64,000 nucleotides of DNA from an uncultured Lachnospiraceae bacterium (GTDB lineage: Bacteria > Bacillota > Clostridia > Lachnospirales > Lachnospiraceae), in the NCBI GenBank assembly GCA_947564735.1, contig CANOEC010000019.1:1-64000 (forward strand). The letters run 5' to 3'. Below, one piece after another: positions 1 to 64,000 of the stretch. Position numbers and translations under genes: made by a program. The notes under the pieces were generated by a model that was not told the DNA's origin, ran no database searches, and saw only the letters and a program-made list of their open reading frames with translations. How positions within the stretch are numbered: the stretch's first letter is position 1; the number at the start of each line of letters is the position of its first letter.

Positions 1-67
1 GATAATTCCTTACTGGCTGTAAGGGGTATTAACCATAAATATATTGTAGTAGAAAAGGAGAAATCGA

Positions 68-1336
68 ATGGAAAAAGAAGAAACAAAAGAAGTATTAACT
101 TCTGCTATTTTAGAAGAAGAACTTGCAAAAGGGCATAGCTACGGTTCTGGCTACCGTTCGCGCTCTTGGTTTATTGTGATTGGCGAAAAAGCTATGACCG
201 ATTTAAACTTAAATTATGAAAATATAGCAGATTTCATACAAGAAGAGTTTAAGGTGTTGTATGCTTGCTGGGATGAAGAACTAAGCGACAATAACAAAAA
301 ACACTTACACCTCTACATGGAATTGGATAATAAAGTCAGATTCAGCACAATCCAAAAGAAACTGCAAGGGGCACATATAGATAGGCGGTATGGCTCTCCT
401 GCGGAAGCAAGGCAATACATAGAAAAACCAGTAGGTATGTTATTCAAAGGCAAGGAAAAGTCACATACAGTAGTAAAACCCATGCAGGAATTAGGAAGTT
501 TTGAACCGTTCAAGCATCTAAAAGGATATAGAAAAGAAACCGCTCTAAAAATGTCCTCGCAAGATAAATTAGATTATGTATTAGAGAAATTTAATTCTTG
601 GGAAGATGTAGTACCGTGGGATATTCATTTTGCTACAACAAATAAAGCAGGTCTGTTGTCCGCCTTTGAGCAAAAACGCTATCTCGAATTTATAAACAGT
701 GACATAGTGACTAAATATACCAATGCAGAGGGAAAAACAAGTATCTCCGTTAATCGAAAGGTATATTATTTGTATGGTCCTGCAGGGTGCGGAAAAACGG
801 AAGGCATTAAAAGGAAATTTGGAGATGATGAAGTATCTCAAATCACAAACTTAAAATGGGATATGAAATTTGATGATTATAGAAATAACAAGGTCCTCTT
901 ACTTGACGAGTTTTACAGTCAAATTTCAATCAATCAAATGTTAAATCTGCTGGATAACAAAATCACAAAGTTTCCTTGCCGATACGAAAATAAGTACAAT
1001 TTGTCGGAAACAGTTATATTGACAAGTAATAACAAATTTGAACAGCAATACATAGACGAGCAAACCGACAATCCAGAAACATATATTGCATTCTGTAGGC
1101 GGTTTTCGGGTGGAATATGGGAAATGTACCAGTGTGCGGCTAATGATGCCGAAGCACTTGGACCTGTATATCAGCATACAGGCAAGAGATATATTGCACT
1201 AAAACAAGGTCCTGCCAATGCAGAACCACCCGTTAATCTTGATGATTCAGTAGAATGTATTTCTTATGTACAGCTTTGGAACATTATAGGTTTTGATATA
1301 TTCAGAAGAAAATTTGCTGTTACAGTTCCATTTTAG
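68..1336 (+). CDS. CRESS-type Rep: HUH endonuclease plus superfamily 3 helicase
   Basis: A 422-residue replication initiator that would nick and unwind DNA for rolling-circle replication of a small mobile replicon. The N-terminal part has the three HUH motifs: motif I around WFIVIG (34-39), the metal-binding HLH (79-81) and motif III YIEK with candidate nucleophile Tyr117 and Lys120. The C-terminal part is a superfamily 3 helicase-like P-loop domain: Walker A GPAGCGKT (237-244), Walker B VLLLDEF (276-282) and motif C ILTSN (317-321). This order is that of Reps from CRESS-DNA viruses and related bacterial plasmids, not of common Firmicute rolling-circle Reps, which lack the helicase. AAGGAG sits 7 nt before the ATG. 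The gene is AT-rich compared with the host genes from 3397 on and lies just upstream of an integrase. It looks intact. The domain reading is strong; whether it still replicates is unknown. Confidence 0.85.
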   Translation: MEKEETKEVLTSAILEEELAKGHSYGSGYRSRSWFIVIGEKAMTDLNLNYENIADFIQEEFKVLYACWDEELSDNNKKHLHLYMELDNKVRFSTIQKKLQGAHIDRRYGSPAEARQYIEKPVGMLFKGKEKSHTVVKPMQELGSFEPFKHLKGYRKETALKMSSQDKLDYVLEKFNSWEDVVPWDIHFATTNKAGLLSAFEQKRYLEFINSDIVTKYTNAEGKTSISVNRKVYYLYGPAGCGKTEGIKRKFGDDEVSQITNLKWDMKFDDYRNNKVLLLDEFYSQISINQMLNLLDNKITKFPCRYENKYNLSETVILTSNNKFEQQYIDEQTDNPETYIAFCRRFSGGIWEMYQCAANDAEALGPVYQHTGKRYIALKQGPANAEPPVNLDDSVECISYVQLWNIIGFDIFRRKFAVTVPF

Positions 1337-1368
1337 TGTTAGTTGTCTGATAGTACACTTTTTATTGA

Positions 1369-1399
1369 GGTAGTGCAGTTTTTCTATTGCACTATCTTT
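1369..1399 (+). terminator. Candidate terminator after rep
   Basis: A 9-bp stem (GGTAGTGCA pairing with TGCACTATC, one G-U) with a T-rich loop, followed by TTTCT. It lies between rep and the integrase gene. The U-tract is short. Confidence 0.5.
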
Positions 1400-1412
1400 C
1401 TATCATGGTAAA

Positions 1413-2774
1413 ATGCAAATTATCGAATGGAGAAGTCTATTCAATTTTTCATGCACAACATGTGCGGAGAGGAGTTTGCTATGTGGTTTGAGTTTAAGTA
1501 TTCAAGAAAAACAGGCCGTTGATGAGGCTTTAAAACACGGTATAATAGATTTGGCTGATGTGTTGGAAAAAGTCGAAATTATGAAAAATAAAGAGATTTT
1601 AGAACAGCACGAACAATTCTGCAAGATATGGCAAGCTACGGACGGTCGTTTCAAAACAAAAGTGCCTGATGAAAGCAAATCCAGTGGTAAGAGGATAGTT
1701 GCTAAAACCTGCAAAGAGGACCTTGAAAAATACATAATCAAATATTACAAAGGCAGACAGGAGCAAAAAGAAAAGCCCCGAACAATGCAAGCCTTATATC
1801 CAGAGTGGCTTAAATTCAAGGCGGTTGATACATCAAAGGCTAATGCAAATAAGCTGCAATGGGTATGGAATACTTATTATGTCGGTTCAGAAATTGCCAA
1901 TATGGATATAGCAAGTATTGATGTAATTATTATTAAAGAATGGTTTCTCAAAGTGATTGAGAAATACAAACTTTCCAGTAAAAAGTATAAGGAAATGAAA
2001 TCTGTTGCAAATATGCTCTTGGATTATGCTGTAGAAAAACGATTGGTTTCTATTAATGTATCAAGATGTGTTCATGGAATCAACAGCAAAAAGTTTACAG
2101 AACCGCCAAAAAAAGAAATAACAGAGCAAGTGTATATTGATGATGAAGCGAAAATGCTTATTGAAGAAGCAGAACGACATTATAAAAAGACACATAATAT
2201 TGCTTGTTTAGCACTTTGCCTTAACTTCTCACTTGCTTTAAGAGTTGGAGAACTCGTTGCTTTAAAGACAACAGACTTTACGGATTCCACTGTAAAAATA
2301 GACAGGCAGGAAGTAAAAACCTACTATGTTGATGAAAATAATCTTTTCCATAGAAATGGGTATGAAATATCTCCCCATACAAAAACAAAAATGGGAAAAC
2401 GAGAATTATATTTGTCGGCAGATGCAAAGAAATATCTTGCTATGATTTTAGAGCATAATAAAAATAGTGGTTTTAAAAGTGAATACTTGCTGTTAGATGA
2501 AAATGGGGAACGGATTCACGAACATTCTGTCAGTAATGTATTGAGAGAGTTGAACAAAAAAATAGAAACCTCTCAAAAATCCAATCATAAAATCAGAATA
2601 ACCTGCATTTCTTTTATAATTTCCTCTGGTCAATTAACGAATGAGGAAATAAGAATTTTTGCAGGACATGAAGATTTTGCCACAACAGAAAAATATTATG
2701 AGTTTCCGACAAACTCTATGGATAAGAGGGCGGATGCCTATGAAAAAGCACTCTCCTATACTAAAAAAGTGTAA
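1413..2774 (+). CDS. Tyrosine recombinase / site-specific integrase
   Basis: An integrase of about 430-450 residues that would catalyse integration and excision of the element ending here. The C-terminal catalytic domain has the full set of residues: Arg in ALRVGEL, Lys in TKTKMGKRE, HKIR as the HxxR box, His in AGHEDFATT, and the nucleophile Tyr in TTEKYYEF. The middle part has the SAM-like core-binding fold usual before it. The start is uncertain. The first ATG in frame (1413) gives a Cys-rich leader of about 25 residues that looks unlike the family, and the GGAGAGGAG at 1466-1474 suits a TTG start near 1488. The gene stops about 80 nt before the 3' end of tRNA-Leu, the usual position for an integrase at one end of a tRNA-targeted element; the rest of the element would lie left of the window. 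AT-rich like rep. Confidence 0.88.
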   Translation: MQIIEWRSLFNFSCTTCAERSLLCGLSLSIQEKQAVDEALKHGIIDLADVLEKVEIMKNKEILEQHEQFCKIWQATDGRFKTKVPDESKSSGKRIVAKTCKEDLEKYIIKYYKGRQEQKEKPRTMQALYPEWLKFKAVDTSKANANKLQWVWNTYYVGSEIANMDIASIDVIIIKEWFLKVIEKYKLSSKKYKEMKSVANMLLDYAVEKRLVSINVSRCVHGINSKKFTEPPKKEITEQVYIDDEAKMLIEEAERHYKKTHNIACLALCLNFSLALRVGELVALKTTDFTDSTVKIDRQEVKTYYVDENNLFHRNGYEISPHTKTKMGKRELYLSADAKKYLAMILEHNKNSGFKSEYLLLDENGERIHEHSVSNVLRELNKKIETSQKSNHKIRITCISFIISSGQLTNEEIRIFAGHEDFATTEKYYEFPTNSMDKRADAYEKALSYTKKV

Positions 2775-2792
2775 CCAACTGTAACCAGTTAC
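2770..2792. repeat. Short repeats next to the integrase stop (possible integrase site)
   Basis: TGTAACCA occurs twice 10 nt apart (2770-2777, 2780-2787), and the second copy is part of an inverted repeat GTAAC-CA-GTTAC (2781-2792). This lies between the integrase stop codon and the tRNA-Leu terminator, where recombinase arm or core sites are often found. The assignment as a site is a guess. Confidence 0.3.
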
Positions 2793-2801
2793 CTCAAAAA
2801 C

Positions 2802-2838
2802 AAAAAATGGGGAAACCTTAGTAAAATCAAGGTTTCCC
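2802..2838 (-). terminator. Terminator of tRNA-Leu(AAG)
   Basis: A perfect 10-bp stem (GGGAAACCTT with AAGGTTTCCC). Read on the minus strand it is followed by CATTTTTTG, a good U-tract. It lies directly 3' of the minus-strand tRNA and may also stop leftward-facing integrase transcripts less efficiently. Confidence 0.7.
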
Positions 2839-2852
2839 GCACTTTAACCCAA

Positions 2853-2936
2853 TGCGGAAGATGGGACTTGAACCCACACGTCGTTTCCAACACTAGATCC
2901 TTAGTCTAGCCTGTCTGCCAATTCCAGCACTTCCGC
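2853..2936 (-). tRNA. tRNA-Leu (anticodon AAG)
   Basis: An 84-nt class II tRNA with acceptor arms GCGGAAG/CTTCCGC, a long variable arm and T-loop GGTTCAAGTCC. The anticodon loop CTAAGGA gives AAG, reading CUU. CCA is not encoded. Its 3' end faces the integrase, so this tRNA is the likely integration target of the rep-int element. An A-initial anticodon is unusual and is expected to be edited to inosine or to be little used, but the loop reads clearly. Confidence 0.9.
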
Positions 2937-2958
2937 ATACGTTAACAACGCAAGTAAT

Positions 2959-2987
2959 ATATTACTATTACATGTAAAAAAAGTCAA
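2959..2987 (-). promoter_or_regulatory. Promoter of tRNA-Leu(AAG)
   Basis: On the minus strand, TTGACT (2987-2982) and TAATAT (2964-2959) are separated by exactly 17 nt, ending about 22 nt before the tRNA 5' end. Confidence 0.7.
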
Positions 2988-3068
2988 TAGATTTTTGCGT
3001 ATTTTTTTCTTGGATTTTTATTTTATGGAAATATTTAGAAAGAGATTCAGAAAGATTCACAAATGGGC

Positions 3069-3097
3069 TTGACATTGTAGCAAAAAGACGATAGAAT
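3069..3097 (+). promoter_or_regulatory. Promoter of tRNA-Leu(CAG)
   Basis: Perfect -35 TTGACA (3069-3074) and -10 TAGAAT (3092-3097) with a 17-nt spacer, 11 nt before the tRNA: a strong sigma-A type promoter. Confidence 0.85.
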
Positions 3098-3108
3098 AAC
3101 ATTTGTTC

Positions 3109-3192
3109 GCAGGAATGGCGGAATTGGCAGACGCGCACGGTTCAGGTCCGTGTGGTAGCAATACCATGAGAGTTCAAGTCTCTTTTCCTGCA
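3109..3192 (+). tRNA. tRNA-Leu (anticodon CAG)
   Basis: An 84-nt class II tRNA. Acceptor arms GCAGGAA/TTCCTGC, anticodon stem CACGG/CCGTG with loop TTCAGGT giving CAG (codon CUG), a long variable arm and T-loop AGTTCAAGTCT. CCA is not encoded. It is divergent from the tRNA-Leu(AAG) gene at 2853. Confidence 0.92.
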
Positions 3193-3202
3193 CTGATAAG
3201 AA

Positions 3203-3231
3203 GGGCATCACGGTCATGTGGTGCCCTTTTT
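3203..3231 (+). terminator. Terminator of tRNA-Leu(CAG)
   Basis: A 9-bp stem GGGCATCAC/GTGGTGCCC (one G-U) with a 6-nt loop, followed by five T. Confidence 0.85.
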
Positions 3232-3287
3232 GCAATTTGCGCGGTAGAGGCGCAATCTGACGGGCTATATCAAAAAAGATTTACCAC

Positions 3288-3350
3288 ACCAAGAAAAGGC
3301 AAATTATCACATCTTGGTCTATGTTCAATGATAGCAGACTTCTCTATAAT
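3288..3350 (+). promoter_or_regulatory. Candidate regulated promoter of the chitobiose locus
   Basis: A perfect -10 TATAAT (3345-3350) sits 17 nt after a poor -35 (TGTTCA, 3322-3327), 46 nt before the phosphorylase ATG. A 7-bp inverted repeat ACCAAGA/TCTTGGT (3288-3294, 3312-3318) lies just upstream. A good -10 with a weak -35 suggests a promoter that needs an activator; the repeat could be an operator. Apart from this, 3232-3396 shows nothing else. Confidence 0.45.
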
Positions 3351-3396
3351 GAAACTAAAGTAAGAAAATATGTAGGCGGGTTTATGGAGGGGTATT

Positions 3397-5805
3397 ATGC
3401 AATACGGACATTTTGACAATGAGAAAAGGGAATATGTGATTGACAGAGTTGACCTTCCGTGTTCGTGGACAAACTATCTGGGCGTGGAGGACATGGCGGC
3501 GGTAGTGAATCACACAGCAGGCGGATATCTGTTTTATAAGACGCCGGAATATCATCGAATCAGCCGATTCCGGGCAAATGCGGTGCCGATGGACAGACCG
3601 GGGTTTTATGTATATCTGAGGGACAACGAAAATGCGGATTACTGGTCTGTATCATGGCAGCCGGTGGGCAAACCGCTCGACCGGGCGAAGTATAGTTGCC
3701 GCCACGGCATGTCCTATACGGTCTATGAGTGTGAATATGCAGATATCAGGGCGTCGCAGACCATGGTGATTCCAAGAGGAGAGGCGGTGCAGCTCTGGGA
3801 TGTGAGGATTAAGAATACCGGGAATACGGCAAGGAGTTTGAGCGTATTTTCCTATCTGGAATTTTCTTTCCATCATATCATGATTGACAACCAGAATTAT
3901 CAGATGAGTTTATACTGCGCAGGCGCTTCCTATGACGAGGGTATTATTGAGGAGGATTTGTTCTACGAGGAAGAAGGCTATCAGTATTTTACAGGGAATT
4001 TTGAACCGGACGGCTTTGACTGTATGCGTGATAAATTCATCGGCACATACAATACGGAGACCAATCCGCAGGCAGTGGCGGCGGGGCGTTGTTCTTTCTC
4101 TTTTGAAAAAGGAGGAAATCACTGCGGCAGCCTGCAGAAAGATTTGACACTGCAGCCGGATGAAGAGGTTCGTCTCGTTTTTCTGCTGGGCGAGGGCAGG
4201 AGAGAGGAAGGCAGACGCGTGCGCGCCAAATATATGGATGACGCGGCGGTAGATGCAGTTTATGAGGATTTACGGCAGTATTGGGAGGATAAATGCAGGA
4301 AGCTGCAGATCCAGACGCCGAATGAGGGGATGAACACGCTTATCAATACGTGGACATTATATCAGTCTGAAATCAACGTCATGTTTTCTAGGTTTGCTTC
4401 TTTTATCGAGGTTGGCGGAAGGGTAGGACTCGGTTACAGGGATACGGCGCAGGATGCCATGACGGTTCCGCATTCCAATCCGGAGAAATGTAAGGAACGT
4501 ATCGAGCAGCTGATGCGGGGATTGACCAGCGAAGGATACGGGCTGCATCTTTTCCAGCCGGAGTGGTTTATGAAGGATACGGGTGAAAAACCTTTCAAGT
4601 CTCCTACCGTCATTCCGGAACCGGATAAGAACAGCATCATACACGGGCTGAAGGATGCATGTTCCGACGATGCGCTGTGGCTTGTGGCGTCAGTGACGGA
4701 GTATATCAAAGAGACAGGTGATATTGCGTTTGCATCCGAACAGCTTCCTTATGCAGATACTTTCTTAGAGGGCAGCAAGGAGACGGAAACGGTCTATGAG
4801 CACTTGAAAAGAATACTGGATTTTTCTACAGCACAGGTAGGGCAGACAGGCATCTGCAAGGGGCTTAGGGCTGACTGGAACGACTGCCTGAACTTAGGCG
4901 GAGGCGAGAGCGCTATGGTCAGCTTCCTGCATTACTGGGCGTTGCAGCAGTTTATCGGTCTGGCAAAGCGTTTGGGCAACGGGGAAGATGTGGAGAAGTA
5001 CATGTCGGTTGCCAAAAAAGTAAAGGATGTGTGCAATACACAGCTCTGGGATGGCAGATGGTTTATCAGGGGCATCACTGCAAACGGTAAGAAAATCGGG
5101 ACACAGGCAGATGCGGAAGGAAAAGTCCACTTGGAGTCCAATGCATGGGCGGTTCTTTCCGGTGCGGCTGACGATGAGAAGGCGGACATGGCGCTTACGG
5201 CGATGGATGAATATTTGTATACGCCTTACGGACTCCTTCTGAACACACCGTCGTACACTGTGCCGGATGACGATATCGGATTTGTCACGAGAGTCTATCC
5301 GGGGCTAAAAGAGAACGGCGCCATCTTTTCACATCCGAATCCTTGGGCGTGGGCGGCGGCATGTATGAGAGGACGGGGAGATCTGGCGATGAAGTTCTAT
5401 GATGCGCTCTGTCCCTACTGGCAGAATGATAGAATTGAGATAAGAGAATCGGAGCCGTATTCCTACTGTCAGTTTGTTGCAGGGAAAGATCACAGTGCGT
5501 TCGGCAGGGCGAGACATCCGTTTATGACGGGTTCGGGCGGCTGGTCTTACTTCTCGGCAACCAGATATATGCTGGGTATTATGCCGGATTATGATGCGCT
5601 TATCATCAATCCGTGTATTCCGGCAGACTGGGAGGAGTATCGGGTACAGCGTGTCTGGCGGGGCGCAGAGTATGATATCAGGGTAAGCAATCCGGAGAAG
5701 GTCATGAAAGGGGTCAGAAAGATACGTCTGGATGGTGTAAGCGTCGATAGGATAACACCGCAGGCAGCAGGCAGCAGTCATGTTGTGGAAGTCGTAATGG
5801 GATAG
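3397..5805 (+). CDS. chbP: GH94 N,N'-diacetylchitobiose phosphorylase
   Basis: An 802-residue glycoside phosphorylase, the usual length for the family. It would split chitobiose with phosphate in the cytoplasm, giving GlcNAc-1-phosphate plus GlcNAc and saving one ATP. Family signatures run throughout: SWTNYLG near the N-terminus, VGGRVGLGYRDTAQDA in the middle, and RADWNDCLNLGGG with the catalytic acid Asp in DWND (493-496), then ENGAIFSHPNPWAW. The stretch after DWNDCLNL (GGGESAMVSFLH) follows the chitobiose enzymes rather than cellobiose phosphorylases, which carry an insertion here. Genes for NagA and NagB downstream support a GlcNAc-containing substrate. GGAGGGG lies just before the ATG. 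First gene of the locus; the mutase starts 19 nt after its stop. Cellobiose phosphorylase is the main alternative, less likely. Confidence 0.87.
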   Translation: MQYGHFDNEKREYVIDRVDLPCSWTNYLGVEDMAAVVNHTAGGYLFYKTPEYHRISRFRANAVPMDRPGFYVYLRDNENADYWSVSWQPVGKPLDRAKYSCRHGMSYTVYECEYADIRASQTMVIPRGEAVQLWDVRIKNTGNTARSLSVFSYLEFSFHHIMIDNQNYQMSLYCAGASYDEGIIEEDLFYEEEGYQYFTGNFEPDGFDCMRDKFIGTYNTETNPQAVAAGRCSFSFEKGGNHCGSLQKDLTLQPDEEVRLVFLLGEGRREEGRRVRAKYMDDAAVDAVYEDLRQYWEDKCRKLQIQTPNEGMNTLINTWTLYQSEINVMFSRFASFIEVGGRVGLGYRDTAQDAMTVPHSNPEKCKERIEQLMRGLTSEGYGLHLFQPEWFMKDTGEKPFKSPTVIPEPDKNSIIHGLKDACSDDALWLVASVTEYIKETGDIAFASEQLPYADTFLEGSKETETVYEHLKRILDFSTAQVGQTGICKGLRADWNDCLNLGGGESAMVSFLHYWALQQFIGLAKRLGNGEDVEKYMSVAKKVKDVCNTQLWDGRWFIRGITANGKKIGTQADAEGKVHLESNAWAVLSGAADDEKADMALTAMDEYLYTPYGLLLNTPSYTVPDDDIGFVTRVYPGLKENGAIFSHPNPWAWAAACMRGRGDLAMKFYDALCPYWQNDRIEIRESEPYSYCQFVAGKDHSAFGRARHPFMTGSGGWSYFSATRYMLGIMPDYDALIINPCIPADWEEYRVQRVWRGAEYDIRVSNPEKVMKGVRKIRLDGVSVDRITPQAAGSSHVVEVVMG

Positions 5806-5824
5806 ATAATAGGAGGGAGCGGTT

Positions 5825-7237
5825 ATGATTAAGTTCGGAACAGGCGGATGGCGTGCAGTCATCGGAGATGAATTTACAAAAGAGAATATCCAGATTTTGT
5901 CAAGGGCAATCTGTGATAAGATGAAGGAAGAAAAGGTAGCGGAAGAGGGAATTGTTCTCGGATACGACAGGCGTTTTCTGTCTAAGGAAGCGATGCAGTG
6001 GGCGGCGCAGGTCTTTGCGGCGGAAGGCATCAAGGCATATTTAATCAACAAATCGGCGCCCACACCGCTCGTTATGTTCTATGTCATGAAACACGAGTTC
6101 CACTATGGCATGATGATTACGGCGAGCCATAATCCGGCGATATACAATGGCATCAAGGTCTTTACAGCCGGAGGCAGGGACGCGGACGAAGTACAGACGG
6201 CGGATATCGAGCGTTATATCAATGAGGTGACGGATATTCCGGTAGATGAAATGATGTATGCTGAAGGGCTTGAGAAGGGGTTGATTGAGGAGATTTATCC
6301 GCTCAACGAGTATCTGGACAGTATCATTGATACGGTGGATATGGATAAGGTGAAGAGACGCGGTTTGCGGGTGGCGCTCGATCCGATGTACGGTGTCAGC
6401 GAGACTTCCTTAAAAACGATTCTCATGACGGCAAGGTGCGAGGTGGAAACGATTCATGAGAGGCATGACACGTTGTTTGGCGGTAAGCTGCCGGCGCCTA
6501 CTGCAGAGACGCTGCGCACATTGCAGAATTATGTGATTGACAGGCGTTGCGATTTGGGAATCGCGACTGACGGCGATGCGGACCGGATTGGCGTAATTGA
6601 TGATAAGGGTAATTTTCTGCATCCCAATGATATTCTTGTGCTGTTATATTATTATCTGGTAAAATATAAGGGCTGGCACGGACCGGCAGTCAGAAATATC
6701 TGTACCACGCATCTGCTTGACAGAGTGGCAAAGAGCTTCGATGAGAAGTGTTATGAGGTTCCGGTGGGATTTAAGCATATTTCAGCCAAAATGTTTGCAA
6801 CAGATGCGATTATCGGCGGCGAGTCCTCCGGCGGTATGGCGGTAAGAGGACATATCAAAGGAAAAGACGGGATTTATGCCTCCGCGCTTTTGGTGGAGAT
6901 GATTGCGGTGACAGGCATGAAGCTGTCTGAAATCATGGAGACCATACGCAGGGAGTACGGCGGTATGGCGTTGGAGGAGCGGGATTACCGTTTTAGTCCA
7001 AGGAAGAAGGATGAGATACGGAAACTGCTTCTGGAGGAAAAGCAGCTTCCGGAGATTCCCTATGAGGTTGCAAATATTTCTTATCTGGACGGTTTAAAGA
7101 TTTATCTGAAGGATGGCGGATGGATTTCCGTGCGTTTTTCCGGTACGGAACCTCTTCTTAGAATCTTCTGTGAGATGAAGGAGAAAGGTGCGGCGGCAGA
7201 TTTTTGTGAAGTATTTGAGAACTATCTGGAATTATAA
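5825..7237 (+). CDS. Phosphohexomutase (likely GlcNAc-1-P/GlcNAc-6-P mutase)
   Basis: A 470-residue alpha-D-phosphohexomutase. All four active-site loops are present: phosphoserine loop TASHNP (99-104, Ser101), metal loop DGDADR (249-254), sugar-binding loop GGESSGG (331-337) and phosphate loop RFSGTEP (437-443). The family covers phosphoglucomutase, phosphomannomutase and phosphoacetylglucosamine mutase, and sequence alone does not fix the sugar. Its place directly after the chitobiose phosphorylase suggests conversion of GlcNAc-1-phosphate to GlcNAc-6-phosphate, the missing link to NagA. A glucose-1-phosphate mutase is the alternative. Cotranscribed with the phosphorylase (19-nt gap, AGGAGGGAG before the ATG). 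Confidence 0.85.
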   Translation: MIKFGTGGWRAVIGDEFTKENIQILSRAICDKMKEEKVAEEGIVLGYDRRFLSKEAMQWAAQVFAAEGIKAYLINKSAPTPLVMFYVMKHEFHYGMMITASHNPAIYNGIKVFTAGGRDADEVQTADIERYINEVTDIPVDEMMYAEGLEKGLIEEIYPLNEYLDSIIDTVDMDKVKRRGLRVALDPMYGVSETSLKTILMTARCEVETIHERHDTLFGGKLPAPTAETLRTLQNYVIDRRCDLGIATDGDADRIGVIDDKGNFLHPNDILVLLYYYLVKYKGWHGPAVRNICTTHLLDRVAKSFDEKCYEVPVGFKHISAKMFATDAIIGGESSGGMAVRGHIKGKDGIYASALLVEMIAVTGMKLSEIMETIRREYGGMALEERDYRFSPRKKDEIRKLLLEEKQLPEIPYEVANISYLDGLKIYLKDGGWISVRFSGTEPLLRIFCEMKEKGAAADFCEVFENYLEL

Positions 7238-7245
7238 TTTTATGG

Positions 7246-7275
7246 AAGCTCCGCCGGTTTGTTCCGGTGGAGTTT
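7246..7275 (+). terminator. Hairpin between mutase and sensor kinase
   Basis: CTCCGCCGG pairs with CCGGTGGAG (7249-7257, 7264-7272), extendable to 12 bp with flanking AAG/TTT. Only three T follow, so it is a weak terminator or attenuator that would lower kinase expression relative to the enzymes. Confidence 0.4.
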
Positions 7276-7293
7276 ATAAAGGAATCTTACAGT

Positions 7294-9084
7294 ATGAGAA
7301 CATGGATTGGAAAAATCAGACAAAGATTCGGCGGGAGGAAATCACTCAGATGGAGCATGGTAAGGCGGCTCTTGTTCGGGTGGTTTTTTCCGCTGTTTAT
7401 GCTTATTTTTATTATTGTTTTTTTCGTGTCAGAAAATAGCCACAGGCAGATTGAGCAGACGATTATGACGTCGCTTGAGAAGAGTGTGCAGATTATGCGG
7501 ATGCAGCTTAAGGACTGTGAGACGGCTTCCAAAAACGCTTCGTATATTCCGACGATTGCCGAGGCATATGCTGACTTTCTCGAGGATGGGCGGCAGAACA
7601 CATTCGGGAAAACGGCAGAAAGTTTTCTTGAGCAGCAGTATGCGTGGCATGACAACTGCCGGACTGCGGAGTTAGTTATGCTGGATTTTCCGGATATGAA
7701 GTACTTTGCGATGAATAACAGCAACGGGGGTACTTACCGGGATATAGAGTTTTTCTATGATGCGGCGGAAAAAGAGCTGCTTGAAGCGGCAAAGACCCTT
7801 GATACCGGAACGACCCTGATCGGAGTGGATGGAAGGGTTTATATGGTGCGGAATCTGATGACTTCCAAGTTCAGACCGTATGCGGTGCTGGCGTTAGAAC
7901 TCAACCAGCCGTCTTTCATGGAGAGCTATGGAGGAATCTGGGGATATGAGAATGCCGCAGTATACTGGAACGGGGAATTATTGATGGGCGGACAGGGGGA
8001 ACATGAACAGACTCTGCCAGAGGATATCATGACGGCGCTGCAGAACCGGGAAGAATTGTATGTCGAGGGCGGCAGACGGGAGCCTGTTCAAGTATACCGT
8101 AAGATGAGTCTGTACGGCGGGACGCTGGTGGCGGTAGTCCGAATTGACAAACGGATTACCCATGCCGAGATGAACACTTTGGAATATCTTTTTGTAATCC
8201 TGCTTGTTTTTATGATACCTCTTGTCATTCAGATGATGCGTTTCTTCTATAAAGAGGTAACCGTTCCCATCCGGCAGGTGATTACTGCGGCAAATACGGT
8301 GCGGGAGGGAGCGCTTGGTACACAGGTGGAAAATAAGGAGGATAATGAGGAATTTTGGCAGATGAAGGATTCCTTCAATCATATGTCTACACAGCTTAAG
8401 AATCAGTTTGATAAGATTTATCTGGAAGAGGTAGCGCTTAGAGATGCAAGGATTATGGCGTTGCAATCCCAGATTAACCCGCATTTTCTGAACAATACAT
8501 TAGAGATTATCAACTGGGAGGCACGTTTAAATGGCAATCATAAGGTGAGCGGCATGATAGAGGCGCTGTCTACCATGCTGGGAGAGACGATGAACCGAAA
8601 GGAGGAACAGTTCCATTCCGTGGCGGAGGAGATGGCGTATGCGGATGCCTATCTTTACATTATTTCCCAGCGGTTCGGCGCCAAGTTTGGATGCACGAAA
8701 AAAATTGACGAACGGCTGTTAAACATCCGGGTTCCGCGTCTGATCATCCAGCCGATTGTGGAGAATGCGGTGGAGCACGGCATGGATATCACAAAGCAGG
8801 GCAGGTTGGAAATCAGGCTGTTTGAACGGTCGGATGGGTATCTGTGCATAGAGGTGGAGGATAACGGACACTTAAGTGAGGAAAACAAAAAGAAGATAGA
8901 CGGGCTGTTGTCTCCGGGGGCGGAGGTGGCCAAAGAGAAGCGCGTAAGCCTCGGTATCCGTAATGTTGACCAGAGACTTAAGATGATTTATGGAAAAGAT
9001 TGTGGATTATTTATAACAGGAAATGACAAAGAACATACGGTTAGCACAATTTTGCTCAAAATGGATGTGCCAACAGAACAATAA
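7294..9084 (+). CDS. YesM-type sensor histidine kinase
   Basis: A 596-residue membrane sensor kinase. It has a first transmembrane helix at about residues 24-44, a large extracellular sensing domain, a second helix at about 296-318, a HAMP linker, then a His_kinase domain with the phospho-accepting His397 in QINPHFLNN and a GHKL ATPase domain beginning at the N box ENAVEHG. This is the class that pairs with AraC-type response regulators in carbohydrate loci; the partner here is at 12527, after the ABC genes. The ATG at 7294 is chosen over an upstream GTG at 7267 because AAAGGA lies 10 nt before it. It probably senses an extracellular GlcNAc oligosaccharide, possibly through the binding protein; that is inference. 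Confidence 0.88.
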   Translation: MRTWIGKIRQRFGGRKSLRWSMVRRLLFGWFFPLFMLIFIIVFFVSENSHRQIEQTIMTSLEKSVQIMRMQLKDCETASKNASYIPTIAEAYADFLEDGRQNTFGKTAESFLEQQYAWHDNCRTAELVMLDFPDMKYFAMNNSNGGTYRDIEFFYDAAEKELLEAAKTLDTGTTLIGVDGRVYMVRNLMTSKFRPYAVLALELNQPSFMESYGGIWGYENAAVYWNGELLMGGQGEHEQTLPEDIMTALQNREELYVEGGRREPVQVYRKMSLYGGTLVAVVRIDKRITHAEMNTLEYLFVILLVFMIPLVIQMMRFFYKEVTVPIRQVITAANTVREGALGTQVENKEDNEEFWQMKDSFNHMSTQLKNQFDKIYLEEVALRDARIMALQSQINPHFLNNTLEIINWEARLNGNHKVSGMIEALSTMLGETMNRKEEQFHSVAEEMAYADAYLYIISQRFGAKFGCTKKIDERLLNIRVPRLIIQPIVENAVEHGMDITKQGRLEIRLFERSDGYLCIEVEDNGHLSEENKKKIDGLLSPGAEVAKEKRVSLGIRNVDQRLKMIYGKDCGLFITGNDKEHTVSTILLKMDVPTEQ

Positions 9085-9139
9085 AAGGCAAAAAAGAACA
9101 ATCTGAACAATTACCCTTTCGCTCTTTACGGAGTATGAT
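9076..9139 (+). promoter_or_regulatory. Promoter with three GAACAAT repeats before the binding protein gene
   Basis: GAACAAT occurs at 9076-9082, 9096-9102 and 9105-9111; the last two are 9 nt apart. The third abuts a poor -35 (TTACCC, 9111-9116) that is 17 nt from a good -10 TATGAT (9134-9139). Repeated direct sites next to a weak -35 fit binding by the AraC-type regulator encoded at 12527. The regulator link is inference. Confidence 0.5.
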
Positions 9140-9188
9140 AAGACCATAGATGAAACCACACAGTACAAAACGAAAGGGAGGAAAAAGT

Positions 9189-10601
9189 ATGATGAAAAAA
9201 CGATTATTTGCAGCGGCGCTCGCAGGAGCAATGATAGTATCCGTAACGGCATGTGGAGGTCAGAATGGAGAGGGAAATACCACGGCAGCCGAAAACACAG
9301 AGAGCAATGCGGCAGGGGATGCAGGCAATGATACAACAGAATCGGCGCCGGCAGCAGAACCGACAGGACCGGTGGAACTGGTAGTGACAACCACATTCGC
9401 AGGCGAGGATACCAACGCACAGAATTACAAAGATGCGGTGGCGGCATGGGAAGCAGAGACGGGCAACACAATCGTAGATACTTCCGCGACATCCTCAGAG
9501 ACATTCAAGACGAGAGTTATCACAGACTTTGAGACGGGCTCGGAACCGGATGTGTTGTTCTTCTTCAACGGTGCGGACTCTAACAGCTTCATCGAAGCCG
9601 GCAAGGTGATGGCAATCGACGATATCCGTGCGGTATATCCGGAATACGCAGACAATATGAACGATGATTTGATTGCACCGTCCTTGGTTGACAACAAACG
9701 GTATGCAGTACCGGCAAACGGCTACTGGGAGGCAATGTTCTTCAACACAGAGATTCTGGAGGCGGCAGGCGTAGAAAGACCGGGTGCAGATTACACGATG
9801 GATCAGTTTAAAGCAGACTGTGAGAAGATTAAGGCGGCAGGCTACACACCGATTGCGGCGGCACTCGGCAATACCCCGCATTACTGGTGGGAGTTTGCAA
9901 TCTATAACAACCAGTCTCCGGAAACACATCTTGAGATTCCGACAAGTATAGATGATGCAAACGGTCAGGCTTGGGTTGCTGGCATGAACGACATTAAGGA
10001 ACTGTATGAGCTGGGGTATTTTCCGGGCAACACGCTTTCGGCAACGGATGACGAGACATTCGCGATGTTCACGGAAGGAAAGGCGGCATTTTTGATTGAC
10101 GGTTCTTGGAAAGTCGGCGGTATTGTAGGCGCATGTCAGTCCGATCCGGAAGACCCTTCCACATTGGATGCAGACAAGCTTGCGAAATTTGATGTAACTT
10201 ACGTACCCGGCAAGGGAGACAGAAAGGCAACCGACTTGGTAGGCGGTATTTCTTCCGGCTGGTACATCACAAGAAAAGCATGGGAAGACCCACAGAAGCA
10301 GGCAGCGGCGGTAAAATTCGTAGAGTTTATGACTTCTGATGCGATTACGGCAAAATTTGCCCAGCATGCGGCATCTGCGCTCAAGAACGCGCCGGAGGTT
10401 GACGAATCCGAATTCAATATTTTACAGATTAAGGCGATGGATATGATGGCAGGCGCAACATCCCTGACTGGAGCGGTACAGGATTTATTCCAAGGGGACT
10501 GCAGAGTATCAACCTTTGACGGGATGCCGGAAATCGTAACGGGTAAGGTTGCGGCAGAGGATGCGGTAGCGGAAGGACTGGAAACTTATCAGAATCAATA
10601 A
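9189..10601 (+). CDS. ABC sugar-binding lipoprotein (chitobiose importer)
   Basis: A 470-residue extracellular solute-binding protein of the carbohydrate-uptake type 1 (SBP_bac_1/8) family. The N-terminus MMKKRLFAAALAGAMIVSV runs into a lipobox TAC with Cys22 as the lipidated residue, then a low-complexity Asn/Thr/Glu/Ala linker. The mature part has the typical repeats of this fold, such as GSEPDVLFFF and FTEGKAAFLIDGSW. It delivers the disaccharide to the two permeases downstream. The start at 9189 follows AAAGGGAGG; an upstream ATG at 9150 would put charged residues before the signal and is unlikely. The substrate, chitobiose or a longer GlcNAc oligomer, is inferred from neighbours. Confidence 0.9.
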   Translation: MMKKRLFAAALAGAMIVSVTACGGQNGEGNTTAAENTESNAAGDAGNDTTESAPAAEPTGPVELVVTTTFAGEDTNAQNYKDAVAAWEAETGNTIVDTSATSSETFKTRVITDFETGSEPDVLFFFNGADSNSFIEAGKVMAIDDIRAVYPEYADNMNDDLIAPSLVDNKRYAVPANGYWEAMFFNTEILEAAGVERPGADYTMDQFKADCEKIKAAGYTPIAAALGNTPHYWWEFAIYNNQSPETHLEIPTSIDDANGQAWVAGMNDIKELYELGYFPGNTLSATDDETFAMFTEGKAAFLIDGSWKVGGIVGACQSDPEDPSTLDADKLAKFDVTYVPGKGDRKATDLVGGISSGWYITRKAWEDPQKQAAAVKFVEFMTSDAITAKFAQHAASALKNAPEVDESEFNILQIKAMDMMAGATSLTGAVQDLFQGDCRVSTFDGMPEIVTGKVAAEDAVAEGLETYQNQ

Positions 10602-10628
10602 GAAGTCATGCATTGTAATTAGGTTTAT

Positions 10629-10657
10629 GAGGGGCAGGGGATTACCCTGCCTCTTTT
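10629..10657 (+). terminator. Attenuator after the binding protein gene
   Basis: An 11-bp stem (GAGGGGCAGGG pairing with CCCTGCCTCTT, with G-U pairs), 5-nt loop and TTTT. Such hairpins between binding protein and permease genes commonly let the binding protein be made in excess. Confidence 0.75.
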
Positions 10658-10695
10658 GAAAAAAAGCATCTATAGAATGATAGCGGAGGTGGCTT

Positions 10696-11583
10696 ATGGG
10701 AGCAAATATTTATCGTAATAAAAAACCGGCGCTGGTGTTCCTGCTTCCAGCATTCCTGTTTATGATAGTGTTTCTTTACTATCCATTTTTTAAAAATATT
10801 ATTAACAGCTTTATGGAAATCAAACAGCTAGGCAGTGCGGGAACAAGTTTCCATTCGCCGTGGTACAGCAACTATGTAGAGATGTTCCAAGATGAGAATG
10901 TGTGGACGTCCGTCAAGAACACGCTTTTGATGATGATCGTCACATTGGTTGGGCAGGTTGGAATCGCCATCGTGTTGGCGCTGATGGTAGACAATATCGG
11001 CAGAGGAAAAGGGTTTTTTAGGACCGTATTCTTTTTCCCGATTGTCATATCGGCGACGGCGTTAGGTCTGCTGTTCAACTTGATTTTTCTGTATGACAAG
11101 GGTATGGTGAACCAGTTGTTAGAAGCCTTTGGCAGACAGAATCTGACGGATTGGAAGGCGGAAGGCATCGCGCTTTTTACGATGATGCTTCCGGTTATGT
11201 GGCAGTATGTAGGATTCTATTTCGTTATTTTAGTGACCGGACTGAACAACATTTCTGATGAACTGTATGAAGCGGCGAAAATCGACGGGGCGACGACCTT
11301 GCAGAGAGTGCGCTATATTTCGATTCCACTGTTGCACAATGTCATCTGTACCTGCAGCGTTCTGGCGGTGACCGGTGCGCTCAAGGTGTTCGACCTGCCT
11401 TGGGTAATGTTCCCGAAGGGGATGCCGCTTAAGACCACGTTTCTCACCGGCACTTACATGTATTATCACACGATGGAGACGAAGAACGTGGATTACGGCG
11501 CGGCGATAGCGGTGCTGATTGTGATACTGGGCGTCGTGTTGGCGAGGATAGTCAATTCGATTTTCCGTGAAAAAGACTATTAG
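10696..11583 (+). CDS. ABC sugar permease, MalF type
   Basis: A 295-residue integral membrane subunit of a carbohydrate importer with about six transmembrane helices. The cytoplasmic EAA loop (ELYEAAKIDGATTLQRVRYI), which docks the ATPase, is clear at about residues 190-209. GGAGG stands before the ATG. It forms the channel with the next gene's product. No ATP-binding subunit is encoded in the locus, so a shared MsmK-type ATPase from elsewhere is presumably used, as is usual for this transporter class in Firmicutes. Confidence 0.92.
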   Translation: MGANIYRNKKPALVFLLPAFLFMIVFLYYPFFKNIINSFMEIKQLGSAGTSFHSPWYSNYVEMFQDENVWTSVKNTLLMMIVTLVGQVGIAIVLALMVDNIGRGKGFFRTVFFFPIVISATALGLLFNLIFLYDKGMVNQLLEAFGRQNLTDWKAEGIALFTMMLPVMWQYVGFYFVILVTGLNNISDELYEAAKIDGATTLQRVRYISIPLLHNVICTCSVLAVTGALKVFDLPWVMFPKGMPLKTTFLTGTYMYYHTMETKNVDYGAAIAVLIVILGVVLARIVNSIFREKDY

Positions 11584-11596
11584 GAGGGGATGCGCT

Positions 11597-12457
11597 ATGA
11601 CGAAGAAGGGTAAGAAATATGCCGGTAGGGCTGTCGTGTATCTGATGCTAAGCATTTGGGCTTTGACGACAATCTATCCGATTTTGTGGGTGATACAGAA
11701 TTCTTTTAAGGCAAAAGACAAGATTCTGGCGGATTCCTTTGCCATGCCTTTTTGGGAGCTTTTTACCATGGCAAATTACCGCAAGGCGTTTAAGACGGTG
11801 GATGTGCTTGGGGCATACAAGAACAGCCTGTTTATCTCTGCGATGGTGGCGGTTCTTGTGGTTCTGCTGGCGGGCATGGGTGCATACGCGCTTGCCAGAT
11901 ATAAGTTCCGCGGTTCAGGTCTTGTGAACTCGCTTGTGGTCGGCGCCATGATGTTTCCGGCGTTTGCTACTGTGATTTCCGTTTTCCAGATGGAATTTGC
12001 ATGGGGAATCGCCAACACTAACAACTGGTTTTTGAATATGCTGTCTGTTATTCTTCCGCAGGTGGCAGGAAATATGGCGTTTGCGATGGTAGTGCTCACA
12101 GGCTATATGAAGGGATTGCCAATTGAGCTGGAGGAAGCGGCATATATGGAAGGGTGCAATACCTATCAGATTTATTATAAGGTAATCATGCCTCTGACGA
12201 AGCCTTCTTTTGCAACGGTAGCAATTTTCTCCTTCTTATGGAGCTACAACGACCTGTTTACACAGTCTTTTTTCTTAAGAAGACCGGATATGTACAGCAT
12301 TACCATGATGTTGAATAATATCAGTGCCAAAGAGGGAACGGACTATGGCATGATGGCGGCGGTGGTGGCGCTTATCATTATTCCCGTTATCATCGTGTAC
12401 TGTTTCCTGCAAAAGTACATTATCAAGGGTATGATTGCCGGCGCCGTAAAAGGATAG
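11597..12457 (+). CDS. ABC sugar permease, MalG type
   Basis: A 286-residue second permease with about six membrane helices and an EAA loop (ELEEAAYMEGCNTYQI). AGGAGGGG lies 7 nt before the ATG at 11597; an upstream GTG at 11567 overlaps the previous gene and is less likely. The gap to the MalF-type gene is 13 nt, so the two are cotranslated. Pairs with the MalF-type subunit to import the sugar bound by the lipoprotein at 9189. Confidence 0.92.
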   Translation: MTKKGKKYAGRAVVYLMLSIWALTTIYPILWVIQNSFKAKDKILADSFAMPFWELFTMANYRKAFKTVDVLGAYKNSLFISAMVAVLVVLLAGMGAYALARYKFRGSGLVNSLVVGAMMFPAFATVISVFQMEFAWGIANTNNWFLNMLSVILPQVAGNMAFAMVVLTGYMKGLPIELEEAAYMEGCNTYQIYYKVIMPLTKPSFATVAIFSFLWSYNDLFTQSFFLRRPDMYSITMMLNNISAKEGTDYGMMAAVVALIIIPVIIVYCFLQKYIIKGMIAGAVKG

Positions 12458-12526
12458 AATAGGTATTGGATAAAAGCAGAATAGCAGGTATAATTGAAAT
12501 ATAGATTTTGATGTGAGGATATCAGG

Positions 12527-13153
12527 ATGTACAAGGTGGCAATTATCGATGATGAACCCTTGATCGTGGAAGGCTTGTCCAAAACAATGACTTGGGAAAA
12601 GTGGGATTGTATGGTGGCTGGTTATGCTTATGACGGAAAGGAGGGAATGGAACTCATACGCAAGGAAAGACCGGATATTATCATTACGGATATCAATATG
12701 CCGAAGATGGATGGATTAAAGATGATTGCAGGTCTGAAGTCAGAGTTCCCCGACATGCAGCTTATCATTCTGACGGGATACCGGGAGTTTGAATATGCGA
12801 GAAGGGCAATCGAGCTTGGCGTGCTGCGTTTTTTACTCAAGCCATCCAAAATGAATGAGCTGGAATATATTAAGGAAAATTCTGCACAGAGGATTCGACT
12901 GACCGATGTGGCGGATTCCGTCTATGTGAGTCAGTGGCATTTGTCGAAATTACTCAATAAGCATACGGGTAAGACATTCTCGGATATCCTGAATGGCGTT
13001 CGTATGGATAAGTCGAAGGAGCTTTTAAAGGATCCGTCGCTTCGCATCTGTGATGTGGCGGAGATGGTGGGATTTCAGGATTTGGCTCATTTTTCCAGAG
13101 TTTTTAAGAAAATGGAAGGAATGTCCGCCAATGAGTATCGGAATACGCACTAG
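12527..13153 (+). CDS. AraC-type response regulator lacking its linker
   Basis: A 208-residue regulator. A receiver domain (1 to about 112) has the acid pair Asp9-Asp10 in IDDEP, the phosphorylation site in IIITDINMPKMDG and the conserved Lys in FLLKPS. It runs straight into the AraC-type DNA-binding domain: EYIKENSAQRIRLTDVAD, then VSQWHLSKLLNKHTG, ending in FSRVFKKMEGMSANEYR. Relatives with this architecture normally have some 40-60 residues between KPSKMNEL and the first DNA-binding helix; here they are missing and the last receiver helix is cut. The frame is intact, so this looks like an in-frame deletion. Partner of the kinase at 7294. Expected to activate the locus, but the shortened form may behave differently. 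Confidence 0.85.
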   Translation: MYKVAIIDDEPLIVEGLSKTMTWEKWDCMVAGYAYDGKEGMELIRKERPDIIITDINMPKMDGLKMIAGLKSEFPDMQLIILTGYREFEYARRAIELGVLRFLLKPSKMNELEYIKENSAQRIRLTDVADSVYVSQWHLSKLLNKHTGKTFSDILNGVRMDKSKELLKDPSLRICDVAEMVGFQDLAHFSRVFKKMEGMSANEYRNTH

Positions 13154-13225
13154 AGGCGTCCGAAAAAGAAATGGACCGCTGCATGACGGAACGTTAAATG
13201 CGGCGGCAGGAAAAGGAGAACGGAT

Positions 13226-13963
13226 ATGAGAGTATATTGTGCAAAGGATTATTATCATGCCAGCAGGATGGCGGCGAATATTATATCGGCGCAGGTGATT
13301 ATGAAGCCGGATTGTGTGCTTGGGCTGGCGACAGGTTCCACGCCGATTGGCGCATATGAGCAGCTGGTAAAGTGGTATGAGAAGGGGGATCTTGACTTTT
13401 CCAAGGTGACGAGTATCAACTTGGACGAGTACAGAGGACTGCCGGCAGAGAATGACCAGAGTTATCGCTATTTTATGAACACGCATCTGTTTGATTTTAT
13501 CAATATTGATAAGAAGAATACATTTGTGCCGGACGGAATGGAACCGGATGCTAAGAAGGCGTGCAAGGACTATGACGGGATTATCCGTTCCCATGGCGGG
13601 ATCGATTTGCAGATTCTGGGACTCGGACATAACGGACATATCGGCTTTAATGAGCCGGCGGCGGCTTTTGCCAAAGGTACCCAGTGTGTGAAGCTTACAG
13701 AGAGTACGATAACGGCAAATGCGCGGTTCTTTGCGTCCATGGATGATGTGCCGAAGGAAGCGTACACGATGGGAATCGGGTCTATCATGCAGGCGAAGAA
13801 AATCATGGTGATTGTGTCCGGAGAGGGTAAGGCGGAGATTGTCAAACGCGCATTCTTAGGACCGATTACGCCTGAAGTTCCGGCATCTGTATTGCAGCTT
13901 CACAGTGATGTGATACTGGTAGGTGATGAGGCGGCATTGTCGGAATATAATAAAAGCATTTAA
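13226..13963 (+). CDS. nagB: Glucosamine-6-phosphate deaminase
   Basis: A 245-residue cytoplasmic isomerase-deaminase that turns glucosamine-6-phosphate into fructose-6-phosphate and ammonia. It shows the phosphate loop LGLATGSTPIGAYEQL, the catalytic Asp67 in NLDEYRGL, and GHNGHIGFNEP (134-144) with His138 and Glu143 at the positions of the catalytic His and Glu. The length suits the short Gram-positive NagB type without the allosteric C-terminal tail of the E. coli enzyme. AAAGGAG lies before the ATG. It sits 72 nt after the response regulator gene and just before nagA. Confidence 0.95.
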   Translation: MRVYCAKDYYHASRMAANIISAQVIMKPDCVLGLATGSTPIGAYEQLVKWYEKGDLDFSKVTSINLDEYRGLPAENDQSYRYFMNTHLFDFINIDKKNTFVPDGMEPDAKKACKDYDGIIRSHGGIDLQILGLGHNGHIGFNEPAAAFAKGTQCVKLTESTITANARFFASMDDVPKEAYTMGIGSIMQAKKIMVIVSGEGKAEIVKRAFLGPITPEVPASVLQLHSDVILVGDEAALSEYNKSI

Positions 13964-14027
13964 AACAAAGATGATGAGAAACAGATAGGATATTGCTGTG
14001 TCAATAAATAGGGAAGGGAGTCATTGT

Positions 14028-15170
14028 ATGCGGATTGTCAGAGGGATGGTTTACACGGATAAGATGTGCTTTGAGCCGGGAGCGATTACAATCGAGAAAG
14101 ACAGAATCGGAAAGATGGAATGTTTCCCGGAAGAGGAACTGACAACGGAGGAAAAAGGAACATATATTTTGCCGGGGTTGGTGGATACGCATTTTCACGG
14201 GTGTGCCGGTTACGATTTCTGTGACGGTACGGCGGAAGCGATGCGTGCGATTGCCTCCTATGAACTGACCCACGGGGTGACCACCATTACGCCGGCGACC
14301 ATGACGCTTGCCGAAGATACGCTGATGAATATTTGCGCTGTCTGCGCGGATGCGGTGGGGACGGAAACCTTAGAGGAAGGAATCCCGCTTCGGGAAGTGC
14401 TTAAGGGAATCTATCTGGAAGGGCCCTTTATCTCCATGGAAAAAAAGGGTGCACAGAATCCGGCGTACATCAGAAAACCGGACATGGAGATGCTTGACAG
14501 GTTACAGAGGGCGGCAAAGGGGCTTATTAAAATCGCAGTGATTGCGCCGGAGACGGAAGGGGCGATGGACTGTATCAGGGAAGGAAAAGGGAAAATCCGT
14601 TTTTCCATCGCGCATACCTGTGCCGATTACGAGACGGCAAAGGAGGCAATTGAAGCGGGGGCGGATCACGTGACCCATCTTTACAACGCGATGCCGCCTT
14701 TTACCCACAGGAAACCGGGCGTTATCGGCGCTGCGGCGGAAGATGCGCGGACGGAAGTGGAGTTAATCTGTGACGGAATCCATATTCATCCGAGCGTCGT
14801 AAAGAGTACGTTTAAGCTGTTTGGCGCGGAGCGTATCGTGCTTATAAGCGACAGCATGATGGCGACGGGAATGGAAGACGGTGAGTATGCGCTTGGCGGG
14901 CAGCCCGTGCAGGTGAGAGGAAACCGGGCGCTTCTTGCGGACGGGACCATTGCGGGTAGCGCGACGAATTTATATGACTGTATGCGGACGGCAATCGGAA
15001 TGGGTATCTCCAAAGAGGAGGCGGTCAGGGCGGCGACCGTCAATCCGGCTGTTGCCGTGGGACTTGAAGGAGAGTGCGGCAGCTTACTGGAAGGCAGAAA
15101 AGCGGACATTCTGATTGCGGATGAAAGGTTTGTTTTGCGGGAAGTAATCAAATCCGGAATTACCATTTAA
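14028..15170 (+). CDS. nagA: N-acetylglucosamine-6-phosphate deacetylase
   Basis: A 380-residue amidohydrolase that removes acetate from GlcNAc-6-phosphate to feed NagB. Metal-site motifs are DTHFHG (His55, His57), EGPF near residue 131, SIAHTCADYE and HVTHLYNAMPPF, and the catalytic Asp is in LISDSMMATGM. The ATG at 14028 follows GGAAGGGAG; an in-frame GTG at 13998 has no such site. Last gene of the chitobiose locus. GlcNAc released by the phosphorylase would still need a kinase, which is not in this window. Confidence 0.95.
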   Translation: MRIVRGMVYTDKMCFEPGAITIEKDRIGKMECFPEEELTTEEKGTYILPGLVDTHFHGCAGYDFCDGTAEAMRAIASYELTHGVTTITPATMTLAEDTLMNICAVCADAVGTETLEEGIPLREVLKGIYLEGPFISMEKKGAQNPAYIRKPDMEMLDRLQRAAKGLIKIAVIAPETEGAMDCIREGKGKIRFSIAHTCADYETAKEAIEAGADHVTHLYNAMPPFTHRKPGVIGAAAEDARTEVELICDGIHIHPSVVKSTFKLFGAERIVLISDSMMATGMEDGEYALGGQPVQVRGNRALLADGTIAGSATNLYDCMRTAIGMGISKEEAVRAATVNPAVAVGLEGECGSLLEGRKADILIADERFVLREVIKSGITI

Positions 15171-15179
15171 AAAGTTCTT

Positions 15180-15208
15180 TTGCTTTTTTTCATTGAGTAT
15201 GATAGAAT
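15180..15208 (+). promoter_or_regulatory. Candidate promoter of the GerMN gene
   Basis: TTGCTT (15180-15185) and TAGAAT (15203-15208) with a 17-nt spacer, about 120 nt before the lipoprotein ATG. No clear terminator of nagA is visible. Confidence 0.45.
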
Positions 15209-15327
15209 AAACCCGATTTAAATGCAACTGAAGTTTTGTACCCTGCTTTGGCAGAGGGAGTCGATTTAAGTCAGTCGGGGCAGGATGTGCCGTGCAGGTG
15301 ACATCCGGCTTCGCAAGGGGAGAGCTT

Positions 15328-16059
15328 ATGAAAAAAGGTAAAAAGGCGGTTTTTACGGCGATAGCGGCGGCAGCAGTACTGGTGGCATGTGGCAGCAGGA
15401 CGAGCGAGACCGTTTCTTCGGGGGAGATGGTAGTGCCGGAAATGTCTTCCGAGGATTTGCTGGTCAGTTCTTTGGAGTATCTGTTGTTGGAAGATAAGGA
15501 AGAGGAAGGACAGGACTTAAAGGAACAGCATAAAGAGCAGGAGAATACAGGTATATCCGGCGAAACGGAAGCTCTTGCGGCGGATACCGGGCAGGCGCAG
15601 GGTGAGACCGTGGTCATCTATTATGGCAAAGGCGGTGTCTCCGGATTGATTGAGGAGACGGTGACGCTTTCGGAAAAAACAGCGGATGAACTGATTGGTG
15701 CATTGGCGAAGCATAACATTATGTCGTTAGATACGAAGGTACTTTCCTTTGAGGAAAGAATGGAAGACGACAGGAAGGTGCTGTATCTGGATTTATCCAA
15801 GGCGGCGGGTGAGTATCTTCGCACCATGTCCAGAGAAGCGGAGTGTATTATCATTGCATCGATTGCGGATACGTTTCTGGAGAATTATCAGGCGGATGTG
15901 ATTTATCTTACGGTGGAGGGGAAATCGCTCATTGTTTCCAATACAGAGTATGTGGAAGCAATCGGCAGGTGTACGCCGGAGGAGCTGATGAATCTTTCCA
16001 GTGCTCCTAGTGAGGATACAACTGGGGAAAAATCTCCTTCAACAGAAGAAGAGCAATAA
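15328..16059 (+). CDS. GerMN-domain lipoprotein
   Basis: A 243-residue lipoprotein. A short signal MKKGKKAVFTAIAAAAVLVAC ends in the lipobox VAC. An acidic linker follows (residues about 30-85), then a GerMN domain (about 95-215) with the pattern VVIYYGKGG...TLSEKTADELIGAL...KVLYLDLSK. GerMN domains occur in the spore germination protein GerM and in other secreted proteins; their ligand is not known. AAGGGGAGAG precedes the chosen ATG. The DUF4125 gene begins 15 nt after the stop, so the two are probably cotranscribed. A role in sporulation or the cell envelope is possible but not shown. Confidence 0.75.
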   Translation: MKKGKKAVFTAIAAAAVLVACGSRTSETVSSGEMVVPEMSSEDLLVSSLEYLLLEDKEEEGQDLKEQHKEQENTGISGETEALAADTGQAQGETVVIYYGKGGVSGLIEETVTLSEKTADELIGALAKHNIMSLDTKVLSFEERMEDDRKVLYLDLSKAAGEYLRTMSREAECIIIASIADTFLENYQADVIYLTVEGKSLIVSNTEYVEAIGRCTPEELMNLSSAPSEDTTGEKSPSTEEEQ

Positions 16060-16074
16060 GAAAGAAGGAATATC

Positions 16075-16707
16075 ATGGCGGAGATTAGTGCACGCGAGCA
16101 GCTTATTTTTGAGATTGCACAGACGGAGTGGGAGTTGTTCCAGCAAGTCTATAATACTGGCGGCAGGGCTTCCTGTCAGGATGACCCGGACACATTTTTT
16201 AAGATGCGTATGAGTCAGTGGATGGTTTATTCCGACGAAGTGCTTTTCAGCTATCTGGATGACTGTAAAAAGGCGATGGAAGAAGGCAGAAATCTTGTGT
16301 TTGAGAAGTATGGCAGAATGATGGAGAGCACTTATCCGGAGGAATACGAGGAAATCAAAGGGCACCTGCCCGATGTGTCTGACAAGACCGATATCGTGGA
16401 GAAGATTGTGAAGATCAATCTGGAATGGGATGCGGATATGATGCGTGATTATCCGAATCTGCGAAGCAGAGGCAGAGTGCTCACTACGGCGCAGGACGGC
16501 ATCATGGCGGGCTCTTCCATGGAGAGCTATCTGCGGGGCGAGCTTTTGACATATTCTTTCCATACGCTGGAACTGATTTGCCGGGAGACGATGGAGGCAT
16601 ATGAAAAAGGCGAGAGCCTGTTGAAACAGACCATCGCCAATGAAACCTTATTCTACGGTTACGCATCTTTAGAAGAAGCGGAACAAAAGCATGGGAAGCT
16701 GTCATAA
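16075..16707 (+). CDS. DUF4125 family protein
   Basis: A 210-residue soluble, mainly helical and acidic protein of unknown function. The stretch EWELFQQV...GGRASCQDD...[11 protein letters not shown] is what I recall as the signature of the DUF4125 family, common in Lachnospiraceae. No signal peptide or membrane segment. In some relatives it is fused to or next to other proteins, but nothing here points to a specific job. Likely cotranscribed with the GerMN lipoprotein gene. Confidence 0.7.
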
Positions 16708-16711
16708 TCAT

Positions 16712-17416
16712 TCAAAAATGCAGGCGTCTGCGCACTTCGTTGCGCAGGCGTTTTTTGGCGAGAATAGTGATTAGCGCAATATCAATGATGAAGCATACGG
16801 TTAAAACGACGGCTGACCACGTGATTCGGTAGGGCTGTTCCAAAATATGACGGATTAACAGTTCCAGCGAAACGCAGAAAGCGGGAATTTCTATAAAGAT
16901 GCAGAGCGCGACGGACAGAATCGTAATGGAAAAGATTCTGGCTAAGAGGGGAAACAATTCCGCCAGTATCGTCAGCATGGCAACGATGGGAAGTCCAACC
17001 TGCCAGAACCATTTGTTGGAATCAGTCAGGAAGGTAATCAGAAACAAGTAGACTGCTACGGATATGCCGTCGGCAAGTAACGACAGGTAAATGGGCGTTT
17101 TGCTGTAAAAGATGGCAGGAAAGCTGAACACAAAGAGACACAGGCAGCTTCCGATGACAATGAGCGACCAGAGAGAAGAATTGAATACAAGCAGATTCAG
17201 AAGCAGGCAGGTTACACTGGTAGCAGTTAAAACCACGCTGATTAGGATGCCTAAATCCTTTCGTTTTACCACTTCCACTTGTCCCTTATCGGTGGGATAA
17301 GGAGAAGCCGGTCTTAATTTGTCAAGCTCCTTGGGATTTATGACAGGTGTATGACAAAGCGGACATTCCGGCAGAGAAGCTTCCAGCTCCACACCGCAGT
17401 TGACACAGTAAGACAT
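16712..17416 (-). CDS. DUF6320-type zinc-ribbon membrane protein
   Basis: A 234-residue protein with an N-terminal zinc ribbon (CVNC...CPLC, about residues 4-22) followed by about six hydrophobic helices from residue 55 to 225. I recall it as DUF6320, usually seen beside an AATase-like acyltransferase and an esterase, as here. Function unknown. AAGAAGGA precedes the ATG. It is transcribed with the acyltransferase gene upstream on the minus strand (66-nt gap). Confidence 0.7.
   Translation of the reverse strand: MSYCVNCGVELEASLPECPLCHTPVINPKELDKLRPASPYPTDKGQVEVVKRKDLGILISVVLTATSVTCLLLNLLVFNSSLWSLIVIGSCLCLFVFSFPAIFYSKTPIYLSLLADGISVAVYLFLITFLTDSNKWFWQVGLPIVAMLTILAELFPLLARIFSITILSVALCIFIEIPAFCVSLELLIRHILEQPYRITWSAVVLTVCFIIDIALITILAKKRLRNEVRRRLHF
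16725..16756 (+). terminator. Terminator inside the 3' end of a convergent gene
   Basis: A 10-bp GC-rich stem CGTCTGCGCA/TGCGCAGGCG (one G-U), loop CTTCGT, then six T. It ends plus-strand transcripts from the DUF4125 gene but lies wholly within the last codons of the minus-strand DUF6320 gene. Confidence 0.85.
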
Positions 17417-17482
17417 ATTGGGTTCCTTCTTTCTTCAAATGATAATATAGTATATTATGTTAACTAAGTGGACGCCCTCAGG

Positions 17483-18823
17483 CTAATCCACATTTGTGTC
17501 GCGATTGCTCTCGATTTTTACATGGATGCCGTCCTGCACCAGTTTGCGGAAAAAATAACGCTCAACATCGGCTTCCACAATAGAGCTTGCGAAGTTGATG
17601 GTCAGCACATCCTCAAAGCTGATGATGGCGCAGTTGGTGCGGGAGGAGAAGGGCTGTCCCATATAAATGTCGAATCGCTCAATGAAAGGCTTCATATCCT
17701 CCGGTACACGCAGCGCACCCATGTTGGTCAGTCCGGCGGAGGAGTTCTTGTCCTGTACTCTCGTGTAGAACGTGCGGACGACGAAATCCTTGATAAAAAG
17801 CGGAACAACGCGAATGAAGGGGTTGCGCTGGGTGGAGGCATTGGTGGTGATGTCACCCCGTAAGAATTTCTCATTGATATAATAACGCATGTAATTGTGT
17901 ACATGCGAGACAATCTCGTCAAATGAATAGTCTCCAAGCCGCGGGTCGATAAAAGGGTAGACCATGGTGATAAAATTGCGCAGCGTCTTGGAGGGGAAGA
18001 AGCGGCGGAGATTGACGGGCATAGCAATCCTCACCGGGCGCAGCCTGATGTGGAAATCGTTCGTCTGCTTCTGCAGCAGGGCATAGAGCAGGACGGCGTT
18101 CAGATATTCCGTGATGCTGGCATTGTATTTCTTGGCAACGGTCATGACTTCATGTACCGATAAGATGCCGTCCACGATATTCAGCGTATAAAAAGGCTCC
18201 TTGGTGCCACGCACGCGGTATGTCTGTTCGGCAGGGCGAGGGGGACAGACCTTGGCGTTGGCATAACGCATATAGGCGTCTTCCAGTTCCTCAGGAGCGG
18301 GGGCTTCGCTGATGTTCAGAACAAAGCCATCGGGTTTTATCGGATGACCGAGAAGTCCGAGATAAGTGGCGGTCAGAGTCTGAAGCAGACACATGCCGCC
18401 GGTACCGTCGCCGAGACTATGGTGCGCTTCCAGCGCGATACGGCAGCCATAGTAATAGATGCGAATAAGATAACGATTGTTACCTTTAAAGTGCATAGGC
18501 ATACACGGATTCTTGATGTCTTTTTTTACATAAGGGCCCGGACGGTTATTCGGCTCTAAATAACGCCAGAACAAGCCCTTGCGCATCGCCACTTTATAGG
18601 TGGGAAAGCGTGGGAGCGTCATGTCAAGCGCCTGCTGTAACAAATCCGGGTCGATTTCTTCTTTGAGTACGACGGACAGACGGTAGACAGATGAAAAGTC
18701 ACGGCGCTGTAAGGTCGGATAAACGATAGCGGATAAATCCAGTTTATACCAGACATCTTTACGGTTCTTTGCTGATGGTTTCATTATTTGATTTATCGTA
18801 TTCTGGTGTCTTGTTTTTTTCAT
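17483..18823 (-). CDS. AATase/condensation-like acyltransferase
   Basis: A protein of about 430-446 residues of the chloramphenicol acetyltransferase-like fold, the superfamily of alcohol acetyltransferases and peptide synthetase condensation domains. The catalytic HHSLGDGTGG motif (HHxxxDG) is near residue 135, and the C-terminal half keeps the second lobe, including the SSRTNCAIISF strand. It probably moves an acyl group onto an alcohol or amine; donor and acceptor are unknown. The start is unsure: ATG at 18823 or 18784, neither with a clear ribosome binding site. Divergent from the esterase gene at 18900, and cotranscribed with the DUF6320 gene. Confidence 0.75.
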   Translation of the reverse strand: MKKTRHQNTINQIMKPSAKNRKDVWYKLDLSAIVYPTLQRRDFSSVYRLSVVLKEEIDPDLLQQALDMTLPRFPTYKVAMRKGLFWRYLEPNNRPGPYVKKDIKNPCMPMHFKGNNRYLIRIYYYGCRIALEAHHSLGDGTGGMCLLQTLTATYLGLLGHPIKPDGFVLNISEAPAPEELEDAYMRYANAKVCPPRPAEQTYRVRGTKEPFYTLNIVDGILSVHEVMTVAKKYNASITEYLNAVLLYALLQKQTNDFHIRLRPVRIAMPVNLRRFFPSKTLRNFITMVYPFIDPRLGDYSFDEIVSHVHNYMRYYINEKFLRGDITTNASTQRNPFIRVVPLFIKDFVVRTFYTRVQDKNSSAGLTNMGALRVPEDMKPFIERFDIYMGQPFSSRTNCAIISFEDVLTINFASSIVEADVERYFFRKLVQDGIHVKIESNRDTNVD

Positions 18824-18899
18824 ATCATAGATATAATATCATAAATGAGGGATAATTTGTTACGGTATTTATATCTTTTGCAAAAGAAAGGGAAAATAT

Positions 18900-19817
18900 A
18901 TGGCAATTTCGGATAAGAAAAACGCGAATCTGATGAACTTGATTAAGAGAATGCATGGTGTGGTTGAGAATGTGGATATCGAGAAACACCGTCAGTCGCA
19001 GGACCATTTCGGTGCGCTGCTGGGAACAAATAAAGATGTGCTGACGGAGGTTCTGGAGATTCCAGCACAGTCGCCCGAAGAGGAGGCAATCCATGCAGAA
19101 TGGAATTATGTAAACCGAGCGCATATGAAAAAGTATGTGATTTTGTATTGTCACGGAGGAGGATACTCTACCGGGAGCAGTCTCTATGCCAGAACACTGA
19201 CGAGCAAGCTGGCAATGTCAACTTCAATGGATGTGCTTAGTTTTGATTACAGACTGGCGCCGGAGCATCCTTATCCGGCGGCAACGCAGGATGCCATGCG
19301 TGTGTGGAATTATCTGATGATGTTCGGATATGGCGCAAGAGACATTATTATGGCGGGAGATTCTGCGGGAGGAAATCTTGCATTGTCACTGACCTTAAAA
19401 TTAAAGCAGGAGGGAAGGCTTCTGCCGCGCGGACTCGTACTGATGTCTCCGTGGACTGACCTTACGTCATCCGGTGCATCTCATGAGACGAAGGCGGAGG
19501 TTGACCCGGTATTAAATGCCGGGTATCTGGAGGAAATGATTCATAATTATGCGTCCGGACAAAATCTGGAGGAACCTTTGATTTCGCCGCTTTTTGGGAA
19601 TTATGACGGATTCCCGCCCACCTATATCCAAGTCGGCGGAAATGAGATTCTGTTTGACGATTCCATTGCGCTCTACGAGAAGCTGATTAAGGCGAATGTG
19701 TATGCCAAGCTGGATACATTCGAGGGGATGTGGCATGTGTTTCAGATGTCTCCGTTTAAGACGGCGTATGAGGCGATGGACAGGAATGCGGAGTTTATTT
19801 ATGATATCTGCCGATAA
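18900..19817 (+). CDS. Alpha/beta hydrolase, acetyl esterase (HSL) type
   Basis: A 305-residue serine esterase of the hormone-sensitive lipase family. The oxyanion-hole motif HGGGYSTGS is at about residue 82, the nucleophile elbow GDSAGGN near 157-163, and the C-terminal catalytic His in MWHVFQM. No signal peptide, so cytoplasmic. AAAGGGA precedes the ATG. It is divergent from an acyltransferase gene with a 76-nt shared intergenic region, which suggests joint control and perhaps opposing acylation and deacylation of one substrate. Confidence 0.87.
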   Translation: MAISDKKNANLMNLIKRMHGVVENVDIEKHRQSQDHFGALLGTNKDVLTEVLEIPAQSPEEEAIHAEWNYVNRAHMKKYVILYCHGGGYSTGSSLYARTLTSKLAMSTSMDVLSFDYRLAPEHPYPAATQDAMRVWNYLMMFGYGARDIIMAGDSAGGNLALSLTLKLKQEGRLLPRGLVLMSPWTDLTSSGASHETKAEVDPVLNAGYLEEMIHNYASGQNLEEPLISPLFGNYDGFPPTYIQVGGNEILFDDSIALYEKLIKANVYAKLDTFEGMWHVFQMSPFKTAYEAMDRNAEFIYDICR

Positions 19818-19821
19818 TAAA

Positions 19822-19846
19822 AGTAAATTTGCTACGCAAATTAACT
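19822..19846. repeat. Palindromic repeat, copy 1 (AGTAAATTTGC family)
   Basis: AGTAAATTTGC-TAC-GCAAATTAACT: an 11-bp hairpin with one A-A mismatch. The same plan, with compensating changes, recurs at 40176-40200 and 59075-59099. Confidence 0.65.
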
Positions 19847-19914
19847 TTGCGAGATTTGCTGCGCAAACTCGGAATTCGATAAGGAAATATTTTGCGAGAT
19901 TTGCTGCGCAAACT
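19846..19914. repeat. 24-nt direct repeat pair
   Basis: The same 24 nt (TTTGCGAGATTTGCTGCGCA followed by AACT) occurs at 19846-19869 and 19891-19914, 45 nt apart. Each has short self-complementary ends (TTTGC/GCAAA). They lie between the esterase and dgt. Confidence 0.7.
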
Positions 19915-20029
19915 TTCCATTTGCAAGTCCATTAAGGAAAAAAATACAAAAATTAAGAAGGATTTGGCTGACAGGCATAGAATAATATAAATAGAACGAT
20001 TGTTGTTGCGTAGGAAGAAAGGCAGCGCC

Positions 20030-21034
20030 ATGAATATACGTGAAAGTCTGGAGCGATGGGAGAAAGAGTATTTAAGCCCTTATGCCATGCTCAGTATGGA
20101 ATCAAAGGGAAGGCTCAGACCGGAGGAACAGTGTGATATCAGACCGGTATTTCAGCGGGACAGGGACAGGATTATACATAGTAAGTCTTTTAGGCGTCTG
20201 AAGGATAAGACGCAGGTGTTCTTAACACCGGAGGGAGACCATTACAGGACGCGGCTGACCCATACCTTGGAAGTCAGTCAGACGGCGAGAACTATCGCCA
20301 AGGCGCTGAAGCTCAATGAGGATTTGGTTGAGGCGATTGCGCTCGGACATGACTTGGGGCATACGCCGTTCGGGCATGCGGGAGAGCGCGCACTGAACCG
20401 CGTATGCACATACGGCTTCAAACACAACGAGCAGAGTGTGAGAACGGTAGATTTGCTGGAGAAGGACGGGCAGGGAATCAATCTGACAATGGAGGTGCGC
20501 GACGGTATTCTGAATCATCAGACGTCCGGTATGCCTGCCACGCTGGAAGGAAAGATTGTCAGATTTGCGGATAAGATTGCATATATTCATCATGATATGG
20601 ACGATGCCGTCAGAGGCGGTATATTAAAGGAAAGTGACGTGCCGGAAGAAATCAGTTCCGTCATCGGTTATACTTGTGGTCAGCGGCTGGATTTTTTTAT
20701 ACATAATATTGTAACGAACAGCAGGGATAAGAACGATATCTGCATGTCGCCGGAAGCGGAGAAGGCTATGCGGCAGATGCGGGAATTTATGTTCCGCAAT
20801 GTTTATAGAAATCCCATTGCGAAAGGACAGGAGAATAAGGCGGAGAACCTGATTATCACGCTGTATGAATATTATATGAGCCATACGGAGAAGCTGCCGG
20901 AATTTTTAAACAGGCTCTATCTGAATGGGGAGCCGATTGAAAAGATTGTATGTGATTATATCGGCTCGATGACGGACCGGTTTGCCATTGCGCAGTATCA
21001 GGAAATATATATTCCGAAGACTTGGCATGGATAA
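20030..21034 (+). CDS. dgt: Deoxyguanosinetriphosphate triphosphohydrolase-like HD protein
   Basis: A 334-residue HD-domain phosphohydrolase that would cut dNTPs into nucleoside and triphosphate. It shows the substrate motif SFRRLKDKTQVF, the first HD-site His in RLTHTLEVSQ, the HD pair in ALGHDLGHTPFGHAGE and the later Asp in RFADKIAYIHHD. The ATG at 20030 follows AGGAAGAAAGG; earlier in-frame codons overlap the likely promoter region. The gene stands before dnaG and rpoD, the usual order in Clostridia. Nucleotide specificity cannot be read from sequence. Confidence 0.9.
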   Translation: MNIRESLERWEKEYLSPYAMLSMESKGRLRPEEQCDIRPVFQRDRDRIIHSKSFRRLKDKTQVFLTPEGDHYRTRLTHTLEVSQTARTIAKALKLNEDLVEAIALGHDLGHTPFGHAGERALNRVCTYGFKHNEQSVRTVDLLEKDGQGINLTMEVRDGILNHQTSGMPATLEGKIVRFADKIAYIHHDMDDAVRGGILKESDVPEEISSVIGYTCGQRLDFFIHNIVTNSRDKNDICMSPEAEKAMRQMREFMFRNVYRNPIAKGQENKAENLIITLYEYYMSHTEKLPEFLNRLYLNGEPIEKIVCDYIGSMTDRFAIAQYQEIYIPKTWHG

Positions 21035-21044
21035 AAGCATGAAG

Positions 21045-21086
21045 AGATTTTCTAAGGCATCCGAAGAACGCTGTCTAAGAAAATCT
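21045..21086 (+). other. Imperfect hairpin between dgt and dnaG
   Basis: AGATTTTCT pairs with AGAAAATCT and, after an A-A mismatch, the stem goes on for about five more pairs. There is no U-tract, so it is not a normal terminator; it may modulate readthrough into dnaG. Confidence 0.4.
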
Positions 21087-21134
21087 ACAGCTTCACGTAA
21101 GTTAATTTATATAGTGAGAAAAAGAAGGAGTACA

Positions 21135-22904
21135 ATGTATTATCCGGAAGAACTGATAGAAGAAATCAGAATGAAAAATGAGATTGTAGGCGTGATTTCT
21201 GGATATGTCCGTATGCAGAAGAAAGGAAGCAGTTATTTCGGACTGTGTCCGTTCCATAATGAGAAATCGCCGTCATTCTCAGTGTCACCCGCGAAACAGA
21301 TGTATTATTGTTTCGGGTGCGGTGCGGGCGGCAATGTAATAACGTTTGTTATGGAATATGAAAATGCTACTTTTCAGGAGGCGGTCAAGATGCTGGCGGA
21401 CAGAGCGGGCGTCAACCTTCCGGAAATGGAGTATACCGAGGAGACAAGGAAGCGGGAGAGTAGGCGGGCGAAATTACTCGAGGTCAACAAAGAGGCGGCG
21501 AAGTATTATTATTATATGCTTCGTTCCCCCAGAGGAAAGACGGGATACCAGTATCTGTCCGGGCGGCAGTTGTCGGAAGAGACGATGAAGAAATTCGGGC
21601 TGGGATATGCCGATGGCGGAGCGAGCGACCTGACGGCGTATCTTAAGTCTAAGGGTTATTCCGACGAACTGATTAACGAGTCCGGGCTGACCGGGTTTGA
21701 TGAGAAGAGAGGGATGCATGACAAGTTCTGGAACAGGGTCATGTTTCCGATTCAGGACAGCAATCACAGGGTCATTGGTTTTGGCGGCCGTGTGATGGGA
21801 GACGCTAAGCCGAAGTATTTAAATTCTCCCGAGACCATGATTTTTGATAAGAGCCGTAATCTGTACGGATTGAACTTTGCCAGAACATCGCGAAAAGGGA
21901 ATATCATTCTGTGTGAGGGATATATGGATGTGATTGCCATGCATCAAGCGGGGTTCACACAGGCGACAGCCTCACTGGGAACGGCTTTTACGATGGGACA
22001 GGCAGGGCTTTTGAAAAGATATACCGACGAAGTGCTGCTTGCCTATGACAGCGACGGCGCCGGCGTCAATGCAGCGTTGCGCGCCATAGGGATATTGAGG
22101 CAGTCGGGACTTAGGGGCAAGGTAATCAATATGCAGCCGTATAAGGATCCCGATGAATTTATGAAGAACTTAGGATCCGATGCTTTTCAGGAAAGAATCA
22201 ATCAGGCGCAGAACAGTTTCTTTTTCGAGTTAAGTATTCTGGAACAAAGTTACAATATGGACGACCCGGAATCGAAGACTGCTTTTCACCGGGAAATCGC
22301 GAAGAAGCTGTGCGGCTTTGAGGAAGAGGTGGAGCGGGAGAACTATTTGGAATCCGTTGCAGAAAAGTACCACATCGGCTTCGAGAATCTGCGCAGACTG
22401 ACAGCTTCTTATGCTGCGAGGACAGGGCTTGTACAGCCGGCGGGACGTCCGAAGAGCACTGTCACAAAGAAGAACACGCCGGAAGAAAATGTGAAGAAAT
22501 CTCAGCGGCTGCTGCTTACATGGATTACGGAAGAACCGGATATCTATCCGAAAATCAAATCGTATATCACGCCGCAGGATTTTACGGAACCGCTCTATCA
22601 GCAGGTGGCGGACAAGCTGTTTGCGGATTTGGAGCAGGGGCATTTTAAGCCGGCGGCAATCATCAGCGCGTTCGAGGATGAACAGGAACAGCGTGTGGTG
22701 GCGGAGATTTTCAACACGAAACTGAATGAGCTTACTACAGATAAGGAGCGGGAAAAGGCTTTTCATGACATTCTCTGCGCCGTGAAGCAGAACAGCTTTG
22801 ATTATTACTCGGAGAGAACAGGCTGTGACATGAACGCCATAAACCAAGTAATATCGGGCAAAAAGGCGCTGGAAGAACTTAGAAAAACGCATATTTCCTT
22901 ATAA
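21135..22904 (+). CDS. dnaG: DNA primase
   Basis: A 589-residue primase that makes RNA primers at the replication fork. The N-terminal CHC2 zinc ribbon has Cys38, His41, Cys59 and Cys62. The TOPRIM core follows, with the Glu in ILCEGYMDV and the Asp pair in AYDSDGAG, and a C-terminal helicase-binding region ends the protein. The start at 21135 follows AAGGAG and gives the standard MYYPEELIEEI beginning; upstream codons overlap dgt. Together with rpoD downstream this is the classic macromolecular synthesis gene order. Confidence 0.97.
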   Translation: MYYPEELIEEIRMKNEIVGVISGYVRMQKKGSSYFGLCPFHNEKSPSFSVSPAKQMYYCFGCGAGGNVITFVMEYENATFQEAVKMLADRAGVNLPEMEYTEETRKRESRRAKLLEVNKEAAKYYYYMLRSPRGKTGYQYLSGRQLSEETMKKFGLGYADGGASDLTAYLKSKGYSDELINESGLTGFDEKRGMHDKFWNRVMFPIQDSNHRVIGFGGRVMGDAKPKYLNSPETMIFDKSRNLYGLNFARTSRKGNIILCEGYMDVIAMHQAGFTQATASLGTAFTMGQAGLLKRYTDEVLLAYDSDGAGVNAALRAIGILRQSGLRGKVINMQPYKDPDEFMKNLGSDAFQERINQAQNSFFFELSILEQSYNMDDPESKTAFHREIAKKLCGFEEEVERENYLESVAEKYHIGFENLRRLTASYAARTGLVQPAGRPKSTVTKKNTPEENVKKSQRLLLTWITEEPDIYPKIKSYITPQDFTEPLYQQVADKLFADLEQGHFKPAAIISAFEDEQEQRVVAEIFNTKLNELTTDKEREKAFHDILCAVKQNSFDYYSERTGCDMNAINQVISGKKALEELRKTHISL

Positions 22905-22949
22905 TGCGGGTAAGCTAGAAGTTGAAACATAGGAAGGATGGACCAAGTA

Positions 22950-24062
22950 ATGGACGAAAATGTACAGGCAAAGTTTGAAGAGCGTCTCAAAGACCTCTTA
23001 GCAGTTGCGAAGAAGAAAAAGAATGTTTTGGAATATCAGGAAATCAATGATTTTTTTGCTGACCTTACGCTTGAAGAAGATCAGTTTGATAAGATATTGG
23101 AAACATTGGAACAAAATAACGTCGATGTACTCCGCATTACCGAGGATGATGATGTGGACGACGAGGAGATTATACTGACCGAAGAAGATGAAGTGGATGT
23201 GGAGAACATTGACTTGTCGGTGCCGGACGGTATCAGTATCGAGGATCCGGTCAGAATGTATTTGAAGGAAATCGGCAAGGTGCCGCTTCTTAGCGCGGAC
23301 GAGGAGATTGAACTTGCCAAGAAGATGGAGATGGGCGACCAAGAGGCGAAGAAGCGTCTGGCGGAGGCAAACTTACGTCTGGTAGTCAGCATCGCCAAAA
23401 GGTATGTGGGACGTGGAATGCTGTTTCTCGACTTGATTCAGGAAGGCAACCTTGGACTGATTAAGGCGGTGGAAAAATTCGATTACCGCAAGGGATACAA
23501 ATTCTCTACTTATGCCACATGGTGGATACGTCAGGCAATTACGAGAGCCATTGCGGATCAGGCGAGAACCATCCGTATACCGGTGCATATGGTGGAGACC
23601 ATCAATAAGCTGATTCGCGTCAGTAGACAGTTATTGCAGGAGTTAGGCAGGGAACCTACGCCGGAGGAGATTGCAGAGCAGATGAATATGCCGCCGGAGC
23701 GGGTACGGGAAATCCTTAAGATTTCTCAGGAACCTGTCTCTTTAGAGACGCCTATCGGCGAAGAGGAAGACAGTCATCTTGGCGATTTTATTCAGGACGA
23801 CAATGTACCGGTGCCCTCCGATGCGGCAGCTTTTACGCTGTTAAAAGAACAGCTAGTGGAAGTACTCGGCACATTGACGGAGAGAGAGCAGAAAGTCTTA
23901 AGACTGCGTTTTGGTCTGGATGACGGACGCGCCAGAACCCTTGAGGAAGTCGGAAAAGAATTTAATGTGACCCGTGAGAGAATCCGTCAGATTGAGGCGA
24001 AGGCGCTGCGCAAGCTGCGGCATCCGAGCAGGAGCCGCAAGTTAAAGGATTATCTGGATTGA
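22950..24062 (+). CDS. rpoD: Primary sigma factor RpoD
   Basis: A 370-residue housekeeping sigma factor. After an acidic region 1.1 come region 1.2 ([16 protein letters not shown]), region 2 ([17 protein letters not shown], then the -10 binding helix [19 protein letters not shown]), region 3 and the region 4 helix-turn-helix ([20 protein letters not shown]). The ATG at 22950 is preferred to one at 22938 because AGGAAGG (22931-22937) would touch the latter. Stop and the next start overlap (TGATG). Confidence 0.97.
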
Positions 24063-24787
24063 TGAAAGCAATTACATTATCCAAAAGGCTGTCCGCCGTC
24101 GCTTCCATGGTTACAGTCGGAAACCGGGTGTGCGATGTGGGATGCGACCATGGATTTGTCTCTGTTTATCTGGTCAAGGAGCATATCAGCCCACATGTAT
24201 TGGCAATGGACGTAAGAAGCGGACCTTTTAGCGCTGCGAGGGAACACATTGCGGAATATGGGTTGGATGGACAGATTGAGGCACGTTTGTCTGACGGTTT
24301 ACATAACTATAATTCCGGCGAGGCGGACACGCTGATATGTGCCGGTATGGGCGGCAGGTTAATGAGAAAGATATTGTCTGACGATAAAGAAAAGACGGAT
24401 TCTTTCCATGAAATGATTTTGCAGCCGCAGTCCGAGGTGGAAGCTTTCCGCGCTTGGCTGCGTGAACAGGGATACCGTATTACACATGAGAAGATGGTGG
24501 AGGAAGACGGGAAGTATTATCCGATGATGCGGGTGGTAACAGAGAATTGTGATGGGGAGTTATGTAAACTAAATGACCGCTATGGTCCGTTATTGCTGCA
24601 GAATAAGGATAAGGTTCTGGCTGCTTACTTAAGGCGGGAGGAAGCAACCTATCAGGAAATCATGTCAAGCCTTGCCCAAAGAGGCTTGGCGGATGAAAAA
24701 AGAAAGAACCGGTATATGGAGGTATTGAAACTGATCGAGGACTGCCGGAAGGCAATGGAGATTATCGCGTCGGATGAAAACGACTGA
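24062..24787 (+). CDS. trmK: tRNA (adenine22-N1)-methyltransferase
   Basis: A 241-residue SAM-dependent methyltransferase that would form m1A22 in tRNA. It has the Rossmann-type motif VCDVGCDHGFVSVYL near residue 27 and, after it, AGMGGRLMRKIL, where DxGxD- and GMGG-like segments are typical of TrmK. It overlaps the rpoD stop by one base and is translationally coupled to it, a common arrangement in Firmicutes. Confidence 0.88.
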   Translation: MKAITLSKRLSAVASMVTVGNRVCDVGCDHGFVSVYLVKEHISPHVLAMDVRSGPFSAAREHIAEYGLDGQIEARLSDGLHNYNSGEADTLICAGMGGRLMRKILSDDKEKTDSFHEMILQPQSEVEAFRAWLREQGYRITHEKMVEEDGKYYPMMRVVTENCDGELCKLNDRYGPLLLQNKDKVLAAYLRREEATYQEIMSSLAQRGLADEKRKNRYMEVLKLIEDCRKAMEIIASDEND

Positions 24788-24810
24788 AAACGGGAAAGGG
24801 GGTCGTGCCC

Positions 24811-26466
24811 ATGGTGACAGTGAAGATTCATGGGAAGGAAAGAGTATTTGAGGACGGGGTTCAGTATGAGCTGATTGCAGAGGAATACCAGAATGAATGC
24901 ACCAGTCAGATTGCGCTTGTCGTGGTGGACGGCAAGATACAGGAATTGATGAAGCGATTGAACCACGATTGCGAACTGGAATTTCTCACTTATGAGGATG
25001 TGATTGGACATAAGGCGTATGTGCGTTCTGCGGTGATGCTGATGATGAAAGCCATCAAGGATGTGGCGGGCATGGAAGCGGCAGTCAATGTGAAGGTGGA
25101 TTTTACAATCGGGGCAGGATATTATTGCAGCTTTAAAAATGGTCTGAAGCTGGACGTCCAGACAATAGGGAAGATTAAGGACCGCATGGGCGAACTGGCG
25201 GATATGGATATGCTTGTGACAAAGAAGGCTTATCCGGCGGACGAGGCGGTGGCTCTTTTTAAAGAGCTTGGCATGAAGGATAAAGTTTCCCTATTCAGAT
25301 ACCGCAGAAGCTCTACGATTAATGTGTACTGTCTGGGTGATTATTATGATTACTATTATGGCTATATGCTGCCAAGTACAGGCTATATTAAATACTTTGA
25401 CCTTTTTTCCTATGAAGACGGCATGATACTTCTTTTGCCGGAGAGGGATGAACCCGAAAAGCTTCCAGAATTTATTCCGAAAGAAAAGCTGTTTCGCACG
25501 CTGATGACTACGGCTGAGTGGGGAATTGAAATGGGGATTGACACGGTCGGTGATCTGAATGACAGAATCTGTCAAGGAGATATCGCTGATTTGATTCTGG
25601 TGCAGGAGGCTTTACAGGAGCGCCGTATCGGTGAGATAGCCAGAGATATTGCGCGGCGCGAAGGCGTCAAATTTGTGATGATTGCGGGTCCTTCTTCTTC
25701 TGGAAAAACGACGTTCTCGCACCGACTGTCCATACAGCTTCGCACGTACGGGCTCAGACCGCATCCTATCGGACTGGACAATTATTATCTGAATCACGAT
25801 ATGACGCCGCTTGACGCTCAGGGTAAGCCGGATTACGAATGTCTGGAAGCACTGGATGTGGAGCAGTTTAATCAGGATATGAGCAATCTTCTCGCCGGTA
25901 AAGAAGTGCAGCTTCCGACGTTTAATTTCAAAACCGGAAAACGGGAGTACAGCGGCAAAGTTACAAAGCTGGGGGAGGATGATATTCTTGTGATCGAAGG
26001 AATACACGGACTGAATGAGAAAATGTCCTATTCCCTTCCGGCGGAGAGTAAATTTAAGATTTATATCAGCGCCCTCACCTGCTTAAATGTGGATGAACAT
26101 AATCGGATTCCGACCACTGACGGCAGACTGTTACGCCGCATGGTCAGAGATGCAAGAACAAGGGGGACGTCCGCAGAGAAAACCATTGCCATGTGGGCTT
26201 CTGTCAGACGGGGAGAGGAGAAGTACATTTTCCCGTTTCAGGAAGAGGCTGATGCTATGTTTAACTCGGCAATGATTTATGAACTGGCAGTGCTCAAGCA
26301 GTATGCCGAGCCGCTTTTGTTCAGTATCAAAAAGGGTGAGCCGGGTTATCATGAGGCAAAGAGACTCTTAAAATTCCTAGAGTATTTCTTGGGAGTCAGC
26401 AGTGAGGAGCTTCCGAAGAACTCCCTGTGCAGAGAATTTGTAGGCGGAAGCTGTTTTGATGTGTGA
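24811..26466 (+). CDS. TGS-domain nucleoside (uridine) kinase-like protein
   Basis: A 551-residue fusion. The N-terminal half resembles the TGS and second domains of threonyl-tRNA synthetase (residues 1 to about 250, with KAYVRSAVMLMMKA). The C-terminal half is a uridine kinase/phosphoribulokinase P-loop domain: Walker A GPSSSGKTT (293-301), DNYYLNHD, the acidic IEGIHGLN and the lid RRMVRDARTRG. The family is annotated as nucleoside kinase in Clostridia; whether the TGS half still senses tRNA or serves regulation is not known. The ATG at 24811 follows AAAGGGGG with 8-nt spacing, better than the GTG at 24805. Confidence 0.85.
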   Translation: MVTVKIHGKERVFEDGVQYELIAEEYQNECTSQIALVVVDGKIQELMKRLNHDCELEFLTYEDVIGHKAYVRSAVMLMMKAIKDVAGMEAAVNVKVDFTIGAGYYCSFKNGLKLDVQTIGKIKDRMGELADMDMLVTKKAYPADEAVALFKELGMKDKVSLFRYRRSSTINVYCLGDYYDYYYGYMLPSTGYIKYFDLFSYEDGMILLLPERDEPEKLPEFIPKEKLFRTLMTTAEWGIEMGIDTVGDLNDRICQGDIADLILVQEALQERRIGEIARDIARREGVKFVMIAGPSSSGKTTFSHRLSIQLRTYGLRPHPIGLDNYYLNHDMTPLDAQGKPDYECLEALDVEQFNQDMSNLLAGKEVQLPTFNFKTGKREYSGKVTKLGEDDILVIEGIHGLNEKMSYSLPAESKFKIYISALTCLNVDEHNRIPTTDGRLLRRMVRDARTRGTSAEKTIAMWASVRRGEEKYIFPFQEEADAMFNSAMIYELAVLKQYAEPLLFSIKKGEPGYHEAKRLLKFLEYFLGVSSEELPKNSLCREFVGGSCFDV

Positions 26467-26602
26467 GTAATCAAATGCAGTCCGGTTGCGGGATTTGCGT
26501 TGCATAATCAAAAAGATGTAATCTGGGAATAATAGAATCATGTATGGAAAATGCCGTCAGCATGAGCATTCTTCCGGGAAAAAGAGTAAAAAAGTAAAAT
26601 GA

Positions 26603-26966
26603 TTAAGTAGAATAAATGATCGCGGCTGTACAGACGTAAGGGTACAGGTGAGGAAAGTCCGGGCTTCACAGGGCAGGATGCCGGATAACGTCCGGTGGAG
26701 GTGACTCCAAGGCTAGTGCAACAGAAAAGAAACAGCCGTAGTTTTTGCGTTAGCAAATACTACTGGTCATGGTGGAATGGCAGTGTAAGAGACTACCGCT
26801 GCAACGGTAACGGTGCAGGCTGTGTAAACCCCATCCGAAGCAAGACCGAAACGAAAGCGACAGATTTGCCCGATCTGCTTTCAGGTGGGTCGCTTGAGGT
26901 ATCTGGCAACAGATATCCTAGATAGATGATCATTCACGACATAACCCGGCTTATCGTTCTGCTTAA
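26603..26966 (+). ncRNA. rnpB: RNase P RNA
   Basis: The catalytic RNA that trims tRNA 5' leaders. It carries the universal cores GAGGAAAGTCCGGGC near the 5' end and ACATAACCCGGCTTA near the 3' end, plus internal helices such as GGTGGAATGG and GAAACGAAAGC. The ends pair (TTAAGTAGAA with TTCTGCTTAA) to form helix P1. About 364 nt. Ends are estimated to a few bases. Confidence 0.93.
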
Positions 26967-26988
26967 TTCATATCAATAGGATATAGAG

Positions 26989-27024
26989 GCAACATGCTCC
27001 CGATGCCGGGAGTGTGTTGCTTGT
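26989..27024 (+). terminator. Candidate terminator of rnpB
   Basis: A 14-bp stem (GCAACATGCTCCCG with CGGGAGTGTGTTGC, two G-U pairs) and an ATGC loop, 22 nt after rnpB. Only a weak TTGT tail. Confidence 0.55.
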
Positions 27025-27094
27025 AATACGTGTGGCACGTAATGCGCTGCATGTCATGAGAACAAAGTGTTGAAGGGAAGGCGCGGTAGGTGAT

Positions 27095-27907
27095 ATGGGA
27101 CGAAACCGAAGGATAAAGAAGGCGTTGTCTATTATCTGCCTGCTTTGCTGCATTGCCGGAATACCGCTGTCCGTACAGGCACAGGAGGGTTCTTTGCCGC
27201 ATCTGATTCAGACGGTGTCAGAGGCAGATATTTATGAGGGGATGCTGGCGCTTGGATTTCTGGAGACGCCGGTTCTGAAAGAAGATGATTGTGCCAAGGC
27301 ATATGAGAATATCAAAGCATGTGTGGTACGGATTCAGATGGGAAACGCACATGGCAGTGGAATTATATGGGAAATGACACCGGAGGCGGTGATAATCGTT
27401 ACCAATAAGCATGTGCTGGAATATTGGAAAGACGAGAACAGTTATGTATATTTTATGCAGGGGTATTATGCAGATGCATGGGTCATTGGCGTATCGGAAC
27501 AGTACGATGTAGGATTTTTATGTGTTGACAGCAGGCAGTTTTCCTACGAGCAGTTAGAACGGTTTCGGAGTGCGCGTGTGGAGGAAGCGGTTTATACAAG
27601 CCTACAGCAGGGAGATGTAATGTTTTCCGTTGATTCCGGTTTCGCAGATGAGGAGGAGCGCTATTTTGAGGCAACGGTCGGAGATACCCATAAATATATA
27701 GAAGATTTTGGTGCATACATGCTGTACGGACACGGATTTGCCAAGGAAGGCATGTCGGGCGGCGGCACCTTTGACGGACGAGGATATCTGATTGGAATGA
27801 CAACGGGAGGAACTTATTACAACGAGACAGCCAGTGTGCCGCTGCCGGATATGATAGAGGCATACAAAGCGATTGTGCAGGAAAGCATATTTACAGATGT
27901 GCCATAA
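27095..27907 (+). CDS. Secreted trypsin-like serine protease
   Basis: A 270-residue exported protease-like protein. A signal peptide (about residues 1-29, cut near VQAQ) is followed by a chymotrypsin-fold domain whose triad can be read as His106 (VTNKHV), Asp138 (EQYDVGFL) and Ser221 (EGMSGGG). There is no PDZ domain, unlike HtrA/DegP. Target unknown. It precedes a membrane protein gene by 53 nt and may be cotranscribed. Confidence 0.8.
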   Translation: MGRNRRIKKALSIICLLCCIAGIPLSVQAQEGSLPHLIQTVSEADIYEGMLALGFLETPVLKEDDCAKAYENIKACVVRIQMGNAHGSGIIWEMTPEAVIIVTNKHVLEYWKDENSYVYFMQGYYADAWVIGVSEQYDVGFLCVDSRQFSYEQLERFRSARVEEAVYTSLQQGDVMFSVDSGFADEEERYFEATVGDTHKYIEDFGAYMLYGHGFAKEGMSGGGTFDGRGYLIGMTTGGTYYNETASVPLPDMIEAYKAIVQESIFTDVP

Positions 27908-27960
27908 TCCGAAACTATCGGGAAACAGGGCATGTGCCGTAAAAAGAGGAAAGCAAACGT

Positions 27961-28971
27961 ATGGAAATTGAATGGAGTGATGGAATTAAGTTTCAGGTAA
28001 GGGAAAACGCTGCGGCGTTTATCTGCGGTTGTATTGCAATCATATTATCGGTTATTATTTTGATTCTATGGATATTTTGTCCGTCGAGCAGGGGCGGCGG
28101 AGCGCTCATGTTTGTGCCGCTATTTTGCATGGCGGCTTTTGGTGTGCTGTGTCTGGTGATTTTTTATAAAAGAAGGCTGATAGTCGAAGATATGAATCTG
28201 TGTTATGTAAACTTTTTTGGAAAAAGAAAAGAGTTTACCTTAGATGACATTGGTTATTGTAAAATAGGTGGAAGAGGTGCATATAATCATGTGGTGCTGT
28301 ACAATCTTCTCGGAGAAAAGTTATGTAAACTTGATTTTGAAATGCGCGATATTGTGGAGCTGCATCAGTATCTTGTGGACAATCAGGTAAGAGTGGAATG
28401 GGGCGCGGTTAAGCTGGATGGGGAGGCAATGATGCTGCTTGATGCGATTCACAGGGAGGGAAGTGTCTGTGAGGAAGAAATCAGTAAATGCGCGGAAAGA
28501 TTTTTTGACGAGGTGGAGCCGCTGTTTCGGGAGTGGGAAAAACGCAACCAGCAGTTTCATGTTAGCTGGGAGCTTGGATTTGTACAGTATTCTCTGGAGG
28601 ATTTGACACATAAGTGTAAGTTCAGGGAGCGTGTCAGCTCTCTCGGTTCAAACCTGCAGGAAATTCCGGTTTCCTATGCGTGTGTGCTGGAAGCGTATCT
28701 GAAATGCGGGGAGGAGTATATTGTGGACAGAAAAGGTGAGGACATAAGCGTCATCATTCCGTATATGGTCAGAAGTAAATCATATCGTATCGGGGAAGGA
28801 ACGCGCATCAGGAAGGTGGATGAAAAGAATACGGTCAACTGGCTGGCGCTGCATCTGGAAATGCTGTCGAGGGAAATGCCAAGGCATAAATACCACACGG
28901 AAGCATTTACCGTGCGCCACTGTCTGAGTAGAAAGGCGGGGCTGGTACAGGAGCAGTCTTCGGAACAATAA
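27961..28971 (+). CDS. Hypothetical membrane protein
   Basis: A 336-residue protein I do not firmly recognise; it may belong to DUF6560. Two hydrophobic helices at about residues 17-40 and 48-67 are followed by a PH-like segment (RRLIVEDMNLCYVNFFGKRKEFTLDDIG), where a two-helix anchor followed by a bPH-type fold is a common plan, then a mostly helical, acidic cytoplasmic region of about 200 residues. AGAGGAAAG precedes the ATG. Sits after the secreted protease gene on the same strand. Confidence 0.55.
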   Translation: MEIEWSDGIKFQVRENAAAFICGCIAIILSVIILILWIFCPSSRGGGALMFVPLFCMAAFGVLCLVIFYKRRLIVEDMNLCYVNFFGKRKEFTLDDIGYCKIGGRGAYNHVVLYNLLGEKLCKLDFEMRDIVELHQYLVDNQVRVEWGAVKLDGEAMMLLDAIHREGSVCEEEISKCAERFFDEVEPLFREWEKRNQQFHVSWELGFVQYSLEDLTHKCKFRERVSSLGSNLQEIPVSYACVLEAYLKCGEEYIVDRKGEDISVIIPYMVRSKSYRIGEGTRIRKVDEKNTVNWLALHLEMLSREMPRHKYHTEAFTVRHCLSRKAGLVQEQSSEQ

Positions 28972-28994
28972 ACTGTAGAAGAGGAGGAATTTTT

Positions 28995-29867
28995 ATGGCG
29001 CTATTTCAAATCAGTAATGACAAGGTTACCATACAGATTGACAGTATGGGGGCGGAGCTTAGGTCGCTTAAGGATGTTGTATCGGGAAAAGAATACATGT
29101 GGAATGCCGATCCGGCATACTGGAAACGGACTTCGCCGGTACTTTTTCCGCTGGTGGGAGGTTTGCAGGACGGAATATACCGTCTGGACGGCAGAACGTA
29201 TCCGATGGGACAGCATGGTTTTGCCAGAGATATGGAGTTTCAATTAAAAAGCCAGACTGCCCATGAGATATGGTTTGTACTGGAATCAGACGAGGAGACG
29301 CTTGTAAAATATCCCTATCCGTTTGTGCTGGAACTGGGATACGAGCTGACGGACAGGACGGTGGTCGTGAAATGGAGAGTAAAAAATCCGTCAAAGGATC
29401 GCATGTATTTTGCCATTGGCGGGCATCCTGCATTTCTCTGTCCAATTGAGGATGGCACAAAGCAGACCGATTATAAAATCAGATTTGATGCAAATGAACA
29501 GGTGTTATCATCATCTCTGGAAAAGGGTCTGATTATTGATAAAAAGATGACATACAGACTGCAGGACGGGATGCTGCCGGTGACAGAGCATTTGTTTGAC
29601 GGCGATGCACTGGTCATTGAAGAAAATCAGGCGCACAGCGTGGCGCTTGTCAAGCCGGACGGCAAGGATTATCTGACGGTTACATTCGATGCGCCGTTGT
29701 TCGGCATCTGGTCTCCGCCGGGAAAGCAGGCGCCCTTTATCTGTATCGAGCCGTGGTATGGCAGATGCGACAGGGCAGGTTATGAAGGAGAATGGAAAGA
29801 CCGCGAATGGATGCAGATGTTAGAGGGCGGCAAGACGTTTGCAGCGGACTATCAAGTGACGATTTAA
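28995..29867 (+). CDS. Aldose 1-epimerase family protein (LacX-like)
   Basis: A 290-residue galactose mutarotase-fold protein of the LacX/YeaD-like branch. Typical segments are DSMGAELRSLKD at the N-terminus, FPLVGGLQDG, GQHGFARDMEF with the conserved His, FAIGGHPAF with a second His, and CIEPWYGRCD with the catalytic-type Glu. It would interconvert anomers of a sugar or sugar phosphate; the substrate is not predictable. GAGGAGGAA precedes the ATG. Confidence 0.85.
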   Translation: MALFQISNDKVTIQIDSMGAELRSLKDVVSGKEYMWNADPAYWKRTSPVLFPLVGGLQDGIYRLDGRTYPMGQHGFARDMEFQLKSQTAHEIWFVLESDEETLVKYPYPFVLELGYELTDRTVVVKWRVKNPSKDRMYFAIGGHPAFLCPIEDGTKQTDYKIRFDANEQVLSSSLEKGLIIDKKMTYRLQDGMLPVTEHLFDGDALVIEENQAHSVALVKPDGKDYLTVTFDAPLFGIWSPPGKQAPFICIEPWYGRCDRAGYEGEWKDREWMQMLEGGKTFAADYQVTI

Positions 29868-29884
29868 AGTGCGGGAGGACGATG

Positions 29885-30583
29885 ATGGAACCGATTGTAC
29901 AGTGCATGGGACTGACAAAGAGATTCGGCGGCAAAACGGCGCTCAATCAGATTTATCTGAATCTGGAGCGGGGCAGGATTATTGGGCTTTTAGGACCGAA
30001 CGGAAGCGGCAAGACGACTCTGATAAAGATTATGAACGGGCTGCTTTTGCCTACAGCGGGTGATATTCTGATTAACGGGTTAAGACCGGGCGTAGAAACA
30101 AAGTACAGGATATCGTATTTGCCGGAACGGACGTATTTGCAGCCCGGTATGAAGGTTATGGAGATTGTACAGTATTTTCAGGATTTCTATCCGGATTTCC
30201 GGGTGGACAGGGCTTACGATATGCTTGCGCGTCTTCAGATACAGCCTTACGAACGGTTTAAGAACCTTTCTAAAGGCACCAAGGAGAAAGTACAGCTGAT
30301 TCTCGTGATGAGCCGGGACGCTGATTTATATATTCTGGACGAGCCGATTGCAGGTGTGGATCCGGCTTCCAGAGATTATATTTTACATACAATCGTACAG
30401 AACTACAACAGAAATGCAACCATTCTCTTGTCAACCCATTTGATTTCCGACGTGGAGCATATATTGGACGAAGTGGTTTTTATCAGATACGGCAGCATCG
30501 TATTGCAGGCGGGTGCGGAGCAAATCAGACGAAATGAAGGCAAATCCATAGACCGCTTCTTTAGGGAGGTGTTTGCATGTTAG
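29885..30583 (+). CDS. ABC transporter ATP-binding protein
   Basis: A 232-residue ATPase. Walker A is GPNGSGKTT, the signature is the degenerate LSKGTKEKVQL in place of LSGGQ, and Walker B is LYILDEPIAGVD. The LSKG form occurs in exporters of the YhaQ/GntR-linked and bacteriocin-type ABC-2 class. The second ATG (29885) is preferred for spacing from GGGAGGA. The permease gene overlaps its last 7 nt, so the two are coupled. Substrate unknown. Confidence 0.88.
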   Translation: MEPIVQCMGLTKRFGGKTALNQIYLNLERGRIIGLLGPNGSGKTTLIKIMNGLLLPTAGDILINGLRPGVETKYRISYLPERTYLQPGMKVMEIVQYFQDFYPDFRVDRAYDMLARLQIQPYERFKNLSKGTKEKVQLILVMSRDADLYILDEPIAGVDPASRDYILHTIVQNYNRNATILLSTHLISDVEHILDEVVFIRYGSIVLQAGAEQIRRNEGKSIDRFFREVFAC

Positions 30584-31359
30584 CAAAACTAATAAAATAT
30601 GAATGGCAATCCACATGGAAGCTGCTTGTGCCGGCGAATCTGCTCATTGTTGTAATGACTATTCTTGCCTGCATTACGGTACGGCTGGATGTTTTCGACG
30701 CGTATAACGAGGGGATGATATTCAGCGTCATAGCTATTATATTGACATATGTGGGCAGTATGTTTGTGGTGATGATTGGGACGGGAATCTATCTGATTTA
30801 CCGTTTTTATACGTCTACATATGGTGAACAGGGATATTTGCTGCATACGCTGCCGGTGGATAAGCATTACATTGTGGTGGCAAAAGTTTTGGTCAGTACG
30901 GCATGGGTAATGCTCAGTACTTGCCTGATATATCTGTCGGTTCTTTTACTTTTTAATGAGGAAGGCGATATTTTTACACAGATAATAGACAGTATCAAAG
31001 GAAGCGCCATGTGGTCCGGAACAGAGGATGTGAATGCGTTTGCAGTGATTATGACGTTGATAGCAGGTGTGGTCTTAATGTTTGCAAGAATCCTTAAAGT
31101 GACGGCATGTATTTCGCTGGGTCAGCTTTCCAACAACCATAAATTACTGGCGGCGTTCGGGTTTTATTTTCTGGTTTATATTGCGCAACAGATTATGAAC
31201 GGAATTTATTATGCGATTCTCGGATATATTAATAAAATAACGGGCGATTGGTATTATGGAAAAAGCTGGGAATATTCGCTGCTGTCGGGTTTGATATATG
31301 CGGTTGTCTTCTATCTGGTTACATGGTATATCATGGATAAAAAATTAAATCTGGAGTAG
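30577..31359 (+). CDS. ABC-2 type permease
   Basis: A 260-residue membrane protein with about six hydrophobic helices (starting near residues 16, 47, 100, 160, 190 and 230). It overlaps the ATPase gene and forms an ABC-2 type exporter with it. No substrate can be inferred. Its TAG stop lies within the first bases of the structured repeat that begins at 31356. Confidence 0.8.
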   Translation: MLAKLIKYEWQSTWKLLVPANLLIVVMTILACITVRLDVFDAYNEGMIFSVIAIILTYVGSMFVVMIGTGIYLIYRFYTSTYGEQGYLLHTLPVDKHYIVVAKVLVSTAWVMLSTCLIYLSVLLLFNEEGDIFTQIIDSIKGSAMWSGTEDVNAFAVIMTLIAGVVLMFARILKVTACISLGQLSNNHKLLAAFGFYFLVYIAQQIMNGIYYAILGYINKITGDWYYGKSWEYSLLSGLIYAVVFYLVTWYIMDKKLNLE

Positions 31360-31482
31360 ATTGAAAAATAAGCTTGATAGCTTATTTTTCAATCGGCAAT
31401 TTGTGCCGGAGCGTCACAAATATGCCTTGATGGCAGACGCAAATTTGAGATTTGCGTCGCCCCGTCGCGTAAAACGCTCCGG
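31356..31482 (+). other. Structured repeat element, copy 1 (three hairpins plus pseudoknot)
   Basis: Hairpin 1: ATTGAAAAATAAGC with GCTTATTTTTCAAT, 14 bp (31360-31393). Hairpin 2: GGCA-ATTTGTG with CACAAAT-A-TGCC (31395-31426) and loop CCGGAGCGT. Hairpin 3: GACGCAAAT with ATTTGCGTC (31436-31458). The whole 9-nt loop of hairpin 2 is complementary to ACGCTCCGG at 31474-31482, a possible pseudoknot. Copy 2 at 32777 shares bases 31356-31403 exactly and keeps all later pairings with different bases. From 31483 to 31628 a partial second module (ATTTTGTGCC...GGCTTACAAAT, about 31522-31559) and no gene are seen. Confidence 0.7.
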
Positions 31483-31628
31483 AATAGAGAGGAGTGTGAG
31501 AAATTGCATTTATCAACCGCAATTTTGTGCCGACGCTGATAGCGTTTTGGCTTACAAATTCGCAGGGTGTTTCTTGACATATTGCGGAAAAAGGAACAGA
31601 ATGGTTTAAGAAAGGTGGGTGTTTGGTT

Positions 31629-32777
31629 ATGACAAAAATAGATATTGTGTCAGGGTTTCTTGGAGCAGGTAAGACGACACTAATTAAAAAACTGCTGAAA
31701 GAAGCTTTGGCGGATACAAAGGTAGTATTGATAGAGAATGAATTTGGAGAAATTGGTATTGACGGTGGATTTTTAAAAGAAGCGGGGATTGAGATTAAGG
31801 AAATGAATTCCGGCTGTATCTGCTGTTCACTGGTAGGAGATTTTGGAACTTCTTTGAGGGAAGTGTTGGACACTTATGCACCGGAACGTATTTTGATTGA
31901 GCCATCCGGGGTGGGTAAGCTGTCCGATGTCATGAAGGCTGTACAGGATGCAATGGCTGACAGAGATGTGGAACTGAATAGTGCAGTGGCGGTTGTTGAT
32001 GCATGTAAATGTAAAATGTATATTAAGAATTTCGGTGAGTTTTTTGTCAATCAGATTGAACATGCCGGGACGATTGTACTGAGCCGGACGGATAAGCTGA
32101 GCGAGGAGAAGCTGGCAGTCTGTGTGGAGATGATACGTGAACATAACGAGAAAGCGACCATTATCACAACGCCGTGGGATGCGCTGGAAGGCAAAGATAT
32201 TCTGGAGACGATTGAGGGCGCGAAGGATTTGGAGGCGGAACTGATGCGGGAAGTGATGGCGCATCATGAGGAGCATGAACATCACCATGACCACGGTCCG
32301 GACTGTACCTGCGGCTGTCACGATCATGAGCACCATCACCATGAACATGATGAGCACGACGGGCATGAGCACCATCATCATGAGGAAGAGGGACATGAAC
32401 ACCATCACCATGAGGGAGAGGGACATGAGCACCATCACCATGAGCATGAGGAACATGACCATCACCACGACGGGCATGAACACCATCACCACCATCATGC
32501 AGATGAGATTTTTACAAGCTGGGGATTGGAGACGCCTGCCGTATACGAGAAAAAGGAGATAGAGCATATTCTCGCAGAACTTGATAAAGAAGAAGTGTAC
32601 GGTATTGTTTTGCGTGCGAAAGGTATGGTTCCCGCTTCGGACGGCGGCTGGATATATTTTGATTATGTTCCGGAAGAGAGTAACGTCAGAGATGGTAAGC
32701 CGGATGTTACCGGTAAGTTTTGTGTAATCGGTTCTAAGCTGAACGAGGAGAAGCTGGCGGAGTTATTTAAGAAGTAG
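31629..32777 (+). CDS. CobW/G3E-family GTPase with His-rich metal-binding segment
   Basis: A 382-residue COG0523 GTPase, a class of metallochaperones for zinc, nickel or cobalt insertion. Walker A is GFLGAGKTT (9-17), the metal-binding motif GCICC (62-66), followed by VEPSG-type and base-recognition segments (LSRTDKL). Residues about 211-293 are a striking run of His, Glu, Asp and Gly with a DCTCGCHD insert, the sort of metal store seen in zinc-regulated members. The CobW C-terminal domain follows. AAAGGTGGG lies before the ATG at 31629. A partner gene at 32973 has the same fold. Zinc is the likeliest metal, but the choice is inference. Confidence 0.9.
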   Translation: MTKIDIVSGFLGAGKTTLIKKLLKEALADTKVVLIENEFGEIGIDGGFLKEAGIEIKEMNSGCICCSLVGDFGTSLREVLDTYAPERILIEPSGVGKLSDVMKAVQDAMADRDVELNSAVAVVDACKCKMYIKNFGEFFVNQIEHAGTIVLSRTDKLSEEKLAVCVEMIREHNEKATIITTPWDALEGKDILETIEGAKDLEAELMREVMAHHEEHEHHHDHGPDCTCGCHDHEHHHHEHDEHDGHEHHHHEEEGHEHHHHEGEGHEHHHHEHEEHDHHHDGHEHHHHHHADEIFTSWGLETPAVYEKKEIEHILAELDKEEVYGIVLRAKGMVPASDGGWIYFDYVPEESNVRDGKPDVTGKFCVIGSKLNEEKLAELFKK

Positions 32778-32928
32778 TAGATTGAAAAATAAGCTTGATA
32801 GCTTATTTTTCAATCGGCAATTTGAGTCAGAGCCTCAAATATGCCTTGAGCGCAGCCGAGAATAAAAGTATTCCTTCGGAAAACTTTGAGATTCTCGGCG
32901 CGATGTCATCGCAGCAAGCTGCTTTGAC
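32777..32928 (+). other. Structured repeat element, copy 2
   Basis: Bases 32777-32824 match copy 1 exactly, including the 14-bp hairpin 1. Hairpin 2 is ATTTGAG with CTCAAAT (32820-32840), loop TCAGAGC. Hairpin 3 is GCCGAGAAT with ATTCTCGGC (32855-32863, 32891-32899), with an inner hairpin AAAGT.TTCC/GGAA.ACTTT. The 7-nt loop of hairpin 2 pairs with GCTTTGA at 32921-32927 (one G-U). It ends 45 nt before the next gene. Confidence 0.7.
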
Positions 32929-32972
32929 ATGGAGGATTAGATAGAAGTTAGCAGGAAGGGTGTGAACGTGAT

Positions 32973-33902
32973 ATGAAACCGGTTTATGTGATTAATGGTT
33001 TTCTGGAGAGCGGTAAAACCGAGTTTATTACCTATACGCTGTCGCAGCCGTACTTTCAGGTGAGAGGCAAAACATTGTTAATTTTATGTGAAGAAGGCGA
33101 GAATGAGTATGATGACAAGCTGCTGCGGTTGAGCCGTACAGAGTTAGAACTCATCGAGGATGAGAAGGATTTTAATCCGGCGAGACTGATTGAATTGGAG
33201 AAAAAACATAAGCCGGAGCGCATTATCATCGAATATAATGGTATGTGGAATTATAAAGAGATGAAGCTGCCGTGGCATTGGAGGATTGAGCAGCAGATTA
33301 CTACGATTGATGCCTCTACTTTTCCTATGTATTTTACAAATATGAAATCTCTTCTTGCGGAGCAGATTCGGGCATCGGAGATGATTATTTTCAACCGTTG
33401 CGACGGCGTGGAGGACTTAGGCAGTTATAAGAGGAATATCAAGGCAATTAATCAGAAGGCGGAGATTGTGTTTGAGGATTCCAACGGGGAGATTAATGAA
33501 ATTATGGAAGAAGATCTTCCGTATGATTTAAAAGCCCCTGTTATCGAGCTGGATAATGAGGGGTACGGTATCTGGTATCTGGATTCGTTAGATCATTTGG
33601 AGCGTTATGAAGGTAAGACAGTGCAGTTTACCGGTATGGTGTTAAAGCCGAAGGATTTCCCGCAGGATTATTTTGTACCGGGTAGAATGGCGATGACGTG
33701 TTGTGCGGATGACATGGCATTTTTGGGCTTTGCGTGCGAGTACGATAAGACGGATAAGCTTACCGATAAACAGTGGGTGAAAGTGACTGCCAAAGTAGCA
33801 AAAGAATATTTTGCCGATTACCAAGGGGAGGGACCGGTTCTTCATGCGATAAGTGTAGAACATACGAAGGCTCCTAAGGAGGAGATTATCAGTTTCACTT
33901 AG
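32973..33902 (+). CDS. CobW-like GTPase fused to a YcgQ/DUF1980-like C-terminus
   Basis: A 309-residue protein. The N-terminal part is a COG0523-like P-loop domain with GFLESGKT (9-16) but no CxCC motif, so it may not bind metal in the usual way. The last about 100 residues (VQFTGMVLKPKDFP, then FVPGRMAMTCCADDMAFLGFACEY, shown in parts) resemble the C-terminal domain of the YcgQ/TIGR03943 proteins, which I recall as partners of YcgR and zinc-linked in Bacillus. AGGAAGGG precedes the ATG. It directly follows a metallochaperone-type relative, which supports a joint role in metal, probably zinc, supply. The domain match is from memory. Confidence 0.7.
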   Translation: MKPVYVINGFLESGKTEFITYTLSQPYFQVRGKTLLILCEEGENEYDDKLLRLSRTELELIEDEKDFNPARLIELEKKHKPERIIIEYNGMWNYKEMKLPWHWRIEQQITTIDASTFPMYFTNMKSLLAEQIRASEMIIFNRCDGVEDLGSYKRNIKAINQKAEIVFEDSNGEINEIMEEDLPYDLKAPVIELDNEGYGIWYLDSLDHLERYEGKTVQFTGMVLKPKDFPQDYFVPGRMAMTCCADDMAFLGFACEYDKTDKLTDKQWVKVTAKVAKEYFADYQGEGPVLHAISVEHTKAPKEEIISFT

Positions 33903-33947
33903 GCTGCGGTGGGGATGGAAGATACAGGTAGTGCTGTATAGGAAATG

Positions 33948-33988
33948 GCAAGGCACATAAACGAAATCGTTATGTGCCTTGCGTTTTT
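33948..33988 (+). terminator. Strong terminator
   Basis: A perfect 13-bp stem GCAAGGCACATAA/TTATGTGCCTTGC followed by GTTTTT, 45 nt after the CobW-like gene. It closes the metal-related region. Confidence 0.9.
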
Positions 33989-34008
33989 GGTTAACATAAA
34001 TGTATAAG
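33979..34008 (+). promoter_or_regulatory. Candidate promoter of the S4-domain gene
   Basis: TTGCGT (33979-33984) and TATAAG (34003-34008), 18-nt spacer, overlapping the end of the preceding terminator. Confidence 0.4.
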
Positions 34009-34031
34009 ATGAAAATGTGATTGGAAATAAT

Positions 34032-34796
34032 ATGCCGGACGAGAAAGATTTGCAACGATTACAGAAACGTCTGCTGGAACTGGCAGAGCGTTCATACAAT
34101 CAGAATATATATACATTTACTGCGTTTCTTGGACTCTCAGAACAGCAGGCATTCTATGAAATCCAGCGCAAAGTAGCGTATGCAGGGTATGGCATGGAGG
34201 GCGGAAGCCCTTTGTGTGAGCGCAGGATAATAAGATTTGGTCTGCCGGATATGCTGGGATATGAGGAAGCATATCCTATCAAATGTTTGCGGATTGAGCC
34301 ACAGGCGCCAAAATTTGCCGAGAGTCTTTCACATAGAGACTTTCTGGGCGCGATAATGAATCTGGGGATTGAGCGCGATACGGTAGGCGATATCTTTGTA
34401 GAGGACAAGGCGGCAGTTGTTTTTTGTCTGGACAGTATAGCTGATTATCTGATTGAGAACTTGGAACAGGTCAGGCATACCCGTGTCGGATGTACGGCGG
34501 CTGATGCGGCGGAACAGCTTTCCTCTCCGGAAAAGGAACAGGTCTCGTTGTCTGTAACATCTGCTAGAATTGACACGGTAATCTCAAAATTATACAATAT
34601 AGCTAGGAGCCAGAGCGTGGAGCTTTTTAAAAGCGGACGCGTCTATGTGAATGGCAGACTGACGGAAAATAACAGTTATGCCCTAAAAACAGGAGATGGC
34701 GTGACTGTGAGAGGCTTTGGCAGATTTTACTATATCGGTGAACTGGGGCAGACGCGCAAGGGGAAGATAAGAGCCGGCGTTGAAGTGTACCGATGA
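34032..34796 (+). CDS. YlmH-like S4-domain RNA-binding protein
   Basis: A 254-residue protein. The N-terminal region resembles the YlmH family, and an S4 RNA-binding domain occupies about residues 180-245 (SARIDTVISKLYNIARSQ, then FKSGRVYVNGRLT). YlmH-type proteins bind ribosomal RNA or stalled ribosomal complexes and are usually near division genes; here it is not. The start is uncertain: ATG 34032 with a weak GGAAAT, or GTG 34017. Followed by the CmpB-like gene with an 18-nt gap. Confidence 0.82.
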   Translation: MPDEKDLQRLQKRLLELAERSYNQNIYTFTAFLGLSEQQAFYEIQRKVAYAGYGMEGGSPLCERRIIRFGLPDMLGYEEAYPIKCLRIEPQAPKFAESLSHRDFLGAIMNLGIERDTVGDIFVEDKAAVVFCLDSIADYLIENLEQVRHTRVGCTAADAAEQLSSPEKEQVSLSVTSARIDTVISKLYNIARSQSVELFKSGRVYVNGRLTENNSYALKTGDGVTVRGFGRFYYIGELGQTRKGKIRAGVEVYR

Positions 34797-34814
34797 GATA
34801 AGGGAGATAGGTTT

Positions 34815-35747
34815 ATGATTCACTATAAGGCATTTCAATGGTTATTTTTCTTTTATATGTACTGTTTTTTGGGGTGGTGTTTTGAGTCGGCATATGTGTC
34901 GGCAAAGTCGAAAAAGCTGGTGAACAGAGGGTTCATGAGGGGACCGTTTCTGCCTCTGTATGGGAGCGGCGCGATAATGATGCTTGTTGTTTCCATGCCG
35001 TTTCAGGATAATATACTGCTGACTTATGTAGCGGGAGTCATCGGTGCGACGGCATTAGAATATGTAACGGGTGTTACGATGGAGGCGCTTTTTAAAGTCA
35101 GATATTGGGATTATTCCAATCAGCGGTTTCAATTTCAAGGGCATATTTGTCTGTCCTCCTCTCTTGCATGGGGATTTTTGACTATTTTGATGACAAGAGT
35201 GATACATCGTCCGATCGAGCAGTTTGTATTGTCGATTCCGGGTAATGTCCTCTTTTATCTGACAGCGTTTCTTACGGTATATATTGTTGCGGACTTTACG
35301 TTAGCTTTTAAGGCGGCATTGGATTTGCGGGATATTCTCATAAAAATGCAGAAGGTACGGGAGGAGATGGAGCGGATGCAGCGCCGTCTGGATGTGATTC
35401 TTGCCTTCAACAATGAGGAGAAAGAACAGAAAAAGCAGGAGAGGGAGCTTACGATATCTGAGCTGAGTCTTAGCTTGAAGCAGCGGTTTGCAGGCTTGAA
35501 AGAAAGTATACAGGCGATGCCTTCAGCGTACGGGGAGGGGATTCGGGAAGAGATTGCCGAGCTTCGCGGTAAGTTCAGTCATTATCCGGATCCGCAGAAG
35601 AACTACAAGGATATGCTTGATTTCTATAAGCGGGATATGATTCGCAATAATCCGACGATGGCGTCCAGAAAGTTCAAAGGTTCTTTGGAAGAGCTAAAGA
35701 ATATCGCAGTGCGAAGGAAAGAACAGAAAGAGACAGATGAAGGATAA
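34815..35747 (+). CDS. CmpB-like putative ABC transporter membrane protein
   Basis: A 310-residue membrane protein of the ABC_trans_CmpB family: hydrophobic helices at about residues 6-26, 40-60, 65-85, 108-128 and 140-165, with conserved CFLGWCFES and NRGFMRGPFLPLYGSG. The C-terminal 130 residues are charged and probably coiled coil (KMQKVREEMERMQRRLD). The family's biochemical role is not known. GGGAGATAGG precedes the ATG. Confidence 0.78.
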   Translation: MIHYKAFQWLFFFYMYCFLGWCFESAYVSAKSKKLVNRGFMRGPFLPLYGSGAIMMLVVSMPFQDNILLTYVAGVIGATALEYVTGVTMEALFKVRYWDYSNQRFQFQGHICLSSSLAWGFLTILMTRVIHRPIEQFVLSIPGNVLFYLTAFLTVYIVADFTLAFKAALDLRDILIKMQKVREEMERMQRRLDVILAFNNEEKEQKKQERELTISELSLSLKQRFAGLKESIQAMPSAYGEGIREEIAELRGKFSHYPDPQKNYKDMLDFYKRDMIRNNPTMASRKFKGSLEELKNIAVRRKEQKETDEG

Positions 35748-35797
35748 AAAGCGGATGAAACATAAACTAACGATTGAAATACAAAATGGCAGATAAC

Positions 35798-35842
35798 ATA
35801 ACGGGTAATATGCAAGAAGGCATATTACCCGTTATCTCTTTC
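35798..35842 (+). terminator. Terminator shared by convergent genes
   Basis: A perfect 16-bp stem ATAACGGGTAATATGC/GCATATTACCCGTTAT with a 6-nt loop, then TCTCTTTCT. The right arm overlaps the last codons of the minus-strand PHP gene. Confidence 0.75.
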
Positions 35843-36661
35843 TAATAAAATATATTTTGATTTATGCCGTCTGTTGGAACGGATGGATTCGATGATATGG
35901 TTTTCCATCAGTTCAAGATTTCTGGATTTGCGGCGCAGCAGGGCGGAAGCCTTATTGTAGAACCAGAAGGAATATACGAGTACTTTATTGGCTCTGCCCA
36001 GCTTGGCTTTGGTCGTATGTTCATAATGATTGCCACCGACGATTGTTGCTTTGCCGGAGCGGATATAGTTGATTAAGCCGGTCTCATCGGTAATGTGATC
36101 CTGCAAAATGGTATAGCCAAAGCCAACTCCGTCCGCTTTATGCGAGTCGCTGCCGCCGAAACAGGGCAGGTTATATTCTTTGGCAAGCCGCATTGCCCGC
36201 ATATTGGAATCGGCGTCTTCGCATGCATTGAAGCCCTCAATGAAATCAAATTTGCGAAAGATGCTTCCGGCAATTTTACCGCGGAGCGTATTGCGTATGC
36301 TTAGGAACTTTTCACCGCATGGATGGGCGGGACCGATGATGCCGCCGTAATGGTGTACAATTTCGATTAACAGCATGACGGGAAGACCGCGCAGTTCCAG
36401 AATCGGAAGTTTCACATGGGAAGGCATGACAATCAGCATATGCCCGGCATCTATCGTGTCGTATTCAATGCCCTTGAGTACGACAAAATCTTTGGGCTTG
36501 TGAGAAAGCTTCTGATAATAGCGGTACGCCTTGTAGGAGTCGTGATCCGTAATCATCATGCCGTGAAATCCTCTTTGTTTTAAAATATCTATGTTCTCCA
36601 ACAATTCCAGCTTACAATCGGGTGAGCCTTCCTTGGTGTGACAATGCATGTCAAGTTTCAT
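35825..36661 (-). CDS. PHP-domain metal-dependent phosphoesterase
   Basis: A 278-residue PHP-superfamily hydrolase. The four metal-binding segments are visible: DMHCHTKEG at the N-terminus, ITDHDSYKAY, GPAHPCGE and GGSDSHKADG. Substrates of stand-alone PHP proteins range from 3'-phosphoadenosine phosphate to RNA ends, so the role is open. The ATG at 36661 follows AAAGGGGA; a longer reading frame back to 36844 crosses the promoter region of the trp T-box and is unlikely. Confidence 0.85.
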   Translation of the reverse strand: MKLDMHCHTKEGSPDCKLELLENIDILKQRGFHGMMITDHDSYKAYRYYQKLSHKPKDFVVLKGIEYDTIDAGHMLIVMPSHVKLPILELRGLPVMLLIEIVHHYGGIIGPAHPCGEKFLSIRNTLRGKIAGSIFRKFDFIEGFNACEDADSNMRAMRLAKEYNLPCFGGSDSHKADGVGFGYTILQDHITDETGLINYIRSGKATIVGGNHYEHTTKAKLGRANKVLVYSFWFYNKASALLRRKSRNLELMENHIIESIRSNRRHKSKYILLERDNG

Positions 36662-36837
36662 GTCATAGCATCCCCTTTTAGTTGATAACAAATCATGCAT
36701 CGATATTCTGAAATATCCGGTGCACAAATTGTATTCTACCCTTTTTGCAGAGAAATTGCTATAGATTTCACAGATTTTTAAAGGAATAACGCTGGGATTT
36801 TTTGGAAACATTTTGAAATGAATGCATAAATTAAGTA

Positions 36838-36866
36838 TTGACAATTCCTTTCAGATGGATTATTGT
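36838..36866 (+). promoter_or_regulatory. Promoter of the trp T-box leader
   Basis: Perfect -35 TTGACA (36838-36843), 17-nt spacer and -10 TATTGT (36861-36866), directly before the T-box leader. Divergent from the PHP gene. Confidence 0.75.
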
Positions 36867-36872
36867 ATAAAA

Positions 36873-37155
36873 AAACCTGTGAGAAAGAGGAGTAGGAACA
36901 AAGAAACTGGTGCAGAGAGCCGCGGCTGGTGGAAAGCGGTACAGGATTTGTTTTGAATGGGCTTTCGAGGCTGACCTGAAATAACAGTAGGAGTCGGCGG
37001 GAACCGCGCCCGTTATCAATGCGGCATGTATATATCGGGAACGATTTGTATGTGAGAAGAGGTGGACGTTATTTTACGATGCGTCAATTTGAGTGGTACC
37101 GCGATAATAATTTAGTTTATTACCGTCTCAGACAATTGTCTGGGGCGTTTTTTTT
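36873..37155 (+). promoter_or_regulatory. T-box riboswitch, specifier TGG (Trp)
   Basis: A tRNA-sensing leader. Stem I base GAAAG/CTTTC (36883-36887, 36962-36966) encloses an internal loop with AGTA on the left and GAATGG on the right, placing TGG (36958-36960) as specifier codon for tRNA-Trp. The distal loop carries the GGTGG-type motif. The T-box sequence GAGTGGTACCGCG (37091-37103) would bind the uncharged tRNA end. The terminator CGTCTCAGAC/GTCTGGGGCG (37124-37147) with eight T ends the leader. An ATG (Met) reading shifted by one base is possible but does not fit the genes. Confidence 0.9.
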
Positions 37156-37244
37156 GTATATGGGCAGGGACATGACTTTCTGAATCTGTTTATATACGCA
37201 GAATATCAGTATTTGAAATGAGAATTTCAGAATGGAGGAAAATT

Positions 37245-38300
37245 ATGAAAAAAAGAAAAACAGCAATGGCGACGGTGTTGATGGCGGCGGTTATGCTTGC
37301 CGGATGTGGAGCAGCAAAGGAGACAACGGGTGCAGAGGATGCAGCGGTAAAGGATGCGGCAGACGGTGCGGTTTATAAAGTCGGGATTGTGCAGTTCGTG
37401 GACGATGCTTCGTTGAATCAGATTGAAGCGGCAATTGAAAAGGAGCTGGATGCAAAAGCGGCAGAATTGGGTGTGACATTTAATTATAGTGATTATATGT
37501 ATAACGGTCAGGCGGATTCAACAGTTTTGAACCAGATTGCATCGGAACTGGTTGCGTCTAAGGTGGATGTGATTGTTCCGATCGCAACGCCGGCAGCAAT
37601 GATTATGCAGAATGCGACAGAGGAGAACCAGATACCTGTTGTATTTTCAGCAGTATCTGACCCTGTAGGGGCAGGACTTGTGGCGAGTATAGAGGAGCCG
37701 GGGTCCAATATTACGGGAACATCCGATGCTTTGAATACAGAGGCGGTGTTAGACTTGATTGTGACGGCTAATCCGGATATTAAAAAAATAGGTCTGCTGT
37801 ATAATAAGAGCGAGGATGCATCCAAAGCTCCGGTAGAGACGGCTAAAAATTATTGTGAAGCCAAAGGAATAGAAGTGATAGAGAAGACAGGAACAACCAA
37901 TGACGAGATTTCTCTTGCGGCTGATGCTTTGATTTCCGGTGGTGCGGAAGCGGTATTTACGCCTACGGATAATACGGTTATGACGGCTGAACTGGCAATT
38001 TATGAGAAGTTTATTGAAGCCGGGGTGCCGCATTATGGCGGGGCAGATTCCTTTGCACTGAACGGGGCGTTTCTCGGTTACGGGGTGAATTATGAAGAAC
38101 TTGGCACAGCAACGGCGGATATGATTGTGGAGGTTCTCGTAAATGGTGCAAGCCCGGCGTCTCTGCCAGTGGTTATGTTGGATAACGGTATTGCGACCGT
38201 GAATACCGAAACGGCGCAGGCGATAGGAATCGATTACAGTATACTTGCAGACAAATGCGCGGAGTTAAAGGAGATTGTCACGGCAAAAGAATTTGAGTAA
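37245..38300 (+). CDS. trpX: ABC substrate-binding lipoprotein, TrpX type
   Basis: A 351-residue binding protein of the COG2984 family. The signal MKKRKTAMATVLMAAVMLAGC ends in the lipobox LAGC. Mature-domain signatures include VGIVQFVDDASLNQIE, DVIVPIATPAAM and VVFSAVSDPVGAGLV. The family is linked to tryptophan uptake where T-box leaders with a Trp specifier precede it, as here; the leader and gene set trpXYZ together support tryptophan. GGAGG lies before the ATG at 37245. Confidence 0.85.
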   Translation: MKKRKTAMATVLMAAVMLAGCGAAKETTGAEDAAVKDAADGAVYKVGIVQFVDDASLNQIEAAIEKELDAKAAELGVTFNYSDYMYNGQADSTVLNQIASELVASKVDVIVPIATPAAMIMQNATEENQIPVVFSAVSDPVGAGLVASIEEPGSNITGTSDALNTEAVLDLIVTANPDIKKIGLLYNKSEDASKAPVETAKNYCEAKGIEVIEKTGTTNDEISLAADALISGGAEAVFTPTDNTVMTAELAIYEKFIEAGVPHYGGADSFALNGAFLGYGVNYEELGTATADMIVEVLVNGASPASLPVVMLDNGIATVNTETAQAIGIDYSILADKCAELKEIVTAKEFE

Positions 38301-38358
38301 AGCTATAGAATCCGGATAGTTATGATGCGTTTGCAGCGAACGATGAAAAGAGGTCAGT

Positions 38359-39321
38359 ATGGAATCGGTATTTACATTTTCAATTTTACAAAGTGCCTTG
38401 GAATTGGGATTTATATATTCTCTGGTAGCACTGGCATTATTTATATCCTTTAGTATTCTAAATATAGCGGATTTATCTACGGACGGCTGTTTTACGCTCG
38501 GTTGTGCGGTGGGCGCCATGGTCACCATGTCGGGGCATCCGTTTTTGGCATTGCCGGCGGCTATGGCAGCCGGAGTCTGTTCCGGTTTTGTCACTGCTTT
38601 CTTACAGACGAAAATGGGGGTGCCGTCTATTCTTGCGGGTATTATTGTCAATACGGGGCTATATACCGTAAATATTGCAGTGATGGACTTTTCCTCCAAT
38701 GTGAATCTGTTTGGCTGTGATACGATATTTAGTCTGGCAAAGGAAGTATCCTCGGCGGACTGGTATGGCAACTGCTATAAGATAGCAATTGTGGCGGCGG
38801 CTGTTTTGATTGTGGGTGTTATTCTTGCATGGTTTCTCAATACGCGGCTGGGATTATCCATCCGCGCAACGGGGGATAATGAATATATGGTACGCGCATC
38901 CAGTATCAATCCGGTTTTTACAATTACGGTCGGGCTATGTGTGTCCAATTCGCTGACAGCCTTGTCTGGGGCAGTTTTGGCGCAGTATCAGAAATCCTGT
39001 GACATTAATCTGGGCACGGGGATGGTGACAATTGCGCTTGCAAGTCTGATTATCGGAGAAACGATTATTGGTAAAGGCAGTATGTTTAAGAGAGTAGTCG
39101 GGGTGATTTTGGGAAGCTGCCTGTATCGTTTTATTGTGGCAGTTGCTTTGCGCCTGAATGTGCCGGCGGAGTGTCTGAAGCTGGTCTCGGCATTGATTGT
39201 GGCATTTGCGATTGCATTTCCCTATCTGAAGGGTCAGGCAGCGTTTTATAAGTCCCACAGAATACATGGCAGATTGGGAGCAAACAACGGAAAGGGCGGT
39301 GATGGTAATGTTGACGCTTAA
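38359..39321 (+). CDS. trpY: ABC permease, TrpY type
   Basis: A 320-residue inner-membrane permease of the branched-chain/BPD type 2 superfamily with about eight hydrophobic helices and the segment STDGCFTLGCAVGAM typical of the class. It would form the tryptophan channel with TrpX and TrpZ. AAGAGG precedes the ATG; the trpZ start lies within its last codons. Confidence 0.83.
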   Translation: MESVFTFSILQSALELGFIYSLVALALFISFSILNIADLSTDGCFTLGCAVGAMVTMSGHPFLALPAAMAAGVCSGFVTAFLQTKMGVPSILAGIIVNTGLYTVNIAVMDFSSNVNLFGCDTIFSLAKEVSSADWYGNCYKIAIVAAAVLIVGVILAWFLNTRLGLSIRATGDNEYMVRASSINPVFTITVGLCVSNSLTALSGAVLAQYQKSCDINLGTGMVTIALASLIIGETIIGKGSMFKRVVGVILGSCLYRFIVAVALRLNVPAECLKLVSALIVAFAIAFPYLKGQAAFYKSHRIHGRLGANNGKGGDGNVDA

Positions 39322-40108
39322 AACGGTTTCAAAGACATTTTATCCCGGTACGGTCAATGAGAAGAAAGCATTAGAACGTGTAAATCTGGAATTGTCCAAG
39401 GGGGATTTCGCAACCATAGTGGGAAGCAACGGTGCCGGGAAATCCACATTATTTAATGCAATTACCGGTTCATTTTATGTGGATGAGGGTCAGATCATTC
39501 TGGCGGGCGAAGACATTACTTACCGCAGGGAACATATCCGAAGCAAGGTAATCGGACATCTCTTTCAAGATCCCATGAAAGGGTCTGCGCCTCATATGAG
39601 TATCGAGGAGAATATGGCGTTGGCGTATCTGCGTGCATCCACTTCTTCCCATGCATATTTCAGCCGGATTAGTAAAAAAGATAAACGGGTATTCAGGGAA
39701 CAACTGGCGCTCTTAAATATGGGATTAGAGGACAGGATGAAGCAGCCGGTAGGTCTTTTGTCCGGAGGGCAGAGACAGGCGCTTACTTTGTTGATGGCGA
39801 CAATGGTAACACCAAAAATACTGCTCCTTGATGAGCATACGGCGGCGCTTGACCCGGCAACGGCGCAGAAAGTACTCGAATTAACGCGAACCATTGTGGC
39901 GGAACGCGGAATCACCTGTCTGATGGTGACGCATAATATGCATCAGGCATTGGAGCTTGGCAACCGGACATTGATGATGGACAGGGGGCGCATCGTACTT
40001 GACATTCGAGGTGAGGAGAGAAAGAAAATGACAGTGGACGACTTGCTTGCGAGATTCAGGGAGCAGGCAGGGGAAGGACTTGATAATGACAGGATTTTAC
40101 TTTCATAG
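39308..40108 (+). CDS. trpZ: ABC ATP-binding protein, TrpZ type
   Basis: A 266-residue ATPase: Walker A GSNGAGKST, signature LLSGGQRQALTL, Walker B ILLLDEHTAALDP, where His replaces the usual Pro after Glu, and the H-loop MVTHNM. It overlaps trpY by 14 nt. The ATG at 39308 is preferred for spacing from GGAAAGGGCGG. Powers the TrpXY uptake system. Confidence 0.87.
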   Translation: MLTLKTVSKTFYPGTVNEKKALERVNLELSKGDFATIVGSNGAGKSTLFNAITGSFYVDEGQIILAGEDITYRREHIRSKVIGHLFQDPMKGSAPHMSIEENMALAYLRASTSSHAYFSRISKKDKRVFREQLALLNMGLEDRMKQPVGLLSGGQRQALTLLMATMVTPKILLLDEHTAALDPATAQKVLELTRTIVAERGITCLMVTHNMHQALELGNRTLMMDRGRIVLDIRGEERKKMTVDDLLARFREQAGEGLDNDRILLS

Positions 40109-40132
40109 AAGAAAATAGGCGGAGCATTCTCT

Positions 40133-40162
40133 AAATCGTCGCTGCAGAGCGGCGATTTTTTT
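40133..40162 (+). terminator. Terminator of the trpXYZ operon
   Basis: An 11-bp stem AAATCGTCGCT/AGCGGCGATTT (one G-U), GCAG loop and seven T in a row counting the stem end. Confidence 0.88.
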
Positions 40163-40170
40163 GTGTTATA

Positions 40171-40205
40171 GGACAAGATAATCTGCGAAGCAGATTTTCT
40201 TGTCA
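40171..40205. repeat. Palindromic repeat, copy 2
   Basis: GACAAGATAATCTGC-GAA-GCAGATTTTCTTGTC: a 15-bp stem with one T-T mismatch. Its central 25 nt align with the hairpins at 19822 and 59075 with changes on both arms. Confidence 0.65.
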
Positions 40206-40230
40206 TAACTTGGACAAAGGTTCATATATT
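40203..40230 (+). promoter_or_regulatory. Candidate sigma-E promoter of spoIIIA
   Basis: TCATAAC (40203-40209), 13 nt, then CATATATT (40223-40230), close to the sigma-E pattern (ATA-type -35, CATA-type -10). spoIIIA is sigma-E dependent in studied spore formers. The leader before the ribosome binding site would be very short, so this is tentative. Confidence 0.35.
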
Positions 40231-40249
40231 GAGATAAGGGGGAATGGAG

Positions 40250-41194
40250 ATGCGGTCTGAAGAGGTATTATACATGTTTCCGGATGCTATGCGCCGCCGT
40301 TTTGAAAAGGTGGCAGAACAGGCGGATAAACTGCAGGAAATCAGACTTCGTGTCAATGTACCGCCAACGGCGCTGATTGATAACAGGGAATGGTTTGTGG
40401 ATTGGGAGGGCAGTCTTGTGGACATGCCGCCGTGCGGGGCGGATAACAGACCGGAAGAACTGGAGCTGCTCTTGAAGCATCTTTGCCAATATTCCATATA
40501 TGCTTTTGCGGATGAAATACGCCAAGGCTTTATGACGATACAGGGCGGTCACCGGATTGGACTTGCCGGGCAGGTGATTCTGGAAGAGGACAATAGGATA
40601 CGCAATTTAAAATACATACGTTATTTAAATATTCGGATGGCACATGAAATCAAAGGGGTTTCCGATTCGATTCTGCAGAAACTGTATCACAAAAGCGGAG
40701 AAGTGTGCAATACACTTTTGATTTCCCCACCGGGCTGTGGAAAAACGACGATGTTAAGGGATATTATCAGAAATGTTTCCAACGGTACAAGATACGGAAC
40801 GGGAAAGAATGTCAGCGTGGTAGACGAGCGGTCAGAGATTGCGGGAAGTTATCTGGGGATTGCACAGAATGATGTGGGGATTCGCACGGACGTGCTGGAC
40901 GGCTGTCCTAAGAGAGAGGGCATGATGATGCTGATTCGTGCCATGGCGCCCCAAGTGCTGGCGGTGGACGAACTGGGGAGCGAAGAAGATTTGCAGGCAC
41001 TTAGTTTGGCAAGCGGATGCGGGTGTAAATTGATTGCTACCATTCACGGCGCTTCCCTGCAGGAAATAGGAAATAAGAAATACATGCGTCATGTGATAGA
41101 AGATAGGTTATTTGAGCGTTATCTTGTGCTCAAAAAACAAAACGGATGTTGTGTGGTAGAGGGAATCTATGATAAAGAAGGGGTAAGATGCTGA
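40250..41194 (+). CDS. spoIIIAA: Stage III sporulation protein AA (ATPase)
   Basis: A 314-residue secretion-type ATPase of the SpoIIIA-SpoIIQ channel, which links mother cell and forespore during engulfment. Walker A is SPPGCGKTT, the Walker B-type segment VLAVDELGS, with VVDERSEIAG between. It acts on the mother-cell face of the membrane. The ATG at 40250 suits AAGGGGGA better than that at 40244. Overlaps spoIIIAB (ATGCTGA). Confidence 0.95.
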   Translation: MRSEEVLYMFPDAMRRRFEKVAEQADKLQEIRLRVNVPPTALIDNREWFVDWEGSLVDMPPCGADNRPEELELLLKHLCQYSIYAFADEIRQGFMTIQGGHRIGLAGQVILEEDNRIRNLKYIRYLNIRMAHEIKGVSDSILQKLYHKSGEVCNTLLISPPGCGKTTMLRDIIRNVSNGTRYGTGKNVSVVDERSEIAGSYLGIAQNDVGIRTDVLDGCPKREGMMMLIRAMAPQVLAVDELGSEEDLQALSLASGCGCKLIATIHGASLQEIGNKKYMRHVIEDRLFERYLVLKKQNGCCVVEGIYDKEGVRC

Positions 41195-41706
41195 AATTAG
41201 CGGGAATCCTGTGTATTCTGGCAGGATGTATGGGGTGGGGAGCCGGTAAAATCGGAGAAGAACGGCGCAGAGTATGGCATCTGCGGGAAGTTATCCGGAT
41301 CATGAAAAGGATTCAGTCAGAGATGGTTTATGGAAAGCATACCCTTCCAGAAATCTGTCTGATTCTGGCAGAATACAGCGCTGTGCCATATCAGACCTGT
41401 TTTATGGAGATATACGAACAGACTAAGCAAAGAGACGGCAGTTGTCTGACGAAAAGCTGGCAACGGCAGATGGGACAGTGTATGAGAGATATTCCGCTTG
41501 TCGGGGAGGAAAAGGAAATTCTGGTCAATCTGCCATGCAATCTGGGCATGTCGGAAGAAACGCAGCAGGCAGACGGAATTGCTCAGTCTATGGACTTGCT
41601 TGAGCGAAGATGCAGGCAGGCGGAGGATGAGTATGCGGGGAAATCAAAAATGATATTCAGCGTCAGTCTGCTTACCGGGATATTTCTGACGATTCTGGTG
41701 CTATAG
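41188..41706 (+). CDS. spoIIIAB: Stage III sporulation protein AB
   Basis: A 172-residue protein with an N-terminal hydrophobic segment, a helical soluble middle related to GspF-type proteins, and a C-terminal membrane helix (MIFSVSLLTGIFLTILVL). Part of the SpoIIIA channel base. Its start overlaps the spoIIIAA stop. Confidence 0.9.
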   Translation: MLKLAGILCILAGCMGWGAGKIGEERRRVWHLREVIRIMKRIQSEMVYGKHTLPEICLILAEYSAVPYQTCFMEIYEQTKQRDGSCLTKSWQRQMGQCMRDIPLVGEEKEILVNLPCNLGMSEETQQADGIAQSMDLLERRCRQAEDEYAGKSKMIFSVSLLTGIFLTILVL

Positions 41707-41750
41707 CAGTCACACTGAGGCATACGAAATACATCGGAATGGAGGACGAG

Positions 41751-41945
41751 ATGGGCGTAAGTCTTATTTTCAAGATAGCAGCGGTCGGCATCTTGGTTAC
41801 AATATTAAATCAAGTTTTAAAACATAGCGGTAGAGAAGAACAGGCTTTTTTGATGAGCCTTGCAGGATTAATTCTTGTTTTAACATGGATTATTCCTTAT
41901 ATCTATGATTTGTTTGTAATGGTACAGGATTTGTTTACGCTATAG
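41751..41945 (+). CDS. spoIIIAC: Stage III sporulation protein AC
   Basis: A 64-residue membrane protein with two helices (about 6-26 and 33-58) and the family segment LNQVLKHSGREEQAF. Start at 41751, after GGAGGA. The family is normally 60-70 residues. Confidence 0.9.
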   Translation: MGVSLIFKIAAVGILVTILNQVLKHSGREEQAFLMSLAGLILVLTWIIPYIYDLFVMVQDLFTL

Positions 41946-41964
41946 CAGGCAGGGGCGGAAGAAT

Positions 41965-42351
41965 ATGGAAATGGTCAGGATTGGATTGATTGGGGTTGTC
42001 GGAATACTGCTCGCCGTACCGCTTAAAAGCTATAAGGTGGAGTTCGGTATCTACATAGCGATAGCAGTGTGTCTGGTGATTTTGGGATATGCAATGCAGT
42101 ATTTCTCGGGAATCTTGTCAGCGGTGGAGCAGTTACGAGGATACTTGAATGATAACTATAGCTATTTAACGCTGCTCCTAAAGGCGGTGGGAGCCACCTA
42201 TGCATGTGAGTTTTGCGCCGGGATATGCAGGGATGCGGGGTATGGAGGCATAGCCGGACAGGTGGAAATGCTTGGCAAGCTGTATATACTGCTGACAGGC
42301 ATGCCGGTATTGATGGCGCTCCTTGAGAGTATCCAGAGGATTGCCGGATAG
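41965..42351 (+). CDS. spoIIIAD: Stage III sporulation protein AD
   Basis: A 128-residue membrane protein with about four helices and the conserved stretch YACEFCAGICRDAGYGGIAGQVE. A component of the SpoIIIA channel complex; follows spoIIIAC by 19 nt. Confidence 0.92.
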   Translation: MEMVRIGLIGVVGILLAVPLKSYKVEFGIYIAIAVCLVILGYAMQYFSGILSAVEQLRGYLNDNYSYLTLLLKAVGATYACEFCAGICRDAGYGGIAGQVEMLGKLYILLTGMPVLMALLESIQRIAG

Positions 42352-42415
42352 GAAGGGGATGGATAAGAAGAGTGGCGGATAAAAGGGCAGCGGATGAAAG
42401 TAGGAGGGGATATCA

Positions 42416-43483
42416 GTGGAAGTTATAGGAGGCGGTCTGGTCTGGGACGAGATGGGGATGGATGCCGTTACGGTTGATTTCAATCAGCTGTTTCCAGAAT
42501 ATACATTTGATGGCAGGCTGGTTCTGGAACTGCTTCTGCAGGGAAAATTATGGGAGGCGGTCAAGGAGCTCGGACATGGAATAACTGGCGCAATTTATTT
42601 TCAGACAGGAGAAATCAAAACTCTGTTTTTCACGATTCTCGTACTTGGAATCGTGGCGGCGCTTTTTGTAAATTTTGCGGATTTGTTCCAAGATCATCAG
42701 GTGTCTGATATTGCCTTCTATTTTGTCTATCTGCTTTTGATCGCCGTGCTTATGAAAGCATTTGTCAGCGCGGCAGCTGTTGTACGTGAAATACTGGAAA
42801 CTGTTACGACATTTATGAAATTATATATTCCCACTTATATTGTGGCGGTGGGCAGTGCGTCGGGCATCGTGTCAGCGTCGGCATATTACCAGATTTTGTT
42901 GTTTATCGTTTACCTCATAGAGTGGGGATACCTATCGTTTCTGTTACCGGCGGTGCACTGTTATCTGCTGCTTACAATCATTAATGGCGTATGGATGGAA
43001 GAAAAACTTACGCTGCTTCTGGAATTGCTTTACAAAGGAATCGGTATGTGCATCAAGGTTACGCTCGGCGTGATAACCGGTTTCAGTATCCTGCAGGCGA
43101 TGATATCACCTGTTATCGACTCCTTGCAGTCCTCGGCTCTTAAGAAGGCAGTGTCGGCGATTCCCGGTATTGGAGGACTCACGGAGGGGATGTTTGAGAT
43201 GGTTATCGGTTCGGCGGTTCTTGTCAAGAACAGTATTGGGCTGTACATTACATTTGTTCTGATTGTGTTGTGCTGCATACCGGTTTTGAAGCTTACGCTG
43301 CTTGCAGGTGTCATTAAAATCAGCGCGGCGTTAATCGGGATTGTAACCGATAAGCGGATGACGAACTGTGCAAACCGGGTGGGAGACGGCAATATGATGC
43401 TGTTAAAAATTGCGTTGTCCTCCATAGGCATGTTTGTGATTCAGATTGCGATTATCACTTATTCGACAAGCGGGGGAAGGTAG
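42416..43483 (+). CDS. spoIIIAE: Stage III sporulation protein AE
   Basis: A 355-residue polytopic membrane protein of the SpoIIIA complex, with about seven helices and the family core (AIPGIGGLTEGMFEMVIGSAVLVKN, shown in part as AIPGIGGLTEGMFEM). GTG start after AGGAGGGG with 6-nt spacing. The N-terminus lacks the signal-like hydrophobic segment seen in Bacillus SpoIIIAE and is somewhat short. Its TAG overlaps the next GTG. Confidence 0.92.
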   Translation: MEVIGGGLVWDEMGMDAVTVDFNQLFPEYTFDGRLVLELLLQGKLWEAVKELGHGITGAIYFQTGEIKTLFFTILVLGIVAALFVNFADLFQDHQVSDIAFYFVYLLLIAVLMKAFVSAAAVVREILETVTTFMKLYIPTYIVAVGSASGIVSASAYYQILLFIVYLIEWGYLSFLLPAVHCYLLLTIINGVWMEEKLTLLLELLYKGIGMCIKVTLGVITGFSILQAMISPVIDSLQSSALKKAVSAIPGIGGLTEGMFEMVIGSAVLVKNSIGLYITFVLIVLCCIPVLKLTLLAGVIKISAALIGIVTDKRMTNCANRVGDGNMMLLKIALSSIGMFVIQIAIITYSTSGGR

Positions 43484-44178
43484 TGACGGATATGTTGGGG
43501 AATATCAGGCGGATCGGCATATTCATGATTGCTGCACAGACAGTCATACATTTTGCAGCCGGCAAACAATATGAGAAGTATTTGAAAATAATAGCAGGTG
43601 TTATAATATTACTGCAATTCATAGATCCGTTTGTCTCTTCTTCCGGTGAACTGATGGAGAAATGGCAGGAAGAAATGAAAAAGGCGGGCGAACAGATAGA
43701 AAACAGGATGTGGCAGGCAGATTCCAAGCTGTTGCAGGAAGACGCTTATCCGATGAATTATGCGGAGGCTGTGGCGTTAAGAAAGATTGAAGAAGAATTG
43801 CAGGACAGGTTACAGGCTGTGGTTTCAGAACAGGGATATGATGTAATGGATGTGTCGGTAAAACTGGATGTGACGGACAAAGAGGCGTTGTACAAAGAGG
43901 AAGCAGGGGAGTATGGATGGGAATTTCAGTATGTGAGCGTAAGAATCCATGCAAATGCATATGGAGAGGACAAGTCAAAGGAGGAAGGGTATGAAAAGCA
44001 AGTGGACGAAATTGAAATAGGTGAGATTGTCATCGGAGGGAATGACACGACTGTTACAGGGTACGAAGGGGGACAAGGGACGGAGCGTGACAGGGCTGTG
44101 CAGGAGTGCAGACAGCTTTTTGCGCAGACCCTCGGTATTCCGATAGATAAGGTGGAGGTGGTATATGACGGAGAATAG
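43483..44178 (+). CDS. spoIIIAF: Stage III sporulation protein AF
   Basis: A 231-residue protein with two N-terminal membrane helices (about 8-24 and 32-48, ending IDPFVS) and a soluble domain thought to be of the ring-building type. GTG start overlapping the spoIIIAE stop. Part of the SpoIIIA channel. Confidence 0.9.
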   Translation: MTDMLGNIRRIGIFMIAAQTVIHFAAGKQYEKYLKIIAGVIILLQFIDPFVSSSGELMEKWQEEMKKAGEQIENRMWQADSKLLQEDAYPMNYAEAVALRKIEEELQDRLQAVVSEQGYDVMDVSVKLDVTDKEALYKEEAGEYGWEFQYVSVRIHANAYGEDKSKEEGYEKQVDEIEIGEIVIGGNDTTVTGYEGGQGTERDRAVQECRQLFAQTLGIPIDKVEVVYDGE

Positions 44179-44812
44179 TAAAGCGTTGTCAAAAAAAGTG
44201 GCGAAGATACTGACGGGAGAAAAGAAACCCGGAAAAGACCAGTGTCTGATTCTTATTTTGATAGGGGTGCTGTTGTGTGTCATTGCGCTTCCAGTGAAAA
44301 AAAGTGATTCAAAGTCCGATATATCGAACATCATAGATGATACAATCGATAATCATATTCCTTCCGACATGGCGGGAGAGGATGTGTGTCTGACAGATGC
44401 GGAAGCTTCCTATGCGGGATATTGGGAGAATAAATTGGAAGATGCCCTTAAGGATGTGGACGGCGTCGGCAGAGTGAAAGTATTGATTAATCTGAGAGAA
44501 TCAGAACACAGGATTGTGGAGAAGGATGGTCCAGAGATGTATTCCGAGATGACGGAGACAGATTCAGCAGGCGGCAGCCGCACGACAGGAGAGACGAAAA
44601 CAGAGAAGAATACGATTTATACGACGAATGAAAGCGGACAGGAAGTTCCCTATGTGGTCATGACAGTTGCTCCCACTGTGGAAGGTGTGGTCGTTATTGC
44701 GCAGGGGGCAGGGATGCAAAGTGTACAAGAAAATATAATCGAGGCGATTCAGGTATTATTTGATATAGAAGCGAATAAGATAAAAATAGTAAAGATGAAA
44801 AATAATCAGTGA
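44165..44812 (+). CDS. spoIIIAG: Stage III sporulation protein AG
   Basis: A 215-residue ring-forming channel protein with one helix (about 21-38, CLILILIGVLLCVIALPV) and a soluble ring-building domain carrying VKVLINLRESE and VEGVVVIAQGAG. It overlaps spoIIIAF by 14 nt. Confidence 0.93.
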   Translation: MTENSKALSKKVAKILTGEKKPGKDQCLILILIGVLLCVIALPVKKSDSKSDISNIIDDTIDNHIPSDMAGEDVCLTDAEASYAGYWENKLEDALKDVDGVGRVKVLINLRESEHRIVEKDGPEMYSEMTETDSAGGSRTTGETKTEKNTIYTTNESGQEVPYVVMTVAPTVEGVVVIAQGAGMQSVQENIIEAIQVLFDIEANKIKIVKMKNNQ

Positions 44813-44825
44813 AGGGGAGAAAACA

Positions 44826-45536
44826 GTGAAAAATATGATTAAGAAGAACCAGATGATGATTACGGCGCTTGCAATCATGATTGCCGTAGCGGGCTACCTG
44901 AATTTTGCAGGCACTAAAGTGACAGATGAGGATATTATGTCCGTGAACGGCACGGTTGCCACTGATGATATGGGAAATCCGGAGCTGGACAATGAAGAGT
45001 ATGCCGCTTTTACGGATTTGTCGGATGAAGATATGGAACAGGCTTCCGGAGACATTGGCAGTCTTGATCTGGATGTGACGATGGCGGAGAACGGAGGAGT
45101 TGACGAGGAGCTGCAGGAAGCGCTGGCGGCGGAACAACTGGAAGAAGTACCCGGAGAAGCAGTATTTACGTCCGCCGGAACGATTTCAGAACTATCCGGC
45201 GCAAAACTGCAGAAAGAACAGACGCGGGCACAGAATAAGGAAACGCTTCTGGAAATTATCAACAATGCCAATATCAGCGAGACCCAGAAGCAGGAAGCGG
45301 TTAACAGCATGATTTCAATGACCGATGTGGCAGAGAAGGAGACCGCTGCGGAGATACTTCTGGAAGCGAAAGGATTTGAGGACGCCATTGTGAGCATAGA
45401 CGGTGACAGCGTGGATGTGGTCATCAATACAGCAGAATTGTCGGAGGCGCAGAGAGCGCAGATTGAGGATATCGTGATTCGTAAGACCGGCGTCAGTGCG
45501 GAATCAGTGATTATCAGTACGGTTACGCCAAATTAA
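44826..45536 (+). CDS. spoIIIAH: Stage III sporulation protein AH
   Basis: A 236-residue protein with one N-terminal membrane helix and a C-terminal YscJ/FliF-like domain (about 135-235) that pairs with SpoIIQ in the forespore. Between them is a long acidic linker. GTG start after AGGGGAG. Last gene of the operon, so all eight are present. Confidence 0.92.
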   Translation: MKNMIKKNQMMITALAIMIAVAGYLNFAGTKVTDEDIMSVNGTVATDDMGNPELDNEEYAAFTDLSDEDMEQASGDIGSLDLDVTMAENGGVDEELQEALAAEQLEEVPGEAVFTSAGTISELSGAKLQKEQTRAQNKETLLEIINNANISETQKQEAVNSMISMTDVAEKETAAEILLEAKGFEDAIVSIDGDSVDVVINTAELSEAQRAQIEDIVIRKTGVSAESVIISTVTPN

Positions 45537-45553
45537 GTGCAAGAAAAGAAATT

Positions 45554-45582
45554 TTGTGATATAGTGTACTGTGGTGTTATAA
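45554..45582 (+). promoter_or_regulatory. Candidate promoter of deoB
   Basis: TTGTGA (45554-45559) and TTATAA (45577-45582) with a 17-nt spacer, 24 nt before the deoB ATG. Confidence 0.5.
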
Positions 45583-45606
45583 GAAACAGGGAGAGAGAGG
45601 CTAATG

Positions 45607-46758
45607 ATGAAAAGAGTTTTTTTGATTGTTCTGGATAGTTTTGGAATCGGAGAAATGGAAGATGCGGCGGAATATGGCGACCGGGGCACCAATACGCTTA
45701 AGTCTGTCGCTTCAAGTCCGGCATTTCATATGACAAATATGGGGAAGCTGGGACTGTTTAATATCGACGGAGCAGACTGCAGGGAACCGGTTGAACACCC
45801 CGCGGCACGAATTGCCCGTATGAAAGAGGCATCGAAGGGCAAAGATACAACGATAGGACACTGGGAGATTGCAGGTATTTTGTCACAACAGCCGCTGCCT
45901 ACCTATCCTCACGGATTTCCTAAGGAGGTGCTGGATGCTTTCAGCGCTGCGGTGGGCAGAGGCGTGTTATGTAATAAGCCCTATTCTGGGACGGAAGTCA
46001 TCAAAGATTACGGGGATGAACATGTAAAAAGCGGTGATTTGATTGTCTATACATCGGCGGACAGTGTATTCCAGATTGCAGCGCATGAGGAGATTGTTCC
46101 CGTAGAGACGTTATATGAGTATTGCAGGATTGCAAGGGGCATTCTGCAGGGAAAGCATGGCGTGGGCAGAGTGATTGCGCGACCCTTTATCGGTACGAGC
46201 GGTCAATATACCAGAACGGCGGGCAGGCATGATTTTTCATTGGAGCCGCCGTCAGTCACGATGTTGGATCAACTCAAAGCTGCCGGAAAAGACGTGATTT
46301 CGGTAGGCAAGATAAAGGATATTTTTGCAGGCAAAGGAATTACGGAATATGTGTATACGAAAGGCAATGCGGACGGGATTGAGAGGACCCTTGCATATAT
46401 GGACCGCGAGTTCGAGGGACTGTGCTTTGTGAATCTGGTGGACTATGATATGCTGTACGGACACCGCAATGATATAGACGGGTATGCAGCGGCGCTGACT
46501 TATTTTGACGAAAAACTTCCGGAGATTCTGGGTAAACTTAAGGAAGAGGATGTGCTGATGATTACGGCAGACCACGGGTGTGATCCGGGATACACCGTAT
46601 CTACGGATCATTCAAGAGAACACACGCCCTTTATCATGTATGGCAGGAGTGTGACGCCCGCCAACCTCGGAACGCGGAATACCTTTGCGGATATCGGAGC
46701 TACCGTTCTTGATTATTTTCATATCAAACCGGAATTTGCCGGGACATCTATGTTATAA
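45607..46758 (+). CDS. deoB: Phosphopentomutase
   Basis: A 383-residue enzyme of the alkaline phosphatase superfamily that interconverts (deoxy)ribose-1-phosphate and -5-phosphate in nucleoside salvage. Metal motifs are VLDSFGIGEM, the substrate Thr region KGKDTTIGHWE, and ADHGCDPGY with DHSREHTP. The second ATG is preferred for spacing from AGAGG. Followed by prfC with an 18-nt gap; no other salvage gene is adjacent. Confidence 0.96.
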   Translation: MKRVFLIVLDSFGIGEMEDAAEYGDRGTNTLKSVASSPAFHMTNMGKLGLFNIDGADCREPVEHPAARIARMKEASKGKDTTIGHWEIAGILSQQPLPTYPHGFPKEVLDAFSAAVGRGVLCNKPYSGTEVIKDYGDEHVKSGDLIVYTSADSVFQIAAHEEIVPVETLYEYCRIARGILQGKHGVGRVIARPFIGTSGQYTRTAGRHDFSLEPPSVTMLDQLKAAGKDVISVGKIKDIFAGKGITEYVYTKGNADGIERTLAYMDREFEGLCFVNLVDYDMLYGHRNDIDGYAAALTYFDEKLPEILGKLKEEDVLMITADHGCDPGYTVSTDHSREHTPFIMYGRSVTPANLGTRNTFADIGATVLDYFHIKPEFAGTSML

Positions 46759-46776
46759 AGGCTGGAGGATAAAGAC

Positions 46777-48369
46777 GTGGGCAATTATGCAGACGAAATT
46801 AACAAAAGAAGAACTTTTGCAATCATCTCCCATCCGGATGCGGGTAAGACAACCCTGACGGAGAAGTTTCTTCTGTACGGCGGAGCGATTAATCTGGCAG
46901 GCAGTGTGAAGGGTAAAGCGACAGCCAGACATGCAGTTTCCGACTGGATGGAGATAGAGAAGGAAAGAGGTATTTCCGTTACTTCCTCCGTCCTTCAATT
47001 TGAATATGATGGTTTTTGTATTAATATATTGGATACGCCGGGGCATCAGGATTTCTCGGAGGATACTTACAGAACGCTGATGGCGGCGGACTCTGCCGTT
47101 ATGGTCATTGACGCGTCTAAGGGCGTGGAAGCACAGACCCGCAAGCTTTTTAAGGTCTGTGGTATGAGACATATTCCGATTTTTACATTCATCAATAAGA
47201 TGGACAGGGAAGCTAATGACACATTTACGCTGTTAGACGAGATTGAAAAGGAATTGGGGATTGCAACATGCCCGATTAACTGGCCGATTGGATGTGGTAA
47301 AAATTTCAAGGGCGTCTATGAACGTGAGAGCAAATGTGTGATTACCTATGCCGATACGGAGAAGGGAACTAAGGAAGGACATGCCACGCGGATTCCAATG
47401 GCGGATGAAGACGCATTGCTTGCGCAGATCGGGGAGGCGTATAAGGAACAGTTATCCGATGAAATTGAACTTCTCGATGGCGCCAGCGCAGAGTATGATT
47501 TGGAGCGTATTCAGGCAGGACAGCTTACGCCGGTATTTTTCGGGTCGGCGCTCACGAATTTTGGAGTGGAGATTTTTTTACAGCACTTCCTAAAAATGAC
47601 GACGAACCCGCTGCCGCGGAAAGCGGATGTTGGTCTGATTGATCCGGTAGAACATGATTTTTCGGCATTTGTGTTTAAGATTCAGGCAAATATGAACAAA
47701 GCGCACAGAGACAGGGTTGCATTTATGCGAATCTGTTCGGGCAGATTTGATGCAAGTGCCGAGGTGAAACATGTGCAGGGGGGAAAGATTATGCGTCTGT
47801 CCCAGCCACAGCAGATTATGGCGGATGAGCGTAAAATTTTAAATGAAGCCTATGCAGGAGATATTATCGGTGTATTTGATCCGGGTATTTTTTCCATTGG
47901 GGATACTATCTGTATGCCGAAAGAGCAGTTTGAATACGAGGGCATCCCTACCTTTGCGCCGGAGCACTTTGCAAGAGTCCGGCAGATAGATACGATGAAA
48001 AGAAAACAGTTCGTGAAGGGTATTACGCAGATTGCGCAGGAAGGCGCCATCCAGATTTTTCAGGAATTTAATACCGGTATGGAAGAAATCATTGTAGGTG
48101 TGGTAGGCGTGCTGCAGTTTGATGTATTAAAGTACCGGCTGGAGAATGAATATAATGTGGAAATCAAATTGGAAAATCTCCCCTATGAACATATCCGATG
48201 GATTGAAAATAAGGAGATTGATTTGGACAGACTGACGGGAACATCCGACATGAAGAAAATCAAAGATTTAAAAGGCAATCCGCTGCTGCTGTTTGTGAAT
48301 CAATGGAGCATTGGCATGACGGTTGAGCGCAACGAGGGATTGGTTTTATCAGAGTTTGGCAGAAACTGA
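46777..48369 (+). CDS. prfC: Peptide chain release factor 3
   Basis: A 530-residue translational GTPase that recycles RF1/RF2. G motifs are HPDAGKTT, DTPGHQDF and NKMD; switch I reads ERGISVTSS. The RF3-specific C-terminal domain has EGIPTFAPEHFARV and VVGVLQFDVL. GTG start, with GGAGG 8 nt before it. Confidence 0.95.
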   Translation: MGNYADEINKRRTFAIISHPDAGKTTLTEKFLLYGGAINLAGSVKGKATARHAVSDWMEIEKERGISVTSSVLQFEYDGFCINILDTPGHQDFSEDTYRTLMAADSAVMVIDASKGVEAQTRKLFKVCGMRHIPIFTFINKMDREANDTFTLLDEIEKELGIATCPINWPIGCGKNFKGVYERESKCVITYADTEKGTKEGHATRIPMADEDALLAQIGEAYKEQLSDEIELLDGASAEYDLERIQAGQLTPVFFGSALTNFGVEIFLQHFLKMTTNPLPRKADVGLIDPVEHDFSAFVFKIQANMNKAHRDRVAFMRICSGRFDASAEVKHVQGGKIMRLSQPQQIMADERKILNEAYAGDIIGVFDPGIFSIGDTICMPKEQFEYEGIPTFAPEHFARVRQIDTMKRKQFVKGITQIAQEGAIQIFQEFNTGMEEIIVGVVGVLQFDVLKYRLENEYNVEIKLENLPYEHIRWIENKEIDLDRLTGTSDMKKIKDLKGNPLLLFVNQWSIGMTVERNEGLVLSEFGRN

Positions 48370-48412
48370 CGGATAGGCAGTCGGGTATCGGAACCGGCAA
48401 GGGGTGAGGCAT

Positions 48413-49588
48413 ATGAAGAAAACAGGCTTGTTATTAACCGGAATGTTCATAGCGACCGGATGTTTGGCATACGCATGGCAGAAGATGCCCCGTCAACAGA
48501 GCGACCTGTATCTGCAGAAGGATCTGGGTGCGATACAGCAGGAAACAAGTCAGCCGGAACAGATTGTAAAGCATGAGGATGAGAAGGGATATGCATATAG
48601 TATGCTTCCAGAGGAGGAGCAGACGCTGTATCTGGAAATCCGGGATGCGCTTATCCGGTTTGAGGAAGACGTGAAACTTTCGAGCTGTGATAAGGATATG
48701 ATTTCACATGCGTTTCAATGTGTACTGAACGACCATCCGGAGATTTTTTATGTGGATGGATACACTTATACGGAATATACGCTGGGAGACATACTCAAAA
48801 AGATTACATTTACGGGCACCTATCGTTACAGTCAGGAAGAGATTCTGGACAGGCAGTTGAAAATTGAAAGTTATGTAAACCAATGCCTTGCCGGAATGCC
48901 GGAAAATGCGGATGACTATACAAAGGTAAAATATATTTATGAATATTTGATTCATCACACGGAGTACGATGCTGCGGTGGCGGATAATCAGAATATTTGT
49001 TCTGTATTCATAGAAGGAAGATCGGTATGTCAGGGATATGCCAAGGCAACCCAGTACCTTCTCAACAAAACAGGTATCTTTGCAACACTGGTGTTAGGAC
49101 GGGTAACGAGTGGAGAAGGACATGCATGGAATCTGGTGCAGGTTGACGGCAAATATTACTATGTTGATACGACATGGGGTGATGCCTCCTATCAGGCGGT
49201 AGGCAAAACAGCCAGTTATCCGGGGGAACGGATTCCGACAATCAATTATGATTATCTGTGTGTGTCTACGGAGCAGATGAACCTGACGCATACGTTGGAC
49301 AACGTAGTGGAGCTGCCGGTATGTGATTCGATGGAGAATAACTATTACGTGCGTGAGGGACTTTATTTTACGGAGTGGGATGAGGAGCGCATAGAGCGTA
49401 CTTTCAGAGAAGAATATGAGAAGGGAAGCGCATATGTGACGTTAAAATGTGCAGGTTATGATGTATACAGGCAGATGCAGGAGGCATTGATTGAGCGGCA
49501 GGGGATTTTCAGATATCTGGACTGCCCCGAAGGCGTGGTGTCTTATTCAGAGGATGAAAAGCAGTACAGTATGAGCTTCTGGCTGTAA
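48413..49588 (+). CDS. Transglutaminase-like exported protein
   Basis: A 391-residue protein with an N-terminal hydrophobic segment ending in ATGC, a possible lipobox. The transglutaminase-like core has Cys206 (SVCQGYAK), His237 (EGHAWNLVQ) and Asp252 (YYVDTTWGD), a complete catalytic triad. The family includes peptidases and cell-envelope enzymes; the real activity is unknown. AGGGG precedes the ATG at 48413. Follows prfC by 43 nt. Confidence 0.82.
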   Translation: MKKTGLLLTGMFIATGCLAYAWQKMPRQQSDLYLQKDLGAIQQETSQPEQIVKHEDEKGYAYSMLPEEEQTLYLEIRDALIRFEEDVKLSSCDKDMISHAFQCVLNDHPEIFYVDGYTYTEYTLGDILKKITFTGTYRYSQEEILDRQLKIESYVNQCLAGMPENADDYTKVKYIYEYLIHHTEYDAAVADNQNICSVFIEGRSVCQGYAKATQYLLNKTGIFATLVLGRVTSGEGHAWNLVQVDGKYYYVDTTWGDASYQAVGKTASYPGERIPTINYDYLCVSTEQMNLTHTLDNVVELPVCDSMENNYYVREGLYFTEWDEERIERTFREEYEKGSAYVTLKCAGYDVYRQMQEALIERQGIFRYLDCPEGVVSYSEDEKQYSMSFWL

Positions 49589-49614
49589 GGGTTTTACGCT
49601 TTCGTGGGAATGAA

Positions 49615-49659
49615 ACTATGCAAAAATGACTATGCAAAGATAAGAAATTTTGATATACT
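49615..49659 (+). promoter_or_regulatory. Candidate promoter of asp23 with a direct repeat
   Basis: ACTATGCAAA is repeated at 49615-49624 and 49629-49638. The second copy overlaps a weak -35 (TATGCA, 49631-49636) that is 17 nt from a good -10 TATACT (49654-49659). Confidence 0.4.
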
Positions 49660-49712
49660 TATCCCAAATGAATGAGAGGTGTGTAGGAATCACGCACAGA
49701 AATGAGGATACT

Positions 49713-50099
49713 ATGGAACAGGAATCAGCTAAAAGCACATATTTGTTACAGGAAGATGAGAAATTCGGTACGGTAAAGATTGCGGATGACGTGGTGGCGA
49801 TGATTGCGGCGCTTGCGGCAACCGAAGTTGACGGGGTTGCAGCAATGAACGGCAATGTGGCGAATGAACTGTTGAGCAGGGTCGGTGTCAAAGGGCTTGC
49901 CAAGGGCGTCCGGGTAGAAATTTTTAATAAAAAAGTGAAGGTTGAGCTTGCCATTACCATAGAATACGGCTTCAACATTCCGGCAACCTGCCAGCGTGTT
50001 CAGACGAGAGTAAAGAATGCGATTCAGAATATGACCGGGCTGGAAGTAACAGATGTTAATATTCGTATCGCAGGCATTAACGTTGCAAAAGACAGATAA
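49713..50099 (+). CDS. Asp23/Gls24 family envelope stress protein
   Basis: A 128-residue protein of the alkaline-shock Asp23 family (DUF322): KIADDVVAMIAALAATEVDGV, then VEIFNKKVKVELAITIEYG and a C-terminal VTDVNIRIAGI. In Firmicutes members often stand before nusB, as here, and are thought to be membrane-associated. TGAGGA precedes the ATG; an earlier in-frame ATG at 49650 lies over the promoter. Confidence 0.92.
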   Translation: MEQESAKSTYLLQEDEKFGTVKIADDVVAMIAALAATEVDGVAAMNGNVANELLSRVGVKGLAKGVRVEIFNKKVKVELAITIEYGFNIPATCQRVQTRVKNAIQNMTGLEVTDVNIRIAGINVAKDR

Positions 50100-50121
50100 A
50101 TAGGACAAAATGGGAGCCAAT

Positions 50122-50517
50122 ATGAGCAGAAGAGAATTGCGGGAACAGATATTCAAATTGCTGTTCCGTGTAGAGTTTAACAGTTTGGATGAGATGTCGG
50201 AGCAGGAGCGTATGTTCTTCGAGGAGGAAGATGCCGCCAAAGGAAAAGACGCTTACTATATTTCGGATAAATACCATAAAATCCAGCAAAAACTCCCAGA
50301 GATAGACGCACAGTTGAATGAGAAGGCGGAAGGCTGGAACACTGCCAGAATGGGAAAAGTTGATTTGACGATTCTCAGACTGGCAGTTTATGAGATTCAA
50401 TATGACGATTCAGTACCCACAGGCGTAGCAATCAACGAAGCTGTGGAGCTTGCCAAGAAGTTCGGGCAGGACGCTTCTTCCGGTTTTGTCAACGGTATTT
50501 TGGCAAAATTTGCGTAA
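50122..50517 (+). CDS. nusB: Transcription antitermination factor NusB
   Basis: A 131-residue helical RNA-binding protein needed for rRNA antitermination. The start MSRRELREQIFKLLFRVEF and the later GKVDLTILRLAVYEI are family signatures, ending in KKFGQDASSGFVNGIL. The ATG at 50122 has GGGAG just before it. Starts the conserved block ending in spoIVB. Confidence 0.95.
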   Translation: MSRRELREQIFKLLFRVEFNSLDEMSEQERMFFEEEDAAKGKDAYYISDKYHKIQQKLPEIDAQLNEKAEGWNTARMGKVDLTILRLAVYEIQYDDSVPTGVAINEAVELAKKFGQDASSGFVNGILAKFA

Positions 50518-50528
50518 CAGGTGTCAGT

Positions 50529-51737
50529 ATGCAGAATGTATATACAGTTGCACAAGTAAATTCCTACATTAAAAATATGTTCACGCAGGATTATATGTTG
50601 CAGTCAATTATGGTGAAAGGTGAAGTGAGCAACTGCAAGTATCATTCCTCTGGACATATTTATTTTACATTAAAGGATGCTAAAGGGACGATAGCATGTG
50701 TTATGTTTGCTTCCAGCCGTGCAGGACTGAAGTTTAAAATGACGGAGGGGCAGCAGGTGATTGTCGGCGGCAGCATAGACGTCTATGAGCGGGACGGCAA
50801 ATATCAATTGTATGCCCGTGAGATAAGTCTTGACGGCACAGGTGCACTCTATGAGAGATATGAGCAGCTAAAGCGGGAGCTAGAGGAACGGGGGATGTTT
50901 GCGCAGCAATATAAGCAGCCGATTCCAAAATATATTAAAACGCTCGGAGTGGTCACGGCATCGACAGGCGCGGCAGTGCGGGATATCATTAACATTGCCG
51001 GCAGGAGAAATCCTTATGTACAGATTATCCTATATCCCGCCATCGTACAGGGGGAAGCGGCGGCGCCGAGCATCGTCAACGGTATCCGTGCGTTGGAGCG
51101 CATCGGGGTGGATACGATGATTGTCGGCAGGGGCGGCGGTTCCATTGAAGATTTGTGGGCATTCAATGAAGAAATTGTGGCGCAGGCGATTTTTGACTGT
51201 TCTGTGCCGGTGATATCTGCAGTAGGGCATGAGACAGATACGACGATAGCGGATTTTGTAGCGGATATGCGCGCGCCGACGCCGTCTGCAGCGGCAGAGC
51301 TGGCGGTTTATGATATAGAGCAGATGCAGGAGAAGTTGGAGGAATATGCTTTTACGATGCAGCATATGTGCCGTAGAGCGTTGGGACGCTATCGGCAGAT
51401 GACAGAACAGTATGGCGTCAGAATGAGATATTTGAGTCCGGTAAATACGATAAGGATGAAAAGGACACAGGCGTTATCTTTAGAAGAGCATTTACAGGAT
51501 GCGATGGACAGGCATCTGCGTGAGAGCAGGCACAGGCTGGCAATTTATGTGGAGCAGATGAAAGGATTATCGCCACTGGATAAGCTGAATCAGGGATATG
51601 CCTATGTGGCGGACGAAAGAGGAGCGACGATGTCTTCGATTGCGCAGGCATCAGTGGGCGGCAGCATTGCGGTTTATTTAAAGGACGGCAGACTGACGGC
51701 GCAGATTACCGATAAGCAGCCTGAGGAATATCATTGA
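50529..51737 (+). CDS. xseA: Exodeoxyribonuclease VII large subunit
   Basis: A 402-residue nuclease subunit. An N-terminal OB fold (VKGEVSNCKYHSSGHIYFTLKD, in part) is followed by the catalytic region with VVTASTGAAVRDI, the DxxxxGRGGGS-type motif (MIVGRGGGSIEDLWAFN), then AVGHETDTTIADFVADMRAPTP and a coiled-coil C-terminus. Forms exonuclease VII with XseB. Confidence 0.96.
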   Translation: MQNVYTVAQVNSYIKNMFTQDYMLQSIMVKGEVSNCKYHSSGHIYFTLKDAKGTIACVMFASSRAGLKFKMTEGQQVIVGGSIDVYERDGKYQLYAREISLDGTGALYERYEQLKRELEERGMFAQQYKQPIPKYIKTLGVVTASTGAAVRDIINIAGRRNPYVQIILYPAIVQGEAAAPSIVNGIRALERIGVDTMIVGRGGGSIEDLWAFNEEIVAQAIFDCSVPVISAVGHETDTTIADFVADMRAPTPSAAAELAVYDIEQMQEKLEEYAFTMQHMCRRALGRYRQMTEQYGVRMRYLSPVNTIRMKRTQALSLEEHLQDAMDRHLRESRHRLAIYVEQMKGLSPLDKLNQGYAYVADERGATMSSIAQASVGGSIAVYLKDGRLTAQITDKQPEEYH

Positions 51738-51760
51738 CAGAGGGCATGGAGAGTGAAGAG

Positions 51761-52087
51761 ATGCAGAAAAAACAGTCGGATATAAGAGGGGGGCAGGGAG
51801 AAGAACAATCCTTGCAGGAGTGCGGCGCGAAGGAAAAATGCGGGCTGGAAGAAGCACGCGGGACAACAGTGGAATCTGAATTGGAAACCGGCTTGACGCT
51901 GGAGGAAGCGTTCGAGCAGATTGAAGAGGTGCTTGCGCATCTTGAGACGGAGGAGATTACGCTGGAGCAGTCTTTTCAAGAGTACAACAGGGGAATGAAG
52001 CTGCTGCAGCATTGTAACGAAACGATTGACAGAGTAGAAAAGAAAGTGCTTCAGATGAATGAAGATGGTGAACTGGATGAATTTTGA
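51761..52087 (+). CDS. xseB: Exodeoxyribonuclease VII small subunit
   Basis: A protein of 108 residues from the chosen ATG. The family core is the last 65 residues (LTLEEAFEQIEEVLAHLE...LEQSFQEYNRGMKLL). The first part is a Glu/Gln/Gly-rich extension not usual in the family, which suggests the true start could be further in, or further out (51746 or TTG 51734). It overlaps ispA. Confidence 0.88.
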   Translation: MQKKQSDIRGGQGEEQSLQECGAKEKCGLEEARGTTVESELETGLTLEEAFEQIEEVLAHLETEEITLEQSFQEYNRGMKLLQHCNETIDRVEKKVLQMNEDGELDEF

Positions 52088-52991
52088 AGAGAAGATGCTT
52101 CATAAAACAGAGCGGGTAGAGGCGATACTGAACGGATATCTTCCGGCAGTGTCGGGGTATCAGAGCAGGGTGCTGCAGGCAATGAACTATTCGGTTACGG
52201 CGGGCGGCAAAAGACTGCGCCCTATCCTAATGGCGGAGAGTGCGGCATTGTTTACGGAAGCGGACAAAATATCAGAGGAAGCATTATCCCTGTTTATGGC
52301 GGCATTGGAGATGATTCACAATTATTCGCTGGTGCATGATGACCTTCCGGCGATGGACAATGACGAGTATCGCAGAGGACGTAAGACCACCCATGTAGTA
52401 TACGGGGAAGGCATGGCGGTTCTGGCAGGCGACGGACTGCTCAATTATGCCTTTGAGACGGCGGCGCAGGCGTTTGATACGGCACAGACTGTCGAAGAAT
52501 ACCGCAGGATTGCATTGGCGATGCAGATACTTGGCAGGAAAGCGGGCGTCTACGGTATGATTGGCGGACAGTGTGCGGATTTGGAAGCGGAAAAGCTGGG
52601 CGATGAAGTGAGTGAGGAGATGCTTCTGTATATTCATGAACATAAGACGGCGGCGTTAATTCAGGCGGCAATGATGATTGGAGCGGTTCTGGCAGGCGCC
52701 CTGCCGGAAGAGGTAGACAGATTAGAAAAATGTGCTTACGACATCGGCATCGCCTTCCAGATACAGGATGATATTCTGGATGTGACGAGCAGTCTGGAAG
52801 TACTCGGAAAACAGGCAGGCAGCGATGAGAAAAACCATAAACTGACTTATGTGTCCATGCATGGCTTAGATGAATCCAAGAAACAGGTGGAGAAATTGTC
52901 GCGGGAAGCAATCGGGATTCTGACAGCTTTTCCGAGAAGGAACGAATTCTTGGAAAAGCTGGTGGAACAACTCATATACAGAGAAAAATGA
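52077..52991 (+). CDS. ispA: Polyprenyl (farnesyl/geranyl) diphosphate synthase
   Basis: A 304-residue trans-prenyltransferase that chains isopentenyl units. Aspartate-rich motifs are LVHDDLPAMDND and FQIQDDILDVTS; GGKRLRP and the lysine region fit. Short chain length (C15) is likely from context, but product length is not certain. It overlaps xseB by 11 nt and precedes dxs. Confidence 0.94.
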   Translation: MNFEEKMLHKTERVEAILNGYLPAVSGYQSRVLQAMNYSVTAGGKRLRPILMAESAALFTEADKISEEALSLFMAALEMIHNYSLVHDDLPAMDNDEYRRGRKTTHVVYGEGMAVLAGDGLLNYAFETAAQAFDTAQTVEEYRRIALAMQILGRKAGVYGMIGGQCADLEAEKLGDEVSEEMLLYIHEHKTAALIQAAMMIGAVLAGALPEEVDRLEKCAYDIGIAFQIQDDILDVTSSLEVLGKQAGSDEKNHKLTYVSMHGLDESKKQVEKLSREAIGILTAFPRRNEFLEKLVEQLIYREK

Positions 52992-53046
52992 TTTCCCATA
53001 CCAAGCATAAAGGATGTCCTAAACCGGGTGGACATGGAGGATTACG

Positions 53047-54924
53047 ATGTTTTTAGAGAAGATAGAGCAGGCGAATGATATCAAGAAATTGACAGAGGCA
53101 GATTATGGAGTACTGGCGGAGGAAATCAGGGAGTTTCTGATTCGCTCCATCAGTGAGACCGGTGGACATTTGGGATCGAATCTCGGAGCAGTAGAGCTGA
53201 CGATGGCGTTACATCTGTTCTTAAATCTGCCCGAGGACAAGATTATATGGGATGTGGGACATCAATCTTACACCCATAAGATTCTGACCGGAAGAAGGGA
53301 TGGATTTGCGAATCTGCGCAAGTTCGGCGGTATGAGCGGTTTCCCGAAGCGTAAGGAAAGCGACTGCGATTGCTTTGATACCGGGCATAGTTCCACGTCT
53401 ATTTCAGCAGGGCTTGGAATGGTCAAGGCGAGGGACATTAAAGGGGAGAAAAATACGATTGTATCGGTAATCGGCGACGGTTCCCTGACTGGCGGCATGG
53501 CATATGAGGCGCTTAATAACGCGTCCCGTCTGGAAACGAATTTTATCATTGTACTGAATGATAACAACATGTCCATTTCGGAAAATGTTGGCGGTGTGTC
53601 GAAATATTTAAATAATATCAGAACGGCTGATATGTATCTGGATTTGAAGGAGGGTGTATATAATTCCCTTCATGGCAAGTCGAAATACGGGGATAAGATG
53701 GTGTCACAGATTCGGAGAGTCAAGAGCAGTTTCAAGAATCTGGTGGTGCCGGGGATGCTTTTTGAAGATATGGGCATCACCTATTTAGGACCGGTGGATG
53801 GTCATAATATATCGGCAATGGTACATATGCTGGGCGAAGCGAGAAAAATCAGAGGAGCCGTGTTACTCCATGTCATAACCCAGAAAGGAAAAGGCTATGC
53901 GCCGGCGGAGCGGCATCCCGCAAGATTCCACGGAGCAGAACCTTTTGACATTGAGACCGGTATACCCAGCAAACCGCAGAGCAAGGCAAACTATACGGAC
54001 ATCTTTTCAACGGTGATGTGTAAGTTAGGTCAGCGGGAAGAACAGGTGGTGGCAATTACGGCGGCGATGCCGGACGGTACCGGCTTAAAGCGGTTCCGTA
54101 ACATGTACCCGGACAGATTCTTCGATGTGGGCATTGCGGAGGAGCATGCGGTGACGTTTGCAGCGGGACTGGCGGCGGGGGGATTAAAGCCGATTGTGGC
54201 AATTTATTCGTCTTTCCTGCAAAGGGCATATGACCAGATTTTGCATGACGTCTGTCTACAGAATCTGCCGGTCGTGTTTGCGATAGACAGGGCAGGACTT
54301 GTAGGAAGCGACGGGGAGACTCATCAGGGAATTTTTGATTTGTCGTATTTGTCCTCCATACCGAATATGCATATTATGGCGCCTAAGAATAAGTGGGAGC
54401 TTTCCGATATGATGAAATTTGCGGTTGCCTCTGCAATGCCGATTGCACTCAGATATCCGAGAGGAGAGGCGTTTGACGGGCTAAGGGAAAACCGGACGCC
54501 GATTGTGTACGGCAAGAGTGAGGCGATATACGAAGAAGAAGATATTATTCTGTTTGCAGTAGGAAGTATGGTTAAGGTGGGTCTCAAGGTGCGGGAGCAG
54601 CTTAAGGAACGGGGGTATTCCTGCTCGCTGACCAATGCAAGATTCGTGAAGCCGATTGATGAGCAGGCTGTGAAAGAGGCGTGCAGGGAGCATAAACTGA
54701 TAGTGACGATGGAAGAGAATGTGTTAAGCGGCGGTTATGGTGAAAAAGTCAGGGCATATGTGGATGGAATTGGTGCGCATGTGCGGGTACTTAATATTGC
54801 GATTCCGGATGAGTATGTGGAACATGGCAATGTGGAACTGTTAAAGCGGGAAATCGGCATTGACGAGGATTCCATCGTGAAGAAGATTTTGACCTGCTAT
54901 GTATCGATGGCGGGAGAGAGATAG
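53047..54924 (+). CDS. dxs: 1-deoxy-D-xylulose-5-phosphate synthase
   Basis: A 625-residue thiamine diphosphate enzyme, the first step of the MEP isoprenoid pathway. It shows GGHLGSNLGAVELT, the ThDP motif GDGSLTGGMAYEALNN, the transketolase-like AIDRAGLVGSDGETHQG and a C-terminal VTMEENVLSGGYG. GGAGG precedes the ATG. Operon with ispA before it and tlyA right after (1-nt gap). Confidence 0.97.
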   Translation: MFLEKIEQANDIKKLTEADYGVLAEEIREFLIRSISETGGHLGSNLGAVELTMALHLFLNLPEDKIIWDVGHQSYTHKILTGRRDGFANLRKFGGMSGFPKRKESDCDCFDTGHSSTSISAGLGMVKARDIKGEKNTIVSVIGDGSLTGGMAYEALNNASRLETNFIIVLNDNNMSISENVGGVSKYLNNIRTADMYLDLKEGVYNSLHGKSKYGDKMVSQIRRVKSSFKNLVVPGMLFEDMGITYLGPVDGHNISAMVHMLGEARKIRGAVLLHVITQKGKGYAPAERHPARFHGAEPFDIETGIPSKPQSKANYTDIFSTVMCKLGQREEQVVAITAAMPDGTGLKRFRNMYPDRFFDVGIAEEHAVTFAAGLAAGGLKPIVAIYSSFLQRAYDQILHDVCLQNLPVVFAIDRAGLVGSDGETHQGIFDLSYLSSIPNMHIMAPKNKWELSDMMKFAVASAMPIALRYPRGEAFDGLRENRTPIVYGKSEAIYEEEDIILFAVGSMVKVGLKVREQLKERGYSCSLTNARFVKPIDEQAVKEACREHKLIVTMEENVLSGGYGEKVRAYVDGIGAHVRVLNIAIPDEYVEHGNVELLKREIGIDEDSIVKKILTCYVSMAGER

Positions 54925-54925
54925 C

Positions 54926-55822
54926 ATGAAAGAGCGATTAGATGTCCTGCTTGTCAGGCAGGGATTTGCGCCTTCCAGAGAGAAGGCAAAGGCTATACTG
55001 ATGACAGGGAATGTGTTTGTGGACGGACAGCGGGAAGACAAGGCGGGTTCGACCTTTGATGAGAGTAAAATTCATATAGAAGTCAAAGGAAGCACGTTAA
55101 AATATGTGAGCCGTGGAGGGTTGAAATTAGAGAAAGCAATGGCGCAGTTTCCGCTTATGCTAACCCATGCAGTCTGCATGGATATCGGGGCGTCCACGGG
55201 TGGATTTACGGACTGTATGCTGCAGAATGATGCCGCACGTGTGTATGCGATAGATGTGGGACACGGGCAACTGGACTGGAAACTCAGAAACGATGAACGT
55301 GTGGTGTGCATGGAGAAGACAAATTTTCGATATGTGACGGCGGAAGATATCAGCGAAAAGATTGATTTTGCTTCGGTTGATGTCTCCTTTATCTCTCTGA
55401 CTAAAATTTTGCTGCCGGCAAGAAATTTACTGCGTGACGGGGGCAGTATGGTCTGTCTGATTAAACCGCAGTTTGAGGCGGGCAGAGAGAAAGTAGGCAA
55501 AAAGGGTGTTGTCAGAGAGTCGAAGGTGCATGAAGAAGTGATACATAAGGTCATTGATTATGCCGATATGGTCGGATTTGAGGTGAAGGGGCTGACGTAT
55601 TCACCGATTAAGGGACCGGAAGGAAATATAGAATATCTTGTTTATATCGAGAAGAGGGCAGATATTGCGGAGGAAATCATGGCAATGTCAGAGGCGGAGG
55701 CGGAACATGCGCTGCGCAGTCTGACGGAGCAAAAATGCGGTAAATCTTATGATGATGAGATGGAGAAGCTGATTCTTGACGTTGTGGCAGATGCGCACGG
55801 CGTTCTGGATGAAGTAAAATAG
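54926..55822 (+). CDS. tlyA: TlyA-family rRNA 2'-O-methyltransferase
   Basis: A 298-residue protein with an N-terminal S4 RNA-binding domain (RLDVLLVRQGFAPSREKAKA) and an FtsJ-like SAM domain (DIGASTGGFTDCMLQ near residue 90, then IDFASVDVSFISL). It would methylate ribosomal RNA; the old haemolysin name is historical. GGGAGAGAG precedes the ATG. Confidence 0.94.
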   Translation: MKERLDVLLVRQGFAPSREKAKAILMTGNVFVDGQREDKAGSTFDESKIHIEVKGSTLKYVSRGGLKLEKAMAQFPLMLTHAVCMDIGASTGGFTDCMLQNDAARVYAIDVGHGQLDWKLRNDERVVCMEKTNFRYVTAEDISEKIDFASVDVSFISLTKILLPARNLLRDGGSMVCLIKPQFEAGREKVGKKGVVRESKVHEEVIHKVIDYADMVGFEVKGLTYSPIKGPEGNIEYLVYIEKRADIAEEIMAMSEAEAEHALRSLTEQKCGKSYDDEMEKLILDVVADAHGVLDEVK

Positions 55823-55826
55823 GCGG

Positions 55827-56714
55827 ATGAATCAATTTTATCTGATTAGAAACGAAGTGAAGGATCCACAGGGATTTTACACGGAGAGGATAACTGCATA
55901 TCTGAAAAAACACGGGGCGGATGTGGTCTGTATGGAGAATACGGCGGAAGCATTCGGCGCGGTACTGTCTTCGCATGAGAATGCTTCCTGTGTATGTGCT
56001 GCACCCGGGGCAGGTGACGGGACAGAAGCGGCGCAGTGTATTCTCGTGCTGGGCGGAGACGGCACGCTGCTTCGGGCTGCGCGAAATGTGATGGGCAGCG
56101 GGATCCCTTTGCTGGGGATAAATCTCGGCACGCTGGGATATCTTGCCGAGGTGGACATTAGTATGATTGAACCGGCGCTCGACCAGCTGATGGCGGGTCG
56201 TTATACGAGAGAAGAGCGGATGATGTTAGAGGGTCAGGTTCAGAAGCGGACCGGTACGGAGGCGAATTTTGCCTTGAATGACATCGTGATTGTGAGAAGC
56301 GGACCGTTACAGATACTGACTTTTCACATTTATGTCAACGGTCAGTTTTTGAAGAGTTACAGTGCAGACGGCATCATTGTTGCGACCCCTACCGGCTCGA
56401 CAGGTTACAATATGTCGGCGGGGGGTCCGATAGCCAATCCGGGAGCGGAGATGATACTGTTGACGCCGATTTGCCCGCATACGTTGAATACGAGGAGTAT
56501 TGTCCTTGCATCCGGAGATGAAATCAGGATAGAAATCCCGCAGGGAAAAGACGGGCAGCAGCAGACCGTTGAAGCTAATTTTGACGGCAGTCATAAGATG
56601 AGTCTGCACACAGGAGAAAGGATTGTTATCCGTAAAGCGGTAAAAACTACCGGTATATTGAAATTGAACACGGAGAGTTTTCTTACGGTTCTGCACAAAA
56701 AAATGAGTGAGTAG
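55827..56714 (+). CDS. nadK: NAD kinase
   Basis: A 295-residue kinase that makes NADP. It has the GGDGTLLRAAR motif (GGDG catalytic segment), the substrate loop NDIVIVR and the PTGSTGYNMSAGGP motif (about 190-203). The tail is longer than average. It follows tlyA by 4 nt. Confidence 0.95.
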   Translation: MNQFYLIRNEVKDPQGFYTERITAYLKKHGADVVCMENTAEAFGAVLSSHENASCVCAAPGAGDGTEAAQCILVLGGDGTLLRAARNVMGSGIPLLGINLGTLGYLAEVDISMIEPALDQLMAGRYTREERMMLEGQVQKRTGTEANFALNDIVIVRSGPLQILTFHIYVNGQFLKSYSADGIIVATPTGSTGYNMSAGGPIANPGAEMILLTPICPHTLNTRSIVLASGDEIRIEIPQGKDGQQQTVEANFDGSHKMSLHTGERIVIRKAVKTTGILKLNTESFLTVLHKKMSE

Positions 56715-56777
56715 TACAAGGAGAGTCATACGGTCATAGGTCCGGCGTGCGGGCAAGGCATGGATGGCGGCAGTTAT

Positions 56778-57242
56778 ATGAATAATAGTATCAAAAAGAG
56801 AAGACATGGGAAAATCATTGAATTAATTGAGCAATATGAAATAGAGACGCAGGAGGAGCTGGCGGACAGATTGTGTGCGTCGGGTTATCGGGTCACGCAG
56901 GCAACGGTTTCACGGGATATCAGGGAACTGAAACTCTCCAAGGTTCCGCTTGGCAAGGGCAGACAGAAGTATGTGGCGTTTGCACAGGACGAGGCGCATC
57001 TGGGGGACAAGTATATCAGAGTGCTCAAGGAGGGCTATGTGTCCATGGCGCCTGCACAGAATCTGCTGGTGATGAAGACTGTGTCTGGTATGGCAATGGC
57101 AGTGGCTGCGGCGGTGGATGCGCTCAAGATGGATGAGGTTGTGGGATGCATTGCGGGAGATAATACGATTATGATGGCGATGCGCAGCGAAGCGGCAGTG
57201 GCTGCCGTGATGGATAAAATTACAAAGATGATAGAACATTAG
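56778..57242 (+). CDS. argR: Arginine repressor ArgR
   Basis: A 154-residue regulator with an N-terminal winged helix (ETQEELADRLCASGYRVTQATVSRD, in part) and a C-terminal hexamerisation and Arg-binding domain ending CIAGDNTIMM. It controls arginine genes elsewhere; its place before recN is the usual one. The start is one of two ATGs (56760, 56778); the shorter product has the normal length. Confidence 0.94.
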   Translation: MNNSIKKRRHGKIIELIEQYEIETQEELADRLCASGYRVTQATVSRDIRELKLSKVPLGKGRQKYVAFAQDEAHLGDKYIRVLKEGYVSMAPAQNLLVMKTVSGMAMAVAAAVDALKMDEVVGCIAGDNTIMMAMRSEAAVAAVMDKITKMIEH

Positions 57243-57281
57243 CAATTATATGCCCGGAGAGAATACACAAGAGGTGGAAGA

Positions 57282-58964
57282 ATGTTACAAAGTTTACATG
57301 TAAAAAATCTGGCATTGATTGACGAGACGGAGGTTATTTTCGGAGAAGGACTGAATATTCTTACCGGAGAGACAGGCGCCGGCAAATCTATTATCATCGG
57401 TTCCATAAATCTTGCGCTTGGCGCCAAGGCGGATAAGGATATGATTCGCACGGGTGCGGAGTATGCGCTGGTAGAACTGGTCTTCACGATAGAGCGGCAA
57501 AGTCAGCTTGAAGCGATACGTCAGTTGGAGCTTCCGGTGGAGGATGGTCAGGTTATCCTGCAGCGCAGAATTATGCAGGGGCGGAGCGTCTGTAAGGTGT
57601 GTGGGGAGACGGTTACTGCCAGACAGTTAAAACAGTTGTCGGAGATTCTGATTGATATTCATGGACAGCATGAGCACCAGTCGCTGCTGCAGGCAGGCAG
57701 ACAGTTAGAGATACTGGATGCCTATGCGGGTGAAGAGCTTTCTAAGAAAAAGGAATCGCTAAAAGAAATATACCGGCAGTACCGTCTTGCGAAGGAAGAA
57801 TTGACTGAAAATGACGTGGATGAAGAGACCCGTAAGCGTGAGATGGCGTTAGCGGAATTTGAGTGTCAGGAGATTGAGGCGGCGCAGCTTCGGGCAGGCG
57901 AGGACGAGGAGACAGAACAGACTTATCAGAAGCTCGTAAACGGTCAGAAGATTAAGGAAGCAGTATCGGCGGCGCATGCGCTTTGCGGATATGAGGAGAA
58001 TGGCATTGGCAGCAGTGTAGGACGTGCACTGCGGGAAATTAAGGCGGTCTCTGCATATGATGACGAGTTAAAGGACTTAGAGAGTCAGCTTCTGGATATC
58101 GATGCTCTTTTGAACGATTACAACAGGACGATAGCCGATTATCTTTCTAAGCTGGAGTTTGACGGCGAGTTGTTTGACCGCACAGAAAAACGTCTGAATC
58201 TGATAAATCATTTAAAGGCAAAATATGGTAATTCGATTGAAGAGATTCTGGCGTATCAGGCAAAATCAGAGCAGATGCTTGACAAATACAGGGATTATGC
58301 AGCATATCGCATGGAATTGGCAAAAAAGGCGGATACTTTAAGAAAAAAGGCATTGGCAGTCTGCGGTGAAATATCGGATATCCGTCAGAAGTATGCAGGG
58401 TTATTGGCGGAGGAAATGAAAAAAGCGCTGGTTGATTTGAATTTTCAGGAGGTATCCTTTGAGATACAGGTGACCTCTGATGAAGAAGCGATGAGCAGCG
58501 GCGGATTTGACAAGGCAGTGTTTTTGATTTCCACGAACACGGGCGAAGCGCTTAAGGAACTGGCACAGGTGGCAAGCGGCGGTGAGCTTTCACGCATTAT
58601 GCTGGCGCTTAAGACGGTGCTGGCGGATAAAGACGAGATCGAGACACTTATTTTTGATGAGATAGATACCGGTATCAGTGGCAAGACCGCATGGAAAGTG
58701 TCTGAAAAAATGGGGATTCTTGGAAAAGAGCATCAATTAATCTGTATTACCCACCTTCCCCAGATAGCGGCGATGGCGGATTTTCATTTTTGTATTGAAA
58801 AGCATGTGGAGGATAATCGTTCCGTCACTGACATCAGACCCATAGAGGGCGAAGAGAGCATAGAGGAGCTTGCAAGAATGCTCGGCGGCGCCAGTATCAC
58901 GGAAAATGTGCTGAATAATGCAAGAGAAATGAAAGATTTGGCAAGAAATACAAAACAATACTAA
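57282..58964 (+). CDS. recN: DNA repair protein RecN
   Basis: A 560-residue SMC-like ATPase in double-strand break repair. It has Walker A GETGAGKSI near residue 29, coiled-coil arms in the middle, signature VASGGELSRIMLALKTVL, Walker B LIFDEIDTGISG and a His switch in ITHLPQIA. GAGGTGG precedes the ATG. Confidence 0.97.
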   Translation: MLQSLHVKNLALIDETEVIFGEGLNILTGETGAGKSIIIGSINLALGAKADKDMIRTGAEYALVELVFTIERQSQLEAIRQLELPVEDGQVILQRRIMQGRSVCKVCGETVTARQLKQLSEILIDIHGQHEHQSLLQAGRQLEILDAYAGEELSKKKESLKEIYRQYRLAKEELTENDVDEETRKREMALAEFECQEIEAAQLRAGEDEETEQTYQKLVNGQKIKEAVSAAHALCGYEENGIGSSVGRALREIKAVSAYDDELKDLESQLLDIDALLNDYNRTIADYLSKLEFDGELFDRTEKRLNLINHLKAKYGNSIEEILAYQAKSEQMLDKYRDYAAYRMELAKKADTLRKKALAVCGEISDIRQKYAGLLAEEMKKALVDLNFQEVSFEIQVTSDEEAMSSGGFDKAVFLISTNTGEALKELAQVASGGELSRIMLALKTVLADKDEIETLIFDEIDTGISGKTAWKVSEKMGILGKEHQLICITHLPQIAAMADFHFCIEKHVEDNRSVTDIRPIEGEESIEELARMLGGASITENVLNNAREMKDLARNTKQY

Positions 58965-58993
58965 ATTAAATTGAAAGAAATATCACATACTAC

Positions 58994-59022
58994 AAAGGAC
59001 ACGCTTTTTGTGTGTCCTTTTC
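58994..59022 (+). terminator. Terminator after recN
   Basis: AAAGGACAC/GTGTCCTTT, a 9-bp stem with a T-rich loop and a T tail, 30 nt after the recN stop. It separates spoIVB from the vegetative block. Confidence 0.7.
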
Positions 59023-59073
59023 CTATGCCGTTTCTGATGAATAAAAACGTGTGTGACAGGAAAAGGGTATACA

Positions 59074-59100
59074 AAGTTAATTTGTGAAACAAATTTACTT
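59074..59100. repeat. Palindromic repeat, copy 3
   Basis: AAGTTAATTTGT-GAA-ACAAATTTACTT: a 12-bp stem with one T-T mismatch at the same place as the mismatch in the copies at 19822 and 40171. It lies just before the spoIVB ribosome binding site. Confidence 0.65.
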
Positions 59101-59120
59101 ATAGGAAAGGTAGCAGGTTG

Positions 59121-60479
59121 GTGAGAGAAGTGGGCAGATTAATCTATATGACAAAACAACAGGAAAGAAAATATCGCGGATTTTTGTATCTGATACTCAT
59201 TGCGGCTGTGGCGGCGCTTACGGTACTTGTCTATTTAAACTATTGGGATAAAATCCCGTCAACGATTAAAATACGCGCGGGAGTGGAACAGGAGCTGGAT
59301 TTTAAGGTGCCGGTATCCGGAGAAATCTTCAGAGTCAGCGAGGATGTGGCGCAGGTGGCTTCTATACCGGAGAGTGCAGCCGCAGAAGCGTCTAAAGAGG
59401 CGGTGGAAAGCATATCGGACAGTGTGGAAAGCATTCATGTAGATTTTACACATACGGTAAAAGTCAAGGCAAATGAACTTGATACTTATCAGATGAATCT
59501 GAAACTGTTCGGTATCCTTCCTTATAAAAGTGTAGATATTGAAGTGATTCAGGATAAGATGCTGATTCCTTCCGGTATTCCGATTGGCATCTATGTAAAG
59601 ACAAACGGCGTGCTGGTAGTGGGCATCGGAGAATTTGAGGACAGTGAGGGCAGGAAAGTGTCCCCGTCAAAGTATGTTCTGCAAAAGGGGGATTATATCT
59701 TAAAGGTAAATGGAGAGAACATGGAAAATAAGAAGCAGTTTATCAGAACGGTTGAAGAATCCGAGGGTGAAGAGCTTGTACTGACAATCAAGAGAAACGG
59801 GGAGATAACAGATGTCATGGCAAAGCCCGAAAGCAATCAGAATAAGGAGTGGAAGCTGGGAATCTGGATCAGGGATAACGCACAGGGAATCGGAACTTTG
59901 ACCTATGAGGATACGGACCGCACGTTTGGCGCCTTGGGACACGGTATCAATGATGTGGACACTTCTGTGCTGATGAATCTTGAAGAAGGAACGTTGTATA
60001 AAACGGAAATCGTAGGAATTACCAGAGGATCGAACGGTACGCCCGGAGAACTGACCGGGTATATCGAATATGACAGTGAGAATGTCATCGGTGAGATTAC
60101 TGAAAATACGGCGGAGGGAATTTTTGGCGTATGTGACGAGGAGGACGACGTTACCTCCGGTTATGAGCCGATTCCAATTTCGTTAAAGCAGGAGATAGAA
60201 TTAGGACCGGCACAGATTATCTGTTCTGTTACCGGAGAACCGGAATTCTATGATGTGGAGGTTGTAGAGGTCAATCTGGAGAGAAGCAATATTAACAGGG
60301 GGATTGTTGTGCAGGTGGTGGACGAGAAGCTTCTGACGCTGACCGGCGGAATCATTCAGGGGATGAGCGGCAGTCCGATCATCCAGAACGGTAAGCTGGT
60401 GGGCGCCGTAACCCATGTGCTGGTGCAGGATTCCACGAGAGGGTACGGGATTTTTATTGAGGAGATGCTGGCGCATTGA
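59121..60479 (+). CDS. spoIVB: SpoIVB serine peptidase
   Basis: A 452-residue forespore protease that signals to the mother cell to activate sigma-K. An N-terminal membrane helix (about 18-36) is followed by a PDZ domain (about 125-215, with GIYVKTNGVLVVGIGEFED) and an S55 peptidase domain with His274 (ALGHGIND), Asp401 and Ser416 (GMSGSPI). The spacing of these three matches that in Bacillus SpoIVB. Possible starts are GTG 59121, TTG 59118 or ATG 59148; AGGAAAGG favours the first two. In many Clostridia and Bacilli spo0A follows; here an insertion follows instead. Confidence 0.93.
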   Translation: MREVGRLIYMTKQQERKYRGFLYLILIAAVAALTVLVYLNYWDKIPSTIKIRAGVEQELDFKVPVSGEIFRVSEDVAQVASIPESAAAEASKEAVESISDSVESIHVDFTHTVKVKANELDTYQMNLKLFGILPYKSVDIEVIQDKMLIPSGIPIGIYVKTNGVLVVGIGEFEDSEGRKVSPSKYVLQKGDYILKVNGENMENKKQFIRTVEESEGEELVLTIKRNGEITDVMAKPESNQNKEWKLGIWIRDNAQGIGTLTYEDTDRTFGALGHGINDVDTSVLMNLEEGTLYKTEIVGITRGSNGTPGELTGYIEYDSENVIGEITENTAEGIFGVCDEEDDVTSGYEPIPISLKQEIELGPAQIICSVTGEPEFYDVEVVEVNLERSNINRGIVVQVVDEKLLTLTGGIIQGMSGSPIIQNGKLVGAVTHVLVQDSTRGYGIFIEEMLAH

Positions 60480-60544
60480 TAGATGATGATGCTGTGTACC
60501 TTCAAATATGATTCCTTTTGTTTGCTATTATTTCGAGCGTGCAG

Positions 60545-60761
60545 TATATCAATCTTCTCACAAGCAGCAGGCCCAACAGCTACCTAGCCGACATCGACAG
60601 GCAGGCACAGGAACGTTTTGAGCGGCTCATAGAGGACATGAAACAAGCACAAGGTTACGGAACAGCTAAAGGTTGAAAATGCCTTAGAATGGGTCGGACG
60701 GATGAATAACATACGGGCGTGTGCGATGGAGATTGTAAATATGGAAATCATCTATGCTTAA
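60545..60761 (+). pseudogene. Remnant of TnpV-type transposon gene
   Basis: Translated segments YINLLTSSRPNSYLADID and RQAQERFERLIEDMKQAQ in one frame, and ENALEWVGRMNNIRACAMEI in the next, match the C-terminal part of TnpV proteins carried by Clostridial transposons and ICEs. The frame breaks near 60654-60656 by a net 1-nt gain or 2-nt loss. The 5' half is missing. It sits between spoIVB and ABC exporter genes, so it marks a past mobile insertion. Confidence 0.75.
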
Positions 60762-60768
60762 CAGAATG

Positions 60769-60796
60769 GTGGCAGAGAGAAATCTCTGCCGCTTTT
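60769..60796 (+). terminator. Terminator after the tnpV remnant
   Basis: A 10-bp stem GTGGCAGAGA/TCTCTGCCGC (one G-U), GAAA loop, then TTTT. Confidence 0.75.
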
Positions 60797-60827
60797 AGGG
60801 TTTGTCAAGTAAACCCTTCAGATTTTA

Positions 60828-62636
60828 TCATTTTTCCTCGCAACTATGCATATACCATTTCTTCTGAGCTTGAAGCAACTCTTGGAACTTTCCATCAGTT
60901 ACTTCCAGTTCACTATATGTCCCCGTCTGAACTAATTTCCCCTGCTCCAAAACTATAATACGATCCGCTATCTTCGTAAGTCCAATTCTATGCGTAACAA
61001 TTAATGTGGTCCTTCCATGAGCCAATTCAGCGAATTTTTCATATAACTTTGTTTCCTCCAGCGGATCTATAGCTGAAGTTGGCTCGTCTAAGATCATAAT
61101 GCTTCTGTCCCGGTAGATACCTCGTGCTATGGCTATCCTTTGCCACTGCCCGCCAGATAATTCCATTCCTCCGAAATCCCGCGACAAAATGGTATCATAT
61201 CCATCTATATATTTTTCTTTATTAAGCTCCACATTAAAATTTTCCATGCATTGATGAAAGACCGCAGGATCCTGGTCATCTAACGTATGGTCGCTGATTA
61301 TGACGTTATCAGTTATTGACATCTTATATTTCTGAAATTTCTGAAATATGGCGGACATACCTGCACCCACAGTTTTCGGACTCATCCTGCCAATGTCTGC
61401 ATCGCCGATTTTCACAGTCCCGCTGTCTGGGGCATAAATACCAAGCAGTATTTTCGATAATGTTGTTTTTCCCGATCCATTACTACCTACTATAGCTATT
61501 GTTTCTCCCACATCTATCTGGAAAGATATATGGTCAAGAACCGGTCTGTTTGACCCCGGGTAGGAAAAAGAAACATCCGCCACAGTTATCCTGTCGTTAA
61601 AATCAATGTCTCCCCATTCTTTGTTGGGAAAATCACTATTAACCAGAGAAACGAAGCTGTTGACAATACCCACGCCATCAAAGGGAGACAGGAAGTGATA
61701 CGCAGCGTCATCGCACATGGCATATAAAAGAGTAATGGACGAAAGAACAGATGCATATAAGGCGGCTGAAATCCGCCCCCGCAACAGAGAAACAACCAGC
61801 AAAACCATTACTCCCCCATATCCCAGTACGGTAATAAAGGTTGTAGCCAGTTCTACCAGCTTGATCTTTTTCTGTGCCTGCCATATGTAATCATTAAGCC
61901 GCTCTGTGTTTTCCAAAAATTTCTTTTTGAAATAGCCGCCAACCCCCAGTGTCCTTGTTTCTTTAAAATATTCCGGATCCCCAACGCATTTTTTAATGTA
62001 AACATCCATCCTATGTACAGGCGCAACATTGTCTTCCAATTTGAAAATAACATCCGGTCTTATGAACATGGATAAATAAAATGGCACAAAGATCAATACA
62101 ACGCATAACGCAAGTATAGGATCGAACTGCCACAGATATACTCCCATCAAAATACAGTATGGTCCATATTTAAACAAAAAACGGAGCATAGGAACCATTA
62201 GTGCAAAGCAGTATTCCGTCCCTTTGTTGGCCTTTTCCACAAAATCCAGAAACTCCGTATGCTCAAACCACTCTGGCGGAACAGACTGCATTTTTCTTTC
62301 AAGCTTCAGCATCGCCTCTCTGTCAAGCTTCAGTTTTAACGCAGGGATCACGGAATGCCCTATTTCATTGGTAGCATGCTGCAATACAATTATCGCGCAT
62401 AGTGTACACAGGGAAATGATAACCTGACCTGAATAGAAATCACTTTTTTCTACGACAGAAAAAAACTGTGTCGTATAATAAGTCATACCAAACGCCAGCA
62501 GACAGTTTATAACATCTATGACAATAAAAAGAAAGAAATGTAATGGATAGGCAAAAAAGCCTTCCCTCACTGTCCACAGAAACAGCCGGAAAAATCCATA
62601 TTTTTTATTTAAAATAGTGTTCATATTATCTTTCAT
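60828..62636 (-). CDS. ABC exporter half-transporter (membrane domain plus ATPase)
   Basis: A 602-residue ABC exporter. About six membrane helices fill residues 20-310; the ATPase domain has Walker A GSNGSGKTT, signature LSGGQWQRIAIARG, Walker B MILDEPTSAID and the H-loop VTHRIG. Class MsbA/bacteriocin-type. Its ATG overlaps the stop of the upstream gene (62633-62636), and the two proteins end alike (QKKWY, QKRWY), so they are paralogues forming a heterodimer. Substrate unknown. More AT-rich than the host genes to the left. Confidence 0.88.
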   Translation of the reverse strand: MKDNMNTILNKKYGFFRLFLWTVREGFFAYPLHFFLFIVIDVINCLLAFGMTYYTTQFFSVVEKSDFYSGQVIISLCTLCAIIVLQHATNEIGHSVIPALKLKLDREAMLKLERKMQSVPPEWFEHTEFLDFVEKANKGTEYCFALMVPMLRFLFKYGPYCILMGVYLWQFDPILALCVVLIFVPFYLSMFIRPDVIFKLEDNVAPVHRMDVYIKKCVGDPEYFKETRTLGVGGYFKKKFLENTERLNDYIWQAQKKIKLVELATTFITVLGYGGVMVLLVVSLLRGRISAALYASVLSSITLLYAMCDDAAYHFLSPFDGVGIVNSFVSLVNSDFPNKEWGDIDFNDRITVADVSFSYPGSNRPVLDHISFQIDVGETIAIVGSNGSGKTTLSKILLGIYAPDSGTVKIGDADIGRMSPKTVGAGMSAIFQKFQKYKMSITDNVIISDHTLDDQDPAVFHQCMENFNVELNKEKYIDGYDTILSRDFGGMELSGGQWQRIAIARGIYRDRSIMILDEPTSAIDPLEETKLYEKFAELAHGRTTLIVTHRIGLTKIADRIIVLEQGKLVQTGTYSELEVTDGKFQELLQAQKKWYMHSCEEK

Positions 62637-64000
62637 GATTCATACCACCTTTTCTGACTGTTGTACATGTTCGCATAAAAATCCCTGTTCTGCATCAGCT
62701 CATCATGTGATCCAAATTCCCTGATCTTTCCGTCATCAATCACAAAGATCACATCGGCAAGTTTAGTAGATCCCAAACGGTGGCTAATGAAAATAGTGGT
62801 TCTTGCTTCGCAGATCCTCCCAAATTCTTCATACAATTTGTTTTCCATAACCGGGTCTAATGCAGAGGTTGGTTCATCCAGAATCAACACTGCATTTTTC
62901 TTTATAAATGCTCTGGCAAGCGCTATCCTCTGCCACTCACCGCCCGATATCTCGATCCCTCCTTCGGAAATTTTTCCAAGAGGTCTTTTCACATCGCCTA
63001 TTTTCTGAATTAAATTTTCCAGTCTGCACGTCTTGATTACTTCATCCACTTGCTCTTTGCTACATTCTGGATTTCCAAAGGAAATATTGTCATACATGGA
63101 AACTTGGTATTTTGCAAAATCTTGATACACAATCGCATATATTTTCCTCAATTCCACTATGGAATACTCTTTTAATTCCTTCCCGTTAATCAGAATTTCA
63201 CCTTCATATTCCCTGTATAGTCCCGTCAGCAGTTTTATGATTGTAGACTTCCCAGCACCATTCTTTCCCACAAATGCAAAATGATATCCTGACGAAAGAG
63301 TCATGGATAATCCCTTCAAAATATAATTTTCCGTATTTGGATATTTAAACCAGACATTCCTAAATTCAATGGTCCTGACGGCTGTTACACCCACAGCGTT
63401 TCCGGATAACTTTTCCTCCGGCAGTTTGAAAAATGCATCAATGTCTTTCAGTTTCTGATGATTATTTGTAATCTCGGATATGGCACCTGAAAATCCCCAT
63501 GACATTGTTTCCGTCAAAGACATCACTGCCGCAAACAAAGACAAGAATAAGCCAATTGTCATATTATGATTGAAAAGTGAAACTAAGAGCATGGATGCAA
63601 TCAAAATGGTAAGCAATGAAGTAAGAATACTGCCACCTTCCACATTTGCATTCCGTTGTATACATGCGGCAATACTTTTTTTCCGAAACATCTCATAGAA
63701 TTTTAACATCCGCTTTTCTACAAACGGACCATATTGAAACAGGGTTCTTTCCTCCACACTATCCCTGCCGGTCAGTAAGCCGTAAAAATATTCATAGTAT
63801 CTTTTGTAAATAGCTTCCTCTTTCTCCATATCATATTTCTTTTCCCCTGCCTTCACTGCAATCCGTATCAATGGCAGCGATACTGCCATGACAAGAATTC
63901 CGGTTATTACAGAAGTTGTCATAATTGCAAAGAATACAGACATGATCCGGGCAACTATTTCAACCGCATTTAGTATCGCCTGATAAATCGTAAAAATAAT
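62633..64000 (-). CDS. ABC exporter half-transporter (5' end beyond window)
   Basis: At least 455 residues are seen; the frame stays open to the right edge, so the start lies outside. The visible part has the later membrane helices (around SILTSLLTILIASMLLVS and IGLFLSLFAAVMSL) and a full ATPase domain: Walker A GKNGAGKST, signature ISGGEWQRIALARA, Walker B LILDEPTSALD. An internal ATG at 63943 would give a product without the usual first helices and is not taken as the start. Transcribed before and coupled to the partner at 60828. Confidence 0.85.
   Translation of the reverse strand: MIFTIYQAILNAVEIVARIMSVFFAIMTTSVITGILVMAVSLPLIRIAVKAGEKKYDMEKEEAIYKRYYEYFYGLLTGRDSVEERTLFQYGPFVEKRMLKFYEMFRKKSIAACIQRNANVEGGSILTSLLTILIASMLLVSLFNHNMTIGLFLSLFAAVMSLTETMSWGFSGAISEITNNHQKLKDIDAFFKLPEEKLSGNAVGVTAVRTIEFRNVWFKYPNTENYILKGLSMTLSSGYHFAFVGKNGAGKSTIIKLLTGLYREYEGEILINGKELKEYSIVELRKIYAIVYQDFAKYQVSMYDNISFGNPECSKEQVDEVIKTCRLENLIQKIGDVKRPLGKISEGGIEISGGEWQRIALARAFIKKNAVLILDEPTSALDPVMENKLYEEFGRICEARTTIFISHRLGSTKLADVIFVIDDGKIREFGSHDELMQNRDFYANMYNSQKRWYES

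Follow-up and report, generated by a model that had tools for sequence, protein, structure and literature searches.

A dispersed, structured repeat of Lachnospiraceae, probably mobile, that lies behind Shine-Dalgarno motifs and carries one of its own

The window, the whole 64,000-nucleotide stretch analyzed here (uncultured Lachnospiraceae bacterium, assembly GCA_947564735.1, contig CANOEC010000019.1, positions 1 to 64,000), contains two CobW-type genes, each preceded by a copy of the same structured element; all features given below lie on the + strand. Copy 1 (31359..31494; covariance model match of 161 bits) directly follows a motif that resembles a Shine-Dalgarno (SD) sequence, TCTGGAGTA (31350..31358), which shares bases with the TAG stop codon of the ORF before it and whose element-free counterpart in a genome of the same genus (G013) is CTGGATTAATTAAAATAG. 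The copy opens with H1 (31359..31394), a 16-bp palindromic hairpin with a TGAT loop, followed by H2 (31395..31426; GGCA+ATTTGTG paired with CACAAAT+TGCC) and H3 (31432..31461; GGC, A, and GACGCAAAT paired with ATTTGCGTC and GCC). The H2 loop (31406-31414) is the 5' strand of a pseudoknot and pairs with ACGCTCCGG (31474..31482), behind which the element ends in the SD-like sequence AATAGAGAGGAG (31483..31494). This end is atypical in that no start codon stands closely behind it. A diverged remnant containing direct repeat D4 (31508..31600) lies directly behind copy 1 and resembles a smaller sister element (type B), of which similar intact elements exist; much of this stretch is missing in G013. 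CobW1 (31632..32777), a COG0523-type GTPase with a His-rich insert, has a start region conserved in G013. A TTGACA behind copy 1 is conserved there as well, and therefore copy 1 may be positioned upstream of the CobW1 promoter.

Copy 2 (32780..32939; 133 bits) begins 2 nt past the CobW1 stop codon and has the same architecture: H1 (32780..32815), H2 (32816..32845; GGCA+ATTTGAG paired with CTCAAAT+TGCC), an H2 loop TCAGAGC (32827-32833) that provides the 5' pseudoknot strand, H3 (32851..32902; CGC, A, and GCCGAGAAT paired with ATTCTCGGC and GCG), the 3' pseudoknot strand GCTTTGA (32921..32927), and an element-borne SD, GGAGG (32931..32935). CobW2 (32973..33902; cobW plus DUF1980_C) begins at 32973 and has an RBS-like region of its own (AGGAAGGG), which is conserved in G013, where the gene has no element in front of it. 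Hence both CobW genes of the window retain native start regions by comparison with G013, and the two copies are atypical in their placement at or just behind the stop codons of the preceding genes.

A preliminary description of this locus had proposed a two-copy structured element, and this element is real. All the strings it named are at the places it gave, and H2, H3, and the downstream pairing of the H2 loop exist in both copies, with one G-U pair in TCAGAGC/GCTTTGA of copy 2. Two lengths needed correction: the identical block shared by the copies is 49 nt (31355-31403 and 32776-32824) rather than 48, and H1 is a perfect 16-bp rather than a 14-bp hairpin. The SD-like end, the GGC/GCC or CGC/GCG extension of H3, and the genome-wide family described next had not been part of that description.

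A covariance model built from 31 copies identified 22 sites scoring above 40 bits in the genome that the window comes from, and a 161-nt query likewise led to many places in it. With the same query, 27 of 61 genomes matched. At the scale of the family, model matches were obtained in 27 of 150 genomes (26 genera); at that of the order, 16 of 295 genomes matched, two other families among them (the own genome is counted in all three sets); and at that of the phylum, the only match among 348 genomes was the window's own (E ≤ 1e-6). The model searches used strict filters and capped the candidates scored in each genome, which makes copy numbers as well as absences approximate. As far as sampled, the element is a dispersed repeat restricted to the order, in Lachnospiraceae and close relatives of the gut. 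For 66 of 91 copies the nearest copy is found in the same genome (with shuffled labels, mean 5 and maximum 15 in 1000 shuffles), and hence amplification has proceeded lineage by lineage.

To describe the family, we hand-picked 121 matches, excluding weaker ones and antisense matches to H1 only, and removed one duplicate, which left 120; positions were counted in the 102 copies that scored 60 bits or more. The common fold consists of H1, H2, H3, and a pseudoknot between the H2 loop and a strand that ends ~3 nt before the SD. In alignments fitted to the nested helices, with the pseudoknot outside the alignment model, standard pairs occupy 96.5% of pair cells versus 79.4% after shuffling, and 38 of 47 pairs show changes on both sides. 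The covariation score is 0.425, versus 0.131 for shuffled alignments and no more than 0.059 when partners are slid; the covariation seen previously between two copies thus holds across 102. A first pair count on 96 copies, without L018, L019, L096, L098, and L099 and with L130 under the cut, had a nearly identical outcome. Both window copies fold far better than shuffles: copy 1 has a z-score of -7.9, and copy 2, of which the first 15 nt of H1 were omitted, one of -4.3. For the pseudoknot, 91.0% of cells are paired, with both-side changes in five of nine pairs. When 42 distinct loops were scored with their own downstream strand, the mean was 7.0, compared to 4.95 (maximum 5.6) in 500 swaps. 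Loop and partner change together, for example in CCGGAGCGT/ACGCTCCGG, CCGAAGCGT/ACGCTTCGG, TCAGAGC/GCTCTGA, CTGAGCGA/TCGCTCAG, CCGCAGGCGC/GCGTCTGCGG, and GACGAGC/GCTCGTC. Most loop versions have a fitting partner; 12 of 102 copies score below 6, for instance L018 with its inverted loop. Moderate support exists for a further small hairpin that overlaps the pseudoknot strand: its score is at least 3 in 82 of 90 copies, with a mean of 3.53 versus 3.00 for shuffled sequences. From its position, this conserved, covarying structure is presumably transcribed as part of the leader.

We then considered where the copies lie. An SD core (GGAG, GAGG, or AGGA) occurs within 18 nt before the element in 81 of 102 copies, compared to 16% of random upstream stretches, and TA forms the final two bases before it in 73 of 102. 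At the other end, a start codon that opens a frame of 40 codons or more lies 7-21 nt past the first SD base of the element in 83 of 102 copies, at exactly 10 nt in 59; the start-codon motif was counted on 89 copies. The copies are in sense orientation to the gene that follows. By base frequencies, a near-identical motif, AATGGAGRWTA, is present at both element ends. The genome of the window departs from this placement: a start codon follows 7 of its 17 strong copies, versus 76 of 85 elsewhere. The ends themselves (GTGTG/GATTG... and ...AATGGAGATTA) do not form terminal inverted repeats, and the sole long inverted repeat of the element is the 5' hairpin.

Comparison of relatives revealed empty and filled sites. 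In G013, the gene order is the same as in the window, and both sites are free of the element. G035 lacks two elements that G006 has before two adjacent genes, in a region of 90-93% identity; the first of these genes is, by our reading, presumably fabZ-like. The G006 insertions, of 135 and 141 nt, lie between the SD and the ATG: empty AGGAGAGAAGAATATG in G035 corresponds to AGGAGAGAATA, the element, and GGAATGGAGGTTAATATG in G006. The reverse case, filled in G035 and empty in G006, is found before a gene whose product starts with MSKYAG, which on reading we take to be rubrerythrin-like; a second copy nearby lies within a 94% match and is common to both genomes. At these three resolved sites there is no target duplication, and the ATG is preceded by the element's SD rather than by a duplicate of the target's. 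Among 29 relatives examined at the fab locus, a deleted copy (G002) and 3' remnants (G024 and G030), scoring 18-28 bits, mark the same two sites. Judged by their flanks, some copies were inserted immediately after the 3' end of a different copy, which in certain cases belongs to a separate subfamily. In several copies the 5' part is missing and the 3' SD is retained; L026, L029, L032, and L414 carry internal deletions. A search for empty sites in the genus of G121 returned the G121 genome alone.

As a separate observation, the 5' flank of a copy on average resembles its own 3' end (8.23 of 12 bases alike) slightly more than the 3' ends of the genome's other copies (7.82; 87 copies), a small difference. 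None of 2000 within-genome permutations was as high (20 of 2000 in an earlier count), and in L171, L021, L088, and L138 an unusual sequence is common to the flank and the copy's own 3' end. This likeness could derive from target duplication or from later conversion; a purely element-borne SD gives no account of it. Simple target duplication is contradicted by the three empty sites, and yet the locus-specific likeness is still present.

Since both copies in the window precede CobW-type genes, the preliminary description had offered a metal-related leader as one option. Of 103 downstream frames, 100 were scanned (L029, L132, and L148 were left out), and their proteins contain 157 Pfam families. 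The commonest, MatE, occurs in 5 of 100 and cobW in 2 of 100, one of these being the window's, and no function is shared among the 100 proteins. The CobW loci found in 29 of the 60 other genomes of the genus yielded a single weak match of 18 bits, at a distance of more than 1 kb from the match to CobW. In 80 named CobW2 loci, six of which hold less than 1.5 kb of upstream sequence, the element never stands before CobW2. The exception among the relatives examined is L204, where CobW1 is preceded by a smaller related element. Together with the element-free CobW genes of G013, the CobW loci of relatives and the mixed downstream families refute a general role as a metal or CobW leader, and we give this reading almost no credence. 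The other option raised at the time, a mobile structured repeat, holds, given the dispersed copies and the empty sites in relatives. The element is scattered without regard to gene function, as had been expected of a plain repeat, but it is not plain, given its conserved fold and its position downstream of SD motifs, in most cases shortly ahead of a start codon.

The element is therefore probably a dispersed, non-autonomous mobile repeat of ~130-160 nt without an ORF. Its copies are short, many, highly base-paired, and without an ORF, features of a repeat class defined in PMC3049150. The terminal inverted repeats that also define this class are lacking; of target-site duplication, a further defining feature, there is no sign at the three resolved sites, although other copies show the locus-specific likeness of flanks. 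Two queries found no match on plasmids, and a pattern scan of viral contigs gave zero. Five "phage" records match, three of them over the whole element. These records were taken as bacterial DNA from the genes beside the element in the two with listed neighbors, which on reading we take to be enolase-like and MBOAT-like.

We consider it likely that the element spreads by inserting behind SD motifs and supplying its own SD to the gene that follows. It would insert in sense orientation directly 3' of an SD-like motif with the consensus AAtGGAGRWTA, its favored spot being the few bases that separate a gene's SD from the start codon. Such an insertion would displace the native SD by ~140 nt upstream, and the gene should then use the SD at the 3' end of the element, ~3 nt behind the conserved pseudoknot. 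Translation from this new SD would make insertion tolerable even before genes that we read as presumably fabZ-like or enolase-like. Decaying copies often leave the SD-bearing 3' end in place, presumably as the ribosome-binding site of the gene. For this to work, the new SD would have to stay usable in the folded RNA, and the element would be moved by a protein supplied in trans. Against this explanation, copies in the window's own genome are less often before start codons (7 of 17, above) and the CobW genes keep their native start regions. The likeness of some flanks to the copy's own 3' end and the lack of a mobilizing enzyme among the matches described below also count against it. Structure prediction also speaks against a fold that leaves the SD free. 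By nested folding, the mean pairing probability of the SD is 0.70, or 0.61 with the pseudoknot strands blocked, and with both strands blocked the SD is predicted to be paired (probability >0.5) in 54 of 86 copies.

The same predictions bear on a different reading, in which the element is a translation-control RNA, similar to a riboswitch or thermosensor, that was spread by mobility and now regulates scattered genes. The frequent pairing of the SD, the pseudoknot beside it, and the small hairpin overlapping the pseudoknot strand are as this reading would have it, and the position of the pseudoknot does suggest a role in translation. However, no more than 25 of 86 copies are likely to pair the SD with the pseudoknot strand, which argues against general masking of the SD by that strand as a common design, and the downstream genes have no common function. 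We regard such a regulator as unlikely. Somewhat less doubtful, although still improbable in our view, is DNA transposition of the IS200/IS605 or REPIN kind, in which a Y1 transposase in trans would recognize the hairpins as single-stranded DNA and any RNA function would be incidental. Insertion 3' of a fixed motif, the lack of target duplication at the three resolved sites, the 5'-end hairpin, and the absence of an ORF all fit, whereas DNA recognition alone would not lead one to expect a pseudoknot adjacent to an SD, and some other copies, to judge from their flanks, look duplicated at the target.

Matches to candidate enzymes weigh on this reading and on a further one. Among 36 genomes, all drafts that may miss repeated transposase genes, no mobilizing enzyme was found through Y1 transposase or reverse transcriptase matches. 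Y1 is present in 15 of the 36 and shows a weak trend toward carriers (13 of 27 copy-bearing versus 2 of 9 copy-free genomes), but it is absent in 14 of 27 copy-bearing drafts, including G006, G014, G020, G120, G154, and G190. In addition, 26 Y1 loci yielded no autonomous relative with the same ends: no good element match adjoins any of them, and the best are two weak ones next to each other in L309, with 19 and 18 bits. The further reading is movement through RNA, by target-primed reverse transcription, to which the copies that lack the 5' part and retain the 3' SD would point. These copies do not prove it: internal deletions, as in the four copies named above, and selection for the SD, which would likewise preserve 3' ends, can also explain them. 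Reverse transcriptase is found in 16 of the 36 genomes, at similar rates with and without copies (12 of 27 versus 4 of 9), and is missing in 20, including G006, G154, and the two-contig G426; we judge this route quite improbable. Seven copy-bearing drafts have neither enzyme (G001, with a single match, G002, G006, G020, G102, G120, and G154), and hence an obligatory partner of either kind in the same genome is unsupported.

Several known systems share part of these properties. REP/REPIN sequences, associated with RAYT of the IS200/IS605 family, are non-autonomous and palindromic and insert on the 3' side of a short motif, with no duplication of the target. The element described here is likewise non-autonomous, palindromic, and placed 3' of a short motif, but many of its carriers lack a Y1 transposase and it has a 3' pseudoknot and an SD. 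The preQ1 and SAM-II riboswitches form H-type pseudoknots near the SD. Our element shares a pseudoknot beside the SD in a 5' leader but differs in being dispersed and mobile and in having neither a shared downstream gene function nor an Rfam match: no Rfam 15 family exceeded its gathering score, and none of the weak matches fell on elements judged related. BOX, RUP, and SPRITE of Streptococcus pneumoniae are small interspersed repeats, probably parasitic, that insert into one another and can affect neighboring genes, as does or may our element; in contrast, the parts of their description available to us mention no SD targeting, element-borne SD, or covarying pseudoknot, and report that BOX-encoded ORFs lacked good SD candidates (PMC3049150). 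TAACTGA heptamers of Beggiatoaceae and Cyanobacteria are also multicopy and close to start codons within one genome, mostly within several nucleotides upstream of those of unrelated genes, with a possible translational role. However, according to the available text they are 7-nt direct repeats rather than a folded 130-160-nt element, and canonical RBSs are rare in their regions (MacGregor 2015, PMC4679880). No description of a comparable element was found among the titles and abstract openings listed from open-licence literature. Our element belongs to the small mobile structured repeats; the nearest published relatives among those consulted are small dispersed repeats such as BOX and the heptamers, and neither has this combination in the text consulted.

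The element targets a highly sensitive part of the leader and carries what may keep the gene translated, and it can mislead searches for leader RNAs, as with the CobW genes here. If the preferred explanation of SD-directed insertion is right, a mobile element can replace ribosome-binding sites, and the element would also represent an abundant structured RNA family missing from Rfam 15 and a clue to an SD-specific transposition system. Small dispersed repeats are usually viewed as neutral or as accidental terminators or promoters. A bolder form of this explanation, which we put forward tentatively as a possibility, sees the element as a mobile ribosome-binding-site cassette: its integration machinery would recognize SDs, and host RBSs would be replaced, in repeated waves, by an SD linked to a pseudoknot. 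If true, such waves, with nested insertions and the reduction of decayed copies to solo 3' ends that bear the SD, would have rewired the initiation of translation throughout an order of gut bacteria, in genes that have no relation to one another and even in essential ones.

A second, smaller element is related to the dispersed structured repeat and consists of the 5' hairpin H1, one further hairpin and a Shine-Dalgarno (SD) sequence. It is placed like the main element, 3' of an SD-like motif and 5' of a start codon, and occurs upstream of CobW1 at locus L204:1316-1464, at L205:83-196 and, as two tandem copies, at L186:21-191. A diverged remnant that resembles it (window 31508-31600) lies directly 3' of copy 1 of the main element. 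At L018:4134-4292 (minus strand), a copy of the main element carries the H2 loop in inverted form (ACGCTCCGG), so that the usual pseudoknot is unable to form; this variant looks like an inversion within the hairpin.

Within the window, a T-box leader (36870-37133) precedes an ABC-type substrate-binding gene. At L107:1205-1578, a short version of the main element separates a T-box leader from the start codon (ATG) of a gene that seems similar to the window's substrate-binding gene.

Typical main-element copies also occur in three human-faeces records labelled bacteriophage (L415, MT837007.1; L416, MT836788.1; L417, MT838414.1), one copy having an enolase-like gene downstream; these records are probably bacterial DNA within phage data. 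In two genomes, contigs start at or inside a copy (G121: C27, C54, C64, and C72; G035: C12, C78, C84, C86, and C99). Draft assemblies thus break at copies, and copy counts may therefore be lower bounds.

A gene for bacterial class A RNase P RNA (26604-26969; 308 bits) also lies in the window. Within CobW1, a His-rich repeated stretch (32262-32500) is likely a metal-binding insert.
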